Source: Devosia pacifica
GTDB lineage: Bacteria; Pseudomonadota; Alphaproteobacteria; Rhizobiales; Devosiaceae
Assembly (NCBI RefSeq): GCF_014652635.1
Contig: NZ_BMZE01000004.1
Location: 248,001 to 312,000, forward strand
Length of the DNA: 64,000 nucleotides
Direction of reading: 5' to 3'
A model generated the notes under the pieces. It did no database searches and had not been told where the DNA came from. It saw nothing but the letters and a program-made list of their open reading frames with translations. This document shows positions 1 to 64,000 of this stretch, piece after piece. The position numbers and the translations under genes were made by a program. Position 1 is the first letter of the stretch. Every line of letters begins with the position of its first letter.

Positions 1-1
1 G

Positions 2-631
2 ACTTCGAACGCGTCACGAAGCGCCGCGCGACGGGCACTGAGTTCCTACCTCGCCGGGGCCCTTGTGTTTCCGTATCTCGATTTCTTTCAGTCTGCAGAA
101 GCTGCGCGCTACGACATCGACACCCTGCGCGAGCGCTACAGCGCCAGCTTTGAGCAGGTCGCGCATCGCCTTGTGACTCTCAGGCATCCCCGGGGGGCGG
201 GTGTTCCATTCGGTTTTCTGCGCTCGGACCCTGCCGGGCGGCTGACCAAGCACTTTCCGCTGCCCGGGCTGCTCTTGCCGAGCAGCGGCCACGCATGCCC
301 GCTCTGGGCGATCTTCACCGCCTTCCGAACGCCTGATAGCACCGTGCGTCAGGTCGTGCAGTTCTCCAGCGGCTCCCGCTACATGTTCATTGCCCGCACC
401 ACCTCAAAGCGTGTGGCCGGCTTCTCGGATCAGGCAATGCCGATCTCGGTGATGCTGGCATGCGACGTTCTGCATGCCGATCGCACTGTTTATGGCGACG
501 GTCTCGATCTTGCGGACGCGCGTGCAGATGTTCCTGTTGGTCCCGCCTGTCGCCTCTGCACCCGCATTGACTGCCCGAGCCGGCAGGAGCCTGCACTGAC
601 CCCATCCGGAGCGGACGAGGGACGCCTTTAG
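2..631 (+). CDS. Short-chain fatty acyl regulator family protein (ScfR/DUF2083-like), 5' truncated
   Basis: The reading frame is open from the window edge, so only the C-terminal part (about 209 residues) is present; the GTG at 65 is internal, not a start. The segment has the pattern typical of the C-terminal half of XRE-family short-chain fatty acyl-CoA regulators: a YDI..L..RY..SFEQV stretch, VPFGFLRSDPAG, CPLWAIFTAF and a terminal cysteine cluster (CRLCTRIDC) that resembles a metal-binding site. Family members normally carry an N-terminal HTH and an IrrE-like region, which would lie outside the window. It precedes, on the same strand, a response regulator and a symporter-kinase, a neighbourhood seen for acetate/propionate control in alphaproteobacteria. 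The family assignment is from recognition; the ligand is inferred. Confidence 0.75.
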   Translation, partial: TSNASRSAARRALSSYLAGALVFPYLDFFQSAEAARYDIDTLRERYSASFEQVAHRLVTLRHPRGAGVPFGFLRSDPAGRLTKHFPLPGLLLPSSGHACPLWAIFTAFRTPDSTVRQVVQFSSGSRYMFIARTTSKRVAGFSDQAMPISVMLACDVLHADRTVYGDGLDLADARADVPVGPACRLCTRIDCPSRQEPALTPSGADEGRL

Positions 632-715
632 AGCATGAGGCTTGGAGTTTGATTGAGTTTGCGCTTTTATGCAGCGGTCTGCGGGTTGGAGGATCCGGCG
701 GACAAAGGGGGGAAA

Positions 716-1099
716 TTGGCAGTAGACGTTCTCATTGCAGAGGACGAGCCGAGCATATTGGAGGCGCTCGACTTCATTCTGCGGCGCGCGGGTTGGACCA
801 TCCGCTCCGTTACCGATGGTGAAGCCGTACTCGAGGCGGTGCGCCGCGAGCGGCCACGCATGCTCCTGCTCGATGTGATGTTGCCCAAGCGCAGCGGCTT
901 CGAAGTGCTTAAGCAGATCCGCGCAACCGACGATCTCAAGCGCATTCCCGTACTGGTGCTGACCGCCAAGGGACAGGCGCAGGATCGCCGGGTGGCGGAG
1001 GAATTGCAGGCCGACGCCTTCGTCACCAAGCCCTACGCGAATGCCGAGGTAATCGAAACCGTGCGCCGATTGCTCGATAGCTCGAACATCTGGCAATAA
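716..1099 (+). CDS. Single-domain CheY-like response regulator
   Basis: A 127-residue receiver domain with no output domain. It has the N-terminal acidic pair (AEDE), the phospho-acceptor Asp in LLLDVMLPK, the switch Thr in VLTAKG and the conserved Lys in VTKPY. I chose the TTG at 716 because a purine-rich AAAGGGGGGAAA lies directly upstream and the receiver fold begins immediately; a TTG at 653 would add 21 residues with no family match. It lies directly upstream of the symporter-histidine kinase (1337..4060) and is its likely phosphorylation partner. Without a DNA-binding domain it must act by protein contact, perhaps with the adjacent ScfR-like regulator; that is inference. Confidence 0.85.
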   Translation: MAVDVLIAEDEPSILEALDFILRRAGWTIRSVTDGEAVLEAVRRERPRMLLLDVMLPKRSGFEVLKQIRATDDLKRIPVLVLTAKGQAQDRRVAEELQADAFVTKPYANAEVIETVRRLLDSSNIWQ

Positions 1100-1103
1100 G
1101 CGC

Positions 1104-1337
1104 ATGCGGGGAAAGCTGGAAAGCACAGCCCTGCTGCTGACCCTCGCAAGCATTCTGCTCATCATGCCGCCCATCGCCTATCTGTTTCAGTGGCAGGCGC
1201 GACTGTTCGGCGTACCCGTCGAGGTGATCTATCTGTTCACGGTCTGGGGCGGGCTAGTCCTCTGTTCGGCGCTGCTGTCCCGCCGGTTGCCGCCGCAGAC
1301 ACCACCGTCCGGCGATGATGACGGAGGCAGCGGCTGA
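1104..1337 (+). CDS. Small two-helix membrane protein next to symporter kinase
   Basis: A 77-residue protein with two predicted transmembrane segments (about residues 7-28 and 36-58) and a short acidic, Pro/Gly-rich C-terminal tail. It starts 4 nt after the response regulator and its TGA overlaps the ATG of the kinase gene (ATGA at 1337), so the three genes are almost certainly co-translated. Small membrane proteins in this position accompany SLC5-type transporters or kinases in related bacteria. I do not recognise a named family and assign no function. Confidence 0.75.
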   Translation: MRGKLESTALLLTLASILLIMPPIAYLFQWQARLFGVPVEVIYLFTVWGGLVLCSALLSRRLPPQTPPSGDDDGGSG

Positions 1338-4060
1338 TGCTGTCCGCGGACCTCGTTATCGCGACAGCTATCGGCTATGTCGGGCTGCTCTTCCTCATCG
1401 CCTATTTCGGCGACCGCCAGTCGCGCAAGGGCGCGGGCGGGTTCCTGCGCTCTCCCTTCGTTTATACGCTGTCGATCTCGGTCTATTGCACCAGCTGGAC
1501 CTTTTACGGCGCGGTAGGCTCGGCTGCTCGCAACGGTCTCGAATTTCTCGCAATCTACCTCGGGCCAACCGTTTTCTTTGTCGGCTGGTGGTTCATGCTG
1601 CGCCGGCTGGTGCGCATAAGTCATGATCAGCGGATCACCTCGGTCGCCGACCTGTTGTCCTCGCGCTTTGGTAAATCCAGCCGCCTTGCGGTGCTCGTTA
1701 CCGTCATCGCGCTGATCGCGATCGCGCCATACATCGCGCTGCAGCTCAAGGCTGTGACATCGTCAATCCAGGCCATCGCCGGTGCATCCGAGTTCTCGCA
1801 GGGTCGCCTGCGGGGCATAGACGAGGCCGGTCTGGCGCTCGCGGTGGCTGCCGGCATGGCAGTCTTCACCATTCTCTTCGGCACCCGCAATGTCGATGCC
1901 AAGGAGCAGCACCATGGCGTTGTGGCGGCCATCGCGTTCGAAGCCATCGTCAAGCTGACAGCCCTGGTCGCCGTCGGCATCTTCGTCGTCTATGTCGGTG
2001 GCGGGCTCGAATCCATTTTCTCGAACGCCGAGCAGGCTGGCGTTGAAATCTATTCGGCCAACACCTTCGATAGCCGCTGGTTCGTCATGAATCTCTTGGC
2101 GTTTTCCGCGATCATTTGTCTGCCCAGACAGTTCCAGATTACCGTTGTCGAGAACTCCGACGAGAACCATCTGCGCACCGCGGCGTGGGCCTTCCCGCTC
2201 TACATGCTGGCGATGAGCCTGTTCATCCTGCCGATCGCTATTTACGGGCTGACTGCCATGCCCGCAGGCGCCAACCCTGATATGTTCGTTCTGACACTGC
2301 CCCTTTCCGAAGGGCACGAAGGGCTGGCGCTGTTCGCCTTCATCGGCGGGTTCTCATCCGCCACATCGATGATCATCGTCGAGTCGATCGCGCTGTCCAT
2401 TATGGTCTCGAACCACATCGTTATGCCCATCGTATTGCGCTGGGTGCCTGGCGAGGGCGCTGCCGACGGGCGGGGCGTCAGCCGCCTTCTGCTGAACTCG
2501 CGGCGTTTCTCGATCATCCTTATACTCGGGCTCGGGTTCCTCTACTTCTACCTGACACGCGATTCTGACGCGCTGGCGCCTATTGGCCTGATCTCTTTTT
2601 GCGGCGTGGCCCAATTCCTGCCGTCAATCCTCGCGGCGCTGTTCTGGCGGGAGGCATCGATTAGGGCGGCCACCGCGGCAGTCGCCGTTGGCTTCATTGT
2701 CTGGGCCTGGTCGAGCTTCATGCCCTCGTTCCAGAGTTCGTCGCCTGCCGTGGCCGCGATCATGGCGGAAGGTCCTTGGGGCCTGTGGTGGCTGCGGCCG
2801 GAAGCTCTGTTCGGTCTCGACGGTCTCGATCCGCTGGTCCACGCCGTATTCTGGAGCCTCTTCCTCAATAGCGCGACCCTGGCGATAGGCTCCCTGATGA
2901 CCAATCAGTCAGCCTTGGAACGGATACAGGCCAACCTGTTCGTCAATGTCTTTGCCAGTGCTGGGCGCGGACCAACCTTCATGCGCGGGTCAGCAGCCGC
3001 AAACGATCTGTTCTTCGTCGCGCAGCGTGTTCTCGGCGACGAACGCGCAATCTCGATTTTCGAGACCGAGGCAAAGGAGCAGGGGCGAACCTGGCAAAGC
3101 CTTGAACCCAGCCCCACTTTCATCTCCCGGCTTGAGCGCGAGCTTGCCGGCTCGATCGGCGCAGCGTCCGCGCACGTGATGCTGTCGAAAGTGGTCTCGG
3201 GCGGCTCTGTGTCGCTCGAAGAGGTGATGCAGATGGCCGATGAGACGCAGCAGGCCATCGAATATTCGCAAGAGCTTGAACGGACATCTGCAGAATTGCG
3301 CTCCACCGCCAACCAGCTCGCTGTCGCCAACCGTCAGTTGCGCGAGGTCGATCAGCAAAAGGATGAGTTCCTCAGCCAGGTCAGCCATGAAGTGCGTACC
3401 CCAATGACAGCAATCAGGGCCTTCTCGGAGATCCTTCTCGACAACAATGGGCTCGACACTGACGACAAGGGCCGGTTCATCTCGACCATTCATAAGGAAA
3501 GCCTGCGCCTGACCACGCTACTCGATGAAATCCTTGATCTTTCGGCGCTCGAGCGCGGCGAGCGAAACTGGGAAAACCGCCCGATCGATGGTGAAGCCGT
3601 GCTCGAACAGGCAATCGAGGTCTGCAGTGCCCTCGCAAGGCAACGCGGGGTGGGCATTGTCTCGGCAGGACGCGCCGGCGCGGCCATCGTCGCCGCGGAC
3701 CCGGATCGATTGAGCCAGGTGCTGATCAATCTCATCAGCAATGGCGTGAAGTACAACATCGCAGCCAAGCCACTCGTCAGCGTCACCTCGCATACTAGCG
3801 AGAGGACTTACGTCATCGAGGTGTCAGACAACGGCCCGGGCGTTGCCGAGGCCGAGCGCAACAAGATCTTCGACAAGTTTTATCGCGGTGAAGGTGTTGG
3901 TGCTTCAAGAACCGGCGCCGGCCTCGGTCTCGCCATCAGCCGTGAGATCATGCTGCGTATGAACGGCCAACTCGAACTGGTTGCGACGGGCGGGCAGGGC
4001 GCCTGCTTCCGCATCACACTGCCAGTCCTGGAAACGCATACAGCAACACGCGCCGGTTAG
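1337..4060 (+). CDS. Sodium:solute symporter-fused sensor histidine kinase (CrbS-like)
   Basis: A 907-residue inner-membrane protein. Residues 1 to about 510 form a multi-spanning SSS/SLC5 transporter-like domain. A linker region follows, then a HisKA dimerisation domain with the phospho-acceptor His at about residue 684 (SQVSHEVRTPMTAIRAF) and a HATPase domain with N box (NLISNGVKYN), G1 (DNGPGV) and G2 (GAGLGLAI). The architecture matches CrbS-type kinases, which sense acetate-related signals through the transporter domain and control acetyl-CoA synthetase. The gene overlaps the small membrane protein upstream by 1 nt, and its 3' end overlaps the convergent uxuA by 4 nt. No acs gene is in the window. 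The ligand is inferred from the family and from the ScfR-like neighbour. Confidence 0.9.
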   Translation: MLSADLVIATAIGYVGLLFLIAYFGDRQSRKGAGGFLRSPFVYTLSISVYCTSWTFYGAVGSAARNGLEFLAIYLGPTVFFVGWWFMLRRLVRISHDQRITSVADLLSSRFGKSSRLAVLVTVIALIAIAPYIALQLKAVTSSIQAIAGASEFSQGRLRGIDEAGLALAVAAGMAVFTILFGTRNVDAKEQHHGVVAAIAFEAIVKLTALVAVGIFVVYVGGGLESIFSNAEQAGVEIYSANTFDSRWFVMNLLAFSAIICLPRQFQITVVENSDENHLRTAAWAFPLYMLAMSLFILPIAIYGLTAMPAGANPDMFVLTLPLSEGHEGLALFAFIGGFSSATSMIIVESIALSIMVSNHIVMPIVLRWVPGEGAADGRGVSRLLLNSRRFSIILILGLGFLYFYLTRDSDALAPIGLISFCGVAQFLPSILAALFWREASIRAATAAVAVGFIVWAWSSFMPSFQSSSPAVAAIMAEGPWGLWWLRPEALFGLDGLDPLVHAVFWSLFLNSATLAIGSLMTNQSALERIQANLFVNVFASAGRGPTFMRGSAAANDLFFVAQRVLGDERAISIFETEAKEQGRTWQSLEPSPTFISRLERELAGSIGAASAHVMLSKVVSGGSVSLEEVMQMADETQQAIEYSQELERTSAELRSTANQLAVANRQLREVDQQKDEFLSQVSHEVRTPMTAIRAFSEILLDNNGLDTDDKGRFISTIHKESLRLTTLLDEILDLSALERGERNWENRPIDGEAVLEQAIEVCSALARQRGVGIVSAGRAGAAIVAADPDRLSQVLINLISNGVKYNIAAKPLVSVTSHTSERTYVIEVSDNGPGVAEAERNKIFDKFYRGEGVGASRTGAGLGLAISREIMLRMNGQLELVATGGQGACFRITLPVLETHTATRAG

Positions 4061-5253
4061 CGCCAGACTGCCCGCGCAACGCCGCGCAATTCTGCCAGGC
4101 CCTTGAGCCGGCCGATCAGCGGGTAGCCCGGCTGCGCCTGGCGTGTCAGGTCATCGAGTATGTCCTGCCCGTGGTCGGGCCGCATCGGGATCGACGCGTC
4201 GCTGCGGCCTTCCGCGCGGCGGCGCCCCTCCTCGTCCGCGACTGCTTGCAGCAAGGCGACCATGTCGACGGATCCATCGAGATGCTCGCACTCGTGAAAG
4301 GAGCTTCCCACAGTGTCGCCCTCAAGACGCACGTTGCGCAAATGCAGGAAATGCACGCGATGTCCCAGCCGGCGCATCATGCCTGGCAGGTCATTGTCAG
4401 GTCTCGCACCAAGAGCCCCTGAGCACAGCGTGATGCCGTTTGCCGGATCATCGATCTGCTCGATCAGCGCACGATAATCTTCCTCTGTCGACATGATCCG
4501 TGGCAGGCCCATCAGCGGAAACGGCGGATCGTCGGGGTGGCAGCACAGGCGAATGCCGAGCCGCGCTGCAGTCGGCACGACCTCCGACAAGAAATCCAAA
4601 AGATGTGTGCGTAGACGGTCGGCAGAGATGTCGCCATAGCGCGCGAGATGCGTGTGGATCGTATCGACCGAAAGCGCCTCGGCGGCTCCGGGTAATCCGG
4701 CCATTACATTGGCAGCCAGTTGAGACTTGCGGGTATCATCCATCTCGCGGATGCGCTCGTCCGCGGCGCATGCCACGGCCTCGGGAAGTGCCTCGCGCGC
4801 TCCGTGCCGTTTGAGAACGTGTACATCGAATGCAGCAAAATCGATTGCGTCAAAACGCATGCACGTGCCGCCATGCGGCAACCGCCACGCCAGATCGGTG
4901 CGTGTCCAGTCGATCACCGGCATGAAATTATAGCAGACCGTCTCGATACCGGCTGCTGCGAGGTTCTCGAGGCTGGTCTTGTACGCCTCAATATGCAAGC
5001 GCCAGTCGCCGGTCTGCTGTTTGATATCCTCGGAAACCGGCAGGCTTTCGACCACCAGCCATTCGAGCCCGGACGGTGTCCCATCTGCTCTCGCGGCAAT
5101 CTCGCGCTGGCGGCGGGCGATCTCGTCCGGCGTCCACACGAGACCATCGGGGATATGATGCAGGGCAGAGACAATGCCTTGCGCCCCTGTCTGCATGACG
5201 TCGGAAATTGTGGTGATGTCGTTCGGGCCGAACCAGCGCCAGGTCTCGATCAT
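4057..5253 (-). CDS. uxuA: Mannonate dehydratase
   Basis: A 398-residue cytosolic enzyme whose N-terminus (ETWRWFGPNDITTISDVMQTG) and the HHIPDG..W motif are diagnostic for UxuA. It converts D-mannonate to 2-keto-3-deoxy-D-gluconate in hexuronate catabolism and uses a divalent metal. CCHPDDPPFP, HFLHLRN and RPDHGQ carry expected metal or substrate ligands. It is the last gene of a five-gene minus-strand operon with a complete carbohydrate ABC importer; the ATPase stop lies 5 nt upstream of its start. This suggests that the imported sugar is a uronate or is converted to mannonate. No uxuB or uxaC is visible here, although two Gfo/Idh/MocA oxidoreductases are divergently encoded. Confidence 0.95.
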   Translation of the reverse strand: MIETWRWFGPNDITTISDVMQTGAQGIVSALHHIPDGLVWTPDEIARRQREIAARADGTPSGLEWLVVESLPVSEDIKQQTGDWRLHIEAYKTSLENLAAAGIETVCYNFMPVIDWTRTDLAWRLPHGGTCMRFDAIDFAAFDVHVLKRHGAREALPEAVACAADERIREMDDTRKSQLAANVMAGLPGAAEALSVDTIHTHLARYGDISADRLRTHLLDFLSEVVPTAARLGIRLCCHPDDPPFPLMGLPRIMSTEEDYRALIEQIDDPANGITLCSGALGARPDNDLPGMMRRLGHRVHFLHLRNVRLEGDTVGSSFHECEHLDGSVDMVALLQAVADEEGRRRAEGRSDASIPMRPDHGQDILDDLTRQAQPGYPLIGRLKGLAELRGVARAVWR

Positions 5254-5258
5254 GCGGT

Positions 5259-6350
5259 TTACCGGTGCGCGAGTGCGAGACCATCGGCGCCGAACAGGTG
5301 CCAGTGGTTTTCCCGTGCTTTGACATAAAGCGTATCGCCACGTCGCGCCGTGCTTTGCCCGGCTTCATGGATCAACACGGGGATGTCGCCGGGGAGCGTC
5401 CCATGCAGATAGCTGTTGGCGCCATACTGCTCGGTGACGCCGATCGATACCGGCCACCCACCGGTCTCCTCCCGCGCGACAGAGAAGTCTTCTGGGCGTA
5501 TGCCCAGCGTCACCGCTTCGCCGACCTTTGCGGTGCTGGCAATCTTGCCCGGCAATTGCATTGGCGGCAGGCCAGGAGCCTCGAACGTCGAGCCGGTCTC
5601 TGCGATTTCGGTCAGCTTGCCTTCGACGAAGTTCATGCGGGGCGAGCCGATGAAACCCGCAACGAACAAATTATGCGGATTGTTATAAAGGTCGAGCGGC
5701 GCCCCATACTGCTCGATGATGCCACCACGCAGCACCACGATCTTGTCAGCCATGGTCATGGCCTCGATCTGGTCGTGCGTCACATAGATCATCGTGTTGC
5801 CCAGCCGCTCGTGAAGCCGGGTGATCTCCACTCGCATCAGCACGCGAAGCTCGGCGTCGAGGTTCGACAGCGGCTCGTCGAACAGGAAGATCTTCGGATC
5901 ACGGGTGATCGCACGCCCAATCGCTACGCGTTGCCGTTGCCCACCCGAAAGCTGTTTCGGCCGACGCTCCAGCAATTGCTCGATCTGCAGCAACCGTGCG
6001 GCATCACCCACGCGCCGTTCGATCTCCGGCTTCGCCATGCGGATGTTCTCGAGCCCGAAACTCAGGTTCTCGCGCACCGTCATGTGCGGATAGAGTGCAT
6101 AGGACTGGAACACCATGGCGACGCCACGGTCTGCAGCCGGCACATTGACGACACTGTCATCATCGATGCGGATATCGCCGTCGGAGACGTCTTCGAGACC
6201 GGCGATCAGGCGCAGCAGGGTCGACTTTCCGCAACCCGAGGGACCGACGAACACCACGAACTCGCCGTCCTTGATGTCGAGGTCGACGCCCGGGATCACT
6301 TCGACCGCGCCGAATGACTTCTTGACGTTGTCGAGAACAAGATTAGCCAT
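5259..6350 (-). CDS. Carbohydrate ABC transporter ATP-binding protein (UgpC/MalK type)
   Basis: A 363-residue ATPase with Walker A (GPSGCGKST), Q loop, signature [14 protein letters not shown], Walker B ([11 protein letters not shown]) and the H loop (YVTHDQ). A C-terminal TOBE/MalK-type regulatory region (from about residue 235) contains PRMNFVEG and GIRPEDF. It energises the importer formed by the two upstream permeases and the periplasmic binding protein. The gene sits between the second permease (11-nt gap) and uxuA (5-nt gap), so it belongs to one transcript. The substrate is not readable from the ATPase; the neighbouring uxuA points to a sugar acid or a glycoside that contains one. Confidence 0.93.
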
Positions 6351-6361
6351 CTCAATATTCC

Positions 6362-7447
6362 TTACTTGATACCGGTCGATGCGATGCCGCTGGTGATGTA
6401 GCGCTGCAAGAAGATGAAGGCGCAGGCGAGCGGCAGTGCGGTCAGGGTGGTCATTGCCAGCAGCAGTTCATAGCGAATGCCATACTCTGTCTGGAATGAA
6501 GCCAGTGCCAACTGCAGCGTGTAGGACTGGCGTTCGGTCAGAACCACAAGCGGCAGCAGGAAGTCGTTCCAGCGCGACAGGATCGAGAAGATCGCGACGA
6601 CGGCAAGCGCCGGGGACGACAATGGCAGGATGATCCGCCAGAAGATCCGCCACTCGCTGGCATGATCCATGCGCGCGGCTTCGATCAGTTCATCCGGGAT
6701 CGTCAGCATGTACTGGCGCAGCAGGAACACGCCCGTCGGCGTTGCGACCGTCGGCAGGATCACGCCCCAAAGGTTAGCCACAAGTCCCAGTTGCGCGACA
6801 ATCATGTAGGTCGGCACCAGCACAACAGTTGCGGGGATCATCAGCGTGGCGAGGATCGAAACCAGCGCTACGTTCGAGCCGCGAAAGCGATACTTCGACA
6901 GGGCAAAGGCTGCCATGGCGTTCATCACCAGCGTGATCAGCGTTGCCACCACCGTGATGAACAGGCTGTTGTAGACGTAACGCCAGATGTTGCCGCCGGT
7001 GTCGGAAAGCAGATTGCTGTAATTCTCGAACGCCAGGTAGAACTTGCGCACTGGTGTGGCGTTCTCGATCGGCACAACGATGCGCTCGTCCGGGTTGGCC
7101 GGATCGACCATCTGCGCCTGAATGCCGACGCGCCGCAACTGTGCCAGTTGCACCGTATCCCCGTCCTCAGTCACCACATCGAACAGCGGCAGCGGCTCGT
7201 CATAGCCCTCAACCATTATCGTCTCGGACGAAAACGGCACGAGGGTGGGCGGAAACTCGGCCAGATTGGCGGGCGTCTTGAACGAGGAGACGACCACCCA
7301 CAGCACCGGAACGAACATCACCAGAAGCCCGAACACCAGGTAGGCGTAGGTCAGCCAATCCGTCCAGTGCAGGCCCTTGCGCCCGCGGCGGCGTGAGATG
7401 AAGCCGCGGATCGATGTGCCGCTTTTGGCCATGCTCAAATCAGTCAT
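6362..7447 (-). CDS. Carbohydrate ABC transporter permease (MalG-like)
   Basis: A 361-residue inner-membrane permease. The start at 7447 ([10 protein letters not shown]) is chosen because it overlaps the upstream permease stop by 8 nt; the longer open frame would begin inside that gene. The EAA loop is recognisable ([23 protein letters not shown]), as expected for the second inner-membrane subunit of CUT1 importers. Between the first and second membrane helices there is a long hydrophilic periplasmic insertion of roughly 80 residues (about residues 65-145), larger than in a minimal MalG. It pairs with 7440..8438. Confidence 0.9.
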
Positions 7448-8438
7448 TATTGCCACCCCGCGAGATGCGCATCTGGATTGCGGTGAAGACCAGCAGCGCC
7501 AGCCCCAGCAGCAGGGATGCGGCGGCGGCGAGGCCGAAATTGCGTGGTTGAGCGGCAAAGCCCACTTCATAGATGTACTGCACCATCAGCATGGTAGCGG
7601 ACCCTGGCCCGCCGCCGGTCAGCACATAGAGTTCATCGAAGGTCTGCACGGACCGGATAACGGCGAGAATGAACACAACCAGCAGAACCGGCTTCAGCAA
7701 CGGCAGAGTGATCCGCGTGAACGAACGCCATGGCGTGGCGCTATCCATGCGCGCCGCCTCATAGACATCGCGCGGGATGGACTGCAGCCCTGCCAGCAGA
7801 ATGATGGTGTAAAAGCCCATATGTGCCCACACCGTCACGAACACTGACCAGAAGAACGCGGTGTTGGGGAACACCAGCCAGTTGAGGGTCGGAAGGCCGG
7901 TGGCGGAGAGCAGCCCGTTGAGGGCGCCATTGCGCTGCAGGATCCATTGCCACGTCAGCGCAACGACGACTGGCGAGAGCATCACTGGGAAAAAGAAGAT
8001 TCCGCGGAAAAAGCCGCGGCCACGAATTTCGCGGTTGAGGCAAACCGCTGTCAGCAAGGCAATGGTGATCATCACTGTCACCTGCACCGGTACGAACACC
8101 ATGGTGTTGCCGAGTGCGCGCCAGAACAGATCGCGCGAACAGGTCGCAGGATCGAGGTAATTGGTGCAATCGAACAGTGTCTGGTAGTTCGCACCGCCGA
8201 TAAAGGGGCGGTCCCACGGGAAAAGCCGGTCGCTGCCACTGACCGAATAGAAGACGTTGATGAACACCGGCAGCAGGGCGAAAAGAACCACCGCCGTCAG
8301 GTTCGGAATGAGAAAGACCCAAGGCATGCGCTTGATGCCAAGCACACGCTGAAGTCCCGACATTAGCGGCTCTACGGCTCGCGCGGGAAACATCGCCACT
8401 TGACCGGCCGCATGCGCGACCTGGCTTTTTGCACTCAT
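7440..8438 (-). CDS. Carbohydrate ABC transporter permease (MalF-like)
   Basis: A 332-residue permease with about six predicted membrane helices and an EAA loop (DVYEAARMDSATPWRSFTRITLP). A long N-terminal cytoplasmic stretch precedes the first helix, and a Cys-containing periplasmic loop (FDCTNYLDPATCSRDLF) is present. It is the first permease gene after the binding-protein gene and is separated from it by a GC-rich hairpin at 8469..8495. It overlaps the next permease by 8 nt. The family is the CUT1 carbohydrate importers; the substrate is inferred from uxuA. Confidence 0.9.
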   Translation of the reverse strand: MSAKSQVAHAAGQVAMFPARAVEPLMSGLQRVLGIKRMPWVFLIPNLTAVVLFALLPVFINVFYSVSGSDRLFPWDRPFIGGANYQTLFDCTNYLDPATCSRDLFWRALGNTMVFVPVQVTVMITIALLTAVCLNREIRGRGFFRGIFFFPVMLSPVVVALTWQWILQRNGALNGLLSATGLPTLNWLVFPNTAFFWSVFVTVWAHMGFYTIILLAGLQSIPRDVYEAARMDSATPWRSFTRITLPLLKPVLLVVFILAVIRSVQTFDELYVLTGGGPGSATMLMVQYIYEVGFAAQPRNFGLAAAASLLLGLALLVFTAIQMRISRGGNND

Positions 8439-8468
8439 TGTCGGTCCTCGTGGAACTGCTGCCTGAAT

Positions 8469-8495
8469 GGCCGCCCCGGCATCGCCGGGACGGCC
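8469..8495 (-). promoter_or_regulatory. Intergenic hairpin between binding-protein and permease genes
   Basis: Two 12-nt arms (8469-8480 and 8484-8495) around a 3-nt loop pair with a single wobble position. No T-run follows on the minus strand, so it is not a classical terminator. In mal-type operons such hairpins after the binding-protein gene protect the upstream mRNA or lower read-through, giving more binding protein than permease. A similar element occurs at 46389..46416. Confidence 0.6.
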
Positions 8496-8505
8496 TCATC
8501 TTCGA

Positions 8506-9789
8506 TCAGGAGTTGGTCTGAGCAGCTTCGATAGCCAGGTTGACGTCCTGCTCGATACGTTCGAGCGCTGCGTCGACGCTGAGCTCGTTGTTGAGCACCT
8601 GGCTGATGCGGGTGGTCAGCGAGTTCATCATCGCACGCTGATAACGCCAGCCCTGGAAGCGATAGGCAGCATCCGCCATCTTCGGGATCTGGGCGGAGAA
8701 CACCGCAAGCGCATCCTGAGTGTTCTCGGAAGCGCTCGGGTAGTCGACGCCGTTCTCGATCTGGGAGGCAGCGGACGGAATCTCGACTTCCTGGGAGATG
8801 TAGAAGTCGAGGTTCTCCGGCTGAGCGAAGAAGTTGATCAGCTCGCCGACCAGCTCCGGATGATCGGTATGGGAGAATCCGACCATGGCGCCGCCGCCGG
8901 GCATGACTGTGCAGGACGAGGGCCCACACGGTGCTGGCACAACTGCCCAATCGAACAGGTCGCCAACTTCGGTGTCCATCTGCGCCAGCGTCCAGGAGCC
9001 ACCGAAATAAAGGACGACGTTGGCGTTCAGGAAGTCCGAGAACAGCTCGCGGTGAGTCGAGCCGCCGACAGCGCCCCAAAGGTCCATCGGCATCGTGCCA
9101 TTCTCGTGCCATTCGACAAATTGTTCGATGGCAGCGCGAAGCCCGTCATCGACAACCGGGTTGCCTTCCTCGTCAACCAGTTCTGCGCCGTAGCTGATCG
9201 CAAGGCTGGCGAAACGGTGGCCCGAACGGTCCATCTCCATCGGGAAGTCAGTGCCGGTGGCCTCAGCAACCTGGCGTGTCGCTTCAGCCCATTCCTGCCA
9301 GGTTGCGCCTTCCTCGGGGACTTCGACGCCTGCCTGCTCGAACAGGGTCAGGTTCACGTAGGCGCCGTTCACAGTAAGCGTTGTGGGCATGCCGTAAATG
9401 GCACTGCTTTCTGTGTCTCCGCCGCGCAACCATTGCAGGGTCTGGCCCCACTCCTGCTCGAAATAATCAGCGTCCACATAGTCGGTAATGTCTTCATAGA
9501 ACGGGCTGAGCCCGCCCAGATCAGTGATGATGGCAATGTCCGGACCTTCGCCGGCCTGCAGCTGAACCGGCAGGCTTTCGACGATGGTTTGGTAGCTGAC
9601 TTCTTCGATCACGACGTCGACGCCGGGATGCTCTTCTTCGAACGTCGCCGCCATCTCCTCGAACAGGGTGCCGCCAGTGCCGGTATCGCCGACCAGCATG
9701 CGAATTTCCTGCCCGATCGCGCCTGTCGCCGGCAACGCCGCCAACACGAGTGCCAGGGCAGTGGTCGTCTTCATCGATGCAAGTTTCAT
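8506..9789 (-). CDS. Carbohydrate ABC transporter substrate-binding protein
   Basis: A 427-residue periplasmic solute-binding protein (extracellular family 1). The start at 9789 gives a normal signal peptide (MKLASMKTTTALALVLAALP, cleavage near ATG-AIGQ) and has a GGAGGAGGA ribosome binding site a few bases upstream; the longer frame from 9834 would add 15 residues without a signal function. Typical features include EEMAATFEEEHPGV near the N-terminus and a GGSWTL motif. It is the first gene of the minus-strand importer-uxuA operon, and its promoter lies in 9790..10065, where FadR-type operators are found. Ligand specificity cannot be read directly; a sugar-acid or glycoside substrate is inferred from the operon. 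Confidence 0.92.
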   Translation of the reverse strand: MKLASMKTTTALALVLAALPATGAIGQEIRMLVGDTGTGGTLFEEMAATFEEEHPGVDVVIEEVSYQTIVESLPVQLQAGEGPDIAIITDLGGLSPFYEDITDYVDADYFEQEWGQTLQWLRGGDTESSAIYGMPTTLTVNGAYVNLTLFEQAGVEVPEEGATWQEWAEATRQVAEATGTDFPMEMDRSGHRFASLAISYGAELVDEEGNPVVDDGLRAAIEQFVEWHENGTMPMDLWGAVGGSTHRELFSDFLNANVVLYFGGSWTLAQMDTEVGDLFDWAVVPAPCGPSSCTVMPGGGAMVGFSHTDHPELVGELINFFAQPENLDFYISQEVEIPSAASQIENGVDYPSASENTQDALAVFSAQIPKMADAAYRFQGWRYQRAMMNSLTTRISQVLNNELSVDAALERIEQDVNLAIEAAQTNS

Positions 9790-9854
9790 CCGAGTCCTCC
9801 TCCACTTGAATGCTTGTGAGGTCACACTAGGCATTCCTCGCGCAAACCGTCTTC

Positions 9855-9865
9855 TGGTAAGACCA
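9855..9865. promoter_or_regulatory. FadR/GntR-type operator, copy 1
   Basis: TGGTAAGACCA is an inverted repeat TGGT-AAG-ACCA. It lies about 66 nt upstream of the binding-protein start on the minus strand. A second identical copy is centred 25 bp away. Confidence 0.6.
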
Positions 9866-9879
9866 AAATGTCAAGCGTT

Positions 9880-9890
9880 TGGTAAGACCA
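9880..9890. promoter_or_regulatory. FadR/GntR-type operator, copy 2
   Basis: An exact second copy of TGGTAAGACCA. The 25-bp spacing suggests paired dimer binding on the promoter that serves the ABC importer and uxuA. Confidence 0.6.
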
Positions 9891-10065
9891 AAGTTTCAGA
9901 GATCTCGTAAATAACGGAAAGATCATGATATTCTGACACGAGGGAATTGGACCAAAGCGCGAATTGGTCAGCCAATGGCTTGACATTGGCATGATCAAGG
10001 GGTTTGTGATGGGCCGAAATTCGGACCGGAAGCGGTCTGTCTGCGCTCAAGAGGAGACATCTCGT

Positions 10066-11073
10066 ATGCTCAGATTTGCAGTGGTTGGCATCGACCACGG
10101 TCACATCTTCGATCACATCAAGGGACTGACACGCGCGGGTGCCGAGTTTGTCGGCTTCTGTCCGAAATCATCTGTGCCCGCCCTGGTGGAAAAAGTCGCC
10201 GAGGCTTACCCCGATGCACCACAGATCCCGCGCGAGCAGTTGTTCGCCGATGAGAGCATCGATGTTATCTGCACCGCTGCAATTCCACGGGATCGGGCCG
10301 GTATCGCCATTGAGGCGATGCGCGCCGGAAAGGACGTGATCACCGACAAGCCCGGCGTCACGACTTTCCAGCAACTTGAAGACATCAAGAAGACTGTTGC
10401 CGAGACCGGCAAGATATTCTCGATCTGCTTCACCGAGCGCCTATGCGTCCGCTCTGCCGTGAAAGCCGGCAAGCTCGTCAAGGATGGTGCTATCGGCAAG
10501 GTGGTACAGACCATGGGTATGGGGCCGCACCGCCTTGGCGGCACGCGCCCGGACTGGTTCTGGGAGTTCGATGCTTTCGGCGGCATCATCGTCGATATCG
10601 CATCGCATCAGATAGACCAGTTCCTGTTCTATACCGGCTCGACCTCCGGTGAAGTCGTGGCCTCCTCGGTCGGCAACTTTGCCTCGCCCGAAAAGACCGA
10701 GTTCCAGGATTTCGGTGAAGTCATGCTGCGCAGTGACAAGGGCTCCGGCTATGTCCGCGTCGATTGGTTCACGCCCGACGGCCTGCCCACCTGGGGCGAT
10801 GGCCGTCTCACCATCCTCGGGACCGAAGGCTATATCGAGCTGCGCAAATACGTCGACATCGCTGGCCGCGAGGGCAAGGATCACCTGTTCCTCGTGAACA
10901 AGGACGGCGTCGAGTACATCGATTGCTCGGATGAGACGCTTGAGTACTTCACTCAGTTCATCGCTGACGTGCGCGATCGCACAGAGACGGCGATGAGCCA
11001 GGAACACGTCTACGAAGTGTGCAGGCTCTCGCTGGAAGCGCAAACGAACGCCAGCAATCTGACAAGTCGCTAA
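10066..11073 (+). CDS. Gfo/Idh/MocA family oxidoreductase (atypical nucleotide motif)
   Basis: A 335-residue NAD(P)-dependent oxidoreductase homologue. The ATG at 10066 is chosen because GAGGAGA lies 9 nt upstream and the Rossmann strand starts at once (MLRFAVVGIDHGHI); the frame upstream has no Rossmann content. The glycine motif is G-I-D-H-G-H instead of G-x-G-x-x-G, and the usual EKP is DKPG (about residue 100). The second half has the expected C-terminal sheet domain (GGIIVDIASHQIDQFL). It lies 18 nt before a second Gfo/Idh/MocA gene and is divergent from the importer. It probably oxidises or epimerises the imported sugar or a derivative. The substrate is unknown. Confidence 0.8.
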   Translation: MLRFAVVGIDHGHIFDHIKGLTRAGAEFVGFCPKSSVPALVEKVAEAYPDAPQIPREQLFADESIDVICTAAIPRDRAGIAIEAMRAGKDVITDKPGVTTFQQLEDIKKTVAETGKIFSICFTERLCVRSAVKAGKLVKDGAIGKVVQTMGMGPHRLGGTRPDWFWEFDAFGGIIVDIASHQIDQFLFYTGSTSGEVVASSVGNFASPEKTEFQDFGEVMLRSDKGSGYVRVDWFTPDGLPTWGDGRLTILGTEGYIELRKYVDIAGREGKDHLFLVNKDGVEYIDCSDETLEYFTQFIADVRDRTETAMSQEHVYEVCRLSLEAQTNASNLTSR

Positions 11074-11091
11074 GCGGACAAGGAAAGACCA

Positions 11092-12156
11092 ATGACGGAA
11101 AAGCTCAGGGTCGGCATCGTCGGAGCGGGCATCGCCCAGCGCCACCTGACCGGCTACAAGTGGAACTCGGAACTGTTCGATGTGAAGGTCTTGTGCTCGC
11201 TCGATGAAGAGCGCGGCAAGCCGGCCTGCGAGGAGTTCGGAATCCCCGAATACACCCAGGATATCGAGACCCTCTTTGCCCGGGACGATCTCGACATCAT
11301 CGATGTCTGCACCCCACCGGATTCGCACTTCGAGTTCTCCAAGCGCGCCATCGAAGCCGGCAAGCACGTCATCTGCGAAAAGCCGCTATTCGGCTCGATC
11401 GCCGAGGTCGACGAGATGATGGAGATCGTTTCGAAGACCGATCGCAAATTCATGCCGATCTTCCAGTACCGCTATGGCACTGGCCTTCAGAAACTGAAGC
11501 GCCTGATCGAACTCGGTCTCACCGGCAAGCCGTTCCTGACCACCATCGAGACCCATTGGTGGCGCGGCCCGGATTATTACGCGGTGCCGTGGCGCGGCAA
11601 ATGGGCGACCGAACTGGGCGGCGGGCTGCTTGGCCACGCCATCCATGCCCACGACATGCTGAACTACGTGCACGGCGCTTGCGCCGAGGTGTTCTCGCAT
11701 GGCGCGACCCTAGTCAACGACATCGAAGTCGAGGACACCTCGACACTATCCGTGCGTATGAAGAACGGCTCGCTGGCTGCATTGTCGATGACGCTCGGTT
11801 CGCGCAAGGAAATCTCGCGGTTGCGCTTCTGCTTCCATGATCTCGTCGCCGAGAGCATTCTCGAGCCCTACACCATGGGCCGTGACCCGTGGACGTTCAC
11901 TGCCGGCACACCCGAGCATCAGGCGAAAATTGACGCCGCGCTTGCCGACTACGAAGTCAAGGAAGACGGCTATACCCGTCAGTTCGAGCTGTTCCACGCC
12001 GCGATCACCGGCAACACCGAACCGCCGGTGACCTTGCAGGACGCCCGCAATTCGCTGGAGCTGGTGACGGCTGCTTACCACTCACAGCGCACCGGTGAAC
12101 GGACGCCGCTGCCAATTCAGGCGCAGCACCCGCTATACCGGTCCTGGCTCCCGTAG
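11092..12156 (+). CDS. Gfo/Idh/MocA family oxidoreductase
   Basis: A 354-residue enzyme with a canonical Rossmann motif (VGIVGAGIAQRH) and the catalytic Lys in CEKPLFG (about residue 97). The C-terminal substrate domain contains HWWRGPDYYAVPWRGKW and GGGLLGHAIHAHDML, with histidines typical of the active site. It follows the first oxidoreductase in the same operon and is 10 nt upstream of the GntR gene. Two paired Gfo/Idh/MocA enzymes often carry out consecutive oxidations or redox-neutral epimerisations of sugars or inositols. Which sugar is used here cannot be read from sequence. Confidence 0.88.
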   Translation: MTEKLRVGIVGAGIAQRHLTGYKWNSELFDVKVLCSLDEERGKPACEEFGIPEYTQDIETLFARDDLDIIDVCTPPDSHFEFSKRAIEAGKHVICEKPLFGSIAEVDEMMEIVSKTDRKFMPIFQYRYGTGLQKLKRLIELGLTGKPFLTTIETHWWRGPDYYAVPWRGKWATELGGGLLGHAIHAHDMLNYVHGACAEVFSHGATLVNDIEVEDTSTLSVRMKNGSLAALSMTLGSRKEISRLRFCFHDLVAESILEPYTMGRDPWTFTAGTPEHQAKIDAALADYEVKEDGYTRQFELFHAAITGNTEPPVTLQDARNSLELVTAAYHSQRTGERTPLPIQAQHPLYRSWLP

Positions 12157-12166
12157 GCTCGGTACC

Positions 12167-12928
12167 ATGCAAAGCGAGAGGCCAGCCCGGCCACAAGGGG
12201 AGCGGCTCTACCAGGCCGTTGCCCGCCGGATTGCCCGGCTGATCGAGACCCACGCCGGTGACAAGAGCTGGCGGATGCCATCCGAGCGTGAGCTGGCAGA
12301 GGAACTCGAGGTCAGCCGGCCCGTCATCCGAGAGGCGGTGATCGCGCTTGAAATGCGCGGCGTCGTCGAAGTCCGTGGCCGGGCTGGTATTGTCGTTTTG
12401 CCTTCGCGTGCCGCGCAGGTGAATTTCGATCTTGCCGAGTCCGATATCGGTCCCGGCCCGTTCGAATTGCTCGAGGCGCGGCTGGCAATCGAATCGAGTG
12501 CCGCCAGCCTCGCGGCCGAACGCGCCACCAGCTACGACATCATGGTGCTTGAAGAGTGCATCGCCCAGATGGAGCAGGAGACGAATGTCGTGCTGCTGCA
12601 GGAAAAGGGCGATCGCGATTTTCACATGACGATCGCGCGCATGACCAACAACGCCATCATCGTCTCGATGATCGAAACGCTGTGGGCTCAGCGTGACGAG
12701 TCGGTGATGTGGAAGAAACTGCACGAACACATCCACGCCGAGAACGTCCGGCCGCTCTGGATCGGCGACCATCACTCGATCGTCTCTGCGCTGCGCATGC
12801 GTCATCCGGATGCTGCCTACAAGGCCATGGCTCGCCACATTCGCAACGTCATCAATGAACTGCTCGAGGCCGACGAGCGCGGACGCTTCGCCCCGGAAGA
12901 GACCGAAGAGCAATCATCGCGCGGTTGA
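12167..12928 (+). CDS. FadR-family GntR transcriptional regulator
   Basis: A 253-residue repressor or activator. The start at 12167 (MQSERPARPQ) places the winged HTH at about residues 12-75 (LYQAVARRIARLI, MPSERELAEELEVSRPVIREA, MRGVVEVRGRAG). An all-helical FCD effector domain follows, with metal-ligand residues typical of the family (D...H, with further His near EHIHAE and HHSIV). It is the last gene of the oxidoreductase operon. FadR-subfamily proteins bind TGGT-N3-ACCA sites, and two such sites lie in the divergent region upstream (9855-9890), so it is the likely regulator of both directions. The effector is probably a sugar-acid intermediate. Confidence 0.9.
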   Translation: MQSERPARPQGERLYQAVARRIARLIETHAGDKSWRMPSERELAEELEVSRPVIREAVIALEMRGVVEVRGRAGIVVLPSRAAQVNFDLAESDIGPGPFELLEARLAIESSAASLAAERATSYDIMVLEECIAQMEQETNVVLLQEKGDRDFHMTIARMTNNAIIVSMIETLWAQRDESVMWKKLHEHIHAENVRPLWIGDHHSIVSALRMRHPDAAYKAMARHIRNVINELLEADERGRFAPEETEEQSSRG

Positions 12929-13115
12929 ACTTCGCGTCGATTATCGATTCTGTTTCAGCCGTTTGGCTCAGTTGCCGGACTCAGTTTGTCAGCCGATTTT
13001 GTGGCCTTCCCGCCACGTTCTGTCGCTGACCGGCATGCGCCGCTGAGCCGAAGATTGCGCTCGATAGCGCCACTGGCCATAGTCTCTTCCACACGAAGGC
13101 CTGAGGGAGACCACC
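12929..13115 (+). other. Intergenic region without a recognised gene
   Basis: About 190 nt after the GntR gene with no convincing ORF or terminator. A promoter for the downstream exporter should lie here, but I found no clear -35/-10 pair. Confidence 0.4.
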
Positions 13116-13232
13116 ATGAAAACCAAGCTGTCCATCACGAAAGGAGACACATCCCACAAGGACACATTGATTCATGGACGTTCGAGTTCCGCCCTCCAAC
13201 GCTGCCAAAGCGCGCCTGCACGAGACCTCTAG
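13116..13232 (+). CDS. Possible 38-residue leader peptide upstream of ABC exporter
   Basis: A short frame beginning MKTKLSITKGDTSHKD with a strong ribosome binding site (GAGGGAGACCACC directly before the ATG). It runs past the exporter start at 13174 and ends at 13232 in a different frame. The good ribosome binding site and overlap would allow translational coupling to the exporter gene, whose own start has a weaker upstream signal. It could also be chance; no homologue is recognised. Confidence 0.3.
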   Translation: MKTKLSITKGDTSHKDTLIHGRSSSALQRCQSAPARDL

Positions 13233-14991
13233 CCAGTTAGGTGCCTCTCCGCACCAGCAAAGCCGCTGGCGAAAATTCCTGAGCTATTATCGCCCGCATC
13301 TGCCGCTTCTGGTGGCGGATCTGCTCTGCGCGATTCTGGTCGCCGCCACCGCCGTCGCGCTGCCGCTCTGCGCAAATTACCTGACAACGCACCTCGCGTC
13401 TCTCGCGGAAGGTCGCGAGGCCATTGAGCTGATTCTGGCGATGGGCGCAGTCATGCTGCTCATCCTCGCAATACAGGTCGTCGCCATCTACTTCGTCGAT
13501 TATCGCGGCCATGTCATGGGCGCGCGGATCGAAGCCGCGGTTCGTCAGGAGCTCTTCGAGCACTGTCAGAAGCTCTCCTTCAGCTTTTATGACCGGCAGC
13601 GCACCGGCCAGCTGATGAGCCGCATCACCGACGATTCCCTCTGGCTCGGCGAGCTGTTTCACCATGGCCCGGAGGATCTGGCGATCGGGCTGCTGAAATA
13701 TCTCGGTGCGCTCGCTGTGCTGATCTACATCGATCCGCTTCTGGCTGGTCTCATTGCGCTTTTGACTCCGCCCGCAGTGCTTTACGCGCTGCACTTCAAC
13801 CGCCGTATGGGGCTGGCGCTCGATCGTAGCAAGCAGGAGATCGCCGCGGTCAACGAGCGCGTCGAAGACTCCCTGTCCGGCATCCGCGTGGTGCAATCCT
13901 TCGGCAATGAGACGCTGGAACGGGATCGTTTCGTTGATCACAACCAGCGCTTTCTCGATAGCCGCGCCGATGGGTATCGCAGCGAGGCCTGGTTCTCCGT
14001 CGGCACGGAAACCTTCGCGCAGCTGATCACCATCCTCGTCATCGTCGCCGGGGCCTGGCGCATTACGTCCGGCGCACTAACCGTACCGGAGATGCTGACG
14101 TTCCTGCTCTGTGTCGCTGTGCTGGTAGACCCGGTTCAGCGCCTCGCCAATTTCGTCAGGCTCTGGCAGGAAGGCTATACTGGCTTCAAGCGCGCCATGG
14201 ATCTGCTTGAGATCGGCCCCGAAATTGTCGATCGCCCGAACGCGGTCGATATGCCTGAACCCAAGGGGCACATAAAATTTGAGGATGTGTCCTTCGGCTA
14301 TACGCAGGATGCGCCGGTGCTGCACCATCTAGGTCTCGAAGTGAAAGCCGGCGAATTTGTCGCGCTCGTTGGCCCGTCAGGTGTGGGCAAGAGTACGCTG
14401 TGTGCGCTTATCCCGCGGTTTTACGACGTGAGCACTGGCGCGATCCTCATTGACGGCACCGATATCCGCGATGTCACCCTGTCGTCACTGCGCCGTCACG
14501 TTGGCCTCGTTCAGCAGGACGTCTATCTGTTCTCGGGCACCGTGGCGGAAAACCTGCGCTATGGCAGGCCGGATGCCAGTCACGAGGACATTGTCGCCGC
14601 TGCACGAGCGGCCAACGCCCACGCGTTCATATCGGCTCTGCCGCTGGGCTACGATACGGACATTGGCCAGCGTGGCGTCAGGTTGTCGGGCGGTCAGAAG
14701 CAACGGCTGACGATTGCCCGCGCTTTCCTGAAAAATCCGCCAATTCTGATCTTCGACGAGGCCACCAGCGCCCTCGATAACGAGAGCGAACGTGCTGTCC
14801 AACAGGCTCTCCTTAGCCTGGCGAAAGGCCGCACCACCATCGTCATCGCTCATCGGCTGTCGACCGTTCGTCACGCTGATCGCATCGTTGTGCTGACAGG
14901 CGACGGCATAGCGGAGGAGGGGACGCATGATCAGCTGATGGCGGGCAATGGGGTTTATGCCGGGCTGCACACGGTTCAGGCCAGTATCTGA
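13174..14991 (+). CDS. ABC exporter, fused permease/ATPase (MsbA-like half-transporter)
   Basis: A 605-residue type IV exporter half-unit. A six-helix membrane domain spans about residues 35-330, followed by a nucleotide-binding domain with Walker A (GPSGVGKST), signature LSGGQKQRL, Walker B (ILIFDEATSALD) and H loop (VIAHRLST). The coupling-helix region and the FYDRQRTGQLMSRITDD motif are typical of MsbA/lipid or drug exporters, which work as homodimers. It precedes the NdmCDE-like genes by about 100 nt on the same strand and could be co-transcribed with them. The substrate is unknown; lipid A transport is only one possibility. Confidence 0.9.
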   Translation: MDVRVPPSNAAKARLHETSSQLGASPHQQSRWRKFLSYYRPHLPLLVADLLCAILVAATAVALPLCANYLTTHLASLAEGREAIELILAMGAVMLLILAIQVVAIYFVDYRGHVMGARIEAAVRQELFEHCQKLSFSFYDRQRTGQLMSRITDDSLWLGELFHHGPEDLAIGLLKYLGALAVLIYIDPLLAGLIALLTPPAVLYALHFNRRMGLALDRSKQEIAAVNERVEDSLSGIRVVQSFGNETLERDRFVDHNQRFLDSRADGYRSEAWFSVGTETFAQLITILVIVAGAWRITSGALTVPEMLTFLLCVAVLVDPVQRLANFVRLWQEGYTGFKRAMDLLEIGPEIVDRPNAVDMPEPKGHIKFEDVSFGYTQDAPVLHHLGLEVKAGEFVALVGPSGVGKSTLCALIPRFYDVSTGAILIDGTDIRDVTLSSLRRHVGLVQQDVYLFSGTVAENLRYGRPDASHEDIVAAARAANAHAFISALPLGYDTDIGQRGVRLSGGQKQRLTIARAFLKNPPILIFDEATSALDNESERAVQQALLSLAKGRTTIVIAHRLSTVRHADRIVVLTGDGIAEEGTHDQLMAGNGVYAGLHTVQASI

Positions 14992-15095
14992 GCGTCGCGC
15001 GACGGGCAGCTTTGGCGGTCCGTCCCGCGCCTTTCGATTGTCAGCCCCCTTCGTCATCCCTATGGTCGTTGCAAGTGGAAATTCGGGTACTGCAG

Positions 15096-15965
15096 ATGAA
15101 CCGCCCCAATCCCTATCTCAACGATCATTGGCACGTAGTCGCCGGCAATGAAGCGGTGGCCTCCGGCCAGCCGTTCCGCACAGTGCTGTTCGATGTGCCG
15201 ATCATCATTCAACGTCTGGCTGACGGCCTGCGCGTCACTGCAGCATTAGCGCCGGAAAAGCCGCTGCCGGTTCTTGAGCGATACGGCTTCATCTGGACCA
15301 GCCTTGGCACCCCTATGCCGCTGTTCGAAATTCCGGAATACGACGAAGCTGACCGGCGCAACATGAATGCCGGCTCGCTCGGCGTCGCCGTATCCGCCCC
15401 ACGCGCCATCGAGAATTTCCTCGATATGGGGCACTTCCCTTATGTCCACACCGATATCCTGGGGGCTGAGCCGCACACCGAGGTGAAGGAATACGATGTC
15501 GAAGTTTCCGCCGAGCGCGGCGAGGTTCTCGCGACTCGCTGCCGGTTTTTTCAACCCCGCGCCGCGACCTCATCTGCCGGTGGGCAGGAAGTGGAGTACG
15601 TCTACCGCGTGCCGCATCCGTATTGCTCAGTGCTATACAAATCCTGCCCCTCGGATGAAAACCGCCGGGATGTCATCGCCATCTTCTGCCAGCCGGTCGG
15701 CGAGGAGCGGATCGTCGCGCACATGCTGCAGTCGCTGATCGACGATGTCAGCACCATCACCGATATGCGCCGCTTCCAGCAGACCATTTTTGGGCAGGAC
15801 AAGCCGATCCTTGAAAATCAGTATCCCAAGAAACTGCCGCTCGATCCGCGTGCCGAAACCCCCATCCGCGCCGACAAGTCGGCTATTGCCTATCGCCGCT
15901 GGCTCAGCCAGATGGGCGTCAATTACGGTGTCATACCGCTAGTGCCTAGAGTCGCCGATGTCTGA
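15096..15965 (+). CDS. Rieske-less ring-hydroxylating oxygenase catalytic subunit (NdmC-like)
   Basis: A 289-residue protein with the catalytic domain of Rieske non-haem iron oxygenases: N107, D110, H113 and H118 form the N-x-x-D-x-x-H-x4-H mononuclear iron and bridging motif, and the third iron ligand is expected in the ITDMRRFQQTIFGQDKPILE helix. The N-terminal 70 residues keep the scaffold strands of a Rieske domain (NDHWHVVAG and RYGFIWTSLG), but the cluster-binding lobe with C-x-H and C-x2-H is missing. The [2Fe-2S] Rieske domain is on the next gene, which overlaps by 8 nt. This split is that of NdmC in the caffeine/7-methylxanthine N-demethylase NdmCDE. The substrate is unknown, and an N- or O-demethylation is likely. 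The start at 15096 is the first ATG fitting the fold. Confidence 0.85.
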   Translation: MNRPNPYLNDHWHVVAGNEAVASGQPFRTVLFDVPIIIQRLADGLRVTAALAPEKPLPVLERYGFIWTSLGTPMPLFEIPEYDEADRRNMNAGSLGVAVSAPRAIENFLDMGHFPYVHTDILGAEPHTEVKEYDVEVSAERGEVLATRCRFFQPRAATSSAGGQEVEYVYRVPHPYCSVLYKSCPSDENRRDVIAIFCQPVGEERIVAHMLQSLIDDVSTITDMRRFQQTIFGQDKPILENQYPKKLPLDPRAETPIRADKSAIAYRRWLSQMGVNYGVIPLVPRVADV

Positions 15966-17673
15966 ACTGTCCGCCGCCTGGCATCCAATCGCTTCGAGTG
16001 AGGATCTGCCATATCGCCATGTCTTCCATGGCCAGTTGCTGGGGCGTGAGTTCGCCGTCTGGCGCGCCGATGATGGCAACGTCAATGTCTGGGAAAATCG
16101 CTGCTTGCATCGCGGCGTCCGCCTGTCCATCGGCATCAATGAAGGCGCCGAACTCAAGTGCCAGTATCACGGTTGGCGCTATGCCAATCGCACTGCCGGC
16201 TGCACCTATATCCCGGCCCATCCCGCCGATGCGCCGGCGCGCCGTATCACCAACCGGACCTATCCGGTCATCGAGTTTGCGGGGCTCGTCTGGTCCGCTG
16301 CCGGCGCTGCCGATGCCTTTGTGGAACCGCTGCAAGAGGCCGACTGGTTCGCCCTGCGCCCCATTCCTGTCACCGCCACACCCGAGATGGTGCGCGATAA
16401 GGTTGTCGCAGCCGCAGAGCCTGGAAGTGAACCGGTCCGGCTTACGGAGTTCGGCTACAGCATGAAGCTCGCTGGCGGCCGTGGTGAAGACGCCGCTGTC
16501 TTTATTCAGCCGGTTGATGCGGGCAGGGCTGTTATCCGCGCCCTGTTGCCAGAAACGCCCGCGCAGCCTCTCGCAACCTTGCGCCACTACAACGCTTTGC
16601 TGAATGCTCTGCGCGAACAGATCGAGCGCACGGCGCGCGAGGCTCCGGCACCTGAACCGATCGAGCCGGAATACGAGCCGGTATCGCTGGAACTGGCGAC
16701 TATGCCGGAACTGCGCCTTGGGACCCGAACCAGCATTCGCGTTCGCGTTGCACGCAAATACGATGCCGGCGAAGGTGTCATCGGCCTCGATCTGGCAGCC
16801 CTCGAAGGGCATCTGCCAACCTTTCAGCCCGGTGCGCATATAGATGTGCACCTGCCCAACGGCCTTGTCCGCCAATACTCGATCACCAATGGCCCGGGCG
16901 AACAGCTCCACTACGGCATCGGCGTCAAGCGCGAGCCGGAATCGCGCGGCGGCTCCTCCACCATTGCAGAGGCTGTGCGCGAGGGCGACCTGTTGGCGAT
17001 TTCCGAACCGCGCAACAACTTTCCCCTTCGCCGCGACGCCACCCGTACCACGCTTATTGCCGGCGGTATCGGCATCACGCCGCTGCTGGCAATGGCGAAA
17101 AACCTGTTCGGCTCGCGGCTCGAGTTCGATTTTCATGTCTTCGCGCGCTCACAGCAGCACCTGCCGTTCGCCGATGCCCTTGAACGGTTCGGCGATCACG
17201 TCTCTCCACATATCGGCCTCGACGCGGCTGAGACCGGGCGAACGCTGGAAGAAATCGTCGGCAGCTATAGCTTTGCCCGGCATCTTTACGTATGCGGGCC
17301 GGCGCCAATGCTCGAACTCGTACGCGCGCTCGCTGCCCGCAATGGCTGGCCGGACGAGGCGGTGCATTTCGAGTACTTCAAGAACACGCGCGAAATCGAT
17401 CAGAGCTCAAGCTTCACGGTAGAGCTTGCACGTTCTGCGCTGACGCTCGAAGTGCCCGCAGGCCGCACAATCCTTGAGGTATTGCGCGAGAATGGCGTCG
17501 AGGCGCCGTCTTCATGCGAGCAGGGCGCCTGCGGCACGTGCCTGACGAAAGTGCTTGAGGGCACACCCGACCATCAGGACGTCTACCTCAACGAGACCGA
17601 GAAGCAGGCCAATGCCTCGATGCTGACCTGCGTCTCCCGCTCTCTCTCCGACAAGCTGGTTCTCGATATCTGA
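15958..17673 (+). CDS. Rieske [2Fe-2S] domain fused to FNR-type reductase and ferredoxin (NdmD-like)
   Basis: A 571-residue electron-transfer protein. Residues 1-120 are a full Rieske domain with C49-x-H51 and C68-x2-H71. After a linker, residues from about 245 form an FMN/NAD(P) reductase with RQYSIT (FMN), AGGIGITPLLAM and YVCGPAPML (nucleotide binding). The C-terminal plant-type ferredoxin has C520, C525, C528 and C558. Ordinary oxygenase reductases lack the N-terminal Rieske domain; NdmD of Pseudomonas putida CBB5 has exactly this order. Electrons would pass NAD(P)H to FMN to ferredoxin to Rieske to the iron of the partner oxygenase. The gene overlaps both neighbours, by 8 nt upstream and 1 nt downstream (TGATG). 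Confidence 0.9.
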   Translation: MSELSAAWHPIASSEDLPYRHVFHGQLLGREFAVWRADDGNVNVWENRCLHRGVRLSIGINEGAELKCQYHGWRYANRTAGCTYIPAHPADAPARRITNRTYPVIEFAGLVWSAAGAADAFVEPLQEADWFALRPIPVTATPEMVRDKVVAAAEPGSEPVRLTEFGYSMKLAGGRGEDAAVFIQPVDAGRAVIRALLPETPAQPLATLRHYNALLNALREQIERTAREAPAPEPIEPEYEPVSLELATMPELRLGTRTSIRVRVARKYDAGEGVIGLDLAALEGHLPTFQPGAHIDVHLPNGLVRQYSITNGPGEQLHYGIGVKREPESRGGSSTIAEAVREGDLLAISEPRNNFPLRRDATRTTLIAGGIGITPLLAMAKNLFGSRLEFDFHVFARSQQHLPFADALERFGDHVSPHIGLDAAETGRTLEEIVGSYSFARHLYVCGPAPMLELVRALAARNGWPDEAVHFEYFKNTREIDQSSSFTVELARSALTLEVPAGRTILEVLRENGVEAPSSCEQGACGTCLTKVLEGTPDHQDVYLNETEKQANASMLTCVSRSLSDKLVLDI

Positions 17674-18320
17674 TGATTACCCTTTATGACTTCGAGCTCT
17701 CGGGCAATTGCTACAAGCCGCGACTGCTGATGAGCATTCTCGGGCTCACCTATGAGACCGTCCCTGTCGATTTCTACCCGGGGCGCGAGCACAAGTCCGA
17801 AGCTTTCCTAAAGCTCAACCCGTTCGGAGAGCTACCGGTTCTCGTCGATGATGGTCTGGTTTTGCGCGATAGTCAGGCCATTCTGATCTACCTTGCCAGC
17901 AAGTACGACAAGACCGGACAATGGTATCCGCTCTCTGACCCAGCGGTGCTGGCCGAGATCGCCATCTGGCATGATTTCGCCAATCGGATCACGGCCACTG
18001 CATCTGCGGCGCGCTTGGGGCTCAGCATGTTCTATGATGTTGATATCGAAGCGGCCCAGGCAGGCGCGCACCAATTGTTTCGTCTTTTGGATGAGCATTT
18101 GTGGTTTGGAGAAAGGGAAGGGCGCGATTGGCTCTGCGCGCCCTCTCATCCTACGACTGCCGATATTGCCTGCTTCCCCTATGTCGCGCTTTCGGAAGAG
18201 GCAGGGGTTCCGCGCCAGGATTACCCGGCAATTCGCCGCTGGCTGGATCGTGTAAAGCGTATTCCGGGGTTCACGGTCATGTCCGGAGTCTTTCCGGCTG
18301 GCCCGGCCATCGAGGCCTAG
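17673..18320 (+). CDS. Glutathione S-transferase family protein (NdmE-like)
   Basis: A 215-residue GST-fold protein with an N-terminal thioredoxin-like domain (SGNCYKPRLLMSILGL, then FGELPVLVDDGLVLRDSQAI, with the cis-Pro and the glutathione-contact Asp-Ser) and an all-helical C-terminal domain from about residue 90. It starts on the TGA of the Rieske-reductase gene, so it is translationally coupled. In the NdmCDE system, NdmE is a GST homologue reported to act as a structural partner in the complex instead of as a transferase. The same role is inferred here from gene order and overlap. A true glutathione-dependent step remains possible. Confidence 0.85.
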   Translation: MITLYDFELSGNCYKPRLLMSILGLTYETVPVDFYPGREHKSEAFLKLNPFGELPVLVDDGLVLRDSQAILIYLASKYDKTGQWYPLSDPAVLAEIAIWHDFANRITATASAARLGLSMFYDVDIEAAQAGAHQLFRLLDEHLWFGEREGRDWLCAPSHPTTADIACFPYVALSEEAGVPRQDYPAIRRWLDRVKRIPGFTVMSGVFPAGPAIEA

Positions 18321-18643
18321 ATGCTATCTGCTGCGCGTGGTCCCGAAGGCCCACCTTCGAAACTACCGGACAGCACTTCGCGGGGTCCGTCTTTCGGGTA
18401 TTCCGCACCTTCTATCAACTGCACCGAATAGAGATGACTGTCGCGAAAAGCGCTGGCCATAACCTGCGTAGTCGCGATGTTGGGGTCTTTGCCCGCTGCC
18501 GCCGCCTCAGCTTCTGAAGCGACGACGCGCGCATCGCCGGAAGATGATGCGCGCACGATAATTTCGCCCTGATCCGTTGCACGATCCCAGTTGGAATCGG
18601 TGGGACCGGCCAGTGGCGTGAGCTTATAGATGCCGTTTGCCAT
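18317..18643 (-). CDS. Conserved hypothetical protein (108 aa)
   Basis: A small soluble protein with a WDRA..QGEIIVRA segment, an Ala/Glu-rich stretch at residues 40-55 and a VMASAFRDSHLY motif. I recall proteins of this pattern as uncharacterised in Hyphomicrobiales. No signal peptide or membrane segment is visible. It lies 11 nt downstream of the YihY/BrkB gene and is likely the last gene of the minus-strand stress cluster. Its 3' end overlaps the convergent GST gene by 4 nt. No function is assigned. Confidence 0.7.
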   Translation of the reverse strand: MANGIYKLTPLAGPTDSNWDRATDQGEIIVRASSSGDARVVASEAEAAAAGKDPNIATTQVMASAFRDSHLYSVQLIEGAEYPKDGPREVLSGSFEGGPSGPRAADSI

Positions 18644-18654
18644 GCTCGATCTCC

Positions 18655-19617
18655 TTATGATCCAGCGCGCTTGCCGACGGTATCGGCGACGTATGCACCT
18701 CGCTCGCCGAGCGGAACCTCGGGTCCGGTCGTGGTGTCACGCGCAGTTTGGTGTTCGATCTCTGAATCGACCTCGGCACCCAGGATCACGATGATCGTTG
18801 AAATCCAGGTCCAGGTCAGAAGGCCGATCAAGGCGCCGAGAGACCCATAGGTGGCATTGTAATTGCCAAAATTGGCCACATACCAGGAGAACAGAACCGA
18901 CACGACAAGCGTCAGGAGAACTGCGAGCGCAGCACCGGGCGTAATCCAGCGCCAACGGGCCTGCGAGCGGCTCGGTCCGAACCGGTAAAGCATTGCAAGT
19001 CCGATCAGCACCACCGCGACCAGCAGTGCAAAACTTGCAATACGGATCAGCCATTCGCTCAACCCGCCCAGCGGAAAGATCGAAAGGATTGATGGGATAA
19101 CAACCACGATGCCGACGACCAGAACGGCTGTCACTGCAAAGGCAAGCGTGAATAGCAGCGCAAGGCCATTGAAGATGAGGAAGTTTCGTCTTTCTTCCTC
19201 GCCATAGGCAATGTTCATAGCCTGGAACATGCCCTTAACCCCGGCGCTCGAACTCCATAGAGCGATCGCTAGAGAAATAAGCAGGCTCCAGCTCAGTGCA
19301 GTATTGCCTTCACCAGCGACGCGTTCCAGTTGATCAGAAATCAACTGCAGACCATCAGCCGGAATGACGCCTGAGAGCAGGCTGACATGATCGACTACGG
19401 TCGCCCGATCGGCAAACAGCCCATAGATGGACACAAACGCCGTCAAGGTCGGCACCAGTGCCAACAGGACGAAGAACGTCACACCAGCGGCTGTGAATGG
19501 GACCCGGTCGGTGTTGAAGCTGCCCAACACGCGCATCGCGATGTCGCGCCAGCCTTTGACGGGTATGTGTTGGGGAGCGGACGCGGTACGACCGCGCCCG
19601 TTTTCGTTAGCTGCCAT
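18655..19617 (-). CDS. YihY/BrkB family membrane protein
   Basis: A 320-residue inner-membrane protein with the YihY/virulence-factor-BrkB pattern: FTAAGVTFFVLLALVPTLTAFVSIYG, WSSSAGVKGMFQAMNIAYGEEE and R.......G-rich helices ending in LTWTWISTIIVILGAEVDSEIEH. Six membrane segments are expected. The start at 19617 has a GAGG at 8 nt spacing; an alternative ATG at 19641 overlaps the stop of the preceding DUF3618 gene (ATGA) and would add 8 residues. The family is no longer regarded as RNase BN; proposed roles are in envelope function, without a proven substrate. Confidence 0.88.
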   Translation of the reverse strand: MAANENGRGRTASAPQHIPVKGWRDIAMRVLGSFNTDRVPFTAAGVTFFVLLALVPTLTAFVSIYGLFADRATVVDHVSLLSGVIPADGLQLISDQLERVAGEGNTALSWSLLISLAIALWSSSAGVKGMFQAMNIAYGEEERRNFLIFNGLALLFTLAFAVTAVLVVGIVVVIPSILSIFPLGGLSEWLIRIASFALLVAVVLIGLAMLYRFGPSRSQARWRWITPGAALAVLLTLVVSVLFSWYVANFGNYNATYGSLGALIGLLTWTWISTIIVILGAEVDSEIEHQTARDTTTGPEVPLGERGAYVADTVGKRAGS

Positions 19618-19637
19618 TATGTCAGCCTCGTTTCCCT

Positions 19638-20684
19638 TCATAGCCGGCTCGTGGTCGAGTCCCGGTTGTCAGATCCGGACACCGAAGACTTGGCGTCGTC
19701 GTACAGGCGCTCAGCCTTCTCGCTGGCATCGCCATAAGCGGATTTCACGGTTTCTCGGCCCTGCTCATATAGACCTTCTGCCTCAGTGGCAGCGCGATCC
19801 TTGAGAGCATCCGATTGTTCGCCAAACGCTTCGTCTTCCTGGCGGGTATGTGGCAGTGACGCCCCGATGGCCGCTCCAACTGCAAAGGCCAGTGCCCCGG
19901 CAACCAGTGGCTGCTCGCGAAGGAAGGACTCGAGCCCCCGTCCGGCAACCGCTGCTTGGTGCTGGATATCGCGCCCGGTCTGCGAAGCCTGATCCTGCAG
20001 ATCCCGGCCGGCCTGAGCTGCCCGGTCGCGTGCATGATCAATGCCCTCGCCAACAGCCCGCTGTGCATCAGCGGCACGCTCGCGAGCGAGCGTCCAGTTG
20101 TGCGAAGCCCAGCCGGAGGCGTCGTCGAGCCGCTTGCCGGTTTCGTCCCGGAAATCCGAGATACGATTGCCGGTTTCATCGACAAAACCGCGATAGGTCT
20201 TGCCTGTTTCGTCGACGAAATGCCCGGCGCGGTTACCAGCTTCGTCGGCGACGGCGTGGTACTTCTTGCCGGCGTCATCGAGCCATTCGCTGCGATGCTT
20301 GCCATCATCCTGCCGCGCGTGAGCCGAGCGCTTGAATGTTGTCGTCTTCACCGTGGCGACCGGGTAGGGGTCTGGGGTGACCACAGCCGGCACGCGTGCA
20401 TCGGAATGATGCTCTGGGATACGCTGTCCGGAGGCGGGGCGCGCCATCAGCCAGGCAAGGCCAACGCCAACCAGCGCCACTGGCAGCGGATTGTTCTTCA
20501 CGCTGCGACCCAGATTATTCACATAGTCCGCGCCGGCGCCGCTGCGGGTATAGCGCAACGCCTCGTCGATGAACTGTCCGGGCGAAAGCCGATCCTGAAG
20601 TGCATCGAGGCGGGTTTCGATCCGACTGCGCTGTGCGTCGACTTCACGCTCGAGATTTTCTGCGCGATCATGTGCGTTGGTCAT
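19638..20684 (-). CDS. DUF3618 protein with tandem 11-residue repeats
   Basis: A 348-residue protein. Residues 1-85 carry a DUF3618-like segment (an N-terminal helix RIETRLDALQDRLSPGQ and a membrane segment near residues 66-82). A Pro-rich stretch follows. Residues 131-185 are five tandem 11-mers of the form x-x-x-F-x-D-E-T-G-K/N-R/T, and residues 215-258 are a second block of about four 11-mers starting GRDLQDQ. A second hydrophobic segment (about 260-277) and an Ala/Glu-rich tail complete it. Eleven-residue repeats are typical of amphipathic LEA/apolipoprotein-like helices that coat membranes. It overlaps the holin-like gene upstream by 1 nt. A role in envelope protection under stress or drying is inferred. 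Confidence 0.75.
   Translation of the reverse strand: MTNAHDRAENLEREVDAQRSRIETRLDALQDRLSPGQFIDEALRYTRSGAGADYVNNLGRSVKNNPLPVALVGVGLAWLMARPASGQRIPEHHSDARVPAVVTPDPYPVATVKTTTFKRSAHARQDDGKHRSEWLDDAGKKYHAVADEAGNRAGHFVDETGKTYRGFVDETGNRISDFRDETGKRLDDASGWASHNWTLARERAADAQRAVGEGIDHARDRAAQAGRDLQDQASQTGRDIQHQAAVAGRGLESFLREQPLVAGALAFAVGAAIGASLPHTRQEDEAFGEQSDALKDRAATEAEGLYEQGRETVKSAYGDASEKAERLYDDAKSSVSGSDNRDSTTSRL
19911..20042 (-). repeat. Second block of 33-bp (11-aa) tandem repeats
   Basis: Codes for residues 215-258 of the DUF3618 protein; four 11-mers with G-R-D/G-hydrophobic starts and A/Q-rich bodies. The units are diverged at DNA level. Confidence 0.6.
20130..20294 (-). repeat. First block of 33-bp (11-aa) tandem repeats
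   Basis: Codes for residues 131-185 of the DUF3618 protein; five units. The core VDETG or close variants recurs every 11 residues in the three central copies (FVDETGK, FVDETGN, FRDETGK) with weaker outer copies. Confidence 0.7.
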
Positions 20685-21109
20685 CAGAACCTCTCCTTGA
20701 CGGCGGCGGCATCATGGCCGAGCGCGTCTGTTGTGCGGTGCATATCGAAGCTTGCGCGCTTCATGCTTTTCATTCCGGCGCGCACCATGCTCATGGCGAT
20801 AAGGCCCACCACGATGGCGACGATCAGGCCGGAGATGCTGTTGGCGACCAATGGGGACATCCCCATCGCGGTCAGCGCTGCACCGATGATTGTTACGATA
20901 GCTGCAAGGAGAACGCCCAGGGCGCCAATGCCGAGCACGGCACCGATGGCGATCATCCGACCACCTTCGGCTGCGTAGGCGGTCTTCTCGTTGAGTTCTG
21001 CCTTGGCGAGATTGACCTCTTTACGGAAAAGCCCCGTAATATCGTCGATCAGTCCGCGTACGAGGTGCGGCAGGGACTCTTGGTTTTGCGGGTCTGCGCG
21101 GGTGTCCAT
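20684..21109 (-). CDS. Phage-holin-family / DUF1469 membrane protein
   Basis: A 141-residue protein with an N-terminal amphipathic helix (LIDDITGLFRKEVNLAKAELNEK) and two membrane helices (about residues 50-75 and 83-107). This is the YqjE/DUF1469 pattern, also called putative Holin-X. Despite the name, nothing phage-like is nearby. Similar proteins in enterobacteria and rhizobia sit in osmotic or stationary-phase stress clusters with YqjD-type proteins. It lies 10 nt after the alanine-rich gene and overlaps the DUF3618 gene. A membrane-stress role is inferred. Confidence 0.8.
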   Translation of the reverse strand: MDTRADPQNQESLPHLVRGLIDDITGLFRKEVNLAKAELNEKTAYAAEGGRMIAIGAVLGIGALGVLLAAIVTIIGAALTAMGMSPLVANSISGLIVAIVVGLIAMSMVRAGMKSMKRASFDMHRTTDALGHDAAAVKERF

Positions 21110-21119
21110 GTCGCTTCTC

Positions 21120-21683
21120 CTAATATGTATTCGTGTTGCGTGGGTTCGCCGGCACCGCAGGGGTTTCTACGGTCCGCTGGCGGTGTGACGAGGCTGTCAC
21201 GAACCGGCTTGCGGCAAAGCCAAGCAGTGCAGCGGCACCAAGAAATGCAGCCGGGTTCTGCCGGCCGAAGCGCTCTGCCCGGTGTGTGAGTTCATCGATG
21301 CTGCTGTCGCGTGTCGCATCGGCGACATTGCGTACACCGTTAGCGAGGTCGGCGGCGTAACGCGACATCGTCGGCTGGTCGCCCTTGATGTCGTCCGCTA
21401 CGCGATTGACAGCGTCGGCAACGCTGCCGAGTTGTTCTGCCGCATAGTTCTTCTGATCAGTCGCAAAGCTGCGCGCCTGGCCCTTGGCGTTCTCAGCCTC
21501 GTTGCCGATATACTCACGCGCCTTGTTGTACTGGTTCTTGGCTTCGTGCTCTGCGGCATGAAGCTGGTTGTCAGCTTCAGACTTCACCCTGTCGAAATCC
21601 GCATTAGCCTTGTTCTGAGTGCGCGAGGTGGCTTCTGCTGCGGTGTTGGGCTGATTGGGATTTTTATTCGGATCATCAACCAT
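21120..21683 (-). CDS. Alanine-rich helical stress protein (nutrient-deprivation-induced type)
   Basis: A 187-residue protein starting MVDDPNKNPNQP, chosen over the longer frame from 21749 because GAGGG lies 7 nt upstream. Residues 15-105 form a charged, Ala/Lys/Glu/Gln-rich amphipathic helix region (for example FDRVKSEADNQLHAAEHEA). A short hydrophobic segment (FLGAAALLGFAASRFV, about residues 145-160) lies near the C-terminus. This resembles rhizobial proteins annotated as nutrient deprivation-induced and YqjD/ElaB-like ribosome or membrane anchors. It is the first gene of the minus-strand cluster 18317..21683. I found no convincing EcfG promoter upstream. Confidence 0.7.
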   Translation of the reverse strand: MVDDPNKNPNQPNTAAEATSRTQNKANADFDRVKSEADNQLHAAEHEAKNQYNKAREYIGNEAENAKGQARSFATDQKNYAAEQLGSVADAVNRVADDIKGDQPTMSRYAADLANGVRNVADATRDSSIDELTHRAERFGRQNPAAFLGAAALLGFAASRFVTASSHRQRTVETPAVPANPRNTNTY

Positions 21684-21921
21684 CTCTGTACCCTCTCTGA
21701 TACCCCCGTTTCTAAATGCGGGGCCTGATCGAGGACGCGGATGTGCCAAGATTTTGCCGCACCAGCGCCCGTTTCGTGTTCGTGATCGGGATAAGCAATG
21801 ACTGCCGGGCTAGGTTCCATCTTCGTCGCGCAGCGCGACCGGCGCTGTAAAAAATTGCTGCGCGGCAAGCTGGTTGAACCAATGGAGCAGGCGCGAGTTA
21901 TCCCGGCTTATGGGGCATCAC

Positions 21922-22875
21922 ATGAAAACACAGCGCTACTACGTCATTCTCAATGCGCGCTCGGGCACGGCGGAAAGCGCCGGCGTGACGCCAATTGGGC
22001 TTGAGCAAAGCTTCTCCGCCATTGGGGCCGAGGCAACGATCGACGTCGATTTTGACGCGCCGCTGGTACAGCGTATCGATAATGCCATCGCCAGTGGCGC
22101 ACCTTGCATCGTAGCCGCAGGCGGCGATGGAACGGTCACTGCCGTGGCGGAAAAAGTCGCGCGTACAGATCGCGTCATGGCGATCCTGCCGTTGGGTACG
22201 CTCAACGCCCTGGCACGCGACCTCGAAATCCCTTTCCAAATCGACGCCTGGTTTGCCGCTTTAGGGGATATGCAGCCGCACCGCATCGATGTCGGCTGGG
22301 TCAACGGGCGGGTTTTCCTGCACAAGGTATTTATCGGCGTGGTGCCGAGCATTGCAGCAGCGCGCGAACGAATGCGAGGGCGCAAGGGAATCGGCGCCTT
22401 CGTCGGCTTCACGCGCTATCTGTTCAGGCGGCTCTGGCGGGCCCGTCGGATGGTGGTTGAAATCGCGCCACAAGAGGGGGAACCGCATCTCGAGCGCGTC
22501 CATGCCCTGGCGGTCTCCAACAACGCTTACGCAGAAGGTGCAATGCGGGTCTTCTCGCGCCAGAGCCTCGATGGCGGCAGCCTCATGGTCTACGCCATCC
22601 GGCATTTGCGAATCATGGATTTTCTTCGGTTGGGGACCGGCATGCTGCTGGGCCACTGGCAGCAGGATCGTGAATTGCGGATTGAATCCGTCCGAGCCGT
22701 GACGATCAAAGCGCGCAACAAGCGGCTGCATGTCATGCTGGATGGCGAAATCGAGAGCCTTCAAACGCCACTGGAATTCTCGATCACGCCCCGTGCGCTT
22801 GCCATCCTCGCACCGCCTTCGCAGATGGTGCACGACCAAGACCCCGATAGCGACCAACTGGAAACGGTAGCCTGA
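21922..22875 (+). CDS. Diacylglycerol/lipid kinase family protein (DAGK catalytic domain)
   Basis: A 317-residue cytosolic or membrane-associated lipid kinase. The start at 21922 (MKTQRYYVILNARSG) places the N-R-S-G phosphate-loop motif at residues 11-14. The DAGK motif AAGGDGTVTAVAE (about residues 68-80) and LPLGTLNALARDL follow. The C-terminal half is the beta-rich lipid-binding domain. The gene is followed by a metallophosphoesterase after 2 nt, so the pair is one unit. The substrate could be diacylglycerol, a sphingoid base or another lipid; the family does not decide it. Confidence 0.85.
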   Translation: MKTQRYYVILNARSGTAESAGVTPIGLEQSFSAIGAEATIDVDFDAPLVQRIDNAIASGAPCIVAAGGDGTVTAVAEKVARTDRVMAILPLGTLNALARDLEIPFQIDAWFAALGDMQPHRIDVGWVNGRVFLHKVFIGVVPSIAAARERMRGRKGIGAFVGFTRYLFRRLWRARRMVVEIAPQEGEPHLERVHALAVSNNAYAEGAMRVFSRQSLDGGSLMVYAIRHLRIMDFLRLGTGMLLGHWQQDRELRIESVRAVTIKARNKRLHVMLDGEIESLQTPLEFSITPRALAILAPPSQMVHDQDPDSDQLETVA

Positions 22876-22877
22876 GC

Positions 22878-23720
22878 ATGCGAATAACCCACCTCTCCGA
22901 TCTCCATTTCGGCCATCACGACGAAGATCTGGCAGCAGGTCTGGCGCATGACCTGTCCAGCCAGAATCCGGATCTGGTGGTTGTCAGCGGTGATTTCACG
23001 CAGCTTGGCTCGCGGCGCGAGTTCATGGCGGCCCATGCCTTTTTGAAAGAACTGACTGTTCCGTTTCTCGCCGTACCAGGCAACCATGATGTGCCCGCCT
23101 ATAATCTCTTCAAGCGCTTCACTGATCCATATGCGCGCTATCGAAAATTCGTCTCCGACGAGGTCGAGCCTTTTGTCGAGATGGAGGGCGTTGCCATTGC
23201 CGGTCTCAAGACTGCACGCCGCGTTCGAGCGGGATTGAACTGGGCGCATGGCTCCATCAGCAAGTCGCAGCTGCGCGAGCTGCGCCAGCGCTTCCGGCAG
23301 GCGGATCCGAACTCGGTTAGAGTGGTGGTTGCACACCATCCGCTGCTCTGGCCGGAAGAGCAGATGATGAAGCCTATGCCCCTGGTCAAGCGCGCCGATC
23401 TTGCATTGCGCACCTTCGGCGAACTTGGCGTCCGGCTGGTGCTCTCAGGGCACTTCCACATGTCCTATGTGCGCCGTCACGAGAACCCGGGCGAGGTGAG
23501 GGTTGCCCAGCCCAGCGGTGCACGACGGCCGACAGCCGCGCCCATCCTGGTCGCTCAGACCTCATCGACCATTTCGACCCGGTTGCGTGGGCACGCCAAT
23601 GCATACAATCTCATCGATATTGCCAATGGCTATATCACGGTCACCGTTCGGGAGTGGCAAGACAACGCCTGGGTTACGCGGGAGACTGCTTCAGAAAAAG
23701 CGGTTCTCAATCACGAGTAA
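22878..23720 (+). CDS. Metallophosphoesterase (calcineurin-like)
   Basis: A 280-residue dinuclear-metal phosphoesterase with the complete set of motifs: ISDLHFG equivalent (HLSDLHFGHH), VVSGDFTQ, VPGNHDVP, VVAHHPLL and LSGHFHMSYV. The closest architectures are CpdA-like cyclic-nucleotide phosphodiesterases and UDP-diacylglucosamine hydrolases. Its tight coupling to a lipid kinase favours a lipid or envelope phosphate substrate, but this is inference. A bidirectional terminator follows. Confidence 0.88.
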   Translation: MRITHLSDLHFGHHDEDLAAGLAHDLSSQNPDLVVVSGDFTQLGSRREFMAAHAFLKELTVPFLAVPGNHDVPAYNLFKRFTDPYARYRKFVSDEVEPFVEMEGVAIAGLKTARRVRAGLNWAHGSISKSQLRELRQRFRQADPNSVRVVVAHHPLLWPEEQMMKPMPLVKRADLALRTFGELGVRLVLSGHFHMSYVRRHENPGEVRVAQPSGARRPTAAPILVAQTSSTISTRLRGHANAYNLIDIANGYITVTVREWQDNAWVTRETASEKAVLNHE

Positions 23721-23749
23721 TCGCGGACCGCATTGGCGTCCCAAACAAC

Positions 23750-23782
23750 AAAAAGGCCGGTGATGCGTCACCGGCCTTTTTA
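23750..23782. terminator. Bidirectional rho-independent terminator
   Basis: An A-run, a GGCCGGTGA/TCACCGGCC stem with a short loop and a T-run. It separates the plus-strand phosphoesterase from the convergent ATPase gene and works in either direction. Confidence 0.9.
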
Positions 23783-23803
23783 TTTGGTAGCGTAGCTGCA
23801 GCG

Positions 23804-24844
23804 CTAGTCGATCCGTGTGCCGTTCTTGTCGAACAGATGCACCACGGAAAGGTCTGGAGTGACCTTGATGCTGGAGCCGGGTGTCGCCGTCACACGTTCG
23901 CGGAACACGCCGACAACCTGCTGACCGCCAATGCGACCAAGGACCTGCGTCTCCGAGCCTGTTGGCTCGATAACGCTGACCTCGAACGGAATTCCGTTAT
24001 CATCGAGCTGCATATGCTCGGGCCGGATGCCGTAGGTTTTTGCGTGGGAAGCGGGCTTTGGTACCGGCAGCACCACACCACCAGCCGTCTTGAAACCAGC
24101 ATCTGTCATCTCGCCCTCGAGGAAGTTCATCGATGGGCTGCCGATGAAGCCGGCAACAAACACGTTGTTGGGGCGATCATAAAGATCGAGTGGCGAGCCG
24201 ATTTGCTCGATGACGCCGTCGCGCATCACCACGATCTTGTCGGCCATGGTCATGGCTTCAATCTGATCGTGCGTCACGTAAATGGTCGTCGTCTTCAGGC
24301 GCTGATGCAGTTCCTTGATTTCGGCGCGCATCTGCACACGCAGCTTCGCATCAAGGTTGGAAAGCGGCTCGTCGAAGAGGAACACTGCCGGATCGCGCAC
24401 GATGGCGCGGCCCATTGCAACGCGTTGGCGCTGGCCACCGGACAACTGGCGCGGCTGGCGATCCAGAAGGCTCTCAAGCCCCAGGATGGCGGCGGCCTTT
24501 TGCACTTTTTCCTGTATCTCGGCTTTGGGCGTGCCCTTGAGCCGCAGCGAAAAGCCCATGTTCTGGGCGACAGTCATATGCGGATAAAGCGCGTAGTTCT
24601 GGAACACCATGGCGATGTCGCGCTGCTTCGGCGCGAGGTCGTTGACCACGCGCTCGCCGATTTCGATCTCGCCGTCAGTGATATCTTCGAGCCCGGCAAT
24701 CATGCGAAGAAGCGTAGACTTCCCGCACCCTGAAGGGCCGACCAGAATGACAAACTCACCATCCTGGATGTCGACTGACACCCCTTTGAGCGCATGGAAA
24801 CTGCCGTAGAACTTCTCGGCCTTGTTGATCGTAACGCTCGCCAT
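23804..24844 (-). CDS. Orphan carbohydrate ABC ATPase (UgpC/MalK type)
   Basis: A 346-residue ATPase with Walker A (GPSGCGKST), signature [14 protein letters not shown], Walker B ([11 protein letters not shown]) and H loop (YVTHDQ), then a TOBE-type regulatory domain (PSMNFLEGEM, GIRPEHM). No permease or binding-protein gene is adjacent: the upstream side holds DUF1328 and the downstream side a terminator. Single UgpC-like ATPases can serve several CUT1 importers. The importer at 45054..48176 lacks its own ATPase and is a natural client. A GGTC-T-GACC palindrome lies at 24900-24908 upstream of its start and resembles the operators at 9855-9890. Confidence 0.92.
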   Translation of the reverse strand: MASVTINKAEKFYGSFHALKGVSVDIQDGEFVILVGPSGCGKSTLLRMIAGLEDITDGEIEIGERVVNDLAPKQRDIAMVFQNYALYPHMTVAQNMGFSLRLKGTPKAEIQEKVQKAAAILGLESLLDRQPRQLSGGQRQRVAMGRAIVRDPAVFLFDEPLSNLDAKLRVQMRAEIKELHQRLKTTTIYVTHDQIEAMTMADKIVVMRDGVIEQIGSPLDLYDRPNNVFVAGFIGSPSMNFLEGEMTDAGFKTAGGVVLPVPKPASHAKTYGIRPEHMQLDDNGIPFEVSVIEPTGSETQVLGRIGGQQVVGVFRERVTATPGSSIKVTPDLSVVHLFDKNGTRID

Positions 24845-24964
24845 CTGGTTCCTCTCCCAAGCTGTGCACTACACCCGATCCTCCACGGGTGACCTCACCG
24901 GTCTGACCAGAGAAGTACGCCCCGTGGCAGGCGGTGTCAATTCTGGGGAGAGGGTTCAGGACGC

Positions 24965-25138
24965 CTAGAAAATCGCTGCGATACCCAGGACCCCGAGGAT
25001 GAGAAGGATCACGATACCGGCGAGAATAACGAAAAAGACGATCTTTGCGAGATTTGCTGCACCTGCCGCGATACCGCTGAAGCCCAGCGCGCCGGCAACG
25101 ACGGCGATGACGACGAGTGCGATGAGAAGTTCAAGCAT
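24965..25138 (-). CDS. DUF1328 family small membrane protein
   Basis: A 57-residue protein, MLELLIALVVIAVVAGALGF onwards, with two hydrophobic helices and the GFSGIAAGAANLAKIVFF core of DUF1328 (YtjA). These proteins are widespread in proteobacteria and usually induced by envelope or osmotic stress. It lies 34 nt downstream of the proline-rich gene and probably shares its EcfG-type promoter. Confidence 0.85.
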   Translation of the reverse strand: MLELLIALVVIAVVAGALGFSGIAAGAANLAKIVFFVILAGIVILLILGVLGIAAIF

Positions 25139-25172
25139 GAATAGTATCCTTTAGTGTTGCGCTAATAAGCGA

Positions 25173-25376
25173 TCAGGCCGCCGGCTGTGGATCTTCTGGG
25201 CCGGGGGGCGGCTCATTGGGGTCGTGCTGCGGTGGCGGTACCGGGTCCGGCTCGGGAAAAGGTTCGGGTGGCGGAGGCGGTACGGGCTGTGGGTCAGGCT
25301 GCGGAAAAGGCTCCGGTGGCCGAGGGTCAGGTTCGGGACGGGGAGGTTCGGCGGGCGGAATGTATGCCGCTTGCAT
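25173..25376 (-). CDS. Proline-rich small protein (67 aa)
   Basis: A highly biased peptide made almost entirely of Pro, Glu, Asp and Gln, with recurring PEPFP-(Q/E)-PDP-units. No signal peptide or membrane segment is seen. The low complexity alone would make it doubtful, but a perfect EcfG-type promoter (GGAAC-N16-CGTT) lies 34 nt upstream and DUF1328 follows directly, so I consider it a genuine stress gene. Function is unknown; such acidic proline-rich peptides may be disordered. Confidence 0.55.
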   Translation of the reverse strand: MQAAYIPPAEPPRPEPDPRPPEPFPQPDPQPVPPPPPEPFPEPDPVPPPQHDPNEPPPGPEDPQPAA

Positions 25377-25409
25377 TGTATTTGCCTTCGTCGATACAGC
25401 TGTGTTTTG

Positions 25410-25434
25410 AACGGCCTTGCATCAGCGGAGTTCC
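25410..25434 (-). promoter_or_regulatory. EcfG/RpoE2-type general stress promoter
   Basis: On the minus strand the sequence reads GGAAC, 16 nt, CGTT, matching the alphaproteobacterial general-stress consensus GGAAC-N16/17-CGTT exactly. It faces the proline-rich gene and DUF1328. Confidence 0.7.
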
Positions 25435-25502
25435 GCAACAGACCTTGATTGCCTGTGCGTCAGCACGCAAACTTATCCTGACCAACACCTGGAGAGATCG
25501 AA

Positions 25503-25676
25503 ATGCCGATTCTGCTGCTTATTCTTCTGGCCATCCTGATCGCCCAGGTGGGGTTCTGGGATGCCTTCGTCGCAGTCCTCGGGGCGGCGGGCATGATCAT
25601 CCTGTTCGTGATCATCCTGATCGCGGCGCTGGGCATCGCAGGCTTTCTGGCAGTGCGGCGTATGGGCAGGCGCTAG
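25503..25676 (+). CDS. Small membrane protein (57 aa)
   Basis: MPILLLILLAILIAQVGFWD onwards: two hydrophobic helices and a basic C-terminal RRMGRR tail. GGAGAG lies 6 nt before the ATG. The pattern is that of stress-induced hydrophobic peptides common in this order, and it sits beside DUF1328. Its 3' end overlaps the convergent 25673..26059 by 4 nt. No named family is recognised. Confidence 0.65.
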   Translation: MPILLLILLAILIAQVGFWDAFVAVLGAAGMIILFVIILIAALGIAGFLAVRRMGRR

Positions 25677-26059
25677 CGCAGGTCCGCGCACGCATCTAGC
25701 AACTGCACTGCCACGCCGGCGTAAAGCACTGCGAGAATGGATAATCCATTCAAAAACCGCATCACAAACAGCATGAGCGGTTGTTGATCTCCGGGCATCT
25801 TGGCTCCGGAAAGCGTCTTGTAGACAGGGTGGGGCCAGATCAGCAGCGCAAGCAGCAGGCCCAGAACGAGGACCGTGCCGGCAATGACGCTGGCGGAGGC
25901 GAGCGTGTTGCTTCCGGAGGGGCCGGTGCCCACAGCAAAGCCACACAAGGCTGACTGGCTACCATAGATCAGCGTCAGGTGCGCCGCCCACAGTATGGGC
26001 CCGGCCATCAGGAAAACGAGTGTGCCGATAGGCCGGGGTGTAGTCTTTGCCTCTCCCAT
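25673..26059 (-). CDS. Membrane protein of the cytochrome oxidase operon
   Basis: A 128-residue protein with three predicted membrane helices. The N-terminal segment (FLMAGPILWAAHLTLIYGSQSALCGF) carries His and Cys in a helix, as in small oxidase-associated proteins of caa3 clusters. It starts 3 nt after the subunit I/III gene and is the last gene of the operon. The role is inferred from position: assembly or stability of the oxidase. Confidence 0.7.
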   Translation of the reverse strand: MGEAKTTPRPIGTLVFLMAGPILWAAHLTLIYGSQSALCGFAVGTGPSGSNTLASASVIAGTVLVLGLLLALLIWPHPVYKTLSGAKMPGDQQPLMLFVMRFLNGLSILAVLYAGVAVQLLDACADLR

Positions 26060-26062
26060 CGA

Positions 26063-28603
26063 TCAGCCTCCGATCAACCGGGGAAATCCGTGGATCAGCA
26101 GCAGCCCGAATAGTCCCTGGCCGGCTGTGTAGTAGTAGAGCAGGGCGGCATTGTCGAAGGTCACCCGCCGCTTCGCATCGAGTTGCGCGGTAATCACGCG
26201 GCCCACCGCAAACAGGCACATGATGATGGTTGCAAACGCCGCCTGTCCGGTGAGTATCGGCGCCATGTAGACCATTGCGCCATAGGATGATGCGGTCGGC
26301 GACAGCCCGGTGCTCATATGCCCGAGAATCTCCAGCGCCACCGCTCCGCCGAGCGCTGCGGCACCGAGTGTCAGCAACCCGGCGACCCTAAGGCTCATAT
26401 GGCGCGGTTTCGGCAACAGCTTGCCGGCGATGAACACGACGGCGCTGCCGCCGATGAACAGCAAGGCCGAGCCGATCGGCCAGAGCAGCGGCGGCGGCGG
26501 CGGTGATCCTGCCGGCGCCCATACGTCGGGCGAGACGGTCCACAAATAGAGATAGGAGAAGAAGTAGGACACATAGAGCGAGGACGCGACCAGCATCAAA
26601 ACGACCATCGCCCACCAGCTGTGCGACATTGGTCCGGTCATGTAGGTCGGAAGTTTTATGCCATGGCCAATCTCGACCTCACCCTGTTCTGGCTTGTCGA
26701 GCTGCCACGTCCAGATGATGCAGGCAACGATCGCTAGCACACCACAGGCAATGGCAATCTCCACCTGCTTAATCGTCAGCAGCAGGAAAAACGCCGCAGT
26801 GAACGCTGCGGCCCCAAGGTGCGTCCAGCTCGGGCCGGGCATTTGCAGCACATATTGCGGCTTCGCCTCGATGGCGGAGGTGACGATGGTCTCGCGACCG
26901 CCCGTCGGTGCATTTGGCAGGTAATGCAGGCCCTCTTCGACTTCCTTTGCGAGGCTCGGCCGGTCCCATTGCGGCTCGAGGCTCGTCACATGCGGAATGC
27001 TGCGCGTAGAATACGTGTCATTCGGCAGGAATTCGAGCGTCCCCGCGCCCCAGGGATTATCGGGTCCACCTTCGCCGAACCGGAAGTTCTTGGCCAGATC
27101 GACCAGGAACACCAGGACGCCCGCCGCCATGGTGAAGGCGCCAACGGTCGAGATCGTGTTCAGCAGGTCCCAGCCCATATTTCCGGGATACGTCCAAACG
27201 CGCCTTGGCATACCTGCAAGGCCGGTGAAGTGCATCGGAAAGAACGCGACATTGAAACCGATGAACATCAGCCAGAACGCCCACCGCCCCAGCCGCTCGG
27301 ACAGCATCTTCTTGCTGACCATCGGCACCCAGTAATAAAACGTCGCAAACAGCGGAAACACCATCCCGCCCACCAGCACGTAGTGAAAGTGCGCGACGAT
27401 GAAATAGCTGTCGTGCGCCTGCCAGTCGAACGGCACGATGGCAACCATCACGCCGGTCAACCCGCCGAGCGTGAAGATGAACAGAAACCCGAGGATGAAC
27501 AGCGACGGCACCGTAATCCGGAACCGCTTGCGCCCGGCGGCAATCGTCGCGATCCACGAAAATACCTGAATGCCCGAGGGAATCGCCACGGCCATGCTCG
27601 CGGCGGAAAAGAACGCCAGGCTCATCCCCGGGATGCCGGTGGTGAACATGTGGTGCACCCACAGCCCGAAGCTGAAAAAGCCCGTGGCGATCAGCGCCAC
27701 GACGATCAGCCGGTAGCCGACCAGCGGCGTCTGCGCCATGGTCGGGATCATCATCGAAACCAGCCCTGCCGCAGGCAGGAAGATGATGTAGACCTCCGGG
27801 TGCCCGAAGAACCAGAACAGGTGCTGCCACAACAGCGAGTCACCGCCGAGTTCTGCTGTAAAGAACGGCCAGCCGAAAGCGCGCTCGATCTCCAGAAGCA
27901 TCGTTGCAAGGATCACTGCCGGAAAGGCGAAAATGATCATTGCCGCGAACACCAGCATCGACCACGCGAAAATCGGCATGCGCGCCAGCGTCATTCCCGG
28001 CGGGCGCGTGCGCAGTACGCCAACGACAATTTCGATCGCACCGGCTATGGCCGATATCTCGATGAAGCCAATGCCCAGCAGCCAGAAATCGGCGTTATCG
28101 CCCGGCGAGTATTCCAGCAGCGTCATCGGCGGATACATGAACCATCCGCCCTTCGGCGCCAGGTCGTAGAAAACCGTCGAAAAGAACACCAATCCGCCGA
28201 TGATATAGGCCCAGATCGCAAAGGCGCTGAGCCGCGGGAAGGGCAGGTCGCGCGCCGCCAGCATCTGCGGCAACAGCATCACCCCCAGCGCTTCCACCGC
28301 TGGCACGGCGAACAGGAACATCATCGTCGTGCCGTGAACGGTGAAGATCTGGTTGTAGAGATCCTGGCTGAGAAAATTGTTGTCGCCGACCGCCAGTTGC
28401 GTGCGCATCAGCAACGCCAGCACACCCGCCATCAGGAAGAACAGCAGCGCCGCCCCGATATAGAGCACGCCGATAACGGTATTGTTGACCGCCGTCGGCA
28501 GTCTCCAACCGGTCGGCGTCGCCCAGATGCGCTTCAGATCTTCCAGCTCGTGCGCCGGCCGGGGGCCTTTGTTGGGAAGCTCATCAAGCTCGTGGGTCGA
28601 CAT
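26063..28603 (-). CDS. Cytochrome c oxidase subunit I/III fusion
   Basis: An 846-residue membrane protein. Residues 1 to about 560 are subunit I of the haem-copper oxidase: the haem a ligand in TVHGTTMMF, the WFFGHPEVY motif with CuB His, the E residue of A1-type proton pathways and the cross-linked Tyr, the VHHMFTTG histidine pair, and DSYFIVAHFHYVLVGG with the a3 and a ligands. Residues from about 600 form a subunit III-like helical domain. Subunit I/III fusions are usual in caa3-type enzymes. The gene lies between the antiporter and the small membrane protein within an overlapping operon. It reduces O2 to water with proton pumping. Confidence 0.93.
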   Translation of the reverse strand: MSTHELDELPNKGPRPAHELEDLKRIWATPTGWRLPTAVNNTVIGVLYIGAALLFFLMAGVLALLMRTQLAVGDNNFLSQDLYNQIFTVHGTTMMFLFAVPAVEALGVMLLPQMLAARDLPFPRLSAFAIWAYIIGGLVFFSTVFYDLAPKGGWFMYPPMTLLEYSPGDNADFWLLGIGFIEISAIAGAIEIVVGVLRTRPPGMTLARMPIFAWSMLVFAAMIIFAFPAVILATMLLEIERAFGWPFFTAELGGDSLLWQHLFWFFGHPEVYIIFLPAAGLVSMMIPTMAQTPLVGYRLIVVALIATGFFSFGLWVHHMFTTGIPGMSLAFFSAASMAVAIPSGIQVFSWIATIAAGRKRFRITVPSLFILGFLFIFTLGGLTGVMVAIVPFDWQAHDSYFIVAHFHYVLVGGMVFPLFATFYYWVPMVSKKMLSERLGRWAFWLMFIGFNVAFFPMHFTGLAGMPRRVWTYPGNMGWDLLNTISTVGAFTMAAGVLVFLVDLAKNFRFGEGGPDNPWGAGTLEFLPNDTYSTRSIPHVTSLEPQWDRPSLAKEVEEGLHYLPNAPTGGRETIVTSAIEAKPQYVLQMPGPSWTHLGAAAFTAAFFLLLTIKQVEIAIACGVLAIVACIIWTWQLDKPEQGEVEIGHGIKLPTYMTGPMSHSWWAMVVLMLVASSLYVSYFFSYLYLWTVSPDVWAPAGSPPPPPLLWPIGSALLFIGGSAVVFIAGKLLPKPRHMSLRVAGLLTLGAAALGGAVALEILGHMSTGLSPTASSYGAMVYMAPILTGQAAFATIIMCLFAVGRVITAQLDAKRRVTFDNAALLYYYTAGQGLFGLLLIHGFPRLIGG

Positions 28604-28615
28604 AAGCGCTCCAGC

Positions 28616-29683
28616 TCAGCGAAGAAAGAAGAGGATCACGAGGCCGGCGCAATAGCACAGCAACACCGCGAGCGAATCGAGCCCCAGCCTTAGCACCGTC
28701 TTGTCGGCGCGCTCGGCCATGCCGATCATGAACAGCGCAGTCACAGCAATGCCGAGCAGGGCCCCGAACGCTGCGAACGAATCTGCCTGGCTCAGGATCG
28801 GCTCACCCTGCGCCACGAGGTCGATGACGAACACCAGCCCGACATTGATCAGATTGGTCCCGAGGATGTCGGAGACAGCCAGCGTCAGAAGCCCGGCCTT
28901 GGCCGCCGTGATCGTGGTGGCCAGCTCCGGCAGCGAGGTGGCAAAAGCCAGTAGCACGAAGCCGACGAAGCTGCCGCCAAGCCCCGTCTGCTCCGAGAGC
29001 GCATCCCCGGTGCGCGACAGGGTATAACCGGCAATCAGGATCACGAGGCCCAGCCCCGCCGTCCACAGCACCAGTCGTCTCAGGCTCTCGCCCTCGAAAG
29101 CCTTGTTGGCTTCGCGTTCCGCCTTGTCCTGCTGCTCGTCGAGCGTGTGATCGACCTTGCCGCCATAAGCGACCAGCCATGAGCGGCGGCCCTGCGATTG
29201 CGCCAGGAGATAGACGCTGAAGGCATACGCCAGAATACTGAACCACGCCCACGCGCCGATCCCGAGAATGGCGACATCCCCAACGACCGCACCGGCGGTG
29301 ATGATGGCGAGCAGCAGGATATTCAGCCCACCCTGCAGGAACACCATCGGATCGGGAATCGATGAGGTCAGGGCCCGCTCTCGGATAAAGGCATCGACAA
29401 GCGCCAGGATCGCCACTTGTGCGGCGATCGAGCCCAGCAGGTTGTTCAGCGCCAGATCAGGCGCGCCGCTCGCTGCCGAAGTCACCGTGGCGCCGATCTC
29501 CGGCAGGGAGGTGATACCCCCGAGCAGCAACAGGCCGATCGTCGCCTGTCCGATGCCGGTCTGGTAGCTGATCGCATTGGCATAGTGCGTAATCCGGGCG
29601 CCCGCAGCCCACACCACGCCGGCCGCCACCAGAAAGATCGCGAAATTGACGAACACGTTGAACTGGCTGAACTGCAGGATCAT
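28616..29683 (-). CDS. Na+/Ca2+ exchanger-family cation antiporter
   Basis: A 355-residue membrane protein with two inverted Na_Ca_ex repeats. The first alpha repeat is GGITSLPEIGATVTS and the second AFATSLPELATTITA, with the paired Glu residues that bind Na+/Ca2+. A charged cytoplasmic loop (EQQDKAEREANKAFEGES) separates the halves. The gene is embedded in the oxidase operon: its start overlaps the subunit II stop by 4 nt and its stop is 12 nt before subunit I/III. Antiporters are not standard parts of such operons. A link between the oxidase-generated proton or sodium gradient and cation extrusion is plausible in a halotolerant host. Confidence 0.88.
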   Translation of the reverse strand: MILQFSQFNVFVNFAIFLVAAGVVWAAGARITHYANAISYQTGIGQATIGLLLLGGITSLPEIGATVTSAASGAPDLALNNLLGSIAAQVAILALVDAFIRERALTSSIPDPMVFLQGGLNILLLAIITAGAVVGDVAILGIGAWAWFSILAYAFSVYLLAQSQGRRSWLVAYGGKVDHTLDEQQDKAEREANKAFEGESLRRLVLWTAGLGLVILIAGYTLSRTGDALSEQTGLGGSFVGFVLLAFATSLPELATTITAAKAGLLTLAVSDILGTNLINVGLVFVIDLVAQGEPILSQADSFAAFGALLGIAVTALFMIGMAERADKTVLRLGLDSLAVLLCYCAGLVILFFLR

Positions 29684-30678
29684 TCGAGACTGTCCAGATA
29701 GATGGAAAGGTCGTCGAGCTGCTCTTCCGTGAAGATCTCGTAAGCCGGCATCTTGTTCTCCGGCTTGATGTGCTGGTTGTTGACGATCCAGTCGGAAAAG
29801 GCCTGCGAATTGTTGGGCATGGTCGCGGCGGCAAGCGACAGCCTGCCGCCCACATGCGTCAGGTCCGGCCCGATCACGCCGTCAGCCTCTGTACCGCGAA
29901 CCGCGTGGCAGGAACCGCACCCTGCTTGCTGGAAAAGCTCGGCCCCGTGCTGCTCCTGGGCGGTCGCGGGCTCGTGTGCCGGTGATGCGGCGTGCGCCAG
30001 CCATGCCTCGAATTCCTGCGGCGGATGCGCCACGACGTGAAATGCCATCAGCGCATGTGCGCCGCCGCAATATTCCGCGCATTGCCCGCGCGTTACACCG
30101 GCCCTGGTGGCCGTGACCGTCAGTGTGTTCTCGCGCCCCGGTATCATGTCGAGCTTTCCCGCAAGGGTAGGGGCCCAGAAGCTGTGGATGACGTTATCGC
30201 TGGTCAGCGCCAGCTCCACCGGCGTGCCGACCGGCAAGTGCAGTTCGTTGGCGCTGGTAATCCGGTTACCCTCGCCATCGAGATAGGTGACGCGCCACCA
30301 CCACAACTCGCCTTCGATCGCGACCCGCAGCTGGCCGTCCTCCGGCGCCTGGCTTTGCGCGCCCGCGCGCATGACGAACAGCCCGTAGACCAGCAGCACC
30401 GTCAGCACCACCACCGGAAAGAACAGCCCTAGCCCGGTAATAAAGCGCTCATTGGCAAACCGGCTGCGCAAAGACTGCGAGCCGAACAGCGCAAGCCCCG
30501 TTAACACCACAACCAACGCCAGGATTATGCCGCTGCCGATGGTCATGATCCAGAACAGCAAATGCACCCGCTCGGCCTCGACCCCGCCCGGCGAGAGCAC
30601 TGATTGCGTACCCGTGCACCCGGCAAGCAGCAGAGCGACAAGAACAATCAGGCCGGTCCTCGCCAGCGTACCGCTCAT
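29680..30678 (-). CDS. Cytochrome c oxidase subunit II with fused cytochrome c
   Basis: A 332-residue protein of caa3 type. The N-terminus has a lipobox (LLAG-C21). Two membrane helices follow (about residues 40-64 and 80-102). The CuA site is complete (H165, C200, E202, C204, H208, M211). A C-terminal cytochrome c domain has C254-G-S-C257-H258 and a distal MPNN methionine. It accepts electrons from cytochrome c and passes them to haem a of subunit I. It overlaps the triheme cytochrome gene and the antiporter gene by 4 nt each. Confidence 0.94.
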   Translation of the reverse strand: MSGTLARTGLIVLVALLLAGCTGTQSVLSPGGVEAERVHLLFWIMTIGSGIILALVVVLTGLALFGSQSLRSRFANERFITGLGLFFPVVVLTVLLVYGLFVMRAGAQSQAPEDGQLRVAIEGELWWWRVTYLDGEGNRITSANELHLPVGTPVELALTSDNVIHSFWAPTLAGKLDMIPGRENTLTVTATRAGVTRGQCAEYCGGAHALMAFHVVAHPPQEFEAWLAHAASPAHEPATAQEQHGAELFQQAGCGSCHAVRGTEADGVIGPDLTHVGGRLSLAAATMPNNSQAFSDWIVNNQHIKPENKMPAYEIFTEEQLDDLSIYLDSLE

Positions 30679-31799
30679 CTTTGAGTCTCCGCCTCAAAAG
30701 CCGGTAGGCTTGCATAATAGGCGCTCACGGCCTCAATCTGGTCTGGCTCCAGCCGGCTGCCAGCGACAGCCATGATCTGCGCGTAGGCGGAGCCGCTTCT
30801 TTGGTTCGCGGCCCACAATTTCAGCTGTGTCGCGAGGTAGCGTGCCGACTGGCCGGCCAGCCCCGGAAAGTCCGGATCGCGCCCGGCGCCGTGGCACGAC
30901 TCACACGAGGGTAGGTCGTCATCTGGCACGCCTTGCTTTGCGATCTGTTCTCCAGTGGCGATCAAGTCCGGATCGAGTGGCCTTTCGCTTTCAGGCGTGT
31001 CGAGTGACGCATAGTACAAGGCAAGTTCAGAAATCTCGTCATCCGTCATATGGTAGGCGATCGGCGCCATGATGCCGCTATTGCGTTCCCCCGAACGGTA
31101 TTCTGCAAGAGCGCGCGCCATGTAATCCGCCCCGAGTCCATCGAGACGCGGGACGAGCGTACTAACCGGCGGTGTGTCAGTGTCGCCGTGGCAGCGCACG
31201 CAGTTTTCTGTAGCCGCAAACGTCAGGCCTTCGGCATCCCGTCGCGCCGGCACATCTGGATCGGGAAATGTCCGAGTCGGAAATTGCTCGGCTTGCGGCT
31301 CGAGACTGTCGAGGTATGCAACCACAGACCACACTTCATCAGAGCGGGCCTCGGCGGGCCATGCTGGCATGCCTGTGTATTTAAGCCCGCTGGCGATGAT
31401 CCAGAAGAGGCTGCTCGAATTGTAGTCCTCTTTGGCCCGCAGAAGCGGCGGCGGATGCGGAAGCATGGCCTCGTAAACCGGGTTGATTTCACCGCCCGGC
31501 ATGGCATGGCATTCGGCGCAGCTGGTGCGGTAGTGTTCGGCGCCTAGACGCACCATGTCCTCGTCGAACTCGGGGACGTCGATGCTATCGGAGTGTGCGC
31601 GTATCGATTGATCGCGCACCACTGTCAGCAACCAGGTAGTCACGTCGAGATGCGCGCGATTAGCCCCGACATTGTAATAGCCTGACCAGACGAAAACCGC
31701 GCCCCCGCCAATGCCCAGGGCGACGAGTATGAGCATGGCCACCCCGATCCGCTGCCATCGGGTCAGCCGTCGGACCTTGACGACTTCCCTGTCAGCCAT
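30675..31799 (-). CDS. Triheme cytochrome c
   Basis: A 374-residue membrane-anchored cytochrome with one N-terminal helix (residues 18-40) and three CxxCH sites: C94-C97-H98, C200-C203-H204 and C299-C302-H303. The domains are typical class I cytochromes separated by short linkers. It starts inside the CtaG-like gene (8-nt overlap) and overlaps subunit II. With the cytochrome c domain on subunit II the complex would carry four c-type haems, and this protein may deliver electrons to it directly or take them from quinol-linked donors. Confidence 0.9.
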   Translation of the reverse strand: MADREVVKVRRLTRWQRIGVAMLILVALGIGGGAVFVWSGYYNVGANRAHLDVTTWLLTVVRDQSIRAHSDSIDVPEFDEDMVRLGAEHYRTSCAECHAMPGGEINPVYEAMLPHPPPLLRAKEDYNSSSLFWIIASGLKYTGMPAWPAEARSDEVWSVVAYLDSLEPQAEQFPTRTFPDPDVPARRDAEGLTFAATENCVRCHGDTDTPPVSTLVPRLDGLGADYMARALAEYRSGERNSGIMAPIAYHMTDDEISELALYYASLDTPESERPLDPDLIATGEQIAKQGVPDDDLPSCESCHGAGRDPDFPGLAGQSARYLATQLKLWAANQRSGSAYAQIMAVAGSRLEPDQIEAVSAYYASLPAFEAETQR

Positions 31800-32343
31800 G
31801 CAACCGTGCCTCTGCCTCCAGTGCTAGGAACCAGCGTGCCGAAATGACGATACCAATTGCGACATAGGTCAGCGGGCAGGCAATAAGCATGATCAGACCT
31901 GCAAGCTGCTGATCAGCCAGGGAGCTTGCGCCCATGGAGTGGCCGGCATGCGCCATTCCGCCAAACAGTGTCCTTGGGGAAAACACCATCAGAGCGCCTA
32001 AAAGGCAGAACAGCTTGCCGGTGATCAGAAGCGCCAGAATCGAACGCCACTTGCCGGTGGCCGGCATCGTGAACATTGCAAGCCAGAACCACGCGGCGGC
32101 GGCAATCAGGCTGATATGCATGCCGAGCATTAGCAGCCCGCTCTGGCTCGCCGCGGACAACGCCGGGGGCGAGTGCCAACCCCAGAGAAGAACCAGCTGC
32201 GCAGTTGTCGCCCAGGGCCAACTCCTCCAGATTTCTCTCTTCGGCTGTGGTTTTAACAGCAGCAACAGCGCAGGAACTGCCACGTTCATCAACACGATGT
32301 GCTGAATCATGTGCATGCTGAGAGGCCCGAATGCGGCTTCCAT
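31792..32343 (-). CDS. CtaG-like cytochrome c oxidase assembly protein (caa3 type)
   Basis: A 183-residue membrane protein with about five helices. The start at 32343 (MEAAFGPLSMHMIQHIVLM) is preferred over the longer frame because a GGGGGA lies upstream and the family begins with this His-rich helix. HMIQHIVL and WGWHSP match the caa3_CtaG family, thought to be needed for CuB insertion or for assembly. It is the first gene of the oxidase operon. Confidence 0.85.
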   Translation of the reverse strand: MEAAFGPLSMHMIQHIVLMNVAVPALLLLLKPQPKREIWRSWPWATTAQLVLLWGWHSPPALSAASQSGLLMLGMHISLIAAAAWFWLAMFTMPATGKWRSILALLITGKLFCLLGALMVFSPRTLFGGMAHAGHSMGASSLADQQLAGLIMLIACPLTYVAIGIVISARWFLALEAEARLHG

Positions 32344-32468
32344 CGCTACTTGTCCCCCTGGATGCGAATGCTGGCGCGCTTCTGCGCCGAACAATATCGG
32401 ATGTCGAAACCGCGGGATTGGTTCCGCAGCAGTTGCAAGTGCAACCAGTGCAAATCTTTGTGCTCAAA

Positions 32469-32493
32469 GCAACAGCACAGGCACCATGGCGTT
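32469..32493 (+). promoter_or_regulatory. Near-consensus EcfG-type promoter for DUF3008 gene
   Basis: GCAAC, 16 nt, CGTT: one mismatch from the GGAAC-N16-CGTT general-stress consensus. The -10 element lies 36 nt before the DUF3008 start, a normal distance. Confidence 0.45.
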
Positions 32494-32525
32494 AGGCCCT
32501 CACCACAATGGCTAGGGAGGCGCGC

Positions 32526-32714
32526 ATGCCCGCAAAATCCAAGTCCCAGCAGAAAGCCGCAGGAGCGGCTCTTTCCGCGAAGCGCGGCGATACCAAGGTC
32601 AGTGATCTGCAAGGCGCATCGAAGCAGATGTACGAGTCGATGAGCGAGAAAGAACTCGACGACATGGCATCGACCGAGCGCGAGGGAAAGCCCGAGCACA
32701 ACTCCAAGAGTTAG
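32526..32714 (+). CDS. DUF3008 family protein
   Basis: A 62-residue basic protein, MPAKSKSQQKAAGAALSAKR onwards, with the complete DUF3008 signature: AKRGD, LQGASKQMYESMSEKELDDMAST and the GKPEH ending. AGGGAGG lies just upstream. The family is common in alphaproteobacteria and often part of the general stress response; its biochemical role is unknown. It stops 4 nt inside the convergent citrate synthase homologue. Confidence 0.88.
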   Translation: MPAKSKSQQKAAGAALSAKRGDTKVSDLQGASKQMYESMSEKELDDMASTEREGKPEHNSKS

Positions 32715-33844
32715 GTCTCGAGGCCGGGGCCTGCATACTCTGTCCGAGGGCGGATCAGGCCCCCGGTCTCCGATTGCTCGATCGCGTGAGCAAGCCAGCC
32801 AACACATCGCGCCATGCTGAACAGCATGAACGGCGCCCCCGGCGGCAGCCGATGAATCACAGACACTGCTGTGAGCGCGAAATCGATATTCGGCTTCTCC
32901 CCCGTCAGAGTCTCGCCCATCTCCAGCACGTCCCGCAGATATGGCGGTAGTTCTAGCGCATCCAACAGAACGGCTGCGCGTATATCTCCGTCGGGGTACA
33001 ATGGGTGGCCGAAAGCCGGGAGCCTCTGCCCTTGCGCCAGGATTGAGCGCAACGCAGCATCTGCGCCTGACATCTCCGCATCGCGCAACAACAGAGCTAC
33101 CGCATGCCAAGCGCCGCCATGCAACGGCCCTGTCAGCGTCGACAGTCCCGATAGCAGGCACGCGGAAAGAGGCGCCCCTGTAGACGCTGCAACCCGTGCG
33201 GCGAATGTCGATGCATTGAGTTCGTGTTCTGCCAAAAGCACCAGCGTCTTACGCAGCGTCTCTGCAGCCTGCGGACAGCTCCAACGCTCCGCGAGTTCCA
33301 GATGTACCGCGCCACCATCGTAGCCGAAGAAGGCGTTCAACGTATTGGCGAGAAGAGATTCAGCCTCAAGCTGAAGAGATTGTGTCGATCGCCCCAGGGA
33401 GGGCACGTCGTTTAGCGCGCACGTGGCGAGGTATTGCATCGCGACTGTCGAGCCGAACGCGGCTGTCTCAGATCGACGAGGAGAAGGGAGCTTGGTGAGT
33501 TGGGTCCCCCAGAGTAAGGCGATGACGTCTTCGAACGGGGTGTCAACGGCTAGCCTGGCGGCATCTCGTCCGCGATAGAAGAGCCGGCCGCCTTCTACGG
33601 TCGATATCGAGGAGGTCAGCACCGGATCGCCCCAGCGCATCGTCTGCGCCGCGATAGTGTTGGCACTGCGCCGGCCGCGAGCGCGTGATGCCAGCCGCTC
33701 CACGTCCGCGGCAGCATAAAGGCTGCGGCGTGTGTCGGCTTCGTCAACGCGTGTTCGGATCCGTCCGCGGCTGACGCTGGCATAAAGGCTCTGCGGCTTT
33801 GTTCCGAGAATGGCCAGAGCCTGTTCGCGAGTTAACCACTGCAT
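32711..33844 (-). CDS. Citrate synthase homologue with N-terminal HTH domain
   Basis: A 377-residue protein. Residues 1-75 look like a MerR/excisionase-type helix-turn-helix (WLTREQALAILGTKPQSLYASVSRGRI then the R-R-S-L-Y-A-A-A-D-V-E-R-L wing). Residues from about 90 are citrate synthase, with active-site His in GPLHGGAW and AFGHPLYPDGD and the catalytic Asp in KPNIDFALT. The start at 33844 leaves 74 nt to the divergent partner; a start at 33907 would leave no room for promoters. It pairs with another citrate synthase homologue at 33919..35028. It may form the small subunit of a heteromeric enzyme or an autoregulated enzyme. Substrate may be citrate or 2-methylcitrate chemistry. Confidence 0.88.
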   Translation of the reverse strand: MQWLTREQALAILGTKPQSLYASVSRGRIRTRVDEADTRRSLYAAADVERLASRARGRRSANTIAAQTMRWGDPVLTSSISTVEGGRLFYRGRDAARLAVDTPFEDVIALLWGTQLTKLPSPRRSETAAFGSTVAMQYLATCALNDVPSLGRSTQSLQLEAESLLANTLNAFFGYDGGAVHLELAERWSCPQAAETLRKTLVLLAEHELNASTFAARVAASTGAPLSACLLSGLSTLTGPLHGGAWHAVALLLRDAEMSGADAALRSILAQGQRLPAFGHPLYPDGDIRAAVLLDALELPPYLRDVLEMGETLTGEKPNIDFALTAVSVIHRLPPGAPFMLFSMARCVGWLAHAIEQSETGGLIRPRTEYAGPGLET

Positions 33845-33845
33845 A

Positions 33846-33878
33846 GGTTGATCAATTTCATCAAGATTGACGTCAACC
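33846..33878. promoter_or_regulatory. Palindromic region between the citrate synthase pair
   Basis: TTGATCAA (33848-33855) and TTGACGTCAA (33867-33876) lie 12 bp apart, within an outer inverted repeat GGTTGA/TCAACC (33846-33851 and 33873-33878). The 74-nt divergent gap must hold both promoters, so these palindromes are candidate operators for one bound regulator, possibly the HTH-citrate synthase. Confidence 0.55.
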
Positions 33879-33918
33879 AAATTAGTCCTGAAATCTCTCG
33901 CCAGCAAGGAGAGTTAGG

Positions 33919-35028
33919 ATGAAGATTGGACTCGATGACGTCATCGCGGCTGAAACACGGTTGTCAGAAGTAGATGGCGCGGCCGGTAAACTGACAATCG
34001 CGAGCTATCCGCTGGAGATCCTGAGCCAGCAATTCTCGTTCGAACAGGTTTGCGCGATGCTGCTGCAAGTCGGTTATGCGCAAGAGCTCGACACTACGAC
34101 TATCGGTTTCAAGATGGCAGCGGCACGCCCGCGCGTCGCCAGATACATTGATCATATTGATCAACAGCTCGCGCGGCATAGCGTGGTGGACGCAATGCGT
34201 GCAGCCATTGCGTACATCCCCGATGCGGACGATGTGACCACGGCTCTCGATCTTGCAGTGGCGCCGGCAGTATTTCTGCCCGCAGCGATTCGGCTCTCAG
34301 CCGACCAGGCTGCAATTCCGCCGGACGCATCGCTGTCTCACGCCGCCGATATGTACAGGATGCTGCACGGCGAGATGCCGAGTGCCGCTCAGGAAAAGGC
34401 GCTCGATACCTATCTGCTGACGGTATCCGACCACGGCCTGAATGCCTCCACTTTTGCTGCGCGCGTCGTTGCCTCGACGGGGGCCGGGCTGACCTCTTCC
34501 GTACTCGCCGCTTTGGGAGCGCTCAAAGGCCCTCTTCATGGCGGTGCGCCCGGTCCGGTGCTCGATATGCTGGACGCGGTGCGGTCTCCAGAGAATGCGC
34601 AGGAATGGCTGTCGGCCGCGTTGGCGCGTGGCGAGCGTCTCATGGGGTTCGGCCATCGCATCTACCGCGTTCGCGATCCACGCGCCGACGCGCTCAGCGC
34701 GGCATTGTCGACGCTGCAAGCTGCGGGAGATATCGATCAAGCAAGGTCCGCTGTTGCGACTGCCGTGGAGCGCGAGGCTCTTGCCTTGCTCAAACAGCAT
34801 AAGCCCGATCGGCCCCTGCACACCAATGTCGAGTTCTTTACGGCGCTGTTGCTGGAAGCCTTGGGCTTTCCCCGTTCGGCCTTCACCGGGGTTTTTGCAG
34901 CGGGTCGCACGGTCGGCTGGGTCGCCCACGCACGAGAGCAGGCTCTTCATGGCCGTCTCATTCGGCCCCAATCGCACTATGTTGGAGAGAGGCGCCAGGT
35001 CGCCGATAATGAGTGGCTGGCGGCGTAA
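33919..35028 (+). CDS. Citrate synthase/methylcitrate synthase homologue
   Basis: A 369-residue enzyme with citrate synthase motifs: the His loop LKGPLHGGAPGPVLDML, GFGHRIYRVRDPRA and the C-terminal AGRTVGWVAHAREQ.......RLIRPQSHYVG. The position of the catalytic Asp is Glu (TNVEFFTALLLEAL), which I recall as a feature of this subfamily. The ATG at 33919 has GGAGAG upstream. It is divergent from the HTH-bearing homologue. It condenses acetyl- or propionyl-CoA with oxaloacetate if active; the substrate is not certain. Confidence 0.88.
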   Translation: MKIGLDDVIAAETRLSEVDGAAGKLTIASYPLEILSQQFSFEQVCAMLLQVGYAQELDTTTIGFKMAAARPRVARYIDHIDQQLARHSVVDAMRAAIAYIPDADDVTTALDLAVAPAVFLPAAIRLSADQAAIPPDASLSHAADMYRMLHGEMPSAAQEKALDTYLLTVSDHGLNASTFAARVVASTGAGLTSSVLAALGALKGPLHGGAPGPVLDMLDAVRSPENAQEWLSAALARGERLMGFGHRIYRVRDPRADALSAALSTLQAAGDIDQARSAVATAVEREALALLKQHKPDRPLHTNVEFFTALLLEALGFPRSAFTGVFAAGRTVGWVAHAREQALHGRLIRPQSHYVGERRQVADNEWLAA

Positions 35029-35045
35029 TACCGCCAGCGCTTCGC

Positions 35046-35576
35046 TTAGCTTGCCTCGGCCATCGCGGGCGAGGACTCTAGCACTGCGGGCACATCCTGC
35101 TGGTCGTCGGTGCCGAGCATGTGTGCAATCCGCTCGAGCGATGCCACCAGCATGGCCTGCTCCCATTCCTCGAGAGCCATGAATTCGCTGTGGAATTTCG
35201 CGTGGACACCGTCCGGCGCAATCTGCAGCACCTGTCGGCCGCGCGGCGTCAGCGAAAGCCAAACCTGGCGCCGGTCACTCTGACCTTTGCGCCGGGCGAT
35301 CATGCCGATCGACTCCAACTTGTGAATCAGCGCGGTGGCTGTTGCCTGCGTGATCCCCATGCGTCCCGCCACGTTGCCGGCAGTTTGTTCCTGCCCTTCG
35401 TCGAGCAGCTGCATGAAGATGAGCTGAGACGGCGTCAGCCCGGTCTCGCGCATCAGCGCCTTACTGTTCAGTTCGGTCTTGCGAAGGATTTTCCGCATCG
35501 CGGTGAGGGCTTGCTTGGTCCGATTTTCCAAGTGGGGCGTTCCCGTCATAACCATGGCAGTGTCCTCTACCTTCAT
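35046..35576 (-). CDS. MarR-family regulator of ectoine genes (EctR-like)
   Basis: A 176-residue MarR-type winged-helix protein: helix-turn-helix in TAGNVAGRMGITQATATALIHKLE and the wing DRRQVWLSLTPRGRQ. It is divergent from ectABCD-ask over a 257-nt region, the standard position of EctR/CosR repressors in halophiles. It probably represses the operon at low osmolarity. The nearby half-sites are described under the promoter region. Function is by genomic position and family. Confidence 0.85.
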   Translation of the reverse strand: MKVEDTAMVMTGTPHLENRTKQALTAMRKILRKTELNSKALMRETGLTPSQLIFMQLLDEGQEQTAGNVAGRMGITQATATALIHKLESIGMIARRKGQSDRRQVWLSLTPRGRQVLQIAPDGVHAKFHSEFMALEEWEQAMLVASLERIAHMLGTDDQQDVPAVLESSPAMAEAS

Positions 35577-35833
35577 ATCTGCTCGCGCGGGCCCGGCAAG
35601 TGCCGAACGATCAGCGATGCAGAATTATAAGTTTTATAGAACTAACTAAATCGTAACGCCTTTGGCAAGGGTAGGTTCGTTTCCACAAATCGAGAAAATT
35701 AATGGCTGTGAATGCAACCGCCTGAATTGGCTTAGAAAATGCGTTTTCTCGCGCGAGGCAACCGAATAGGGGGCATTGACATTTAGTTTGTGCGGGCTAA
35801 TTAGTTGCCCGACGCCAAACGGGAGAAACCGCT
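35577..35833. promoter_or_regulatory. ectABCD-ask promoter region with regulator half-sites
   Basis: For ectA: -35 TTGACA at 35776-35781, 16-nt spacer, -10 TAATTA at 35798-35803. ATTTAGTT (35781-35788) and AATTAGTT (35799-35806) form a direct repeat 18 bp apart that covers the promoter; the reverse half ACTAAAT occurs at 35646-35652. Inverted repeats lie at 35734-35749 (AGAAAA-TGCG-TTTTCT) and 35626-35638 (TATAA-GTT-TTATA), the latter close to the ectR side. A TTTAGT-type half-site resembles known EctR operators as I recall them. Confidence 0.6.
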
Positions 35834-36388
35834 ATGCATCTCGCAGCCGTAGGAAACCGCAGCACCGCTAAGTCAGACGATCTGGTCATCCGCGCTCCAA
35901 AGCGCGAGGACGGCTCCGGTGTCTGGGATCTGGTGCGCGCCACGAGCTCGCTCGATGACAACTCGATGTACTGCAACCTGCTTCAATGCTCGCACTTCTC
36001 GCAGACCTGCGCGCTTGCCGAGCTTGACGGCGAGGTCGTCGGCTGGCTCTCGGGTTACATCCCACCCGAAACACCGGACGTGTTCTTCGTCTGGCAGGTG
36101 TGCGTGAGCGAGAAGGCCCGAGGCCGCGGTCTCGCCAAGCGCCTGATCAATGCCGTGCTGGCCCGTCGCGTCTGCAAAGGCGTCGAGCGGCTGCAGAGCA
36201 CGATCACGGGCGACAACAAGGCCTCCTGGGCACTGTTCGGTTCGATTGCCGATCAGCTCGAAACGGAGCTGACCCGCAAGCCGCACTTCGAGCGTGACGA
36301 GCACTTCGATGGCCGCCACGCGACAGAATTCCTCGTCAATATCGGCCCGTTCGAGCGCAAGGCAGTCGATATGCCTTCAGCTGCTTGA
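35834..36388 (+). CDS. ectA: L-2,4-diaminobutyrate acetyltransferase
   Basis: A 184-residue GNAT-fold enzyme with the acetyl-CoA site VWQVCVSEKARGRGLAKRLI. EctA acetylates L-2,4-diaminobutyrate to N-gamma-acetyl-diaminobutyrate, the second step of ectoine synthesis. GGGAGAAACC lies before the ATG. It is the first gene of the osmolyte operon, 18 nt or more upstream of ectB. The FAPKREDGSGVWDLV-like N-terminal segment (RAPKREDGSGVWDLV) is typical. Confidence 0.96.
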   Translation: MHLAAVGNRSTAKSDDLVIRAPKREDGSGVWDLVRATSSLDDNSMYCNLLQCSHFSQTCALAELDGEVVGWLSGYIPPETPDVFFVWQVCVSEKARGRGLAKRLINAVLARRVCKGVERLQSTITGDNKASWALFGSIADQLETELTRKPHFERDEHFDGRHATEFLVNIGPFERKAVDMPSAA

Positions 36389-36436
36389 TCATCAGCCGAT
36401 TAGCAAATGCAACCGTCCCAAGGGAGACGAGTTATC

Positions 36437-37726
36437 TTGACCATGAGTGACACAGAAAAAACAGATTCTGCCATTTTCGATCGCGTCGAGAGCCAGGTTC
36501 GTTCCTATTCTCGCAGCTTTCCGAAAACCTTCAACAAAGCTGTTGGCGCGACCATCTATGATCGCGACGGCACTGAATACACCGACTTTCTGGCCGGATG
36601 TTCGACGCTCAACTATGGGCACAACGATCCCGACCTGAAAGCCGCGCTTATTGATTATATCTCCGCCGATGGCATTGCGCACGGCCTTGATATGTTCACC
36701 GACGCCAAGGAAAAGTTCCTTGAAGCGTTCGAGCGGATCATCCTCAAGCCGCGCAACATGGACTACAAGCTCATGTTCATGGGGCCGACTGGCACCAATG
36801 CCGTCGAAGCTGCGCTCAAGCTTGCCCGCAAGGTTACTGGCCGAAACACGGTGATCTCGTTCACCAACGGGTTTCACGGCGTGACGCTGGGCTCGCTTGC
36901 CGCCACAGGCGCATCGAGCCACCGCAAAGCCTTCAATGCTGGCCTCAGCGGTGTTCAGCGCGCAGCTTACGACGCCTATTTCGGCGATATCGACACTGCC
37001 GACATGCTCGACAAGCAGCTTTCGGATGCATCGAGCGGCTTTGACGCTCCGGCTGCGATCATCGTCGAGACGGTGCAGGGCGAGGGCGGCCTAAACGCCG
37101 CGTCCGGTGCCTGGCTGAAGAAGATCGAGGAAATCGCCAAGAAGCACGGCGCGCTGTTCATCATCGATGATATCCAGGCCGGCATAGGCCGCACGGGCAC
37201 ATTCTTCTCGTTTGAGGAAATGGGCCTTGATCCCGATATCGTCACGATGGCCAAGTCGCTTTCGGGCATGGGGCTTCCCTTCGCTTCAGTCATGTTGAAG
37301 CCGGAACACGACATTTGGGGACCTGCCGAGCACAATGGCACGTTCCGCGGCAACAACCACGCATTCGTCACCGGGCGCGCTGCGCTTGAGAAGTTCTGGG
37401 CCGACAAGTCGTTCGAGACAGAGGTCAAGAAGAAGGGCGAATATCTCGGTCAGCGCCTCAAGGCTATTGCCGACGCTCACGGCTTTACACTGCGCGGCCG
37501 CGGCATGATGCAGGGCATTAACGCCGTCACTGGAGAGCGTGCAGAGGCAATCTGCAAGGCCTGCTTTGAGCAGAACCTGATCATCGAGACGTCGGGCCCC
37601 GACAGCGAGATCGTGAAGGTTCTTTGCCCGCTGACCATTGAAATGGATCAGTTCACCAAGGGTCTGGATATCCTCGAGAACGCTTTCGAACGTGTCATGG
37701 GCTCACGTCGCGCGGCTGCAGAATAA
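36437..37726 (+). CDS. ectB: Diaminobutyrate-2-oxoglutarate transaminase
   Basis: A class III PLP aminotransferase of about 429 residues, catalysing L-aspartate semialdehyde to L-2,4-diaminobutyrate with glutamate. The N-terminus SRSFPKTFNKAVGATIYDRDG, MGPTGTNAVEAALKLAR, the IIDDIQAGIGRTG segment and the PLP Lys in MAKSLSGMGLP fit EctB. A TTG at 36437 is placed about 9 nt after GGGAGA, whereas the ATG at 36443 is 15 nt away; both give nearly the same protein and either could be used. Confidence 0.96.
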   Translation: MTMSDTEKTDSAIFDRVESQVRSYSRSFPKTFNKAVGATIYDRDGTEYTDFLAGCSTLNYGHNDPDLKAALIDYISADGIAHGLDMFTDAKEKFLEAFERIILKPRNMDYKLMFMGPTGTNAVEAALKLARKVTGRNTVISFTNGFHGVTLGSLAATGASSHRKAFNAGLSGVQRAAYDAYFGDIDTADMLDKQLSDASSGFDAPAAIIVETVQGEGGLNAASGAWLKKIEEIAKKHGALFIIDDIQAGIGRTGTFFSFEEMGLDPDIVTMAKSLSGMGLPFASVMLKPEHDIWGPAEHNGTFRGNNHAFVTGRAALEKFWADKSFETEVKKKGEYLGQRLKAIADAHGFTLRGRGMMQGINAVTGERAEAICKACFEQNLIIETSGPDSEIVKVLCPLTIEMDQFTKGLDILENAFERVMGSRRAAAE

Positions 37727-37744
37727 TAATAAGAGGACGAAGCA

Positions 37745-38149
37745 ATGATTGTCAGAGATCTGAACTCGGCGCGTGAGACCGATCGCCTGGTCAATTCTAC
37801 TGGGTGGGACAGTACCCGCCTGCTCTTGGCCGGCGATAATATGGGGTTCTCGTTCCATATCACGCGTATTCACGCGAATACCGAGCACGTATTTCACTAC
37901 AAGCATCACTTTGAGAGCGTTTACTGCATCTCTGGTGAGGGGTCGATCGAGGATCTCGCCACGGGCGAGGTTCACAAGATCACCCCAGGCGTCATGTACG
38001 CCTTGAACGACCATGACAAGCACCGCCTGAAGGCGGAATCGGAGTTGGTCATGGCGTGTTGTTTCAATCCGCCTGTCACGGGTAACGAGGTTCATCGTGA
38101 AGATGGCTCGTACGCCCCGAACGACGAGGCTGTATCCGAGAACGCGTAA
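37745..38149 (+). CDS. ectC: L-ectoine synthase
   Basis: A 134-residue cupin that closes N-acetyl-diaminobutyrate to ectoine. The start [17 protein letters not shown] and the barrel motif [28 protein letters not shown] are diagnostic. AGAGGACGAAG precedes the ATG. It sits between ectB (18-nt gap) and ectD. Confidence 0.97.
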
Positions 38150-38190
38150 AGCGCGATCAAAGTACAACCACGAACTGAAAGGCATTTCAG

Positions 38191-39126
38191 ATGAGTATCT
38201 CTGCTGCTCAGAACAGTACCAACACAGCCGACGCCTACCCGACGCGGCTGAACGAGGAACAGTGGCTTGAGCGCAAGGATCCTGTCTTCTGGGGCAACTG
38301 GACCCCGCAGGCCCCGCTGACCCGTGCCGAAGCGGAAAGCTTCGACAAGAATGGCTATCTCGTTCTCAAGAACGTGTTTTCGCCCGCTGAAGTCGCGTCA
38401 CTGCAGGAAGAATCGCGTCGTCTGCGAAGCGGCAAGGGAAATCTTGATCCGGATTCCACGATCACCGAGCCAGGCTCGGATGAAGTACGCACCGTGTTCC
38501 GGCTGGATGAACAGAATGCGCTCTTTGATCGCCTCGCACGCGACGAGCGTGTTGCTGGCCGCGTTCGTTTCCTGCTCGATGACGAGGTGTACCTTCACCA
38601 GTCCCGCCTGAACTACAAGCCGGGCTTCACGGGCAAGGAATTTTATTGGCACTCCGATTTCGAGACATGGCACGCCGAAGACGGCATGCCGCGCATGCGT
38701 GCGATCTCTGCGTCCATCCTGTTGACGGATAACGATGCCCTCAACGGTCCGCTGATGCTGATCCCCGGCTCGCAGAAGACATACGTCTCCTGTGCGGGCG
38801 AGACGCCGGATGACAACCACAAGTCCTCGCTGAAAAAGCAGGAAGTTGGTGTGCCGTCGCCGGATACCCTCAAGCAGATGGCTGACAAGTTCGGCATCGA
38901 TTACGCCTCGGGCAAGGCCGGCACTGTCATCCTGTTTGACTGCAACACGCTGCACGGTTCCAACGGCAACATTACGCCGTTCCCGCGCTCCAATGCGTTC
39001 TTCGTCTACAACGCATGGTCAAACCTCGTGACCGATCCGTTCGCTGCCAACAAGCCGCGTCCGGCTTTCCTCAGCAAGCGTGACCCAGAGGGTCCGCTCA
39101 AGGTGGCTTCAGGCAAGCTCATATAA
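38191..39126 (+). CDS. ectD: Ectoine 5-hydroxylase
   Basis: A 311-residue Fe(II)/2-oxoglutarate dioxygenase that makes 5-hydroxyectoine. The iron triad is H154, D156 (FYWHSDFETWH) and H255 (TLHGSNGN), and the SRLNYKPGFTGKEFYWHSD stretch is the EctD signature. Its presence in the same operon as ectABC means the host makes both ectoine and the hydroxylated form, which is important for heat and drying tolerance. A strong hairpin follows its stop. Confidence 0.96.
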   Translation: MSISAAQNSTNTADAYPTRLNEEQWLERKDPVFWGNWTPQAPLTRAEAESFDKNGYLVLKNVFSPAEVASLQEESRRLRSGKGNLDPDSTITEPGSDEVRTVFRLDEQNALFDRLARDERVAGRVRFLLDDEVYLHQSRLNYKPGFTGKEFYWHSDFETWHAEDGMPRMRAISASILLTDNDALNGPLMLIPGSQKTYVSCAGETPDDNHKSSLKKQEVGVPSPDTLKQMADKFGIDYASGKAGTVILFDCNTLHGSNGNITPFPRSNAFFVYNAWSNLVTDPFAANKPRPAFLSKRDPEGPLKVASGKLI

Positions 39127-39161
39127 CGAGCCGGCGCCAAGCACTGAATTCCATAAAGAAA

Positions 39162-39186
39162 GCACCCCCGACAGGCTCGGGGGTGC
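39162..39186 (+). promoter_or_regulatory. Strong hairpin between ectD and ask
   Basis: A perfect 10-bp stem (39162-39171 with 39177-39186, GCACCCCCGA/TCGGGGGTGC) around a CAGGC loop, ending 4 nt before the GGAG ribosome binding site of ask. There is no T-run, so it could be an mRNA processing or stability element or a weak attenuator that lowers ask expression. Confidence 0.65.
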
Positions 39187-39199
39187 GGGCGGAGTAAGC

Positions 39200-40666
39200 A
39201 TGACCAACACCTCGAGCCCATCCCATACAGTCGAAAAGATCGGCGGTACGTCGATGTCCCGCACCAGCGAATTGCTGGATACGGTTCTGATCGGCGATCG
39301 AAAAGGCGAAGACCTCTACAATCGCATCATGGTTGTTTCGGCTTACGGCGGCATGACCGATGCCTTGCTGGAGCATAAGAAATCAGGCGAGCCGGGCGTT
39401 TATTCGCTGTTCGCAAGTTCTGAAAGCGGCTGGACCTGGGGCGACGCGCTGAGCAAGGTTGCGCAGCGCATGCTCGAGAAGAACGCCGATATCTTCACCG
39501 ATGATGGCCCGCGCGAAGCTGCAGATCGCTTTGTGAAGGATCGGATAGAAGGCGTCAGATCCTGTTTGATAGATCTGGCGCGGCTATGCTCATTCGGCCA
39601 TTTTCAGCTTGAGCAGCACCTGCTGACCGTACGTGAGATGCTGTCTTCGCTTGGTGAGGCGCAGTCTGCCCACAACACCGCATTGCTGCTGAAGATGCAT
39701 GGCGTCAATTCGCGTTTTGTCGATCTGACTGGGTGGCGCGACGAGAACCAGTACACGCTGGACGAGGTTATAGATCGCGCATTCGCCGATATCGACCTGA
39801 GCCGGGAATTGCCGATTGTCACCGGCTATGCCCAGTGCAGAGAAACGCTGATGAAGACCTATGACCGCGGCTATAGCGAGGTTACCCTGTCTCGCGTCGC
39901 AGTCGTCACCGGCGCTGCGGAAGCCGTCATTCACAAGGAATTCCACCTGTCCTCCGCCGACCCGAAGATTGTCGGCGAAGATGCAGTGCGCGTGATCGGC
40001 GAGACCAACTACGATGTCGCCGACCAGCTTTCGAACATGGGCATGGAAGCAATCCACCCACGAGCCGCCAAGAGCTTGCGTCAGGCCGGTATTCCGCTGC
40101 GGGTCAAGAATGCGTTTGATCCAGACCATCCGGGCACCGTGATCCGCTCGGATCTCGAAACCCGTGAGCCGCATGTGGAGATGGTGACAGGTCTCAAGGG
40201 CGTGTTCGCGCTTGAGTTCTACGATCAGGATATGGTCGGGGTGAAGGGTTACGACTCCGAGATCCTCGACGCGCTGACCCGGCATAAGGTTTGGATCATT
40301 GCCAAGACTTCGAATGCCAACACCATCACCCATTTTCTCAAGGGGTCGCTGCAGGCGATCAAGCGGGTTGAGACCGACTTGGCAAAGGCCTTCCCGAATT
40401 CTGATATCGGGCTGCGAAAGCTGGCACTTGTCTCCGCAATCGGTCGCAGCCTCAATGAGCCCAGCATCCTGCCCAAGGCGATCGCTTCGCTTGCCGAGGA
40501 AGGCATCATGCCCCTTGGCGTGCATGACCTGATCCGCAAGGTGGATCTGCAGGTTCTTGTTGAAGAAACCGATTTCGAAGCAACTCTGCGTGCGCTGCAT
40601 CGCGGTTTGATTGAGAATTGGACCGGAGAGCGCTCGGACCAGTCTGCACTGGAAGCGGTGGCCTAA
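39200..40666 (+). CDS. ask: Aspartate kinase, ectoine-operon type (Ask_Ect)
   Basis: A 488-residue aspartokinase. The start at 39200 follows a GGAG and gives MTNTSSPSHTVEKIGGTSM; the longer frame starts inside ectD. The KIGGTSM motif and VVSAYGGMTDALLEHK are typical of the specialised aspartokinase found behind ectABCD in many halophiles, which escapes the feedback control of the normal enzyme. It supplies aspartyl phosphate for the aspartate semialdehyde used by EctB. A rho-independent terminator closes the operon. Confidence 0.94.
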   Translation: MTNTSSPSHTVEKIGGTSMSRTSELLDTVLIGDRKGEDLYNRIMVVSAYGGMTDALLEHKKSGEPGVYSLFASSESGWTWGDALSKVAQRMLEKNADIFTDDGPREAADRFVKDRIEGVRSCLIDLARLCSFGHFQLEQHLLTVREMLSSLGEAQSAHNTALLLKMHGVNSRFVDLTGWRDENQYTLDEVIDRAFADIDLSRELPIVTGYAQCRETLMKTYDRGYSEVTLSRVAVVTGAAEAVIHKEFHLSSADPKIVGEDAVRVIGETNYDVADQLSNMGMEAIHPRAAKSLRQAGIPLRVKNAFDPDHPGTVIRSDLETREPHVEMVTGLKGVFALEFYDQDMVGVKGYDSEILDALTRHKVWIIAKTSNANTITHFLKGSLQAIKRVETDLAKAFPNSDIGLRKLALVSAIGRSLNEPSILPKAIASLAEEGIMPLGVHDLIRKVDLQVLVEETDFEATLRALHRGLIENWTGERSDQSALEAVA

Positions 40667-40684
40667 ACCGTTTGCGCAGTTACC

Positions 40685-40717
40685 AAAAGGCCCGCGGTCT
40701 TGCCGCGGGCCTTTTTT
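40685..40717 (+). terminator. Rho-independent terminator of the ectoine operon
   Basis: AAAA, a 9-bp GGCCCGCGG/CCGCGGGCC stem with a TCTTG loop and six T. It lies 19 nt after the ask stop. Confidence 0.92.
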
Positions 40718-40760
40718 GTGAGCAGTGTTTCAAGAGAGGCCTGCTGGAGGAGGAAGCATC

Positions 40761-41789
40761 GTGTCAAAGCCAGTCATTACAATCGTTCTGGGAGATCCGG
40801 GAGGGGTTGGCCCTGAATTGGTCGGTCATCTGCTCGCCGACCCTGACACTCTGGCCAGCGCCGACGTTTTGGTAATTGCCGACCAGCACGAGTTCGATGA
40901 AGGTCTGCGGATTTCCGGTGCCAGTCTCCAGTATGCGACGGTGTCTGAACGCCCCGGTTCAAGGCCGGCCGAGGGCGTGACGCTCTGGAATTTTCGCGGG
41001 TCGGAGACTCAGCCGTTCAGCCGTGCTGAAGTCAGCGCAGCCAACGGCCGCTACGCTTTGGACACGCTGGAACAGGCGGTGCTTCTCACCCAAAAGGGCA
41101 TTGGCGATGCGTTTCTATTTGCGCCGCTCAACAAGTCTGCCCTGCATCTCGGTGGCCTCGATCTTGATGATGAGGGGCAGATGTTCGCCCGTGTTCTCGG
41201 CTCAAAGACGCCGCATGGGGAGCTCAATGTGCTCGATAATTTGTGGACGAGCCGCGTCACCAGCCACGTAGCCCTCAGGGATGTTTCGGCGCTGATTACG
41301 GAAGAGCGTATCCACCGCTCGATCAAGCTCTTGCACGATGCTGTGACTGACGCCGGTATCGCCAGCCCGCGCATCGCAATCTGCGGCCTCAATCCGCACA
41401 ATGGCGAGAACGGCAGCTTCGGCCGCGAGGAACTGGACGTTATCATGCCCGCCGTAGAGTCGGCGAAGCGGGCAGGGTACCCCGTTGAGGGGCCGTACCC
41501 AGCCGACACCATCTTCCTCAAGGCCGCCGATTATGATGCCGTCGTGACCATGTATCACGATCAGGGCCAGATCGCCCTCAAGCTGCTTGGCTTCTCGCGC
41601 GGCGTAACAGTGGCTGGCGGTTTGCCGATCCCAATCTGTACGCCGGCGCACGGCACCGCGTTCGATATTTATGGGAAAGGGCAGGCCAATGTCGGCGCCA
41701 CGCGTGCCGCGTTCGGCATTGCGGTGAAAATGGCAAACCGGCGATTGGCCTGTGAAGCCGAAGAGAGTCCCTCGGCCGCAACCGCCTAA
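40761..41789 (+). CDS. PdxA-family 4-hydroxythreonate-4-phosphate-type dehydrogenase (PdxA2-like)
   Basis: A 342-residue NAD-dependent dehydrogenase. The GTG at 40761 is used because GGAGGAGGA lies about 8 nt upstream. GDPGGVGPEL, FAPLNKSALHLGG, CGLNPHNGENGSFG and TMYHDQGQIALKLLGF are PdxA motifs with the metal-binding histidines. The genes beside it (3-oxo-tetronate kinase and decarboxylase) point to a PdxA2 role in four-carbon sugar-acid phosphate oxidation instead of vitamin B6 synthesis; PdxA2 enzymes oxidise 4-phospho-D-threonate or -erythronate to DHAP. It is convergent with otnC by 4 nt. Confidence 0.85.
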   Translation: MSKPVITIVLGDPGGVGPELVGHLLADPDTLASADVLVIADQHEFDEGLRISGASLQYATVSERPGSRPAEGVTLWNFRGSETQPFSRAEVSAANGRYALDTLEQAVLLTQKGIGDAFLFAPLNKSALHLGGLDLDDEGQMFARVLGSKTPHGELNVLDNLWTSRVTSHVALRDVSALITEERIHRSIKLLHDAVTDAGIASPRIAICGLNPHNGENGSFGREELDVIMPAVESAKRAGYPVEGPYPADTIFLKAADYDAVVTMYHDQGQIALKLLGFSRGVTVAGGLPIPICTPAHGTAFDIYGKGQANVGATRAAFGIAVKMANRRLACEAEESPSAATA

Positions 41790-42427
41790 CGGGGCCGCAA
41801 GGCGTCGGCTTGATCGCGAGTTAGTGGGCGAATATCGCGGCCATGAAGCAGCAGGAAAAGCTTGGCCGTTTCCTCGAGTTCTTCAATGGCATATTGCGCC
41901 TGTCTCAGCGTTTTTCCTGAGACGACCGGGCCATGATTGGCGAGCAGCACCGCATGGTGCGCGCTCGCCTGCGCCGCCACAGCTTCCGCAAGGTCTGCGT
42001 CACCGGGCGCGTAATAAGGCACCATCGGCAATCTGCCGATGCGCATTGCGAAATAGGCCGTCAACGGTGGTAGCGCATCATCCGGGTCCGTATCGCGAAG
42101 AATGCTGACGGCCACCGAGTGCGTCGAATGCAAGTGCACGACCGCGCCGTCGCCTTCGCGTTCGCAGTACATGCAGCGGTGGAGAAACGCTTCCTTGGTC
42201 GGCTTGTCGCCGGACAAATGCCTCCCCTCTGCGTCGAGATGAGAAAGTTGGGCCGGGTCGAGATCGCCGAGTGACGCGTTGGTGGGCGTCATCAGCAACG
42301 AGCCGTCATCAAGCCGAACGCTGATATTGCCGGTCGAACCGGCCGTCAGCCCCCGATCGAACAGCGATTTGCCGACAGAGCAGATCTCCTCGCGTGCGTG
42401 TGTTGCGGCACTGCCGATGGCTGTCAT
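41786..42427 (-). CDS. otnC: 3-oxo-tetronate 4-phosphate decarboxylase (class II aldolase)
   Basis: A 213-residue class II aldolase-fold enzyme. The start at 42427 overlaps the kinase stop (ATGA). Key elements are the phosphate-binding GNISVR, the Zn ligands HLHSTHSVA (two His) and the distal LLANHGPVV, with the catalytic Glu region KEAFLHRCMY. Order and fusion with the DUF1537 kinase match OtnC of tetronate catabolism, which decarboxylates 3-oxo-tetronate 4-phosphate to DHAP. Confidence 0.88.
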   Translation of the reverse strand: MTAIGSAATHAREEICSVGKSLFDRGLTAGSTGNISVRLDDGSLLMTPTNASLGDLDPAQLSHLDAEGRHLSGDKPTKEAFLHRCMYCEREGDGAVVHLHSTHSVAVSILRDTDPDDALPPLTAYFAMRIGRLPMVPYYAPGDADLAEAVAAQASAHHAVLLANHGPVVSGKTLRQAQYAIEELEETAKLFLLLHGRDIRPLTRDQADALRPR

Positions 42428-43674
42428 TGCAAGTGCTCCCACGCCTTCAGGAAAAAGTCCTCATTGCCGAAATTGCCGGATTTGAGCGCCAGCGCAAGGG
42501 GGCCTGCCGGCCCGTCCGCCAGCGTCCACGGCACGCCCGGCGCAATTTCTGGCCCGATCTTGAGTGCTTTGAGCCCCAGGGCCGCCGAGATCGCGCCGGA
42601 CGTCTCTCCACCCGCAACGATCAGCCGGCTCACCGCGCGCCTGCACAGCGCGCTTGCGACCTCAGCCATGAAGGTCTCGACAATCTCGCCGGCCTTTTCC
42701 CGGCCGAGGGCATCCTGCGCCACCCGCACGGCTTCAGGCGTTGCGCTGGAATAGACCACTGGCGTTTCGTTTTCGCCCTGAGCCAGCACAAACTCCACTG
42801 CGTGTTCCGGCACAATCTCGCCTGAAGCGATCGCCATCGCCGAAATCGGCAGGGTCGGAACTTCCGCTTTCTCTGCAAATTCGACCTGCCGGCGCGTCAT
42901 CGTCGAACAGGAGCCTGCCAGTATGGCGCAACGCCCCGGCGGCGCATTCATCGTTTCGGGCAGGGGAGCGAGTTCAGCATCCTCGACGAAATTCCTCGGC
43001 AATCCGATAGCCAGCCCGGAACCGCCAGTGATCAGCTTCATGCCGCGGCAGGCTTCGCCGATGGTTTTGAGGTCCTCGTCTGTGATCGCATCGACAATCG
43101 CTATGCCGTCAAGCTCATCGAAACGCGCCTTCAGCGCGTCGGCGCCACGCGTTAACACATCGTTAGCAACGAGTGACACACGTGTTACGGATTGCCGTGC
43201 GAGAACGCGGACAAGATTGGCATCCCGCATAGGTGTCAGCGGGTGATCGCGCATGCTGCTGTCCGAGAGCAGTTCATCGCCAACAAACAGATGCCCGCGA
43301 TACACCGTCCGCCCGTTTGCCGGAAACGCCGGGCAGGCAATGGTGTGGCTTGTCCCACATAGCGTCATCAACGCGTCGATCACCGGGCCGATATTGCCGC
43401 GATCGGTGGAATCGAACGTCGAGCAATACTTGAAAAACAACTGCTCTGCGCCTTGCGCGAGCAGTGTTTTCGCAGCCGCAACGCTCTGCGCCACGGCTTC
43501 GTCAGCCGCGATGGTGCGGGTCTTGAGCGACACAACGACGGCCTGCGCATCGCCCGCCTGAAAGTCAGCATCAGGCAGCCCCACCAACTGCGTCACCCGT
43601 AGCCCGCCACGGGCCAGCATGAGTGCAAGATCCGTTGCGCCGGTGAGGTCGTCGGCTATCGCGCCAATGAACAT
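42424..43674 (-). CDS. otnK: 3-oxo-tetronate kinase (DUF1537 four-carbon acid sugar kinase)
   Basis: A 416-residue kinase with the DUF1537 N-terminus MFIGAIADDLTGATDLALML, FFKYCSTFDSTDRGNIGP and the C-terminal ATP site VAGGETSGAISAALGLKALKIGPEIAPGVPW. It phosphorylates the C4 hydroxyl of a 3-oxo-tetronate. It overlaps otnC by 4 nt and is 97 nt downstream of a LacI regulator. No L-threonate/D-erythronate dehydrogenase (LtnD/DenD) or isomerase OtnI is present in the window. Confidence 0.9.
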   Translation of the reverse strand: MFIGAIADDLTGATDLALMLARGGLRVTQLVGLPDADFQAGDAQAVVVSLKTRTIAADEAVAQSVAAAKTLLAQGAEQLFFKYCSTFDSTDRGNIGPVIDALMTLCGTSHTIACPAFPANGRTVYRGHLFVGDELLSDSSMRDHPLTPMRDANLVRVLARQSVTRVSLVANDVLTRGADALKARFDELDGIAIVDAITDEDLKTIGEACRGMKLITGGSGLAIGLPRNFVEDAELAPLPETMNAPPGRCAILAGSCSTMTRRQVEFAEKAEVPTLPISAMAIASGEIVPEHAVEFVLAQGENETPVVYSSATPEAVRVAQDALGREKAGEIVETFMAEVASALCRRAVSRLIVAGGETSGAISAALGLKALKIGPEIAPGVPWTLADGPAGPLALALKSGNFGNEDFFLKAWEHLQ

Positions 43675-43771
43675 CGATCACCCGTCTTTCAAAGCTGGAG
43701 GCACAGCCAGCATAGGGGTGGCGGGCAGGTCGCCCAAGCCGTCCCGGCTAAAACATCCACGCCAGACGGGT

Positions 43772-44809
43772 TTATCCACTGCGCCAGTGCACCACCGGCT
43801 CGCCCAGCACCTGCAATTTCGTCGCATCCTCGCCGCCGATCGCCGAGATCAGGAGGTTGGCGATCTCGATCCCGCCGCGCGATACGTCCTCCTCGATCGT
43901 GTCGATCTGTGGAAACAGCGTTGGCAATATGTCTGATGTCTGTTTGGCCACCATCTGCACATCGCGCCCCAGTTCAGCGCCGCCCTGGCGTAGCCCGCTG
44001 AGTAGCGCCATTGTCCGCCGCTCGCTGTCGCAGATGAATCCGTCGGCCAGCTCTCCGCTAAGCGCCATCTCATAGCCAAGTCTTCTCGTCTCGTCTGCGC
44101 TGGGATCGGGCCCGCGTCCATGAATCTCCGCCTCCAGCCCGAGCTTTCGCGCCTGGTCCTCGAATGCGCTGACAATATTGTGGTGATTGGTCGTGCCGTC
44201 ATTTGCGACGAGAAGAGCCACTTTTCGGCAGCCCTTCTCAGCAAGCCGCTCAACGGCGAGTTTGGTGAACCGACGTGAGTCGAAGTCGTAATAGGGGTGC
44301 GGTGTGAAAAACTGCGTGCGCCCGTGCGTGACAAACGGAAACTGCCGCTCCATCAACAAGGCAACACGCGGATCATGTGCGCTGGTATGCGTGATCACCA
44401 CGCCATCAGCCGTCTTGTTGTCGAGAATGTAGCGGATGGTTTCGACCGAGCCGTCCCGGTGAAATTCCGGTGCAACGCTGAGATGGTAGCGCGTACCTCT
44501 GATCGCCTGGCCGATTCCCTGGATCAGGTGCCGTTCGAAATCGATCGAGTTGTCGGATTCATCGAGAACCAGAACCACAACATTGGTCTTGCCAGTTCTC
44601 AGACGCACGCCCGCCCGATCAGGCACATACCCCAGCTGGGCCGCCGCTTCCGCCACGCGATCGCGTGTCTCCTGCTTCAGATTGGCCCCGCCACGCAAAG
44701 ACAAGGAGACAGTTGACTGGCTAAGCCCGGTCAACTCGGAGATTGTCTTAAGCGTTGGCCGGGTCTTGTCGCCGCCGACTGCCTCCCGGCTCCTTTGCTG
44801 TTTGCTCAT
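43772..44809 (-). CDS. LacI-family transcriptional regulator
   Basis: A 345-residue repressor with an N-terminal HTH (PTLKTISELTGLSQSTVSLSLRG, residues about 17-40), the hinge, and a periplasmic-binding-protein-like effector domain. The start at 44809 gives the HTH its normal position. It lies between the otnK-otnC genes (same strand, downstream) and a divergent sugar ABC operon. A near-palindrome TGCAACGTTACA is 22 nt upstream of its start and a perfect TTGCAACGTTGCAA is upstream of the divergent ABC operon, so it probably controls both itself and the importer. Confidence 0.93.
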   Translation of the reverse strand: MSKQQRSREAVGGDKTRPTLKTISELTGLSQSTVSLSLRGGANLKQETRDRVAEAAAQLGYVPDRAGVRLRTGKTNVVVLVLDESDNSIDFERHLIQGIGQAIRGTRYHLSVAPEFHRDGSVETIRYILDNKTADGVVITHTSAHDPRVALLMERQFPFVTHGRTQFFTPHPYYDFDSRRFTKLAVERLAEKGCRKVALLVANDGTTNHHNIVSAFEDQARKLGLEAEIHGRGPDPSADETRRLGYEMALSGELADGFICDSERRTMALLSGLRQGGAELGRDVQMVAKQTSDILPTLFPQIDTIEEDVSRGGIEIANLLISAIGGEDATKLQVLGEPVVHWRSG

Positions 44810-44830
44810 GTGTTGCAAGTCACCATCCTC

Positions 44831-44842
44831 TGCAACGTTACA
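44831..44842. promoter_or_regulatory. LacI-type operator near the regulator gene
   Basis: TGCAACGTTACA, near-palindromic with centre at C-G, 22 nt upstream of the LacI ATG; suited to autoregulation. One mismatch to the perfect copy at 44962-44975. Confidence 0.6.
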
Positions 44843-44961
44843 GCCCGAGAGCATCAAGCTCAAGCATCACATTCATTTGCTGACAATCCTTGTAAGCCAC
44901 TGACACATATGACTTATCCAAGCAGCATTATCGATAGCCAGCGTCGGTTGATATTTCTCTA

Positions 44962-44975
44962 TTGCAACGTTGCAA
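44962..44975. promoter_or_regulatory. LacI-type operator upstream of sugar ABC operon
   Basis: TTGCAACGTTGCAA, a perfect 14-bp palindrome with the central CG found in LacI-family sites, about 79 nt upstream of the binding-protein ATG at 45054. Confidence 0.75.
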
Positions 44976-45053
44976 GAAATGTCCTTAGCTTCGCCATGCG
45001 CATTGAGGAGTGCGCATCGGGCTCAAAACGGTCCGACATTTGGGAGGAATGAT

Positions 45054-46373
45054 ATGTTCAAGAGGACCTTGTGCGTTGCTGGACTCACTGGTGCGCTCAT
45101 GGCCGGCACCGCGATGCCGGCATCCGCAATCTCCATCATGTATGCCGATTGGCTCGCGAGCCTGGTCGAGCCTGGCATCGCCAATTTCGAGGAAGCCACT
45201 GGCGAAACCGTCGATGCGATCAAGCTGCCGGGGCAGGGTTATGATCAGCGCATTGCGCTCGACCTTGCAGCCGGCACTGCGGCAGACGTCGTTCAGATGG
45301 ACAGCTTCATGGTTTCGGAGCTTGCGTCTGCCGGTTATCTGGCGCCGCTCGATGAGATGGCCTCGGAGTGGGATCAGTACCAGTACTACCAGGAGGGCCT
45401 GCTGGACGTGGCCTCCTATGACGGCAATGTCTACGGTCTGCCGACCGACACCGATGTCCGTATGCTGTGGTACGACAAATCCAATTTCGAAAAGGCCGGC
45501 ATCGAGATGCCGTGGGAACCGAAGACTTGGGATGATGTGCTGGATGCAGCGCAAAAGCTCAAGGATGCGGGCGTAACCTACGCCTTCCAGCTGCCGGCTG
45601 GCACGAAGCAGGGTGAAGCGGCCACCATGCAGGGGTTCTATATGGCCCTACTTGGCGCCGACACGCCGGAAGATGACCGCAACCGTCTGCTCAACCGCGA
45701 AACCGGGCAATGGATTGGCAACAGCCCGGCGCTGCGCCGGACTCTTGAGCTCTACGATACCGTCTACAATGAGATGGAACTCACCCCGTCGGATCTCAAC
45801 TACGCAACCGATATCGGTGCTGCGGTCCGCGAGGCGATGGCCAATGACGAAATCGGCATTCTCGCCAGCGGCTCATGGGAAGATGCATGCCTTTGGGATT
45901 GTAACGGCGTGAATCTGCCGAGCCGGGAAGAGCGCGATGCGCTCGTCGGTTGGACGCCGTGGCCGGGCTCCGGCGAGGAAGGCGCCAAGGAAACCACCAA
46001 TATTTCCGGCGGCTGGACGATCGGCGTCAACGCCAATGCCTCCGACCAGGATCTTGCCTTCCAGCTCGTGACTGCCATCTTCGACGAGGAAAACTTCAAG
46101 TCCTGGACGCTTGCCAACCACCGCATGGCGGTCCGCACTGATATTTCCGAGTCGCCAGAGTACATGGAAGACAGCTACCTCGCTGCTGCAACCAAGCTGG
46201 CTGCGGACACGACGGGCCGCGATACGGTTCCTGGCTATCAAACCGTTTCGGCTCTCGTCCAGCAGGCTACCGGCGACGTCGCCGACGGTGCGCCGGTCGA
46301 TGAGGTCCTGCAGGACTATCATGACGCGCTTGTCGACGAGTTCGGCGAAGAGAACGTCATCACCTACGAATAA
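45054..46373 (+). CDS. Sugar ABC transporter substrate-binding protein
   Basis: A 439-residue periplasmic protein (extracellular solute-binding family 1). The start at 45054 follows GGGAGGA by 5 nt and gives a standard signal peptide (MFKRTLCVAGLTGALMAG..MPASA-IS). The N-terminal half has GQGYDQRIALDLAAGTAADVVQMDS and the middle GLPTDTDVRMLWYDK, typical of CUT1 binding proteins. It starts the operon binding protein-permease-permease-alpha-mannosidase under a LacI operator. Mannose- or GlcNAc-containing glycosides are the inferred ligands. Confidence 0.92.
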   Translation: MFKRTLCVAGLTGALMAGTAMPASAISIMYADWLASLVEPGIANFEEATGETVDAIKLPGQGYDQRIALDLAAGTAADVVQMDSFMVSELASAGYLAPLDEMASEWDQYQYYQEGLLDVASYDGNVYGLPTDTDVRMLWYDKSNFEKAGIEMPWEPKTWDDVLDAAQKLKDAGVTYAFQLPAGTKQGEAATMQGFYMALLGADTPEDDRNRLLNRETGQWIGNSPALRRTLELYDTVYNEMELTPSDLNYATDIGAAVREAMANDEIGILASGSWEDACLWDCNGVNLPSREERDALVGWTPWPGSGEEGAKETTNISGGWTIGVNANASDQDLAFQLVTAIFDEENFKSWTLANHRMAVRTDISESPEYMEDSYLAAATKLAADTTGRDTVPGYQTVSALVQQATGDVADGAPVDEVLQDYHDALVDEFGEENVITYE

Positions 46374-46388
46374 TCGGTGTCCTCCTGC

Positions 46389-46416
46389 GCGGCGGCGCCC
46401 CTTTTGGTGCCGCCGC
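46389..46416 (+). promoter_or_regulatory. Intergenic hairpin between binding-protein and permease genes
   Basis: Arms 46389-46399 (GCGGCGGCGCC) and 46406-46416 (GGTGCCGCCGC) pair over 11 bp with one wobble around a 6-nt loop containing TTTT. No 3' T-run is present. It parallels the element at 8469..8495 in the other sugar ABC operon. Confidence 0.6.
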
Positions 46417-46470
46417 GGTCCCATGCGTCCCTGACGCCGGGAAACGTAGAGCTGCGGGGCGGGTAAACGT

Positions 46471-47361
46471 ATGAGACATCAGGGCAATCCCTGGCTGACA
46501 AGCAACCTTTTTGTGCTTGGTATCGGCATTCTGCCGGCACTTCTGATGATCGGGGTGCTGCTTTATTTCACTGCATGGGCCTTTGCCTTCAGCTTCACCG
46601 ACCTTGCGCTTGTTGGGCGCAAATCGGTCGAATGGAGCTGGGTGGGTTTTGACAACTTTGAGCGGTTGTTCACCCGACGCGGCTTTCTTGAGTCGCTGTG
46701 GACCACCATCTATTTCGTGTTCTTCTCGGCAATCGTCGGCCAGTCATTGCTTGGCTTCATTCTTGCGGCCTCTCTGCGCGGCATGCGGGGAACCCTGCGG
46801 ACGATGATCGAGGTCTCGATCATGCTTGGCTGGCTGGTTCCCGATATCGTTGCGGCATTCCTGTGGTCGGCCACCACCTCCGATACCGGCTTGATCAACG
46901 CGCTCATTGTTGTGCCGCTCGGCTTCCAGCCGGTCAATTTCATCAATGATTACGCCCTCGCAGTGGTGACGATCGCCAATATCTGGAAGGGGACAGCATG
47001 GTCCTACATCCTGTTCTCGGCGGCGCTGGATTCGATATCGCGTGAACTGATCGAGGCGGCCAAGGTCGACGGGGCCACTATGTGGCAACGTGTATCGCTG
47101 GTGATCCTGCCGATCATCCGGCCGCACATCGCCACCAACATGCTGTTCATCACCATCTGGACCTTCACCTATTTCCCGCTGATCTTCGCGATGACTGGTG
47201 GCGGGCCCGGCCGGCAAACGGAAACACTGGCGATCTTCCTTTACAATCAGAGCTTCTCGCGTGGAAATCTCGGCTTTGGCAGCGCCATCTCGGTGGCGAT
47301 GCTGCTGATCGTGGGCGGGCTCTCGCTGATCTATCTGCGCATGCTGAGGGAGCCGACGTGA
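46471..47361 (+). CDS. Sugar ABC transporter permease (MalF-like)
   Basis: A 296-residue permease with six helices; EAA loop SRELIEAAKVDGATMWQRVSLVILP. The first helix region is NLFVLGIGILPALLMIGVLL. It follows the hairpin after the binding-protein gene and its stop overlaps the next permease ATG (TGATG). Confidence 0.92.
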   Translation: MRHQGNPWLTSNLFVLGIGILPALLMIGVLLYFTAWAFAFSFTDLALVGRKSVEWSWVGFDNFERLFTRRGFLESLWTTIYFVFFSAIVGQSLLGFILAASLRGMRGTLRTMIEVSIMLGWLVPDIVAAFLWSATTSDTGLINALIVVPLGFQPVNFINDYALAVVTIANIWKGTAWSYILFSAALDSISRELIEAAKVDGATMWQRVSLVILPIIRPHIATNMLFITIWTFTYFPLIFAMTGGGPGRQTETLAIFLYNQSFSRGNLGFGSAISVAMLLIVGGLSLIYLRMLREPT

Positions 47362-48176
47362 TGCAGTCCGGCATAGTACATTCACGCCTCACGGCTCTCG
47401 CCCTCACGTTCATGGCGATTATCTGGGTGAGCCCGTTCACCTGGCTGCTGCTAAACGCCTTCGATACATCGTCGACCGGCCAGCTTGCGTGGCCGACGAC
47501 GCCGGGTGTTGGCAACTTCGTCGCGGCCGTCAGTGGCGATTCCGGCCGTCAGTTCATCAACTCGGTGATCATTGCCGCCGGCACCGCAACCTTGAGCGTG
47601 ATCGTCGGTATCGCAGCCGGCTATCCGCTCTCCCGGCTCAACATTCCCGGTCGCAATGCCTTCCTGTGGGCCCTCGTGTTGTTGCGCATGCTGCCTGCGG
47701 TCGGTGTTCTGGTGCCAATCTATTTCGCGGCGCAACGTGCCGGCCTGCTCAATCAGTTGGGTGTGATCCTTGCACTGACCATTCTGAACCTGCCGTTCAC
47801 CTTGCTCTTGCTGAAGAACTTCTTCGATACCGTGCCGATCGAGATCGAGGAGGCGGCCTATGTGGAAGGCGCCTCGCTATGGCAGATCGTCACCTTTGTG
47901 GTGCTGCCTCTGTCGCGCGCCGGCATCGCGGTCGTGTGGTTCTTCACCTTCACCAGCGCCTGGAACGAGTTCCTGCTGCCGCTGATCTTTGCACGGGTTC
48001 AGGACGCCTTTCCGATGTCTGTCGGCTTGTATGCGGCCTTTGGGCGTCAGGGCGCCATCAATTACGGCTTTCTGGCCGCCTATTCGATCATCTACGCGGC
48101 GCCAGCCATCGCCGTCTATTTTCTGTTGCGGCGCAACCTCAACACAGGGTTCGCCGGTGTCGGAGTGAAGGGATAA
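47361..48176 (+). CDS. Sugar ABC transporter permease (MalG-like)
   Basis: A 271-residue permease; EAA loop PIEIEEAAYVEGASLWQIVTFVVLP. The start at 47361 (ATG) overlaps the stop of the previous gene; a GTG at 47358 is an alternative. It is followed 4 nt later by the alpha-mannosidase. The expected ATPase gene is missing from this operon, so a shared MalK-type ATPase, such as the orphan at 23804..24844, must serve it. Confidence 0.92.
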   Translation: MQSGIVHSRLTALALTFMAIIWVSPFTWLLLNAFDTSSTGQLAWPTTPGVGNFVAAVSGDSGRQFINSVIIAAGTATLSVIVGIAAGYPLSRLNIPGRNAFLWALVLLRMLPAVGVLVPIYFAAQRAGLLNQLGVILALTILNLPFTLLLLKNFFDTVPIEIEEAAYVEGASLWQIVTFVVLPLSRAGIAVVWFFTFTSAWNEFLLPLIFARVQDAFPMSVGLYAAFGRQGAINYGFLAAYSIIYAAPAIAVYFLLRRNLNTGFAGVGVKG

Positions 48177-48180
48177 TTCT

Positions 48181-51100
48181 ATGAATTCGCTTGCAAGCAG
48201 GCTTGGCCTCCTTGTCGATGACGTCAAACGCGAAGGCCAGCTTCTGCGCCTGTGCAATGATCTCGGGTCCAAGATTCTGACCCCGGTTCCGGGCGAAATC
48301 GCTTGGCGTTATCTCGAAGCGGACACGGACGCAGCCTCGGCGCTGGCCGCCGACTGGCGCTCTTGGGCCGCGTTCGATCAGCGGACAGTATGGAGCAAGA
48401 AGCAGGGGCCTACCTGGTTCGCGGCGGAAGTCGAGGTACCGGCAGAAGCCAAGGGCAAGACCTTTGTCCTCAGGTTCTCGTCGCAATGGCAGCAGCGCCC
48501 CGGCTCGACTGATCCACAATGCCTTGCCTATCTCGATGGCAAGATCGCTCAGGCGATCGATGGCAACCATACCGAACTCGTCATCGAGCGGAACGCGAAG
48601 CCCGGAAACAAGCATATCGTGCTGGTCAACGCCTTCACCTTCTTTGACAGGCCTCTGGCTGGGTTCGGTGTCGAGTACCTCACCCGGCACGAGCGCGTCG
48701 AAAAGCTATACTTCGATCTGATGACGCCGTTTGAGGTGGCGGGTCTGTTGCCGCAGACCGACGCACGGCGCCATGCCATTCTCAACCTGGTCGAAGAAGC
48801 GCTCTATTCTCTCGACCGTCGCGGGCAGATCACCGACGAACTCGAGGCGAGCCTGCCGGATGCCGAGAAGATTGCGTCTAAAATCTACGAGCTGTCCGAT
48901 ACCGAGGTGCAACCGACGATCACTGCCGTGGGCCACACCCATCTCGACGTCGGCTGGCTGTGGCGCGTCATGCACACACGCGACAAGACCGGGCGTAGCT
49001 TCGCCACGGTCTTGAACCTGATGGCCGAATATCCTGGCTTCGTGTTCATGTACAACCAGTCGGTGCTCTTCAACTTCCTCAAGACCGACTACCCGGAGAT
49101 CTGGGAAGGCCTGAAGGAAAAGGTAAAGTCGGGGCAGTTCGAGATCGAAGGCGCCATGTGGGTGGAGCCTGACGTCAACATTGCTTCAGGCGAGGCGCTG
49201 GTCCGGCAGATCCTGCGCGGCAAGCGTTTTCACCAACAGGAGTTCGGTGTCACCCCGAAATGCGTATGGTTGCCGGATACATTCGGCTATTCCGCCAACC
49301 TGCCGCAAATCATGGAAAAATCCGGGCTCGAGTATTTCATCACTTCAAAGCTCTCCTGGAACGATACCGATCGGCACCCATACGATACCTTCTTCTGGCG
49401 CGGCATCGACGGCACACAGACCAAAGCGCAGCTGATTACGGCGCAGCGCTTCGATTCCGATGCGATTTTTACCACCTACAATTCGGATCTGTCGGTCAGC
49501 GAAGTCATGGGCGCGTGGAAGCGCTACGAGCCGAAATCCGTCTACGATGAGGTCGTGCTGTGCTATGGTTATGGCGACGGCGGTGGAGGCCCCACCCGCG
49601 CCATGATCGAGCGCGGCACGCGCTTGCAGAACGGCATTCCCGGGGCGCCGAAGGTGCGCATGGAAGGCATTGTGCCGTTCCTCGATCGGCTCGGCAAACG
49701 CATGACTGATGAGGCCGGGAAGTTCCCGGTCTGGAACGGTGAATTGTACCTCCAATATCACCGCGGCACGTTGACTTCGATCGCCAAGAACAAACGCAAC
49801 AACCGCATTGCCGAACGCCGCCTGCGCGAACTGGAATTTGTGGGGGCGATGGCAATGGCGACCGCTGGGACCGCGTATCCCAAAGAAGCGCTTGCCCGAT
49901 ATTGGGATACGCTCCTGATCAACCAGTTCCACGACATTCTGCCAGGCACATCCATCCCGGAAGTCTATGAGGACTCGGATGCCGAATACGGCGCGATGTT
50001 TGCCGAACTCGATTCCTCCAACGGCCCGTTTCATGCCGCATTGGGCACCCTGAAGGCGCCCGGCGCGAAAATCTTCAACGGCACGAGCCAATCGCGCGAT
50101 GGCGAACTGGTGCTGATTGATGAGGTGGCTGCAGGAACAGGAAAGGGCTTGGTGCAGGGCGGCACTGTGCGCGACTTCCAGAAAGTCACCTTGGCCGATG
50201 GATCGAGCCGCCTTGCAGCGCCCGTGCCAAATGTTCCTGCGCTGGGTTGGGCCTCTGTCGGTGTTGCGACATCCAGCGGTGATGCGCGGACGTCGCTAAG
50301 CGTATCGGCGACGCATCTGGAGAATGATCTGCTTCGCGTCCGTTTCGACGCCAATGGCGAGATCGTCTCGGTTTTCGACAAGATACGTCAGCGCGAAGCG
50401 TTGGCCGAGGGCCAGACGGCGAACCGGCTCGTCGCCTACGAAGACAAGTCGATGAACTGGGATGCCTGGGATATCGATTGGTATTTCGACAAGAAGGGCT
50501 GGGCCTTGGCCGATGGCAAGGCAAGCATCGAAGTCGTGGAAGAGGGTCCCTATCGCGCCGCGCTGCGCGTCACGCGCGAATATGGCAAGTCGCGCTTCGT
50601 TCAGGTGATCTCCCTCGCAGACGGCGCCCGCCAGCTCGATTTCGATACCTTCATCGATTGGCACGAGCAGCGCCAGGTGGTGAAGGCGCTCTTCCCCTTC
50701 GACCTCAACACTTCGGAACTGCGCTCGGAAATCCAGTTTGGGCACGTCAAGCGCGCAACCCACCGCAATACGAGTTGGGACAAGGCGCGCTTCGAAGCTT
50801 CGATGCAGCGTTGGGTGGATATCAGCGAGGCGGATTTCGGCGCAGCGCTGATCAATGACTGCAAGTACGGCTACGACGCTGTCGAGCAGACGGTGCGCAT
50901 CACTCTGGTTCGTGGCAGCACGCATCCGCATCCTGAGGCGGATCAGGGCGAGCACAGACTGCGCTACGCATTGTTCATCCACGAAGGCGAAAAAGACCTG
51001 CAGCTCGTACACCGGGCGGCAGAGCGGCTGAACAACCCGCTGCAGCTTGTCGGCGCTTTGGGTGAAGCGGCAGAAGCCGCACCCTTCAGCTTTGCCGACG

Positions 51101-51345
51101 TCGATTGCGACACAGTCACCGTCGAAACCGTCAAGAAGGCGGAAGATAGCGACGACCTGATCGTTCGAGTGTTCGAACATGCCAACCGCCGCGCCACAGC
51201 GCACATCCAGTTCGGTGTGCCGGTGAAATCCGTATCGCGGGTCAACCTGATGGAAGAGGGCGGCGAGTCGGTCGAGTTCAACGACAACTCGCTGACGCTG
51301 TCCCTTCGTCCTTTCGAGATCGCGACCCTCAAACTGTCTCTCTAG
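48181..51345 (+). CDS. Alpha-mannosidase, glycoside hydrolase family 38
   Basis: A 1054-residue enzyme without a signal peptide, so cytosolic. The Zn/active site is HTHLDVGWLWR (H252, H254, D256), the nucleophile Asp is D366 in WLPDTFGYSANLPQI, and YGYGDGGGGPTR and LINQFHDILPGTSIPEVYED follow. The N-terminal 240 residues include an accessory beta-domain typical of bacterial GH38, and the C-terminal 400 residues are the beta-sandwich. It releases alpha-linked mannose from imported glycans. It ends the importer operon and is followed by a terminator. Confidence 0.95.
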   Translation: MNSLASRLGLLVDDVKREGQLLRLCNDLGSKILTPVPGEIAWRYLEADTDAASALAADWRSWAAFDQRTVWSKKQGPTWFAAEVEVPAEAKGKTFVLRFSSQWQQRPGSTDPQCLAYLDGKIAQAIDGNHTELVIERNAKPGNKHIVLVNAFTFFDRPLAGFGVEYLTRHERVEKLYFDLMTPFEVAGLLPQTDARRHAILNLVEEALYSLDRRGQITDELEASLPDAEKIASKIYELSDTEVQPTITAVGHTHLDVGWLWRVMHTRDKTGRSFATVLNLMAEYPGFVFMYNQSVLFNFLKTDYPEIWEGLKEKVKSGQFEIEGAMWVEPDVNIASGEALVRQILRGKRFHQQEFGVTPKCVWLPDTFGYSANLPQIMEKSGLEYFITSKLSWNDTDRHPYDTFFWRGIDGTQTKAQLITAQRFDSDAIFTTYNSDLSVSEVMGAWKRYEPKSVYDEVVLCYGYGDGGGGPTRAMIERGTRLQNGIPGAPKVRMEGIVPFLDRLGKRMTDEAGKFPVWNGELYLQYHRGTLTSIAKNKRNNRIAERRLRELEFVGAMAMATAGTAYPKEALARYWDTLLINQFHDILPGTSIPEVYEDSDAEYGAMFAELDSSNGPFHAALGTLKAPGAKIFNGTSQSRDGELVLIDEVAAGTGKGLVQGGTVRDFQKVTLADGSSRLAAPVPNVPALGWASVGVATSSGDARTSLSVSATHLENDLLRVRFDANGEIVSVFDKIRQREALAEGQTANRLVAYEDKSMNWDAWDIDWYFDKKGWALADGKASIEVVEEGPYRAALRVTREYGKSRFVQVISLADGARQLDFDTFIDWHEQRQVVKALFPFDLNTSELRSEIQFGHVKRATHRNTSWDKARFEASMQRWVDISEADFGAALINDCKYGYDAVEQTVRITLVRGSTHPHPEADQGEHRLRYALFIHEGEKDLQLVHRAAERLNNPLQLVGALGEAAEAAPFSFADVDCDTVTVETVKKAEDSDDLIVRVFEHANRRATAHIQFGVPVKSVSRVNLMEEGGESVEFNDNSLTLSLRPFEIATLKLSL

Positions 51346-51368
51346 CCGGCCTCCCACGCCTGACCTTC

Positions 51369-51394
51369 AAGCGCACCTTCGGGTGCGCTTTTTT
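51369..51394 (+). terminator. Rho-independent terminator after alpha-mannosidase
   Basis: AAGCGCACC/GGTGCGCTT stem with a TTCG tetraloop and a T-run of six. It lies 24 nt after the mannosidase stop. Confidence 0.92.
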
Positions 51395-51529
51395 CGTCAC
51401 GGGCCCCTGGTGATGCCAAAGCCGTACCACTTTCGCCTCTGCCCGGTTCATCCCTTGGTCAAGTCGGGTTGAAGCCGCCGATACGCTGGCCATTCCAGAC
51501 CCTCAGCGCCTGATGGATAAAGTTTCGTC

Positions 51530-51557
51530 TTGGCCAATGGTCTTTTATTGGTATGGT
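51530..51557 (+). promoter_or_regulatory. Candidate promoter with inverted repeat upstream of GntR gene
   Basis: TTGGCC (51530-51535), 16-nt spacer, TATGGT (51552-51557). Within it, CCAAT (51534-51538) and ATTGG (51547-51551) form an inverted repeat, and TGGT recurs three times between 51538 and 51557, suggesting a GntR operator overlapping the promoter. Evidence is modest. Confidence 0.4.
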
Positions 51558-51619
51558 AGCTCCAAAGCCGGATCATATCGGCGAAACGGAAGCGGCCTGG
51601 TGAGGACAACTTGGGTGAC

Positions 51620-52384
51620 ATGACGGAAGACGGGTTCGGCTCAGGTCCGATCACCCTCCCTTCGGGCGGACCACTCTACCTGCAGCTCAAGCGCTGGCTT
51701 GAAGACGCGATTGCAAATGGCGGCATCAAGCCTGGCGATGCCTTGCCGTCCGAACGCGACCTTGCCCTGCGGGTCGACGTCAGCCGCGTCACCGTCCGCA
51801 AGGCGGTGCAGCAATTGGTGCAGGACGGGCTGCTTGTGCAACGGCACGGTTCCGGCACCTTCGTCGCCACGCCGGCGCCGCGGGTCGAGCAGTCCCTGTC
51901 GCAGTTGACCTCGTTCACCGAGGACATGGCTCGCCGCGGAATGGCCGTGCGCTCGCAGTGGCTGGACCGCGGCGTTTACCCCCCGTCGCCGCAGGAAACC
52001 ATGGTGCTCGGCCTGACGGCTGGCGAACAGGTTTCACGTATTGCCCGCCTCCGGCTGTCTCAGGAGACGCCGCTAGCGATTGAGCGCGCCTCGCTGTCGA
52101 CGCAGATCCTTCCTGACCCGGCAGCAGTTCGCGATTCCCTCTATGCCTGTCTGGAACAGGCCGGCAGCCGACCAATACGCGCCATCCAGCGTATCCGCGC
52201 CGCCAATCTCGAGGCAGACGAGGCTGCACTTCTTGGCGTCGCTCCAGGTGCGGCCGGGCTTTACATCGAGCGGGTGTCCTATCTCGCCAATGGTCGCGTC
52301 GCGGAACTGACGCGCTCGACCTATAGAGGGGACGCCTATGATTTCGTTGCCGAACTGAGGCTCGGCGACGGCAGGACGACTTAA
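51620..52384 (+). CDS. GntR-family regulator with UTRA domain (NagR/HutC type)
   Basis: A 254-residue regulator with a winged HTH (LPSERDLALRVDVSRVTVRKAVQQLVQDGLLVQRHGSGTFV) and a C-terminal UTRA effector domain (SQETPLAIERASLSTQILPD, GLYIERVSYL). It starts at ATG 51620, or at TTG 51611, which has a GAGG closer upstream. It heads a three-gene unit with the SIS enzyme (9-nt gap) and nagA, matching NagR-type repressors that sense GlcN-6-P or GlcNAc-6-P. Confidence 0.9.
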   Translation: MTEDGFGSGPITLPSGGPLYLQLKRWLEDAIANGGIKPGDALPSERDLALRVDVSRVTVRKAVQQLVQDGLLVQRHGSGTFVATPAPRVEQSLSQLTSFTEDMARRGMAVRSQWLDRGVYPPSPQETMVLGLTAGEQVSRIARLRLSQETPLAIERASLSTQILPDPAAVRDSLYACLEQAGSRPIRAIQRIRAANLEADEAALLGVAPGAAGLYIERVSYLANGRVAELTRSTYRGDAYDFVAELRLGDGRTT

Positions 52385-52393
52385 GGAGACCAG

Positions 52394-53422
52394 ATGTCCG
52401 ATCAGACTCACATGTTACGCGAAGTCAGGGAGATCCCCGCGGCGACCGCTCGCCTGCTGGACAGTGGACGTGAGGCGATAGGCGATGCAGCAACACGCTT
52501 GCGTACAAAGGATCCAGCCTTCCTCGTGACCATCGCGCGTGGCTCGTCGGATCATGCGACTGCTTACATCAAGTACGCGATAGAGCTGACGGCAGGGCTG
52601 CCTGTGGCCTCGCTCGGGCCGTCCATTGCCTCGGTTTATCGCAAGCCGCTCAAACTCCGCACCGGCGCAGCCCTCGCCATTTCCCAATCCGGCAAGAGCC
52701 CCGACATTCTCGATCTGGTAAAGACTGCCGGGCAGGGCGGGGCGCTGACGATCGGCATCACCAACACAGCCGGCTCTCCGCTCTCCGGTGCCACCGATGT
52801 CACGATTGACATGGCCGCTGGCGAGGAAATCAGCGTTGCCGCCACGAAGACCTTCGTCAACTCGATCGTGTCCGGTCTTGCAGTTCTCGCCGAATGGCAA
52901 CAGGACGCCGGTTTGCGTGATGCTGTCGCTGCGCTGCCTGAGGCCTTCGAGAAGGCTTTGGCATGCGACTGGTCGGACCTGATCACCGCACTCGACGGTC
53001 ACGACTCGCTCTTCGTGCTGGGGCGCGGGCCGGCGATGGCCATCGCCAACGAGGCGGCGCTCAAGTTCAAAGAAACCTGCGGGATGCAGGGCGAGGCCTA
53101 CAGTGCGGCCGAGGTGTTGCACGGACCGGTCTCTCTGGTGGCGGAAGGCTTCCCGGTTCTCGCTTTTGCGGGCCGTGACGCGGCAGAGAAGGCCGTGGCT
53201 GACACCGCCAACGACATGGCCGCAAAAGGCGCGCGGGCATTTCTCACCTCGGCACACGCCGACGCGGCGCGCAAACTGCCCTTTGCCGAGACTGGCCACC
53301 CGATCACCGACCCACTGGCATTGATCGTATCGTTCTACGGCTTCGTCGAGGCGCTCGCGCGACACCGGGGGCTCAATCCCGATACGCCTCCACGCCTCAA
53401 GAAGGTGACTGAAACGGTATGA
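52394..53422 (+). CDS. SIS-domain sugar-phosphate isomerase/deaminase (GlmS-C/NagB-II-like)
   Basis: A 342-residue protein with two SIS domains like the isomerase half of GlmS: ARGSSDHATAYIKYAIE, AISQSGKSPDILDLVK, TKTFVNSI and GRGPAMAIANEAALKFKETCGMQGEAYSAAEVLHGP. No glutaminase domain is present. Between a GntR/UTRA regulator and nagA it probably acts as a glucosamine-6-phosphate deaminase (NagB-II) that yields fructose 6-phosphate. It overlaps nagA by 4 nt. Confidence 0.88.
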   Translation: MSDQTHMLREVREIPAATARLLDSGREAIGDAATRLRTKDPAFLVTIARGSSDHATAYIKYAIELTAGLPVASLGPSIASVYRKPLKLRTGAALAISQSGKSPDILDLVKTAGQGGALTIGITNTAGSPLSGATDVTIDMAAGEEISVAATKTFVNSIVSGLAVLAEWQQDAGLRDAVAALPEAFEKALACDWSDLITALDGHDSLFVLGRGPAMAIANEAALKFKETCGMQGEAYSAAEVLHGPVSLVAEGFPVLAFAGRDAAEKAVADTANDMAAKGARAFLTSAHADAARKLPFAETGHPITDPLALIVSFYGFVEALARHRGLNPDTPPRLKKVTETV

Positions 53423-54558
53423 GTTCTGCCAGCTTCCGCTGCGAGAGGCTCTTCGACGGAGCCGAGTGGCACGATGACGTAGTGATTCACGTTGAAAATG
53501 GCATGATCACCGCCCTGGAACCGACAGCGGGATTGTCAGGGGGCGCTAGCCTTGACGGCATGGTCGTGCCGGGTTTCGTGGATCTGCAGGTGAACGGCGG
53601 CGGCGGCACCTTGCTGAACGACGCGCCCACCCGCGAAAGCATCGAAACCATCTGCAGCGCGCACTGGCAGTTCGGCACCACGGCCCTGCTTCCGACCTTG
53701 ATAACGGACACGCGGGAAGTCACCGCTGCCGCTATTGCCGCAGGTTCTGCTGCTGCCGGAAAGGTCCCTGGTTTCGCTGGGCTGCATCTGGAGGGCCCGC
53801 ATCTTTCACTGGCGCGCAAGGGCGCACATGATCCGGCGCTGGTTCGTCCGATGGAAAACGAGGATTTGCAGCTTCTGGTCGCTGCTCGTGCGCAGCTGCC
53901 GAATCTGCTGGTCACGGTCGCCGCCGAAACCGTCATCCCGGATCAGATCAGGGCGCTGGCCGATGCCGGAATCATTGTCAGCATTGGCCACTCCGATGCC
54001 GGATTTGATACGGCGAACGCGGCGATCGATGCTGGCGCGCGGATGGTCACGCACCTGTTCAACGCCATGAGTCAGATGGGCCATCGTGAACCCGGTCTCG
54101 TTGGCGCCGCGCTTGCCAGAGGGGAAGTGTATGCTGGCTTGATCGCCGACGGAATCCATGTCCATCCCCAGGCCATCAAGATTGCCCTTGCGGCCAAGCA
54201 AGGGCCCGGACGAATCTTTCTTGTCACGGATGCGATGTCGCAAACCGGCACTGACATCCGCGAACTGACCCTGAACGGTCGGCAGATCACGCGCGCCAAT
54301 GGCGCCTTGCGCTTGGCGGATGGAACGCTTGCCGGTGCCGACCTCGATATGATCGATGCGGTGGCCTTCATGCATCGCGAGATTGGACTGGGGCTTGAAG
54401 AGGCGCTGAAAATGGCGAGTTTCTATCCGGCTCAGGCGATAGGGCTGGAGGGGCACGGCCAACTGATTAAGGGTAGCCCGGCAAACTTCGTCCAGCTTTC
54501 TTCCGACCTCGCGGTGCGTAGTACGGTAATCGGCGGAGAGCAGCTCTTCTCCGCCTGA
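53419..54558 (+). CDS. nagA: N-acetylglucosamine-6-phosphate deacetylase
   Basis: A 379-residue amidohydrolase. PGFVDLQVNGGGG, the metal-binding Glu in LHLEGPHLSLARKGAH, SIGHSDA, THLFNAMSQMGHREPG and the catalytic Asp in LVTDAMSQTG are NagA motifs. It removes acetate from GlcNAc-6-P before deamination. The gene order regulator-SIS enzyme-NagA is a recognised GlcNAc utilisation unit. No GlcNAc kinase or PTS is present here. Confidence 0.95.
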   Translation: MSSASFRCERLFDGAEWHDDVVIHVENGMITALEPTAGLSGGASLDGMVVPGFVDLQVNGGGGTLLNDAPTRESIETICSAHWQFGTTALLPTLITDTREVTAAAIAAGSAAAGKVPGFAGLHLEGPHLSLARKGAHDPALVRPMENEDLQLLVAARAQLPNLLVTVAAETVIPDQIRALADAGIIVSIGHSDAGFDTANAAIDAGARMVTHLFNAMSQMGHREPGLVGAALARGEVYAGLIADGIHVHPQAIKIALAAKQGPGRIFLVTDAMSQTGTDIRELTLNGRQITRANGALRLADGTLAGADLDMIDAVAFMHREIGLGLEEALKMASFYPAQAIGLEGHGQLIKGSPANFVQLSSDLAVRSTVIGGEQLFSA

Positions 54559-54563
54559 TCCGC

Positions 54564-55307
54564 TCAGCCGCGTCCGATATAGGGCATCTTGGTCGCCATC
54601 ACGGTCATGAACTGGACATTGGCCTCCAGCGGTAGCCCCGCCATATAGAGTAGGGCATCCACAAGATGCTCGATGGCGAATGTCGGCTCCGGCATCATCG
54701 TGCCGTTGGCCTGGGGAACCCCGGCACTCATGCCGCTGGTCATGTCTGTCGCCACATTGCCGATATCGATTTGCCCGCAGGCAATGTTGAAGGGGCGGCC
54801 ATCAAGAGAGATGGTCTTGGTCAATCCCGTGATGGCATGCTTTGAGGCGTTGTAGGGCCCGGCACCGGGCCTCGGCGTGTAGGCCGAGATGGAACCGTTA
54901 TTGATGATGCGGCCACCTTGCGGGGTCTGGTCGCGCATGCGCCTGAACGCTTCGCGCGCAACATAAAAGGCGCCATTGAGATTGGTGTCGATCATCTGAC
55001 GCCAGATATCGACATCGAGATCGCCAAAGCTTGTCGCAGGCGCTCCACGGCCAGCATTGTTGAAAACTACGTCCAGGCGTCCGAAGCGCTCGTCGATCGC
55101 CGAAAAGAAGCCAGCGACCTCATCAGGGTTGGTCACATCACAAGTATATGCCAGCCCGTCCCTCAGCTCGGCGTTGACTGCCTCAAGCGCATCCGTGCGG
55201 CGCCCGCAAATGGCCACCCGGTACCCGGCACGCGACAGCCCCAGCGCTGTTGCGCGTCCAATTCCGGACGATCCGCCCGTCACCACTGCTACCTTAGACT
55301 CTGTCAT
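54564..55307 (-). CDS. Short-chain dehydrogenase/reductase
   Basis: A 247-residue classical SDR: nucleotide motif TGGSSGIGRA (residues 9-18), NNAG at about 85-88, the catalytic Ser in NNGSISAYT and Y-x3-K in PYNASKHAI. The start at 55307 (MTESKVAVVTGG) follows GGAA upstream and places the Rossmann strand correctly; the longer frame would add 25 residues. The substrate is unknown. It is convergent with nagA by 5 nt. Confidence 0.9.
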   Translation of the reverse strand: MTESKVAVVTGGSSGIGRATALGLSRAGYRVAICGRRTDALEAVNAELRDGLAYTCDVTNPDEVAGFFSAIDERFGRLDVVFNNAGRGAPATSFGDLDVDIWRQMIDTNLNGAFYVAREAFRRMRDQTPQGGRIINNGSISAYTPRPGAGPYNASKHAITGLTKTISLDGRPFNIACGQIDIGNVATDMTSGMSAGVPQANGTMMPEPTFAIEHLVDALLYMAGLPLEANVQFMTVMATKMPYIGRG

Positions 55308-55693
55308 CCCGTTTCCTTCACAGATGCGGCGAAATTCCCGCGCCGTTTGCCAGATGCTGCCATTATTGCGCCGCAGCACCAAGGCGGGCTCAAGACCACC
55401 TTGCCACTCAAGCCCTTATTAACCGGGCATTCACGACAGTTAAGAGGTGGTTAACGGCTGTGTGCTGAATCTGCAACAAGGGCTGCGCAACAAGACGCCG
55501 TGCGCCCCAAATCCCTCACTACGCAATTGCGTCGGCATTCGGCATGCGTAGAGTGGGCCTTGCGAATCCATGCATGGGATCGTTTGTCGGTCGCAACGCG
55601 ACGGCAACACACTGCACCACAAACAAGTGTGGTCGCGTTTCGACAAACCGCTGGGTAACCGGCACCAAAATGACTGACTTTGGAGGTCAACAC
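55308..55693. other. Intergenic region between SDR and porin
   Basis: 386 nt without a convincing gene. It contains several TTAAC elements including a complete CtrA-type site (separate entry) and the porin ribosome binding site TTTGGAGGTC at 55679-55688. A long open frame on both strands here is antisense or upstream continuation, without coding features. Porin promoter elements are expected around 55500-55650, but I could not name a clear -35/-10. Confidence 0.6.
55440..55455. promoter_or_regulatory. Candidate CtrA binding site
   Basis: TTAA (55440-55443), seven bases GAGGTGG, TTAA (55451-55454) then C: an exact TTAA-N7-TTAAC match to the alphaproteobacterial CtrA consensus. It lies 239 nt upstream of the porin ATG and 133 nt upstream of the SDR gene. 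Confidence 0.55.
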
Positions 55694-57028
55694 ATGAAAC
55701 TCAAGAGCCTTATCCTCGGTTCTGTCGCTGCCGCTGGTCTCTCGACCGCTGGCTACGCTGCCGATCTGGACGTTCTGACTTCGCTGGACGTGTGTGACGC
55801 GCTCGGCCTGTCGGGTCTCACCATCTCTTCCGACACCAACTGCCTGCAGATCACTGGCGGCGTGTCCTATGAATTCAACTGGGGCGACTATCGCGGTAGC
55901 GAAACTGCTGTTGACACCCTTGCTGGTACCCAGGACTTCGACAACAACGACTCCGGCCCGCTCGGCGACAAGGATTGGGAATCGCAGGTTGAGGCTTGGC
56001 TGCAGTTCGTCGGCACCGCTGACTCCGACTTCGGTCCTGCCCGCGCTGTGATCCGTCTCGAAGCCATCGACGAAGTCCGCGTCCAGAACGAAGAGTTCAT
56101 GGCCGACGACGACGACACCGATGGTGTTGACCTCGACGAAGCTTACGTCTCCGTCGGTGACTCCACTGTCATCATGGCTGGTAAGAAGGGCTCGATCGCA
56201 AACTTCGGCGATGACGAACCGTTCAACTTCCTCGGCCTGTTCAACTCCTCTGAAGTTGACACCGGCGTTTCGCACGACATCGGCATCGAAGAGTTCTACA
56301 CCGAGCAGTTCGACACCGGAAGCCACGTCATCCAGGTTGTTTCCGATCTCGGCAACGGCGTGAACGTCGGCCTCGGCCTCGAAAATCTCGCAGAATCCGA
56401 TGAAGTCGACATGGCCGGCACCCTGGTTGGTGTTGTTGGTTATGCCGGCGAAGGCATCACTGCACACGTCACCGGCTTGATGGGCGGTATCCTCGACGGC
56501 GACGTCGATGCATACGCTGTCCATGCTGGCGCAACCGGCACCTTCGACATCTTCCGCATCCGCGGTGCGATTGCTGCCAACCACTACGTGCCGACCGACG
56601 AGTCGTTCTACAACGCCCTCGCTTCGGCTGCTGCAACGTTCGACATGTTCACCCTCGCAGTTTCGGGTGAAGTCAACGGCGGCAGCGGTCTCGACACCGA
56701 CTACGGTGTTGGCGCGTCCATCGGCGCTGCTGTGACCGAAGGCGTTGCGATCAACCTCGGCGGCCGTTACTACGACAACAACAACGGTGGCACGAGCGGT
56801 TACCAGGTTGCAGCTCAGCTCGTTGCTGCTGTCACCGAGACCATCTCGCTCACCGGCGAAGTTGGCGTCTACGGCACGACCGAGCGTCCTGACGACACCA
56901 CCGATTTCTACGGTGCTGCTCAGCTCGCATGGGCACCAGGCGGTGGCTTCACCTCCGCTCTGGGTGGCGAAGTGCACGAGAACGGCGCTTACAAGGTCAC
57001 TTTCGAAGCCGCCAAGGAATTCAACTAA
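55694..57028 (+). CDS. Outer-membrane porin
   Basis: A 444-residue outer-membrane beta-barrel. The start at 55694 follows GGAGG and gives the signal peptide MKLKSLILGSVAAAGLSTAG with cleavage at GYA-AD. The mature N-terminus has a two-Cys loop (VCDALGLSG...TNCLQITGGV) typical of alphaproteobacterial porins of the Omp2b/porin_2 type, and alternating Gly/aromatic/acid strands follow. The rich acidic content (many Asp) fits a halophilic envelope. Codon use is strongly biased (mostly C-ending codons), consistent with very high expression. A terminator lies just after it. Confidence 0.93.
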   Translation: MKLKSLILGSVAAAGLSTAGYAADLDVLTSLDVCDALGLSGLTISSDTNCLQITGGVSYEFNWGDYRGSETAVDTLAGTQDFDNNDSGPLGDKDWESQVEAWLQFVGTADSDFGPARAVIRLEAIDEVRVQNEEFMADDDDTDGVDLDEAYVSVGDSTVIMAGKKGSIANFGDDEPFNFLGLFNSSEVDTGVSHDIGIEEFYTEQFDTGSHVIQVVSDLGNGVNVGLGLENLAESDEVDMAGTLVGVVGYAGEGITAHVTGLMGGILDGDVDAYAVHAGATGTFDIFRIRGAIAANHYVPTDESFYNALASAAATFDMFTLAVSGEVNGGSGLDTDYGVGASIGAAVTEGVAINLGGRYYDNNNGGTSGYQVAAQLVAAVTETISLTGEVGVYGTTERPDDTTDFYGAAQLAWAPGGGFTSALGGEVHENGAYKVTFEAAKEFN

Positions 57029-57054
57029 TCCTTGGATCGCTTCTGGCGATTTGG

Positions 57055-57087
57055 AAGGGTCCGGCTTTTGCCGGGCCCTTTCTTTTT
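57055..57087 (+). terminator. Rho-independent terminator after porin
   Basis: AAGGGTCCGGC/GCCGGGCCCTT stem with a TTTT loop and one wobble, followed by TTTCTTTTT. It lies 27 nt after the porin stop. Confidence 0.9.
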
Positions 57088-57187
57088 GTGCCGAAGAACC
57101 CCATCGAAGAGCGTCAAAGCCATTTTCATCCACCACCGCGCTCGTTAATTTCCCTCAAAATTCCCGCAGATTCGCGAAGGACGGCAA

Positions 57188-58981
57188 ATGCGAATGAACG
57201 GCGCAGCGCGCAAGACTTTGGCAGCAATGGTGTTGTGTTCCGGGGCGGTCGCGCTGCCGGGGTATGCTCAGGTAACATCTCAGCCACTAGGCAACGGCGA
57301 AGGCGGCGCCGGTAGTATCGTCACTCTCGAGGCGGACGCGGCCCCCGTGTCACCTTACTGGCTGACCATCGACCGCAGCGCTGAGGATGGCTCGATAGTC
57401 TTTGGCGGGTACGCGCCGAATGAGTCGCTCTTGGAGGCGTTGGCCGTCGATATTGAGGGCGCTGACACATCAAGTGTCGAAGTGGCGCGCGGCGCTTCCG
57501 CACAATACAACGCAGCAGTGGAATTCGGACGCCAGGCTGTCTCGCGGTTGAGCGAAGGCCGCTTCTCGCTTCGTGGCAACATGGTCTCGATCAAGGGAGT
57601 GGCCGCCAGCGAAACCGATGCCGCAGCAATCGAGGAACTCTCGGGATTGCTGCCTCCAGGGCTCATCCTGATACTCAATGAAATCGAAATCGCTGAGCCC
57701 TCCGCAGACATTGCAGAGACACGCAGTCCGGTAGCGCCGGTTGTGGTCGAACAGGCGTTTGCGTTTACTGCCTCCAAGACCGATGGTGTGTGGCGTTTCG
57801 GTGGAGATGTGCCCACCGCCCAGATGCGGTCGTTCCTCGCGGTGCGCGCCGGCGACGGTGGGGAATCCGACGTTGAGGTGCGCGAGGGGGCGCCCGAGGG
57901 CTTCGTCGCCGATATCGTGCTGGCGCTTGATACGCTCGACATGATGAGCGGAGGCCAGGCGGAGTTTGTCGATGGCGACTGGTCCATCTCGGGCATAGCA
58001 TCGAGCTCAGAGACCGTCAGCGCAATTGAGGCGAGCCTTGCCGATAAGGGTTGGGAACTCGAGCTTTCGCAGTCATCGCCTTCAACCGAGCCCGCTGCGG
58101 CTCCCGATCCGGTTTCTGACACTGATGATGCTGGCGGCGCCGAGGAAACGGCACTCGAAGGCGACATCAACTCTGACACGACCGCGGAGTCATCTGCCGA
58201 GGCAGCCGATGTCACTTCAGAAGAGTCTGCAGAAAACGCAGATGCGGAGCCATCGGAGCAGATGCCGTCCACCGATCCTGAGTACGCATTCATCGCCGAG
58301 AAAGGCGAGGATCAGGGAGTAGAATTGTCCGGCATGGTACCGGCAGAGCAGACGCGCGCTTACCTTCGCGTCGTGGGCAATACGGAAACCGATACGCTGG
58401 CTGTAGCTGAAGGTGCGCCGGAGGGGTTCATCCTCGCGGCAGTCGCCGGAGTTCGGGCACTCAATGCCCTCGCATCCGGCACGCTTCGCTTTGAAGATGG
58501 GGCATGGGCGCTGACAGGTCGTGCTGCCGATGAGGCAGCGCGCAACGCGGCGCTTGCCGAACTGCCTGAAGCCAATGATTGGACCGTTACGATCGAATTG
58601 CCGAGCGCGGCGGAGATCTGCCGTGATGAACTGGCGGTATTTTCGGAGCGCAACGCCATCCTGTTCTCGTCAGGATCCGCAAGGATCGCCGGGTCCGAAG
58701 GCGCTCTCGACGAACTGGTGGGTTTTTTGAGCCATTGTCCCGAGCTTCCCATCTATGTTGAGGGCCACACGGACTCAGATGGCAGCGCAGCAACAAATCT
58801 CGCACTGTCGGTTGCGCGTGCCGAGGCAGTGGTTGCGGCACTCGTCGAGCGGGGGGTATCTTCAGCACGACTTTATGCCGTAGGCTACGGTGAAAGCGCG
58901 CCGATCGCGTCAAACGATACTGCCGCCGGCAAGCAGCGCAATCGCCGTATTGTTGTGGAGCTTGAGCCGCGCGAGCCCTGA
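57188..58981 (+). CDS. OmpA-family protein with three internal repeats
   Basis: A 597-residue envelope protein with a signal peptide (about residues 1-27, ending GYAQ). Residues about 58-167, 192-293 and 365-470 are three diverged copies of a roughly 100-residue unit (F/L-x-G-x-x-P near its start, then V-x-x-G-A and W-x-x-x-G features), resembling BON-like domains. A Glu/Ser-rich linker (296-363) precedes the third copy. The C-terminal OmpA domain (490-595) has LFSSGSARI, VEGHTDSDGS and QRNRRIVVEL, which bind peptidoglycan. It likely anchors the outer envelope to the wall. The repeats may bind lipids, which is inferred. Confidence 0.88.
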   Translation: MRMNGAARKTLAAMVLCSGAVALPGYAQVTSQPLGNGEGGAGSIVTLEADAAPVSPYWLTIDRSAEDGSIVFGGYAPNESLLEALAVDIEGADTSSVEVARGASAQYNAAVEFGRQAVSRLSEGRFSLRGNMVSIKGVAASETDAAAIEELSGLLPPGLILILNEIEIAEPSADIAETRSPVAPVVVEQAFAFTASKTDGVWRFGGDVPTAQMRSFLAVRAGDGGESDVEVREGAPEGFVADIVLALDTLDMMSGGQAEFVDGDWSISGIASSSETVSAIEASLADKGWELELSQSSPSTEPAAAPDPVSDTDDAGGAEETALEGDINSDTTAESSAEAADVTSEESAENADAEPSEQMPSTDPEYAFIAEKGEDQGVELSGMVPAEQTRAYLRVVGNTETDTLAVAEGAPEGFILAAVAGVRALNALASGTLRFEDGAWALTGRAADEAARNAALAELPEANDWTVTIELPSAAEICRDELAVFSERNAILFSSGSARIAGSEGALDELVGFLSHCPELPIYVEGHTDSDGSAATNLALSVARAEAVVAALVERGVSSARLYAVGYGESAPIASNDTAAGKQRNRRIVVELEPREP

Positions 58982-59001
58982 TCTCTGAGGTATTTCAAAA
59001 C

Positions 59002-59109
59002 ATGCAGGCCGTGCTTTATCTGTTGAGCATCTACTGGCCCTTCATGGCGGCAGCTCTCGCTCTTGGGCTCGTCGCCGGTTGGTTTGGTGCAGCCGCGAGG
59101 CATGGTTGA
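59002..59109 (+). CDS. Very small membrane protein (35 aa)
   Basis: MQAVLYLLSIYWPFMAAALA onwards, one hydrophobic helix and a short basic tail. It sits 20 nt after the OmpA gene and 26 nt before the HhH protein, with no strong ribosome binding site besides GAGG at 58987-58990. A small protein in this slot is seen in relatives in my recollection; otherwise it could be a chance frame. Confidence 0.5.
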   Translation: MQAVLYLLSIYWPFMAAALALGLVAGWFGAAARHG

Positions 59110-59135
59110 GCTGATGCAGGAAAGGTAGCGCCGCA

Positions 59136-59627
59136 ATGAATGGTTATGTCATTGAAGCAGCACTGCTCTTGCTCGCAGCTTTCACCATTGGGAGTGGACT
59201 GGGTGCTTTTGCCTGGCGGCTCGGCCACGACGAGCCGGCGCAGCGGCCACGCGATACAGTTGGCGATGACGAAGACCGCCATTTGAGCGAGACCAAACCG
59301 CTGCGGCACAGCGAAGAAAAACAGCAATCGGCATCTCAGCCGATTGCTGCGGCCGCAGAGCACCGTGGCGCTGTGTTTCTCGATGCGCCGCGCGCCAGCG
59401 GTAAGGATAATCTGAAGCGCATCGCCGGAATCGGCCCAAAGCTCGAGCGCACGCTCAACGAAGCGGGGATCTATCACCTGGATCAGATCGCCGGATGGAG
59501 CCTCGAAGATCGGCGTCTTCTCGATGAGCGTCTGGGGTTGCGCGGCCGCATCGAACGCGACGATTGGGTCGGCCAGGCTATACGGCTTACCCAGCCGGAG
59601 ACGGTGGCGACCGGCCCCTCTAGCTAA
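59136..59627 (+). CDS. Membrane-anchored helix-hairpin-helix protein (flap endonuclease-1-like, COG3743 type)
   Basis: A 163-residue protein: an N-terminal membrane helix (residues 4-25, ALLLLAAFTIGSGLGAFAW), a disordered middle (35-85), and a C-terminal HhH-like domain (KRIAGIGPKLERTLNEAGIYHLDQIAGW...LGLRGRIERDDWVGQA). This domain is annotated as a predicted 5' DNA nuclease in COG3743, but the same fold mainly binds DNA or protein. It is common in alphaproteobacteria near OmpA genes. Its 3' end overlaps the convergent hydrolase by 8 nt. Confidence 0.82.
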   Translation: MNGYVIEAALLLLAAFTIGSGLGAFAWRLGHDEPAQRPRDTVGDDEDRHLSETKPLRHSEEKQQSASQPIAAAAEHRGAVFLDAPRASGKDNLKRIAGIGPKLERTLNEAGIYHLDQIAGWSLEDRRLLDERLGLRGRIERDDWVGQAIRLTQPETVATGPSS

Positions 59628-60561
59628 TTAGCTCCAGCCGCGAGGTCGCGGCATGCCGTACGAACTCAGCAAGCGCCGCGATTTCCGACGGCTCGTCCAG
59701 CAGCGCCGGCGATCCTTGCCCCTTGATGACCATCGCCCTGGCATCCGGACGCCGGTGAACCATCTCCTCGAACGTTTCCCGCCGCAGCTGATTGGTAAAC
59801 TGGGTGCGAATTAGAAACAGCGGCACGTGCCGGAGCGCATCGTAAATCGGCCACTGTGCTGCCAGTACGTCGTCCAGGCTGAACTGCTTCAGAAAACTCT
59901 CAAACCTCGCGTCAAACAGCGGCCGCGCTCTGCCGCGCTTGTCGATATAGTGGCTGCGCATCGCCAACGTCTCGAGGTCCTGTTCATCCGCTCCGGGGTA
60001 ATCCCGGCCAAGAATGCGATGGAAAGCGGACAAGACGTTACTCCGCCCCTTGAGACTGTTGAGAATCTCGAGGTTCGTACGCAGTCGCACCAGCCCGCGC
60101 GGGTCGCTCAGCGGGCCGGCGTCCGAAAGGATTAGCCCCGCCACAAGCAATGGGTGGTCCCGAGCCAGCAGCATCAACGCCTGTCCGCCATAGCCCTGGC
60201 CCACAAAAACGGCACGTTCGATGCCGAGTGCCATGATCACCTGCGCGACATCTGCCGCATCATTGGGGGTGCCATATTGGCTGGCGGCCGCTCGATCGCT
60301 TGAGCGTCCGCGTCCCTGCAGATCGATCAGGACGATAGGATGATCGTCTATGAAGTCTGGGTGCGAACGAGACAGCAAGCCTTTGAAGTCGCTCATGTTG
60401 CGCTCATATCCGGCAACGCAAACCAGCGGCACCTTGCCCCGCGCCAGCGTGCCGCTGATGTGAACCGCCGCATATTCGCGCGCACGGCCCAGCGTCACCG
60501 GCACCACTGGCAGGTCACGAAAAGCCGGATGATCTTCAGGTATTTTGCGCCGCGTGAACAT
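59620..60561 (-). CDS. Alpha/beta-hydrolase fold protein lacking the nucleophile serine
   Basis: A 313-residue alpha/beta-hydrolase. The start at 60561 (MFTRRKIPEDHPAF) follows an AAGGA and begins the conserved fold; the longer frame has no fold content. The oxyanion strand (VCVAGYERNMSDF) and DLQGRGRS are present. At the nucleophile elbow the sequence is GQGYGG (residues 121-126), so residue 123, usually Ser in GxSxG, is Gly. It is thus likely non-hydrolytic or uses another residue. Function is unknown. It shares the minus strand with the lytic transglycosylase upstream (40-nt gap). Confidence 0.82.
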   Translation of the reverse strand: MFTRRKIPEDHPAFRDLPVVPVTLGRAREYAAVHISGTLARGKVPLVCVAGYERNMSDFKGLLSRSHPDFIDDHPIVLIDLQGRGRSSDRAAASQYGTPNDAADVAQVIMALGIERAVFVGQGYGGQALMLLARDHPLLVAGLILSDAGPLSDPRGLVRLRTNLEILNSLKGRSNVLSAFHRILGRDYPGADEQDLETLAMRSHYIDKRGRARPLFDARFESFLKQFSLDDVLAAQWPIYDALRHVPLFLIRTQFTNQLRRETFEEMVHRRPDARAMVIKGQGSPALLDEPSEIAALAEFVRHAATSRLELIS

Positions 60562-60601
60562 GGGGGTCCTTACCGCGTTTTGCGCGGCGCGCGAAGGTGC
60601 T

Positions 60602-62638
60602 TTAGCGGATGCGCCGCAGCGCGTCGGCAATGGTGATTGGTTCCGCTCCCAGCCGTGCGCGGTAGACGAGATAGTTTCCCAGCACCCGCTGCACATAGTG
60701 CCGCGTCTCATCGAACGGTATCAGCTCAACCCATAATACGGGATCGACATTGCCGGCGCGCGGATCGCCGTAAGCTCTTATCCACCTGTCCGCGTTGCCG
60801 GGTCCGGCATTATACGCCGCGGCAGCCAGCACCAGGGAGCCGGCATAGCGGTCGAGCTGCGCTTCAAGATACGTAGAGCCGAGCAGGAGGTTATAGTCGG
60901 CATCGCGGGTAAGTCGTGCCGCTGAATACTCGAGGCCTAGCCGATCGGCCATGTCCCTTGCGGTGCCCGGCATCAATTGCATCAGCCCGCTCGCGCCGGC
61001 GTGGGAACGCGCATCGCGCCGGAACATGCTTTCCTGGCGAACCACGGCGAACACAGCCGATCGATCTGCCGCAAGACGCGCGGTTTCAGGAATAGCTTCG
61101 ATGGGAAAGGAGTAGGGGTCGAGATCCACCCCGCGCCGGCGTGCAATTTCAGCGATCGCGATAGCAGCGTCCTGTGCGCCAAACTCCACAGCCAGCCGAG
61201 TGGCGGCAAGAAATGCTGAAGGTTGATCGAGTCCTTGCGCCCACTGTTTCAGAAGGCTCAGCGCCAGACCGGTCTCTCCATTTTCGGCCAGCAGCCTTGC
61301 CGCCTGCATCGGCTGTGCCCGTTCGAAGCCCGCGTCAGCGTCGCTAGGTGTTGGCAATGGTCGCACCGGCACGTCCTCGAGGCCGAGGGCAAGCCGCGCC
61401 AGCTGCCCATAATAGACAGTGTGATGCTGAGCGGCGACGCCATACGCCGCATCCGCTTCGGCAAAACGGCCGGCCTTCGCCAATGCGCGCCCCAGCCAGA
61501 AATGTGCCTTCGTCACGCTGTCGGGAATGGTCGTGTGCCCCGTCAGCTGCTGGAACTGTTCGACCGCGCTGTCAGCGTCGTCGAGCAGTGCCAGGGCAAT
61601 CCAGCCGGCAAGGAAATGCGCCTCGACCAAATCAACAGCCGAACCTTGGGTGAAGCCTGCTACGGCCCGATACGCCAGTTCCGGCTTGCCATCCGCCAGC
61701 AGGTCCCGTGCAATACGATTGCGCTCGGTCCACCAGACTTCAGGTGCAACAGCATCCTCCGAAGCCTTTTCAAGCCACTCCACGGCTTGCTCATAAAGCC
61801 CAGCCATCCTTGCGCGCTGAACGCGGGTAAATATGGTCACCGGATGTTCGGCATATTCGTCGGGCAAAGCATCGAGCAGCGCCTTGCCATCCGATTGCCG
61901 CCGCGCCGTTGCAGCGCGCGCTTCGATCAGCGACTTTTGTTCGTCGCTCAACCGTTCGGCCGCGCGTTCCGCCGGGCGAATGCGGTCGTGCATGAGCAAT
62001 CGTTCGACGCGCACCCAGTCGTCTTCTGCGGTCAGCAGGCCACCAAGATTTCTGGAAATTCGGTCTTCCTGCTCGTTTGTCAGCAGGTGCCCGGTCCATA
62101 AATCGCGCGCAAGCTCACTCGCTTCGTCGGTCTTACCTTCGGCCAAGTAAGCCTCGGCGAGCCTGATGCGCGCAGTCAGCGTACGCGGCATCTCGTCACC
62201 AAACCGGCTTATGATGTCGGTGTCACTGGCATCGCTGCTGAGCAGGGCCTGTTCAATGCGCAGCCGCATCAGGTCCTCATCAACAAATTCAGGCGCCTCT
62301 TCGGCAAAGACGGCGAGCGCATCGGCATCGATCGCCCCGGGCCGCGAATAGATGACTGCCCACTGCGCCGCGTGCCGCTGTACGGCGGAGGGCAGAGTGG
62401 CTGCCGTATCGAACGCAGCTTGCGCTTCACCTTCATCGAGCAGCCCCAAAGCGACCTTGAAGGCGCCCATCGACGGCGCTGAGGGCGGAGCGGGGCGCGA
62501 CGGTTCCGAGCGCACCGTGCTTGTGGTGATCGGGTCAAGTGTTTCCGTCGCCGGCGCGCGCACGGAATGCAACGTCGTGCCAACCCCAAGCGTGGTGGCG
62601 ATAATCAGGCCGGCTGCCAGAACAGTCGATCTCGGCAT
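60602..62638 (-). CDS. Soluble lytic murein transglycosylase (Slt70-like)
   Basis: A 678-residue periplasmic enzyme with a signal or anchor (MPRSTVLAAGLIIATTLGVG). Residues about 60-480 are helical TPR-like superhelix repeats (YGQLARLALG, RLAEAYLAEGKTDEA). The C-terminal SLT domain has the catalytic Glu E536 in RQESMFRRDARSHAGASGLMQLMPGTA, AYNAGPGNADRWI and FDETRHYVQRVLGNYLVYR. It cleaves peptidoglycan glycan strands to 1,6-anhydro products during cell-wall turnover. Confidence 0.94.
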   Translation of the reverse strand: MPRSTVLAAGLIIATTLGVGTTLHSVRAPATETLDPITTSTVRSEPSRPAPPSAPSMGAFKVALGLLDEGEAQAAFDTAATLPSAVQRHAAQWAVIYSRPGAIDADALAVFAEEAPEFVDEDLMRLRIEQALLSSDASDTDIISRFGDEMPRTLTARIRLAEAYLAEGKTDEASELARDLWTGHLLTNEQEDRISRNLGGLLTAEDDWVRVERLLMHDRIRPAERAAERLSDEQKSLIEARAATARRQSDGKALLDALPDEYAEHPVTIFTRVQRARMAGLYEQAVEWLEKASEDAVAPEVWWTERNRIARDLLADGKPELAYRAVAGFTQGSAVDLVEAHFLAGWIALALLDDADSAVEQFQQLTGHTTIPDSVTKAHFWLGRALAKAGRFAEADAAYGVAAQHHTVYYGQLARLALGLEDVPVRPLPTPSDADAGFERAQPMQAARLLAENGETGLALSLLKQWAQGLDQPSAFLAATRLAVEFGAQDAAIAIAEIARRRGVDLDPYSFPIEAIPETARLAADRSAVFAVVRQESMFRRDARSHAGASGLMQLMPGTARDMADRLGLEYSAARLTRDADYNLLLGSTYLEAQLDRYAGSLVLAAAAYNAGPGNADRWIRAYGDPRAGNVDPVLWVELIPFDETRHYVQRVLGNYLVYRARLGAEPITIADALRRIR

Positions 62639-62860
62639 TCGCTCGTAGGTCCTCGAGAGCTTGCGGTTAACGCGATATTACCCGGTCCGGGTGAACATTC
62701 GGTTTCGGAGCCGGTTGACGCCCCGGTTGCATGCTTGTGATCGGCGGGGCCAATCAGTATGGTGCGCGACTTCTGCACCTATGTGTGCGCGACACCATCG
62801 GGGCGTGCTTATGGCATCGCCCCGCGGCTGATTTGTGGCAAACCAAGGAAAGACTGACTC

Positions 62861-63742
62861 ATGTTGAGAGGTTCGATTACGGCACTCCTCACCCCCTTCA
62901 AGGATGGGGCGGTGGACGAGAAAGCCTACTCGGACTTTGTCGACTGGCAGATCAGGGAAGGCACGCACGGTCTCGTCCCTGTCGGTACCACCGGCGAAAG
63001 CCCGACAGTGACGCACGAAGAGCACCGGCGTGTCGTGAAGATTTGTATCGAGGCCGCCGATGGTCGCGTGCCGGTTGTGGCCGGCGCCGGGTCGAACTCG
63101 ACCGCCGAAGCTGTAGCGCTTGCGCGTTTCGCCCAGGAAGCCGGGGCCGATGCTATTCTGTCGCTTGTGCCGTACTACAACAAGCCGAACCAGGAAGGCA
63201 TTTTCCAGCACTTCTCGGCGATTGCCTCTGCGATCGACCTGCCGGTCGTGCTCTACAGCGTGCCGGGCCGCACGGTTGTCGATGTTACGGTGGATACCAT
63301 TGCTCGGCTGCGAGATGCGCATAGCAATATTATCGGCGTCAAGGATGCCACTGCCGATATGGGCAAGGCCAGCCAGGAACGCGCCAAGTTGGGAGAGGAT
63401 TTCATCCTGCTTTCTGGCGAGGACATGACCGCCCTCGGCTTCAATGCACACGGCGGAACCGGCTGCATTTCCGTGACCTCGAACGTTGCTCCGCGTCTGT
63501 GCGCGCAAATGCAGGATGCCTGCCACCAGGGTGATTTCAAGACGGCGCTGTCGATCCAGGATAGGCTGGTGCACCTTCACAGGGCGCTGTTCATCGATCC
63601 TAACCCGATAGGGGTGAAGTACGCCGCCTCGCGCCTTGGTCTTTGCCGGAACGAACTGCGTCTGCCTCTCGTTCCTGCGTCCGAAACCACGATGGCGGCT
63701 GTCGATGCCGCGCTGGTTCATGCCGGACTACTGGAGGGCTGA
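62861..63742 (+). CDS. dapA: 4-hydroxy-tetrahydrodipicolinate synthase
   Basis: A 293-residue TIM-barrel lyase. [44 protein letters not shown], the Schiff-base Lys K161 in IIGVKDAT, and [28 protein letters not shown] are all canonical. It condenses pyruvate with aspartate semialdehyde in lysine and peptidoglycan precursor synthesis. Its TGA overlaps the smpB ATG, a standard alphaproteobacterial neighbour pair. Confidence 0.97.
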
Positions 63743-64000
63743 TGGCGACGAAGAAGGAAAGCAAGAGCTATATCAGCCACGGCCAGGTTGCGGACAATCG
63801 CCGCGCTCGCTTCGATTACGAGATCGGCGACACGCTCGAAGCCGGAATCGTTCTGACCGGCACAGAGGTTAAGTCGTTGCGGCTTGGAAAGGCGCAGATC
63901 GCTGAAAGCTATGCATCACCCGAGCGGGGTGAGTTGTGGTGGATCAACGCGCATATTCCCGAGTATCTCGAAGCGAATCGTTTCAACCATGAGGAAACGA
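63742..64000 (+). CDS. smpB: SsrA-binding protein SmpB, 3' truncated by window end
   Basis: The first 86 residues of Smp[49 protein letters not shown] is the N-terminal beta-barrel start that binds tmRNA for trans-translation. The gene overlaps dapA by 1 nt and continues beyond the window. Confidence 0.95.

Follow-up and report, generated by a model that had tools for sequence, protein, structure and literature searches.

A three-gene operon of Devosia pacifica related to NdmCDE, with Rieske oxygenase motifs spread over two proteins

Described relatives and the Devosia operon

The genes of the N-demethylase NdmCDE of Pseudomonas putida CBB5 lie side by side and encode an oxygenase devoid of a Rieske cluster, a reductase endowed with an extra Rieske domain, and a GST-fold protein, an arrangement shared by the operon described here. 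Such three-gene clusters have already been reported, mostly from rhizobia, and the present operon adds one more. The accessible part of a review (PMC4408171) recounts the ndmCDE-homologue clusters of Sinorhizobium and Mesorhizobium (Summers 2013) and describes the function of NdmCDE homologues as unknown, and the accessible part of an article (PMC13237722, May 2026) describes the structure of the NdmCDE complex as unsolved.

The stretch of DNA analysed, 64,000 nucleotides of D. pacifica and hereafter the window, contains three overlapping plus-strand genes, recovered as open reading frames exactly where an earlier sequence-only reading had placed them. These encode OXY, a Rieske-less, NdmC-like non-heme iron oxygenase subunit (15096..15965, 289 aa; Pfam VanA_C, 6.4e-22), RED, an NdmD-like reductase with an extra N-terminal Rieske domain (15958..17673, 571 aa), and an NdmE-like GST-fold subunit (17673..18320, 215 aa; Pfam GST_N and GST_C), with overlaps of 8 nt between OXY and RED and 1 nt between RED and GST. 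The domain make-up proposed in that reading is borne out by Pfam and by a match of RED to phthalate dioxygenase reductase (2pia), and both Pfam and locus comparison place the GST-fold partner in the same operon as OXY and RED.

For the comparison of loci the best 80 of 293 candidates were kept, 37 of them Devosia-like and 43 non-Devosia-like. RED and GST follow OXY on the same strand in 74 of the 75 loci with at least 2.5 kb after OXY (among these best 80 of 293), and the 75th (L032) also has both, with RED split over two frames; thus, the operon is not a chance association, and conserved gene order in other Hyphomicrobiales, which the sequence-only reading had named as a check, was indeed found in the relative loci. 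Mirror-tree correlations over 74 loci, calculated without a control gene and given no weight here, were 0.956 for OXY–RED, 0.864 for RED–GST and 0.817 for OXY–GST. The rhizobial clusters have the same operon, and in most loci their second-copy OXYs are ~60–65% identical to that of the window; they differ in that 32 of the 43 non-Devosia-like loci (best 80 of 293) contain two OXYs, as against one in the window, and in that importer and GntR genes occur close by in most of them, neither being near the window operon.

Comparison with NdmCDE was made via a cluster on plasmid p1 of Paraburkholderia caffeinilytica rather than with the P. putida CBB5 proteins; the gene content of this cluster is that expected for caffeine N-demethylation, the ndm names being those of this analysis and not of the record. 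The proposed kinship with NdmC, NdmD and NdmE is upheld by a relative of each in this cluster, with identities of 46% for OXY (277 columns), 39% for RED (full length, 593 columns) and 58% for GST, and the sequence and structure neighbours belong to the expected families and not to unrelated systems. Unlike the P. caffeinilytica set, after which come genes for formaldehyde dehydrogenase and S-formylglutathione hydrolase, the Devosia operon has no adjacent frm genes, no OXY paralogue was found in its genome, and its OXY appears to fall on a separate branch. Specifically, the OXY tree contains a branch of the window OXY with rhizobial second copies, one of rhizobial first copies, and one of the P. 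caffeinilytica NdmC-like protein with a Klebsiella relative, although the order of these branches is not settled and long branches are flagged.

The shared three components and the 46/39/58% identities would fit an exact NdmCDE equivalent, an N7-demethylase of 7-methylxanthine within caffeine breakdown, yet several observations make this an improbable reading. The apparent separation of OXY from the NdmC-like pair in the tree is one. Another is how widespread OXY is: 59 of the 75 genomes compared from this genus have it, which would be unexpected for a specialised caffeine trait. In addition, ndmA and ndmB, which accompany ndmCDE in a caffeine cluster, did not appear in a whole-genome search with OXY (E<=0.001): the single match is OXY itself. 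Since no second match exists, and the P. caffeinilytica NdmA and NdmB match OXY at 1e-15 or better, proteins like these two are unlikely to be present.

Complementary oxygenase motifs in OXY and RED

Four OXY residues were assigned by analogy with Rieske oxygenases, D110 presumably as the bridging Asp and H113 and H118 (D110 to H118 at 15423..15449, plus strand) together with D235 (15798..15800, plus strand) presumably as the iron ligands. All four are kept in 123/123 OXY copies counted (128 collected, 116 of those counted being distinct; the copies left out were truncated, broken or over-extended). None of these 123 of 128 copies contains the CxH..CxxH motif, and a Pfam search of OXY gave no Rieske domain match. 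A segment near the N-terminus (aa 8–52, 15117..15251, plus strand) nevertheless aligns by hhalign with the Rieske domain of RED, with a score of 64.4 that was reached by 0 of 150 column-shuffled profiles (maximum 20.8). This makes a strong case, resting on profile and model comparison, for the OXY N-terminus as a putative Rieske remnant without the cluster-binding CxH..CxxH part, and the possibility that OXY never had a Rieske domain is rejected because of the same match. The description of OXY as Rieske-less in the sequence-only reading is accordingly right as to the missing cluster motif and can be refined as to the domain, which seems to be retained minus its cluster-binding part. The AlphaFold2 (AF2) model of OXY (pLDDT 88.5, pTM 0.88) retrieved SxtT/GxtA chains as its 24 best Foldseek matches (TMq 0.77–0.85). 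OXY shares its model fold and iron ligands with SxtT/GxtA and NdmA/NdmB, which, unlike OXY, hold the Rieske and iron sites on one chain. Asn282 of NdmA was not found among the literature matches listed.

The Rieske [2Fe-2S] domain of RED spans aa 8–116 (15979..16305, plus strand; Pfam Rieske match at aa 8–90, 1.7e-17) with ligands C49, H51, C68 and H71, and these CxH..CxxH ligands recur in 77/77 RED copies counted, namely those of at least 550 aa among 91 collected, the others being truncated or broken. In the AF2 model the cluster loops are poor (pLDDT <50 at aa 50–60 and 68–98). At the other end of the protein, aa 260–571 (16735..17670, plus strand) form an FMN/NADH reductase with a plant-type ferredoxin, matching 2pia at 4.3e-59 and Pfam Fer2 at aa 490–561 (2.2e-16), and the four ferredoxin Cys residues (520, 525, 528, 558) are kept in 77/77 copies counted. 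RED has the FMN, NADH and ferredoxin domains in the order of phthalate dioxygenase reductase, which, unlike RED, has neither an N-terminal Rieske domain nor a hidden catalytic domain.

This hidden domain (aa 118–238, 16309..16671, plus strand), which has no Pfam match, is probably an oxygenase catalytic domain that has shrunk and lacks the iron ligands. Its hhalign score against the OXY catalytic domain was 36.6, a value reached by 0 of 150 column-shuffled profiles (maximum 18.3), and the RED model matches whole Rieske oxygenases across 290–295 columns in Foldseek. Model confidence by blocks (pLDDT 87–96 at aa 101–230, 78 at 231–240, then 46) led to rejection of the view that aa 117–250 are an unstructured linker. 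Other searches returned nothing for this region: aa 117–250 scored 13.2, chance level, against a three-sequence NdmA/NdmB profile, Pfam matched no family to four isolated fragments, and a profile search of PDB sequences with aa 118–238 yielded no oxygenase and one irrelevant weak match. A decayed catalytic domain is thus assigned with moderate confidence, on profile and model comparisons. The position aligned to the iron-ligand Asp is L218 or R219, uncertain by one residue, the latter being Arg in 76/77 RED copies counted, and by eye the hidden domain is also found in the P. caffeinilytica reductase.

The Rieske CxH..CxxH motif, the 2-His-1-Asp iron site and the bridging Asp, the full set of the superfamily, are present and spread over two chains. 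The split has the look of reciprocal decay starting from a full-length oxygenase: OXY would have retained the iron but not the cluster, and the N-terminal half of RED the cluster but not the iron, with the RED half of this account less certain than the OXY half. The account provides a specific model, open to testing, for how a reductase-borne Rieske cluster could reach an iron on another chain. We infer that the three proteins may form one multi-subunit oxygenase, in which electrons from NADH would pass to FMN, to the plant-type ferredoxin and to the N-terminal Rieske cluster, all within RED, and would then cross a protein–protein interface and reach OXY's mononuclear iron, beside the bridging Asp, where O2 would be activated. 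The N-terminal half of RED would probably pair with OXY as two subunits of a full-length Rieske oxygenase do, the GST-fold protein possibly serving as a brace joining OXY and RED.

Neighbouring genes and candidate substrates

Among the 43 non-Devosia-like loci (best 80 of 293), genes near the operon include a BMP importer gene in 37, an importer permease in 34 and GntR in 29, as well as frmA (formaldehyde dehydrogenase) in 15 and frmB in 5. Within the <=6 kb fetched on each side, none of these five occurs in the 37 Devosia-like loci, and in the window no importer, GntR or formaldehyde gene adjoins the operon. The P. caffeinilytica region also contains BMP and importer genes, the ATPase being 61% identical to the rhizobial importer ATPase. 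As judged from gene content, these neighbours in related bacteria suggest methyl removal from purine-like molecules.

A possible link to purines is also present in the window genome. The sequence-only reading reported the window to be free of xanthine dehydrogenase genes, which holds; the genome has a xanthine dehydrogenase elsewhere, its only xdhB match being on another contig, and a close relative of the operon-flanking importer sits inside this genome's xanthine dehydrogenase/guanine deaminase operon. Its closest matches are the operon-adjacent importers of two loci, L008 and L024 (BMP 73–75%, ATPase 71–73%), whose OXYs group with Devosia OXYs in the tree; the sequence fetched around operon and importer in these two genomes contained neither xdhB nor a gene for guanine deaminase or urate oxidase. 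In the OXY-bearing genomes of L018 and L010, a relative of the window genome's BMP (54–55% and 52–54%, respectively) lies inside an xdh–guanine deaminase operon. The window genome's frmA is 83% identical to the frmA following the operon in L054. Across the genus, xdhB and the importer gene are each found in 73 of 75 genomes, and being near-universal, their co-occurrence with OXY is uninformative.

We infer, with a probability of roughly 0.6, that the operon encodes an oxidative, NADH-driven N-demethylase acting on a methylated purine or a compound like it. The enzyme would hydroxylate an N-methyl group subsequently released as formaldehyde. The same enzyme and electron path might instead serve a non-purine substrate, such as another imported N-methyl heterocycle or amine. 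The several OXY branches of the tree imply that substrates can differ, two catalytic subunits are present in 32 of the 43 non-Devosia-like loci (best 80 of 293), and the importer family has other substrates, the sole NCBIfam match of the window genome's BMP being a B6 importer model, far below cut-off. The operon-adjacent importers of close relatives, which are the closest matches of the one inside the window genome's xanthine dehydrogenase/guanine deaminase operon, argue against this proposal, leaving it rather unlikely. BMP/NUP importers do not all carry purines. Hydroxylation of a purine ring carbon in place of methyl removal is brought to mind by distant relatives annotated as HpxD, a purine hydroxylase subunit (27.6 and 29.3% identity, among the matches listed), but is very improbable in view of the formaldehyde genes by the operon (frmA in 15 and frmB in 5 of 43 loci, best 80 of 293), found in the P. 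caffeinilytica cluster as well.

For the preferred reading, N-demethylation of a methylated purine, the importer/purine linkage provides a short list of candidate substrates, and if true, methylpurine demethylation would belong to the normal metabolism of some soil bacteria instead of being an oddity of caffeine degraders. N-methylated purines, e.g. methylguanine from nucleic-acid turnover, might be salvaged into ordinary purine catabolism; a literature search combining 7-methylguanine, Rieske and demethylase found nothing. More tentatively, and with somewhat less than even confidence, these elements may be joined into one account, in which duplication of a full-length Rieske oxygenase, reciprocal decay and pseudo-homotypic re-pairing gave rise to a soil-bacterial family for N-methylpurine salvage, with caffeine demethylation as its specialised offshoot.

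Compatible with this N-demethylase, although doubtful, is a further role of the GST-fold subunit in binding glutathione and trapping the released formaldehyde for FrmA. Of the residues that we take to be glutathione-site positions, S10 is kept in 79 and D66 in 76 of the 80 GST copies counted (of 81), and 15 of 43 non-Devosia-like loci (best 80 of 293) have frmA close to the operon; however, 39 of the 80 copies have Ala in place of S67, the Ser belonging to the D/E-S motif that binds glutathione. The role assigned to this subunit in the accessible part of the review is structural (PMC4408171).

Three plasmids examined, one each from R. leguminosarum, R. phaseoli and Shinella, carry the oxygenase and GST genes beside an amidohydrolase and a BMP importer, the nearest relative of the R. 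leguminosarum amidohydrolase being 8-oxoguanine deaminase, with a score below the model cut-off. On some Rhizobium plasmids the Rieske part is a separate small protein.

Domains and relatedness of the operon

The sequence-only reading placed three overlapping genes at 15096..18320, encoding an oxygenase subunit without a Rieske domain (OXY, 15096..15965, 289 aa), a reductase with an extra N-terminal Rieske domain (RED, 15958..17673, 571 aa), and a GST-fold protein (GST, 17673..18320, 215 aa), and their positions and overlaps of 8 and 1 nt are confirmed. The domain assignments are borne out as well. Pfam and PDB sequence searches match OXY to a VanA/KshA-type oxygenase catalytic domain and return no Rieske match (an NCBIfam search of OXY gives zero matches). 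Across the three databases, RED is assigned Rieske, phthalate-dioxygenase-reductase-like, and plant-type ferredoxin domains, and the third protein GST folds. Iron-site residues D110, H113, H118, and D235 are kept in all 123 OXY copies counted (116 distinct, from 128 collected), none of which contains a CxH..CxxH motif, and the Rieske ligands and four ferredoxin cysteines are present in 77/77 RED copies counted, namely those of at least 550 aa among 91 collected. A same-strand gene for an MsbA-like ABC exporter (13174-14991) stops 104 nt upstream of OXY, and its protein did not cluster with flanking ORFs of other loci. Farther upstream (8506-12928), genes encode a solute-binding protein and two Gfo/Idh/MocA oxidoreductases, along with a GntR regulator weakly similar to ExuR/UxuR; together they resemble a sugar-type locus, for which no connection to the operon was seen.

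The proposed likeness to NdmC, NdmD, and NdmE is upheld by identities of 46% (OXY), 39% (RED), and 58% (GST) to the set of P. caffeinilytica plasmid p1, whose Ndm labels were assigned here from gene order and similarity, the record annotation being 'dioxygenase subunit alpha', 'oxidoreductase', and 'glutathione S-transferase family protein'. On p1 two Rieske oxygenase genes and GntR precede the NdmC-, NdmD-, and NdmE-like genes, with formaldehyde dehydrogenase and S-formylglutathione hydrolase genes downstream. Passages of a review (PMC4408171) describe the Rieske cluster as missing in NdmC and an extra one in NdmD, postulate a structural role for NdmE, and report homologous clusters of unknown function in 18 more organisms, apart from three named mostly Sinorhizobium and Mesorhizobium. 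Given these reports and the identities to the Ndm-like set, the window operon joins a known kind, as a further case of ndmCDE-homologous clusters. Among the matches listed for literature on NdmD or N-demethylase, Devosia is not mentioned.

Proposed reciprocal decay of OXY and RED

Profile comparisons suggest that each protein retains a decayed counterpart of a domain intact in the other. OXY residues 1–75 match the RED Rieske domain (score 64.4, column-shuffled maximum 20.8, 0/150), and RED residues 117–250 match the OXY catalytic domain (score 36.6, column-shuffled maximum 18.3, 0/150; six unrelated or other-domain control profiles score 11.5–14.5), the confident stretch of the latter spanning only ~40 columns around a QP motif. 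RED residues 118–238 are thus probably a shrunken oxygenase catalytic domain devoid of iron ligands, and the same QP motif and the helix after it were recognized by eye in the P. caffeinilytica reductase. The RED fragment was unmatched by a small NdmA/NdmB profile (score 13.2), had zero matches in Pfam, and found no oxygenase in a PDB profile search. The OXY AlphaFold model (pLDDT 88.5, pTM 0.88) resembles whole SxtT/GxtA oxygenases (TMq 0.77–0.85). In the RED model (pLDDT 79.0, pTM 0.52) residues 101–230 are good and the Rieske loops (residues 50–60, 68–98) poor; many reductases rank first, and behind them five of the 50 matches listed are chains of these whole oxygenases (E 4.6e-13 to 9.1e-13). 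Since these alignments, covering 290–295 columns on targets of 318–327 residues (TMt 0.45–0.50), exceed the Rieske domain in length, the hidden domain would take part in them, aligned ranges not being given; with a high rmsd (7.0–10.6), this match should carry little weight. In Rieske oxygenases, according to a published account (PMC12445004), the cluster of one subunit lies ~12 Å from the neighbour's iron. With such spacing, pairing of the two decayed halves would offer a natural path by which electrons may pass from the RED cluster to the OXY iron.

The Rieske part is also found as a stand-alone protein of 213–217 aa in three plasmids, from Rhizobium leguminosarum, R. phaseoli, and Shinella (collected loci L085:9330-11481, L142:7288-9430, and L143:7204-9355), which shows that fusion to a reductase is not needed for the Rieske half to exist. 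On all three the small Rieske gene is followed by OXY, GST, and amidohydrolase genes and then a BMP importer, and the adjoining stretch has no annotated reductase gene; the R. phaseoli plasmid carries an FAD-dependent oxidoreductase gene ~1.7 kb upstream. Relatives of the small protein occur in 141 of 72,556 plasmid records, with Rhizobium accounting for 124 of the 141, and some may be fused.

Distribution, gene order, and phylogeny

OXY is common in the window's genus (59/75 genomes, 56/68 among good genomes) and rare elsewhere, a match at E<=1e-40 being found in 8/385 genomes of a class-wide sample (own genome counted, at most six first-look candidates scored per genome). RED is present in 58/75 genomes of the genus, in one as a match over the reductase half only. 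Coinciding coordinates place the Devosia genome of locus L001 within this genus. The gene order is kept, RED then GST following OXY in 74 of the 75 loci that reach at least 2.5 kb downstream among the best 80 of 293 candidates; in the 75th, L032, both are present, with RED split over two frames. Genes are likewise broken across frames in L044 (OXY1) and L067 (OXY1, RED), and these copies, with that of L032, represent either decay or assembly errors.

Of the 119 OXY rows that L001-L086 and the window provide, 92 entered the OXY tree, with Devosia thinned, seven broken, truncated, or partial-locus rows left out, and two NdmA/NdmB-like proteins added. The window OXY belongs to a group of 16 rows (98/95) made up of OXYs from Devosia and further Hyphomicrobiales, which together with rhizobial second copies form a larger set (56 rows, 88/85). 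The NdmC-like pair and the rhizobial first copies (30 rows) each stand apart from it, with no supported order among sets, and tandem copies (OXY1, OXY2) fall in separate clades. Such a tandem pair shares one reductase and one GST gene, e.g., at L080:5078-6885.

Neighbouring genes and a possible purine link

Loci were grouped as Devosia-like from names in the records (unplaced L010, L018, and L021 counted with Devosia), and neighbour counts are lower bounds, as loci span at most 6 kb per side and many stop at contig edges. Among 43 non-Devosia-like loci, a BMP importer gene occurs in at least 37, permeases in at least 34, two tandem OXYs in at least 32, GntR in at least 29, frmA in at least 15, and frmB in at least 5; within at most 6 kb each side, the 37 Devosia-like loci have no BMP, permease, second OXY, GntR, frmA, or frmB. 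The genome that holds the window also has, elsewhere, a cluster (G000:C1, ~1,070–1,083 kb) encoding malate synthase G, guanine deaminase, a BMP importer, xdhC, xdhB, and a protein we take to be a PuuD-like urate oxidase, for which an NCBIfam search was without match; a glutathione-dependent formaldehyde dehydrogenase is also encoded elsewhere in this genome. The cluster's importer is 73–75% (BMP) and 71–73% (ATPase) identical to that found beside OXY, in divergent orientation, in two genomes, Mesorhizobium sediminum and an Aquamicrobium MAG. The OXYs of these two group with Devosia OXYs in the tree, and the stretches covered in their genomes yielded neither xdh nor guanine deaminase genes. In the genomes of L018 and L010, a relative of the own-genome BMP again lies within an xdh–guanine deaminase cluster. 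By association, then, the OXY family may be tied to purine catabolism; co-occurrence with OXY adds nothing, because xdhB and the own-genome-type importer are near-universal in the genus (73/75 genomes each). A Klebsiella pneumoniae plasmid (L083:7752-14406) carries an ndmCDE-like set and an NdmB-like gene amid transposase genes, with a nucleobase symporter gene farther along.
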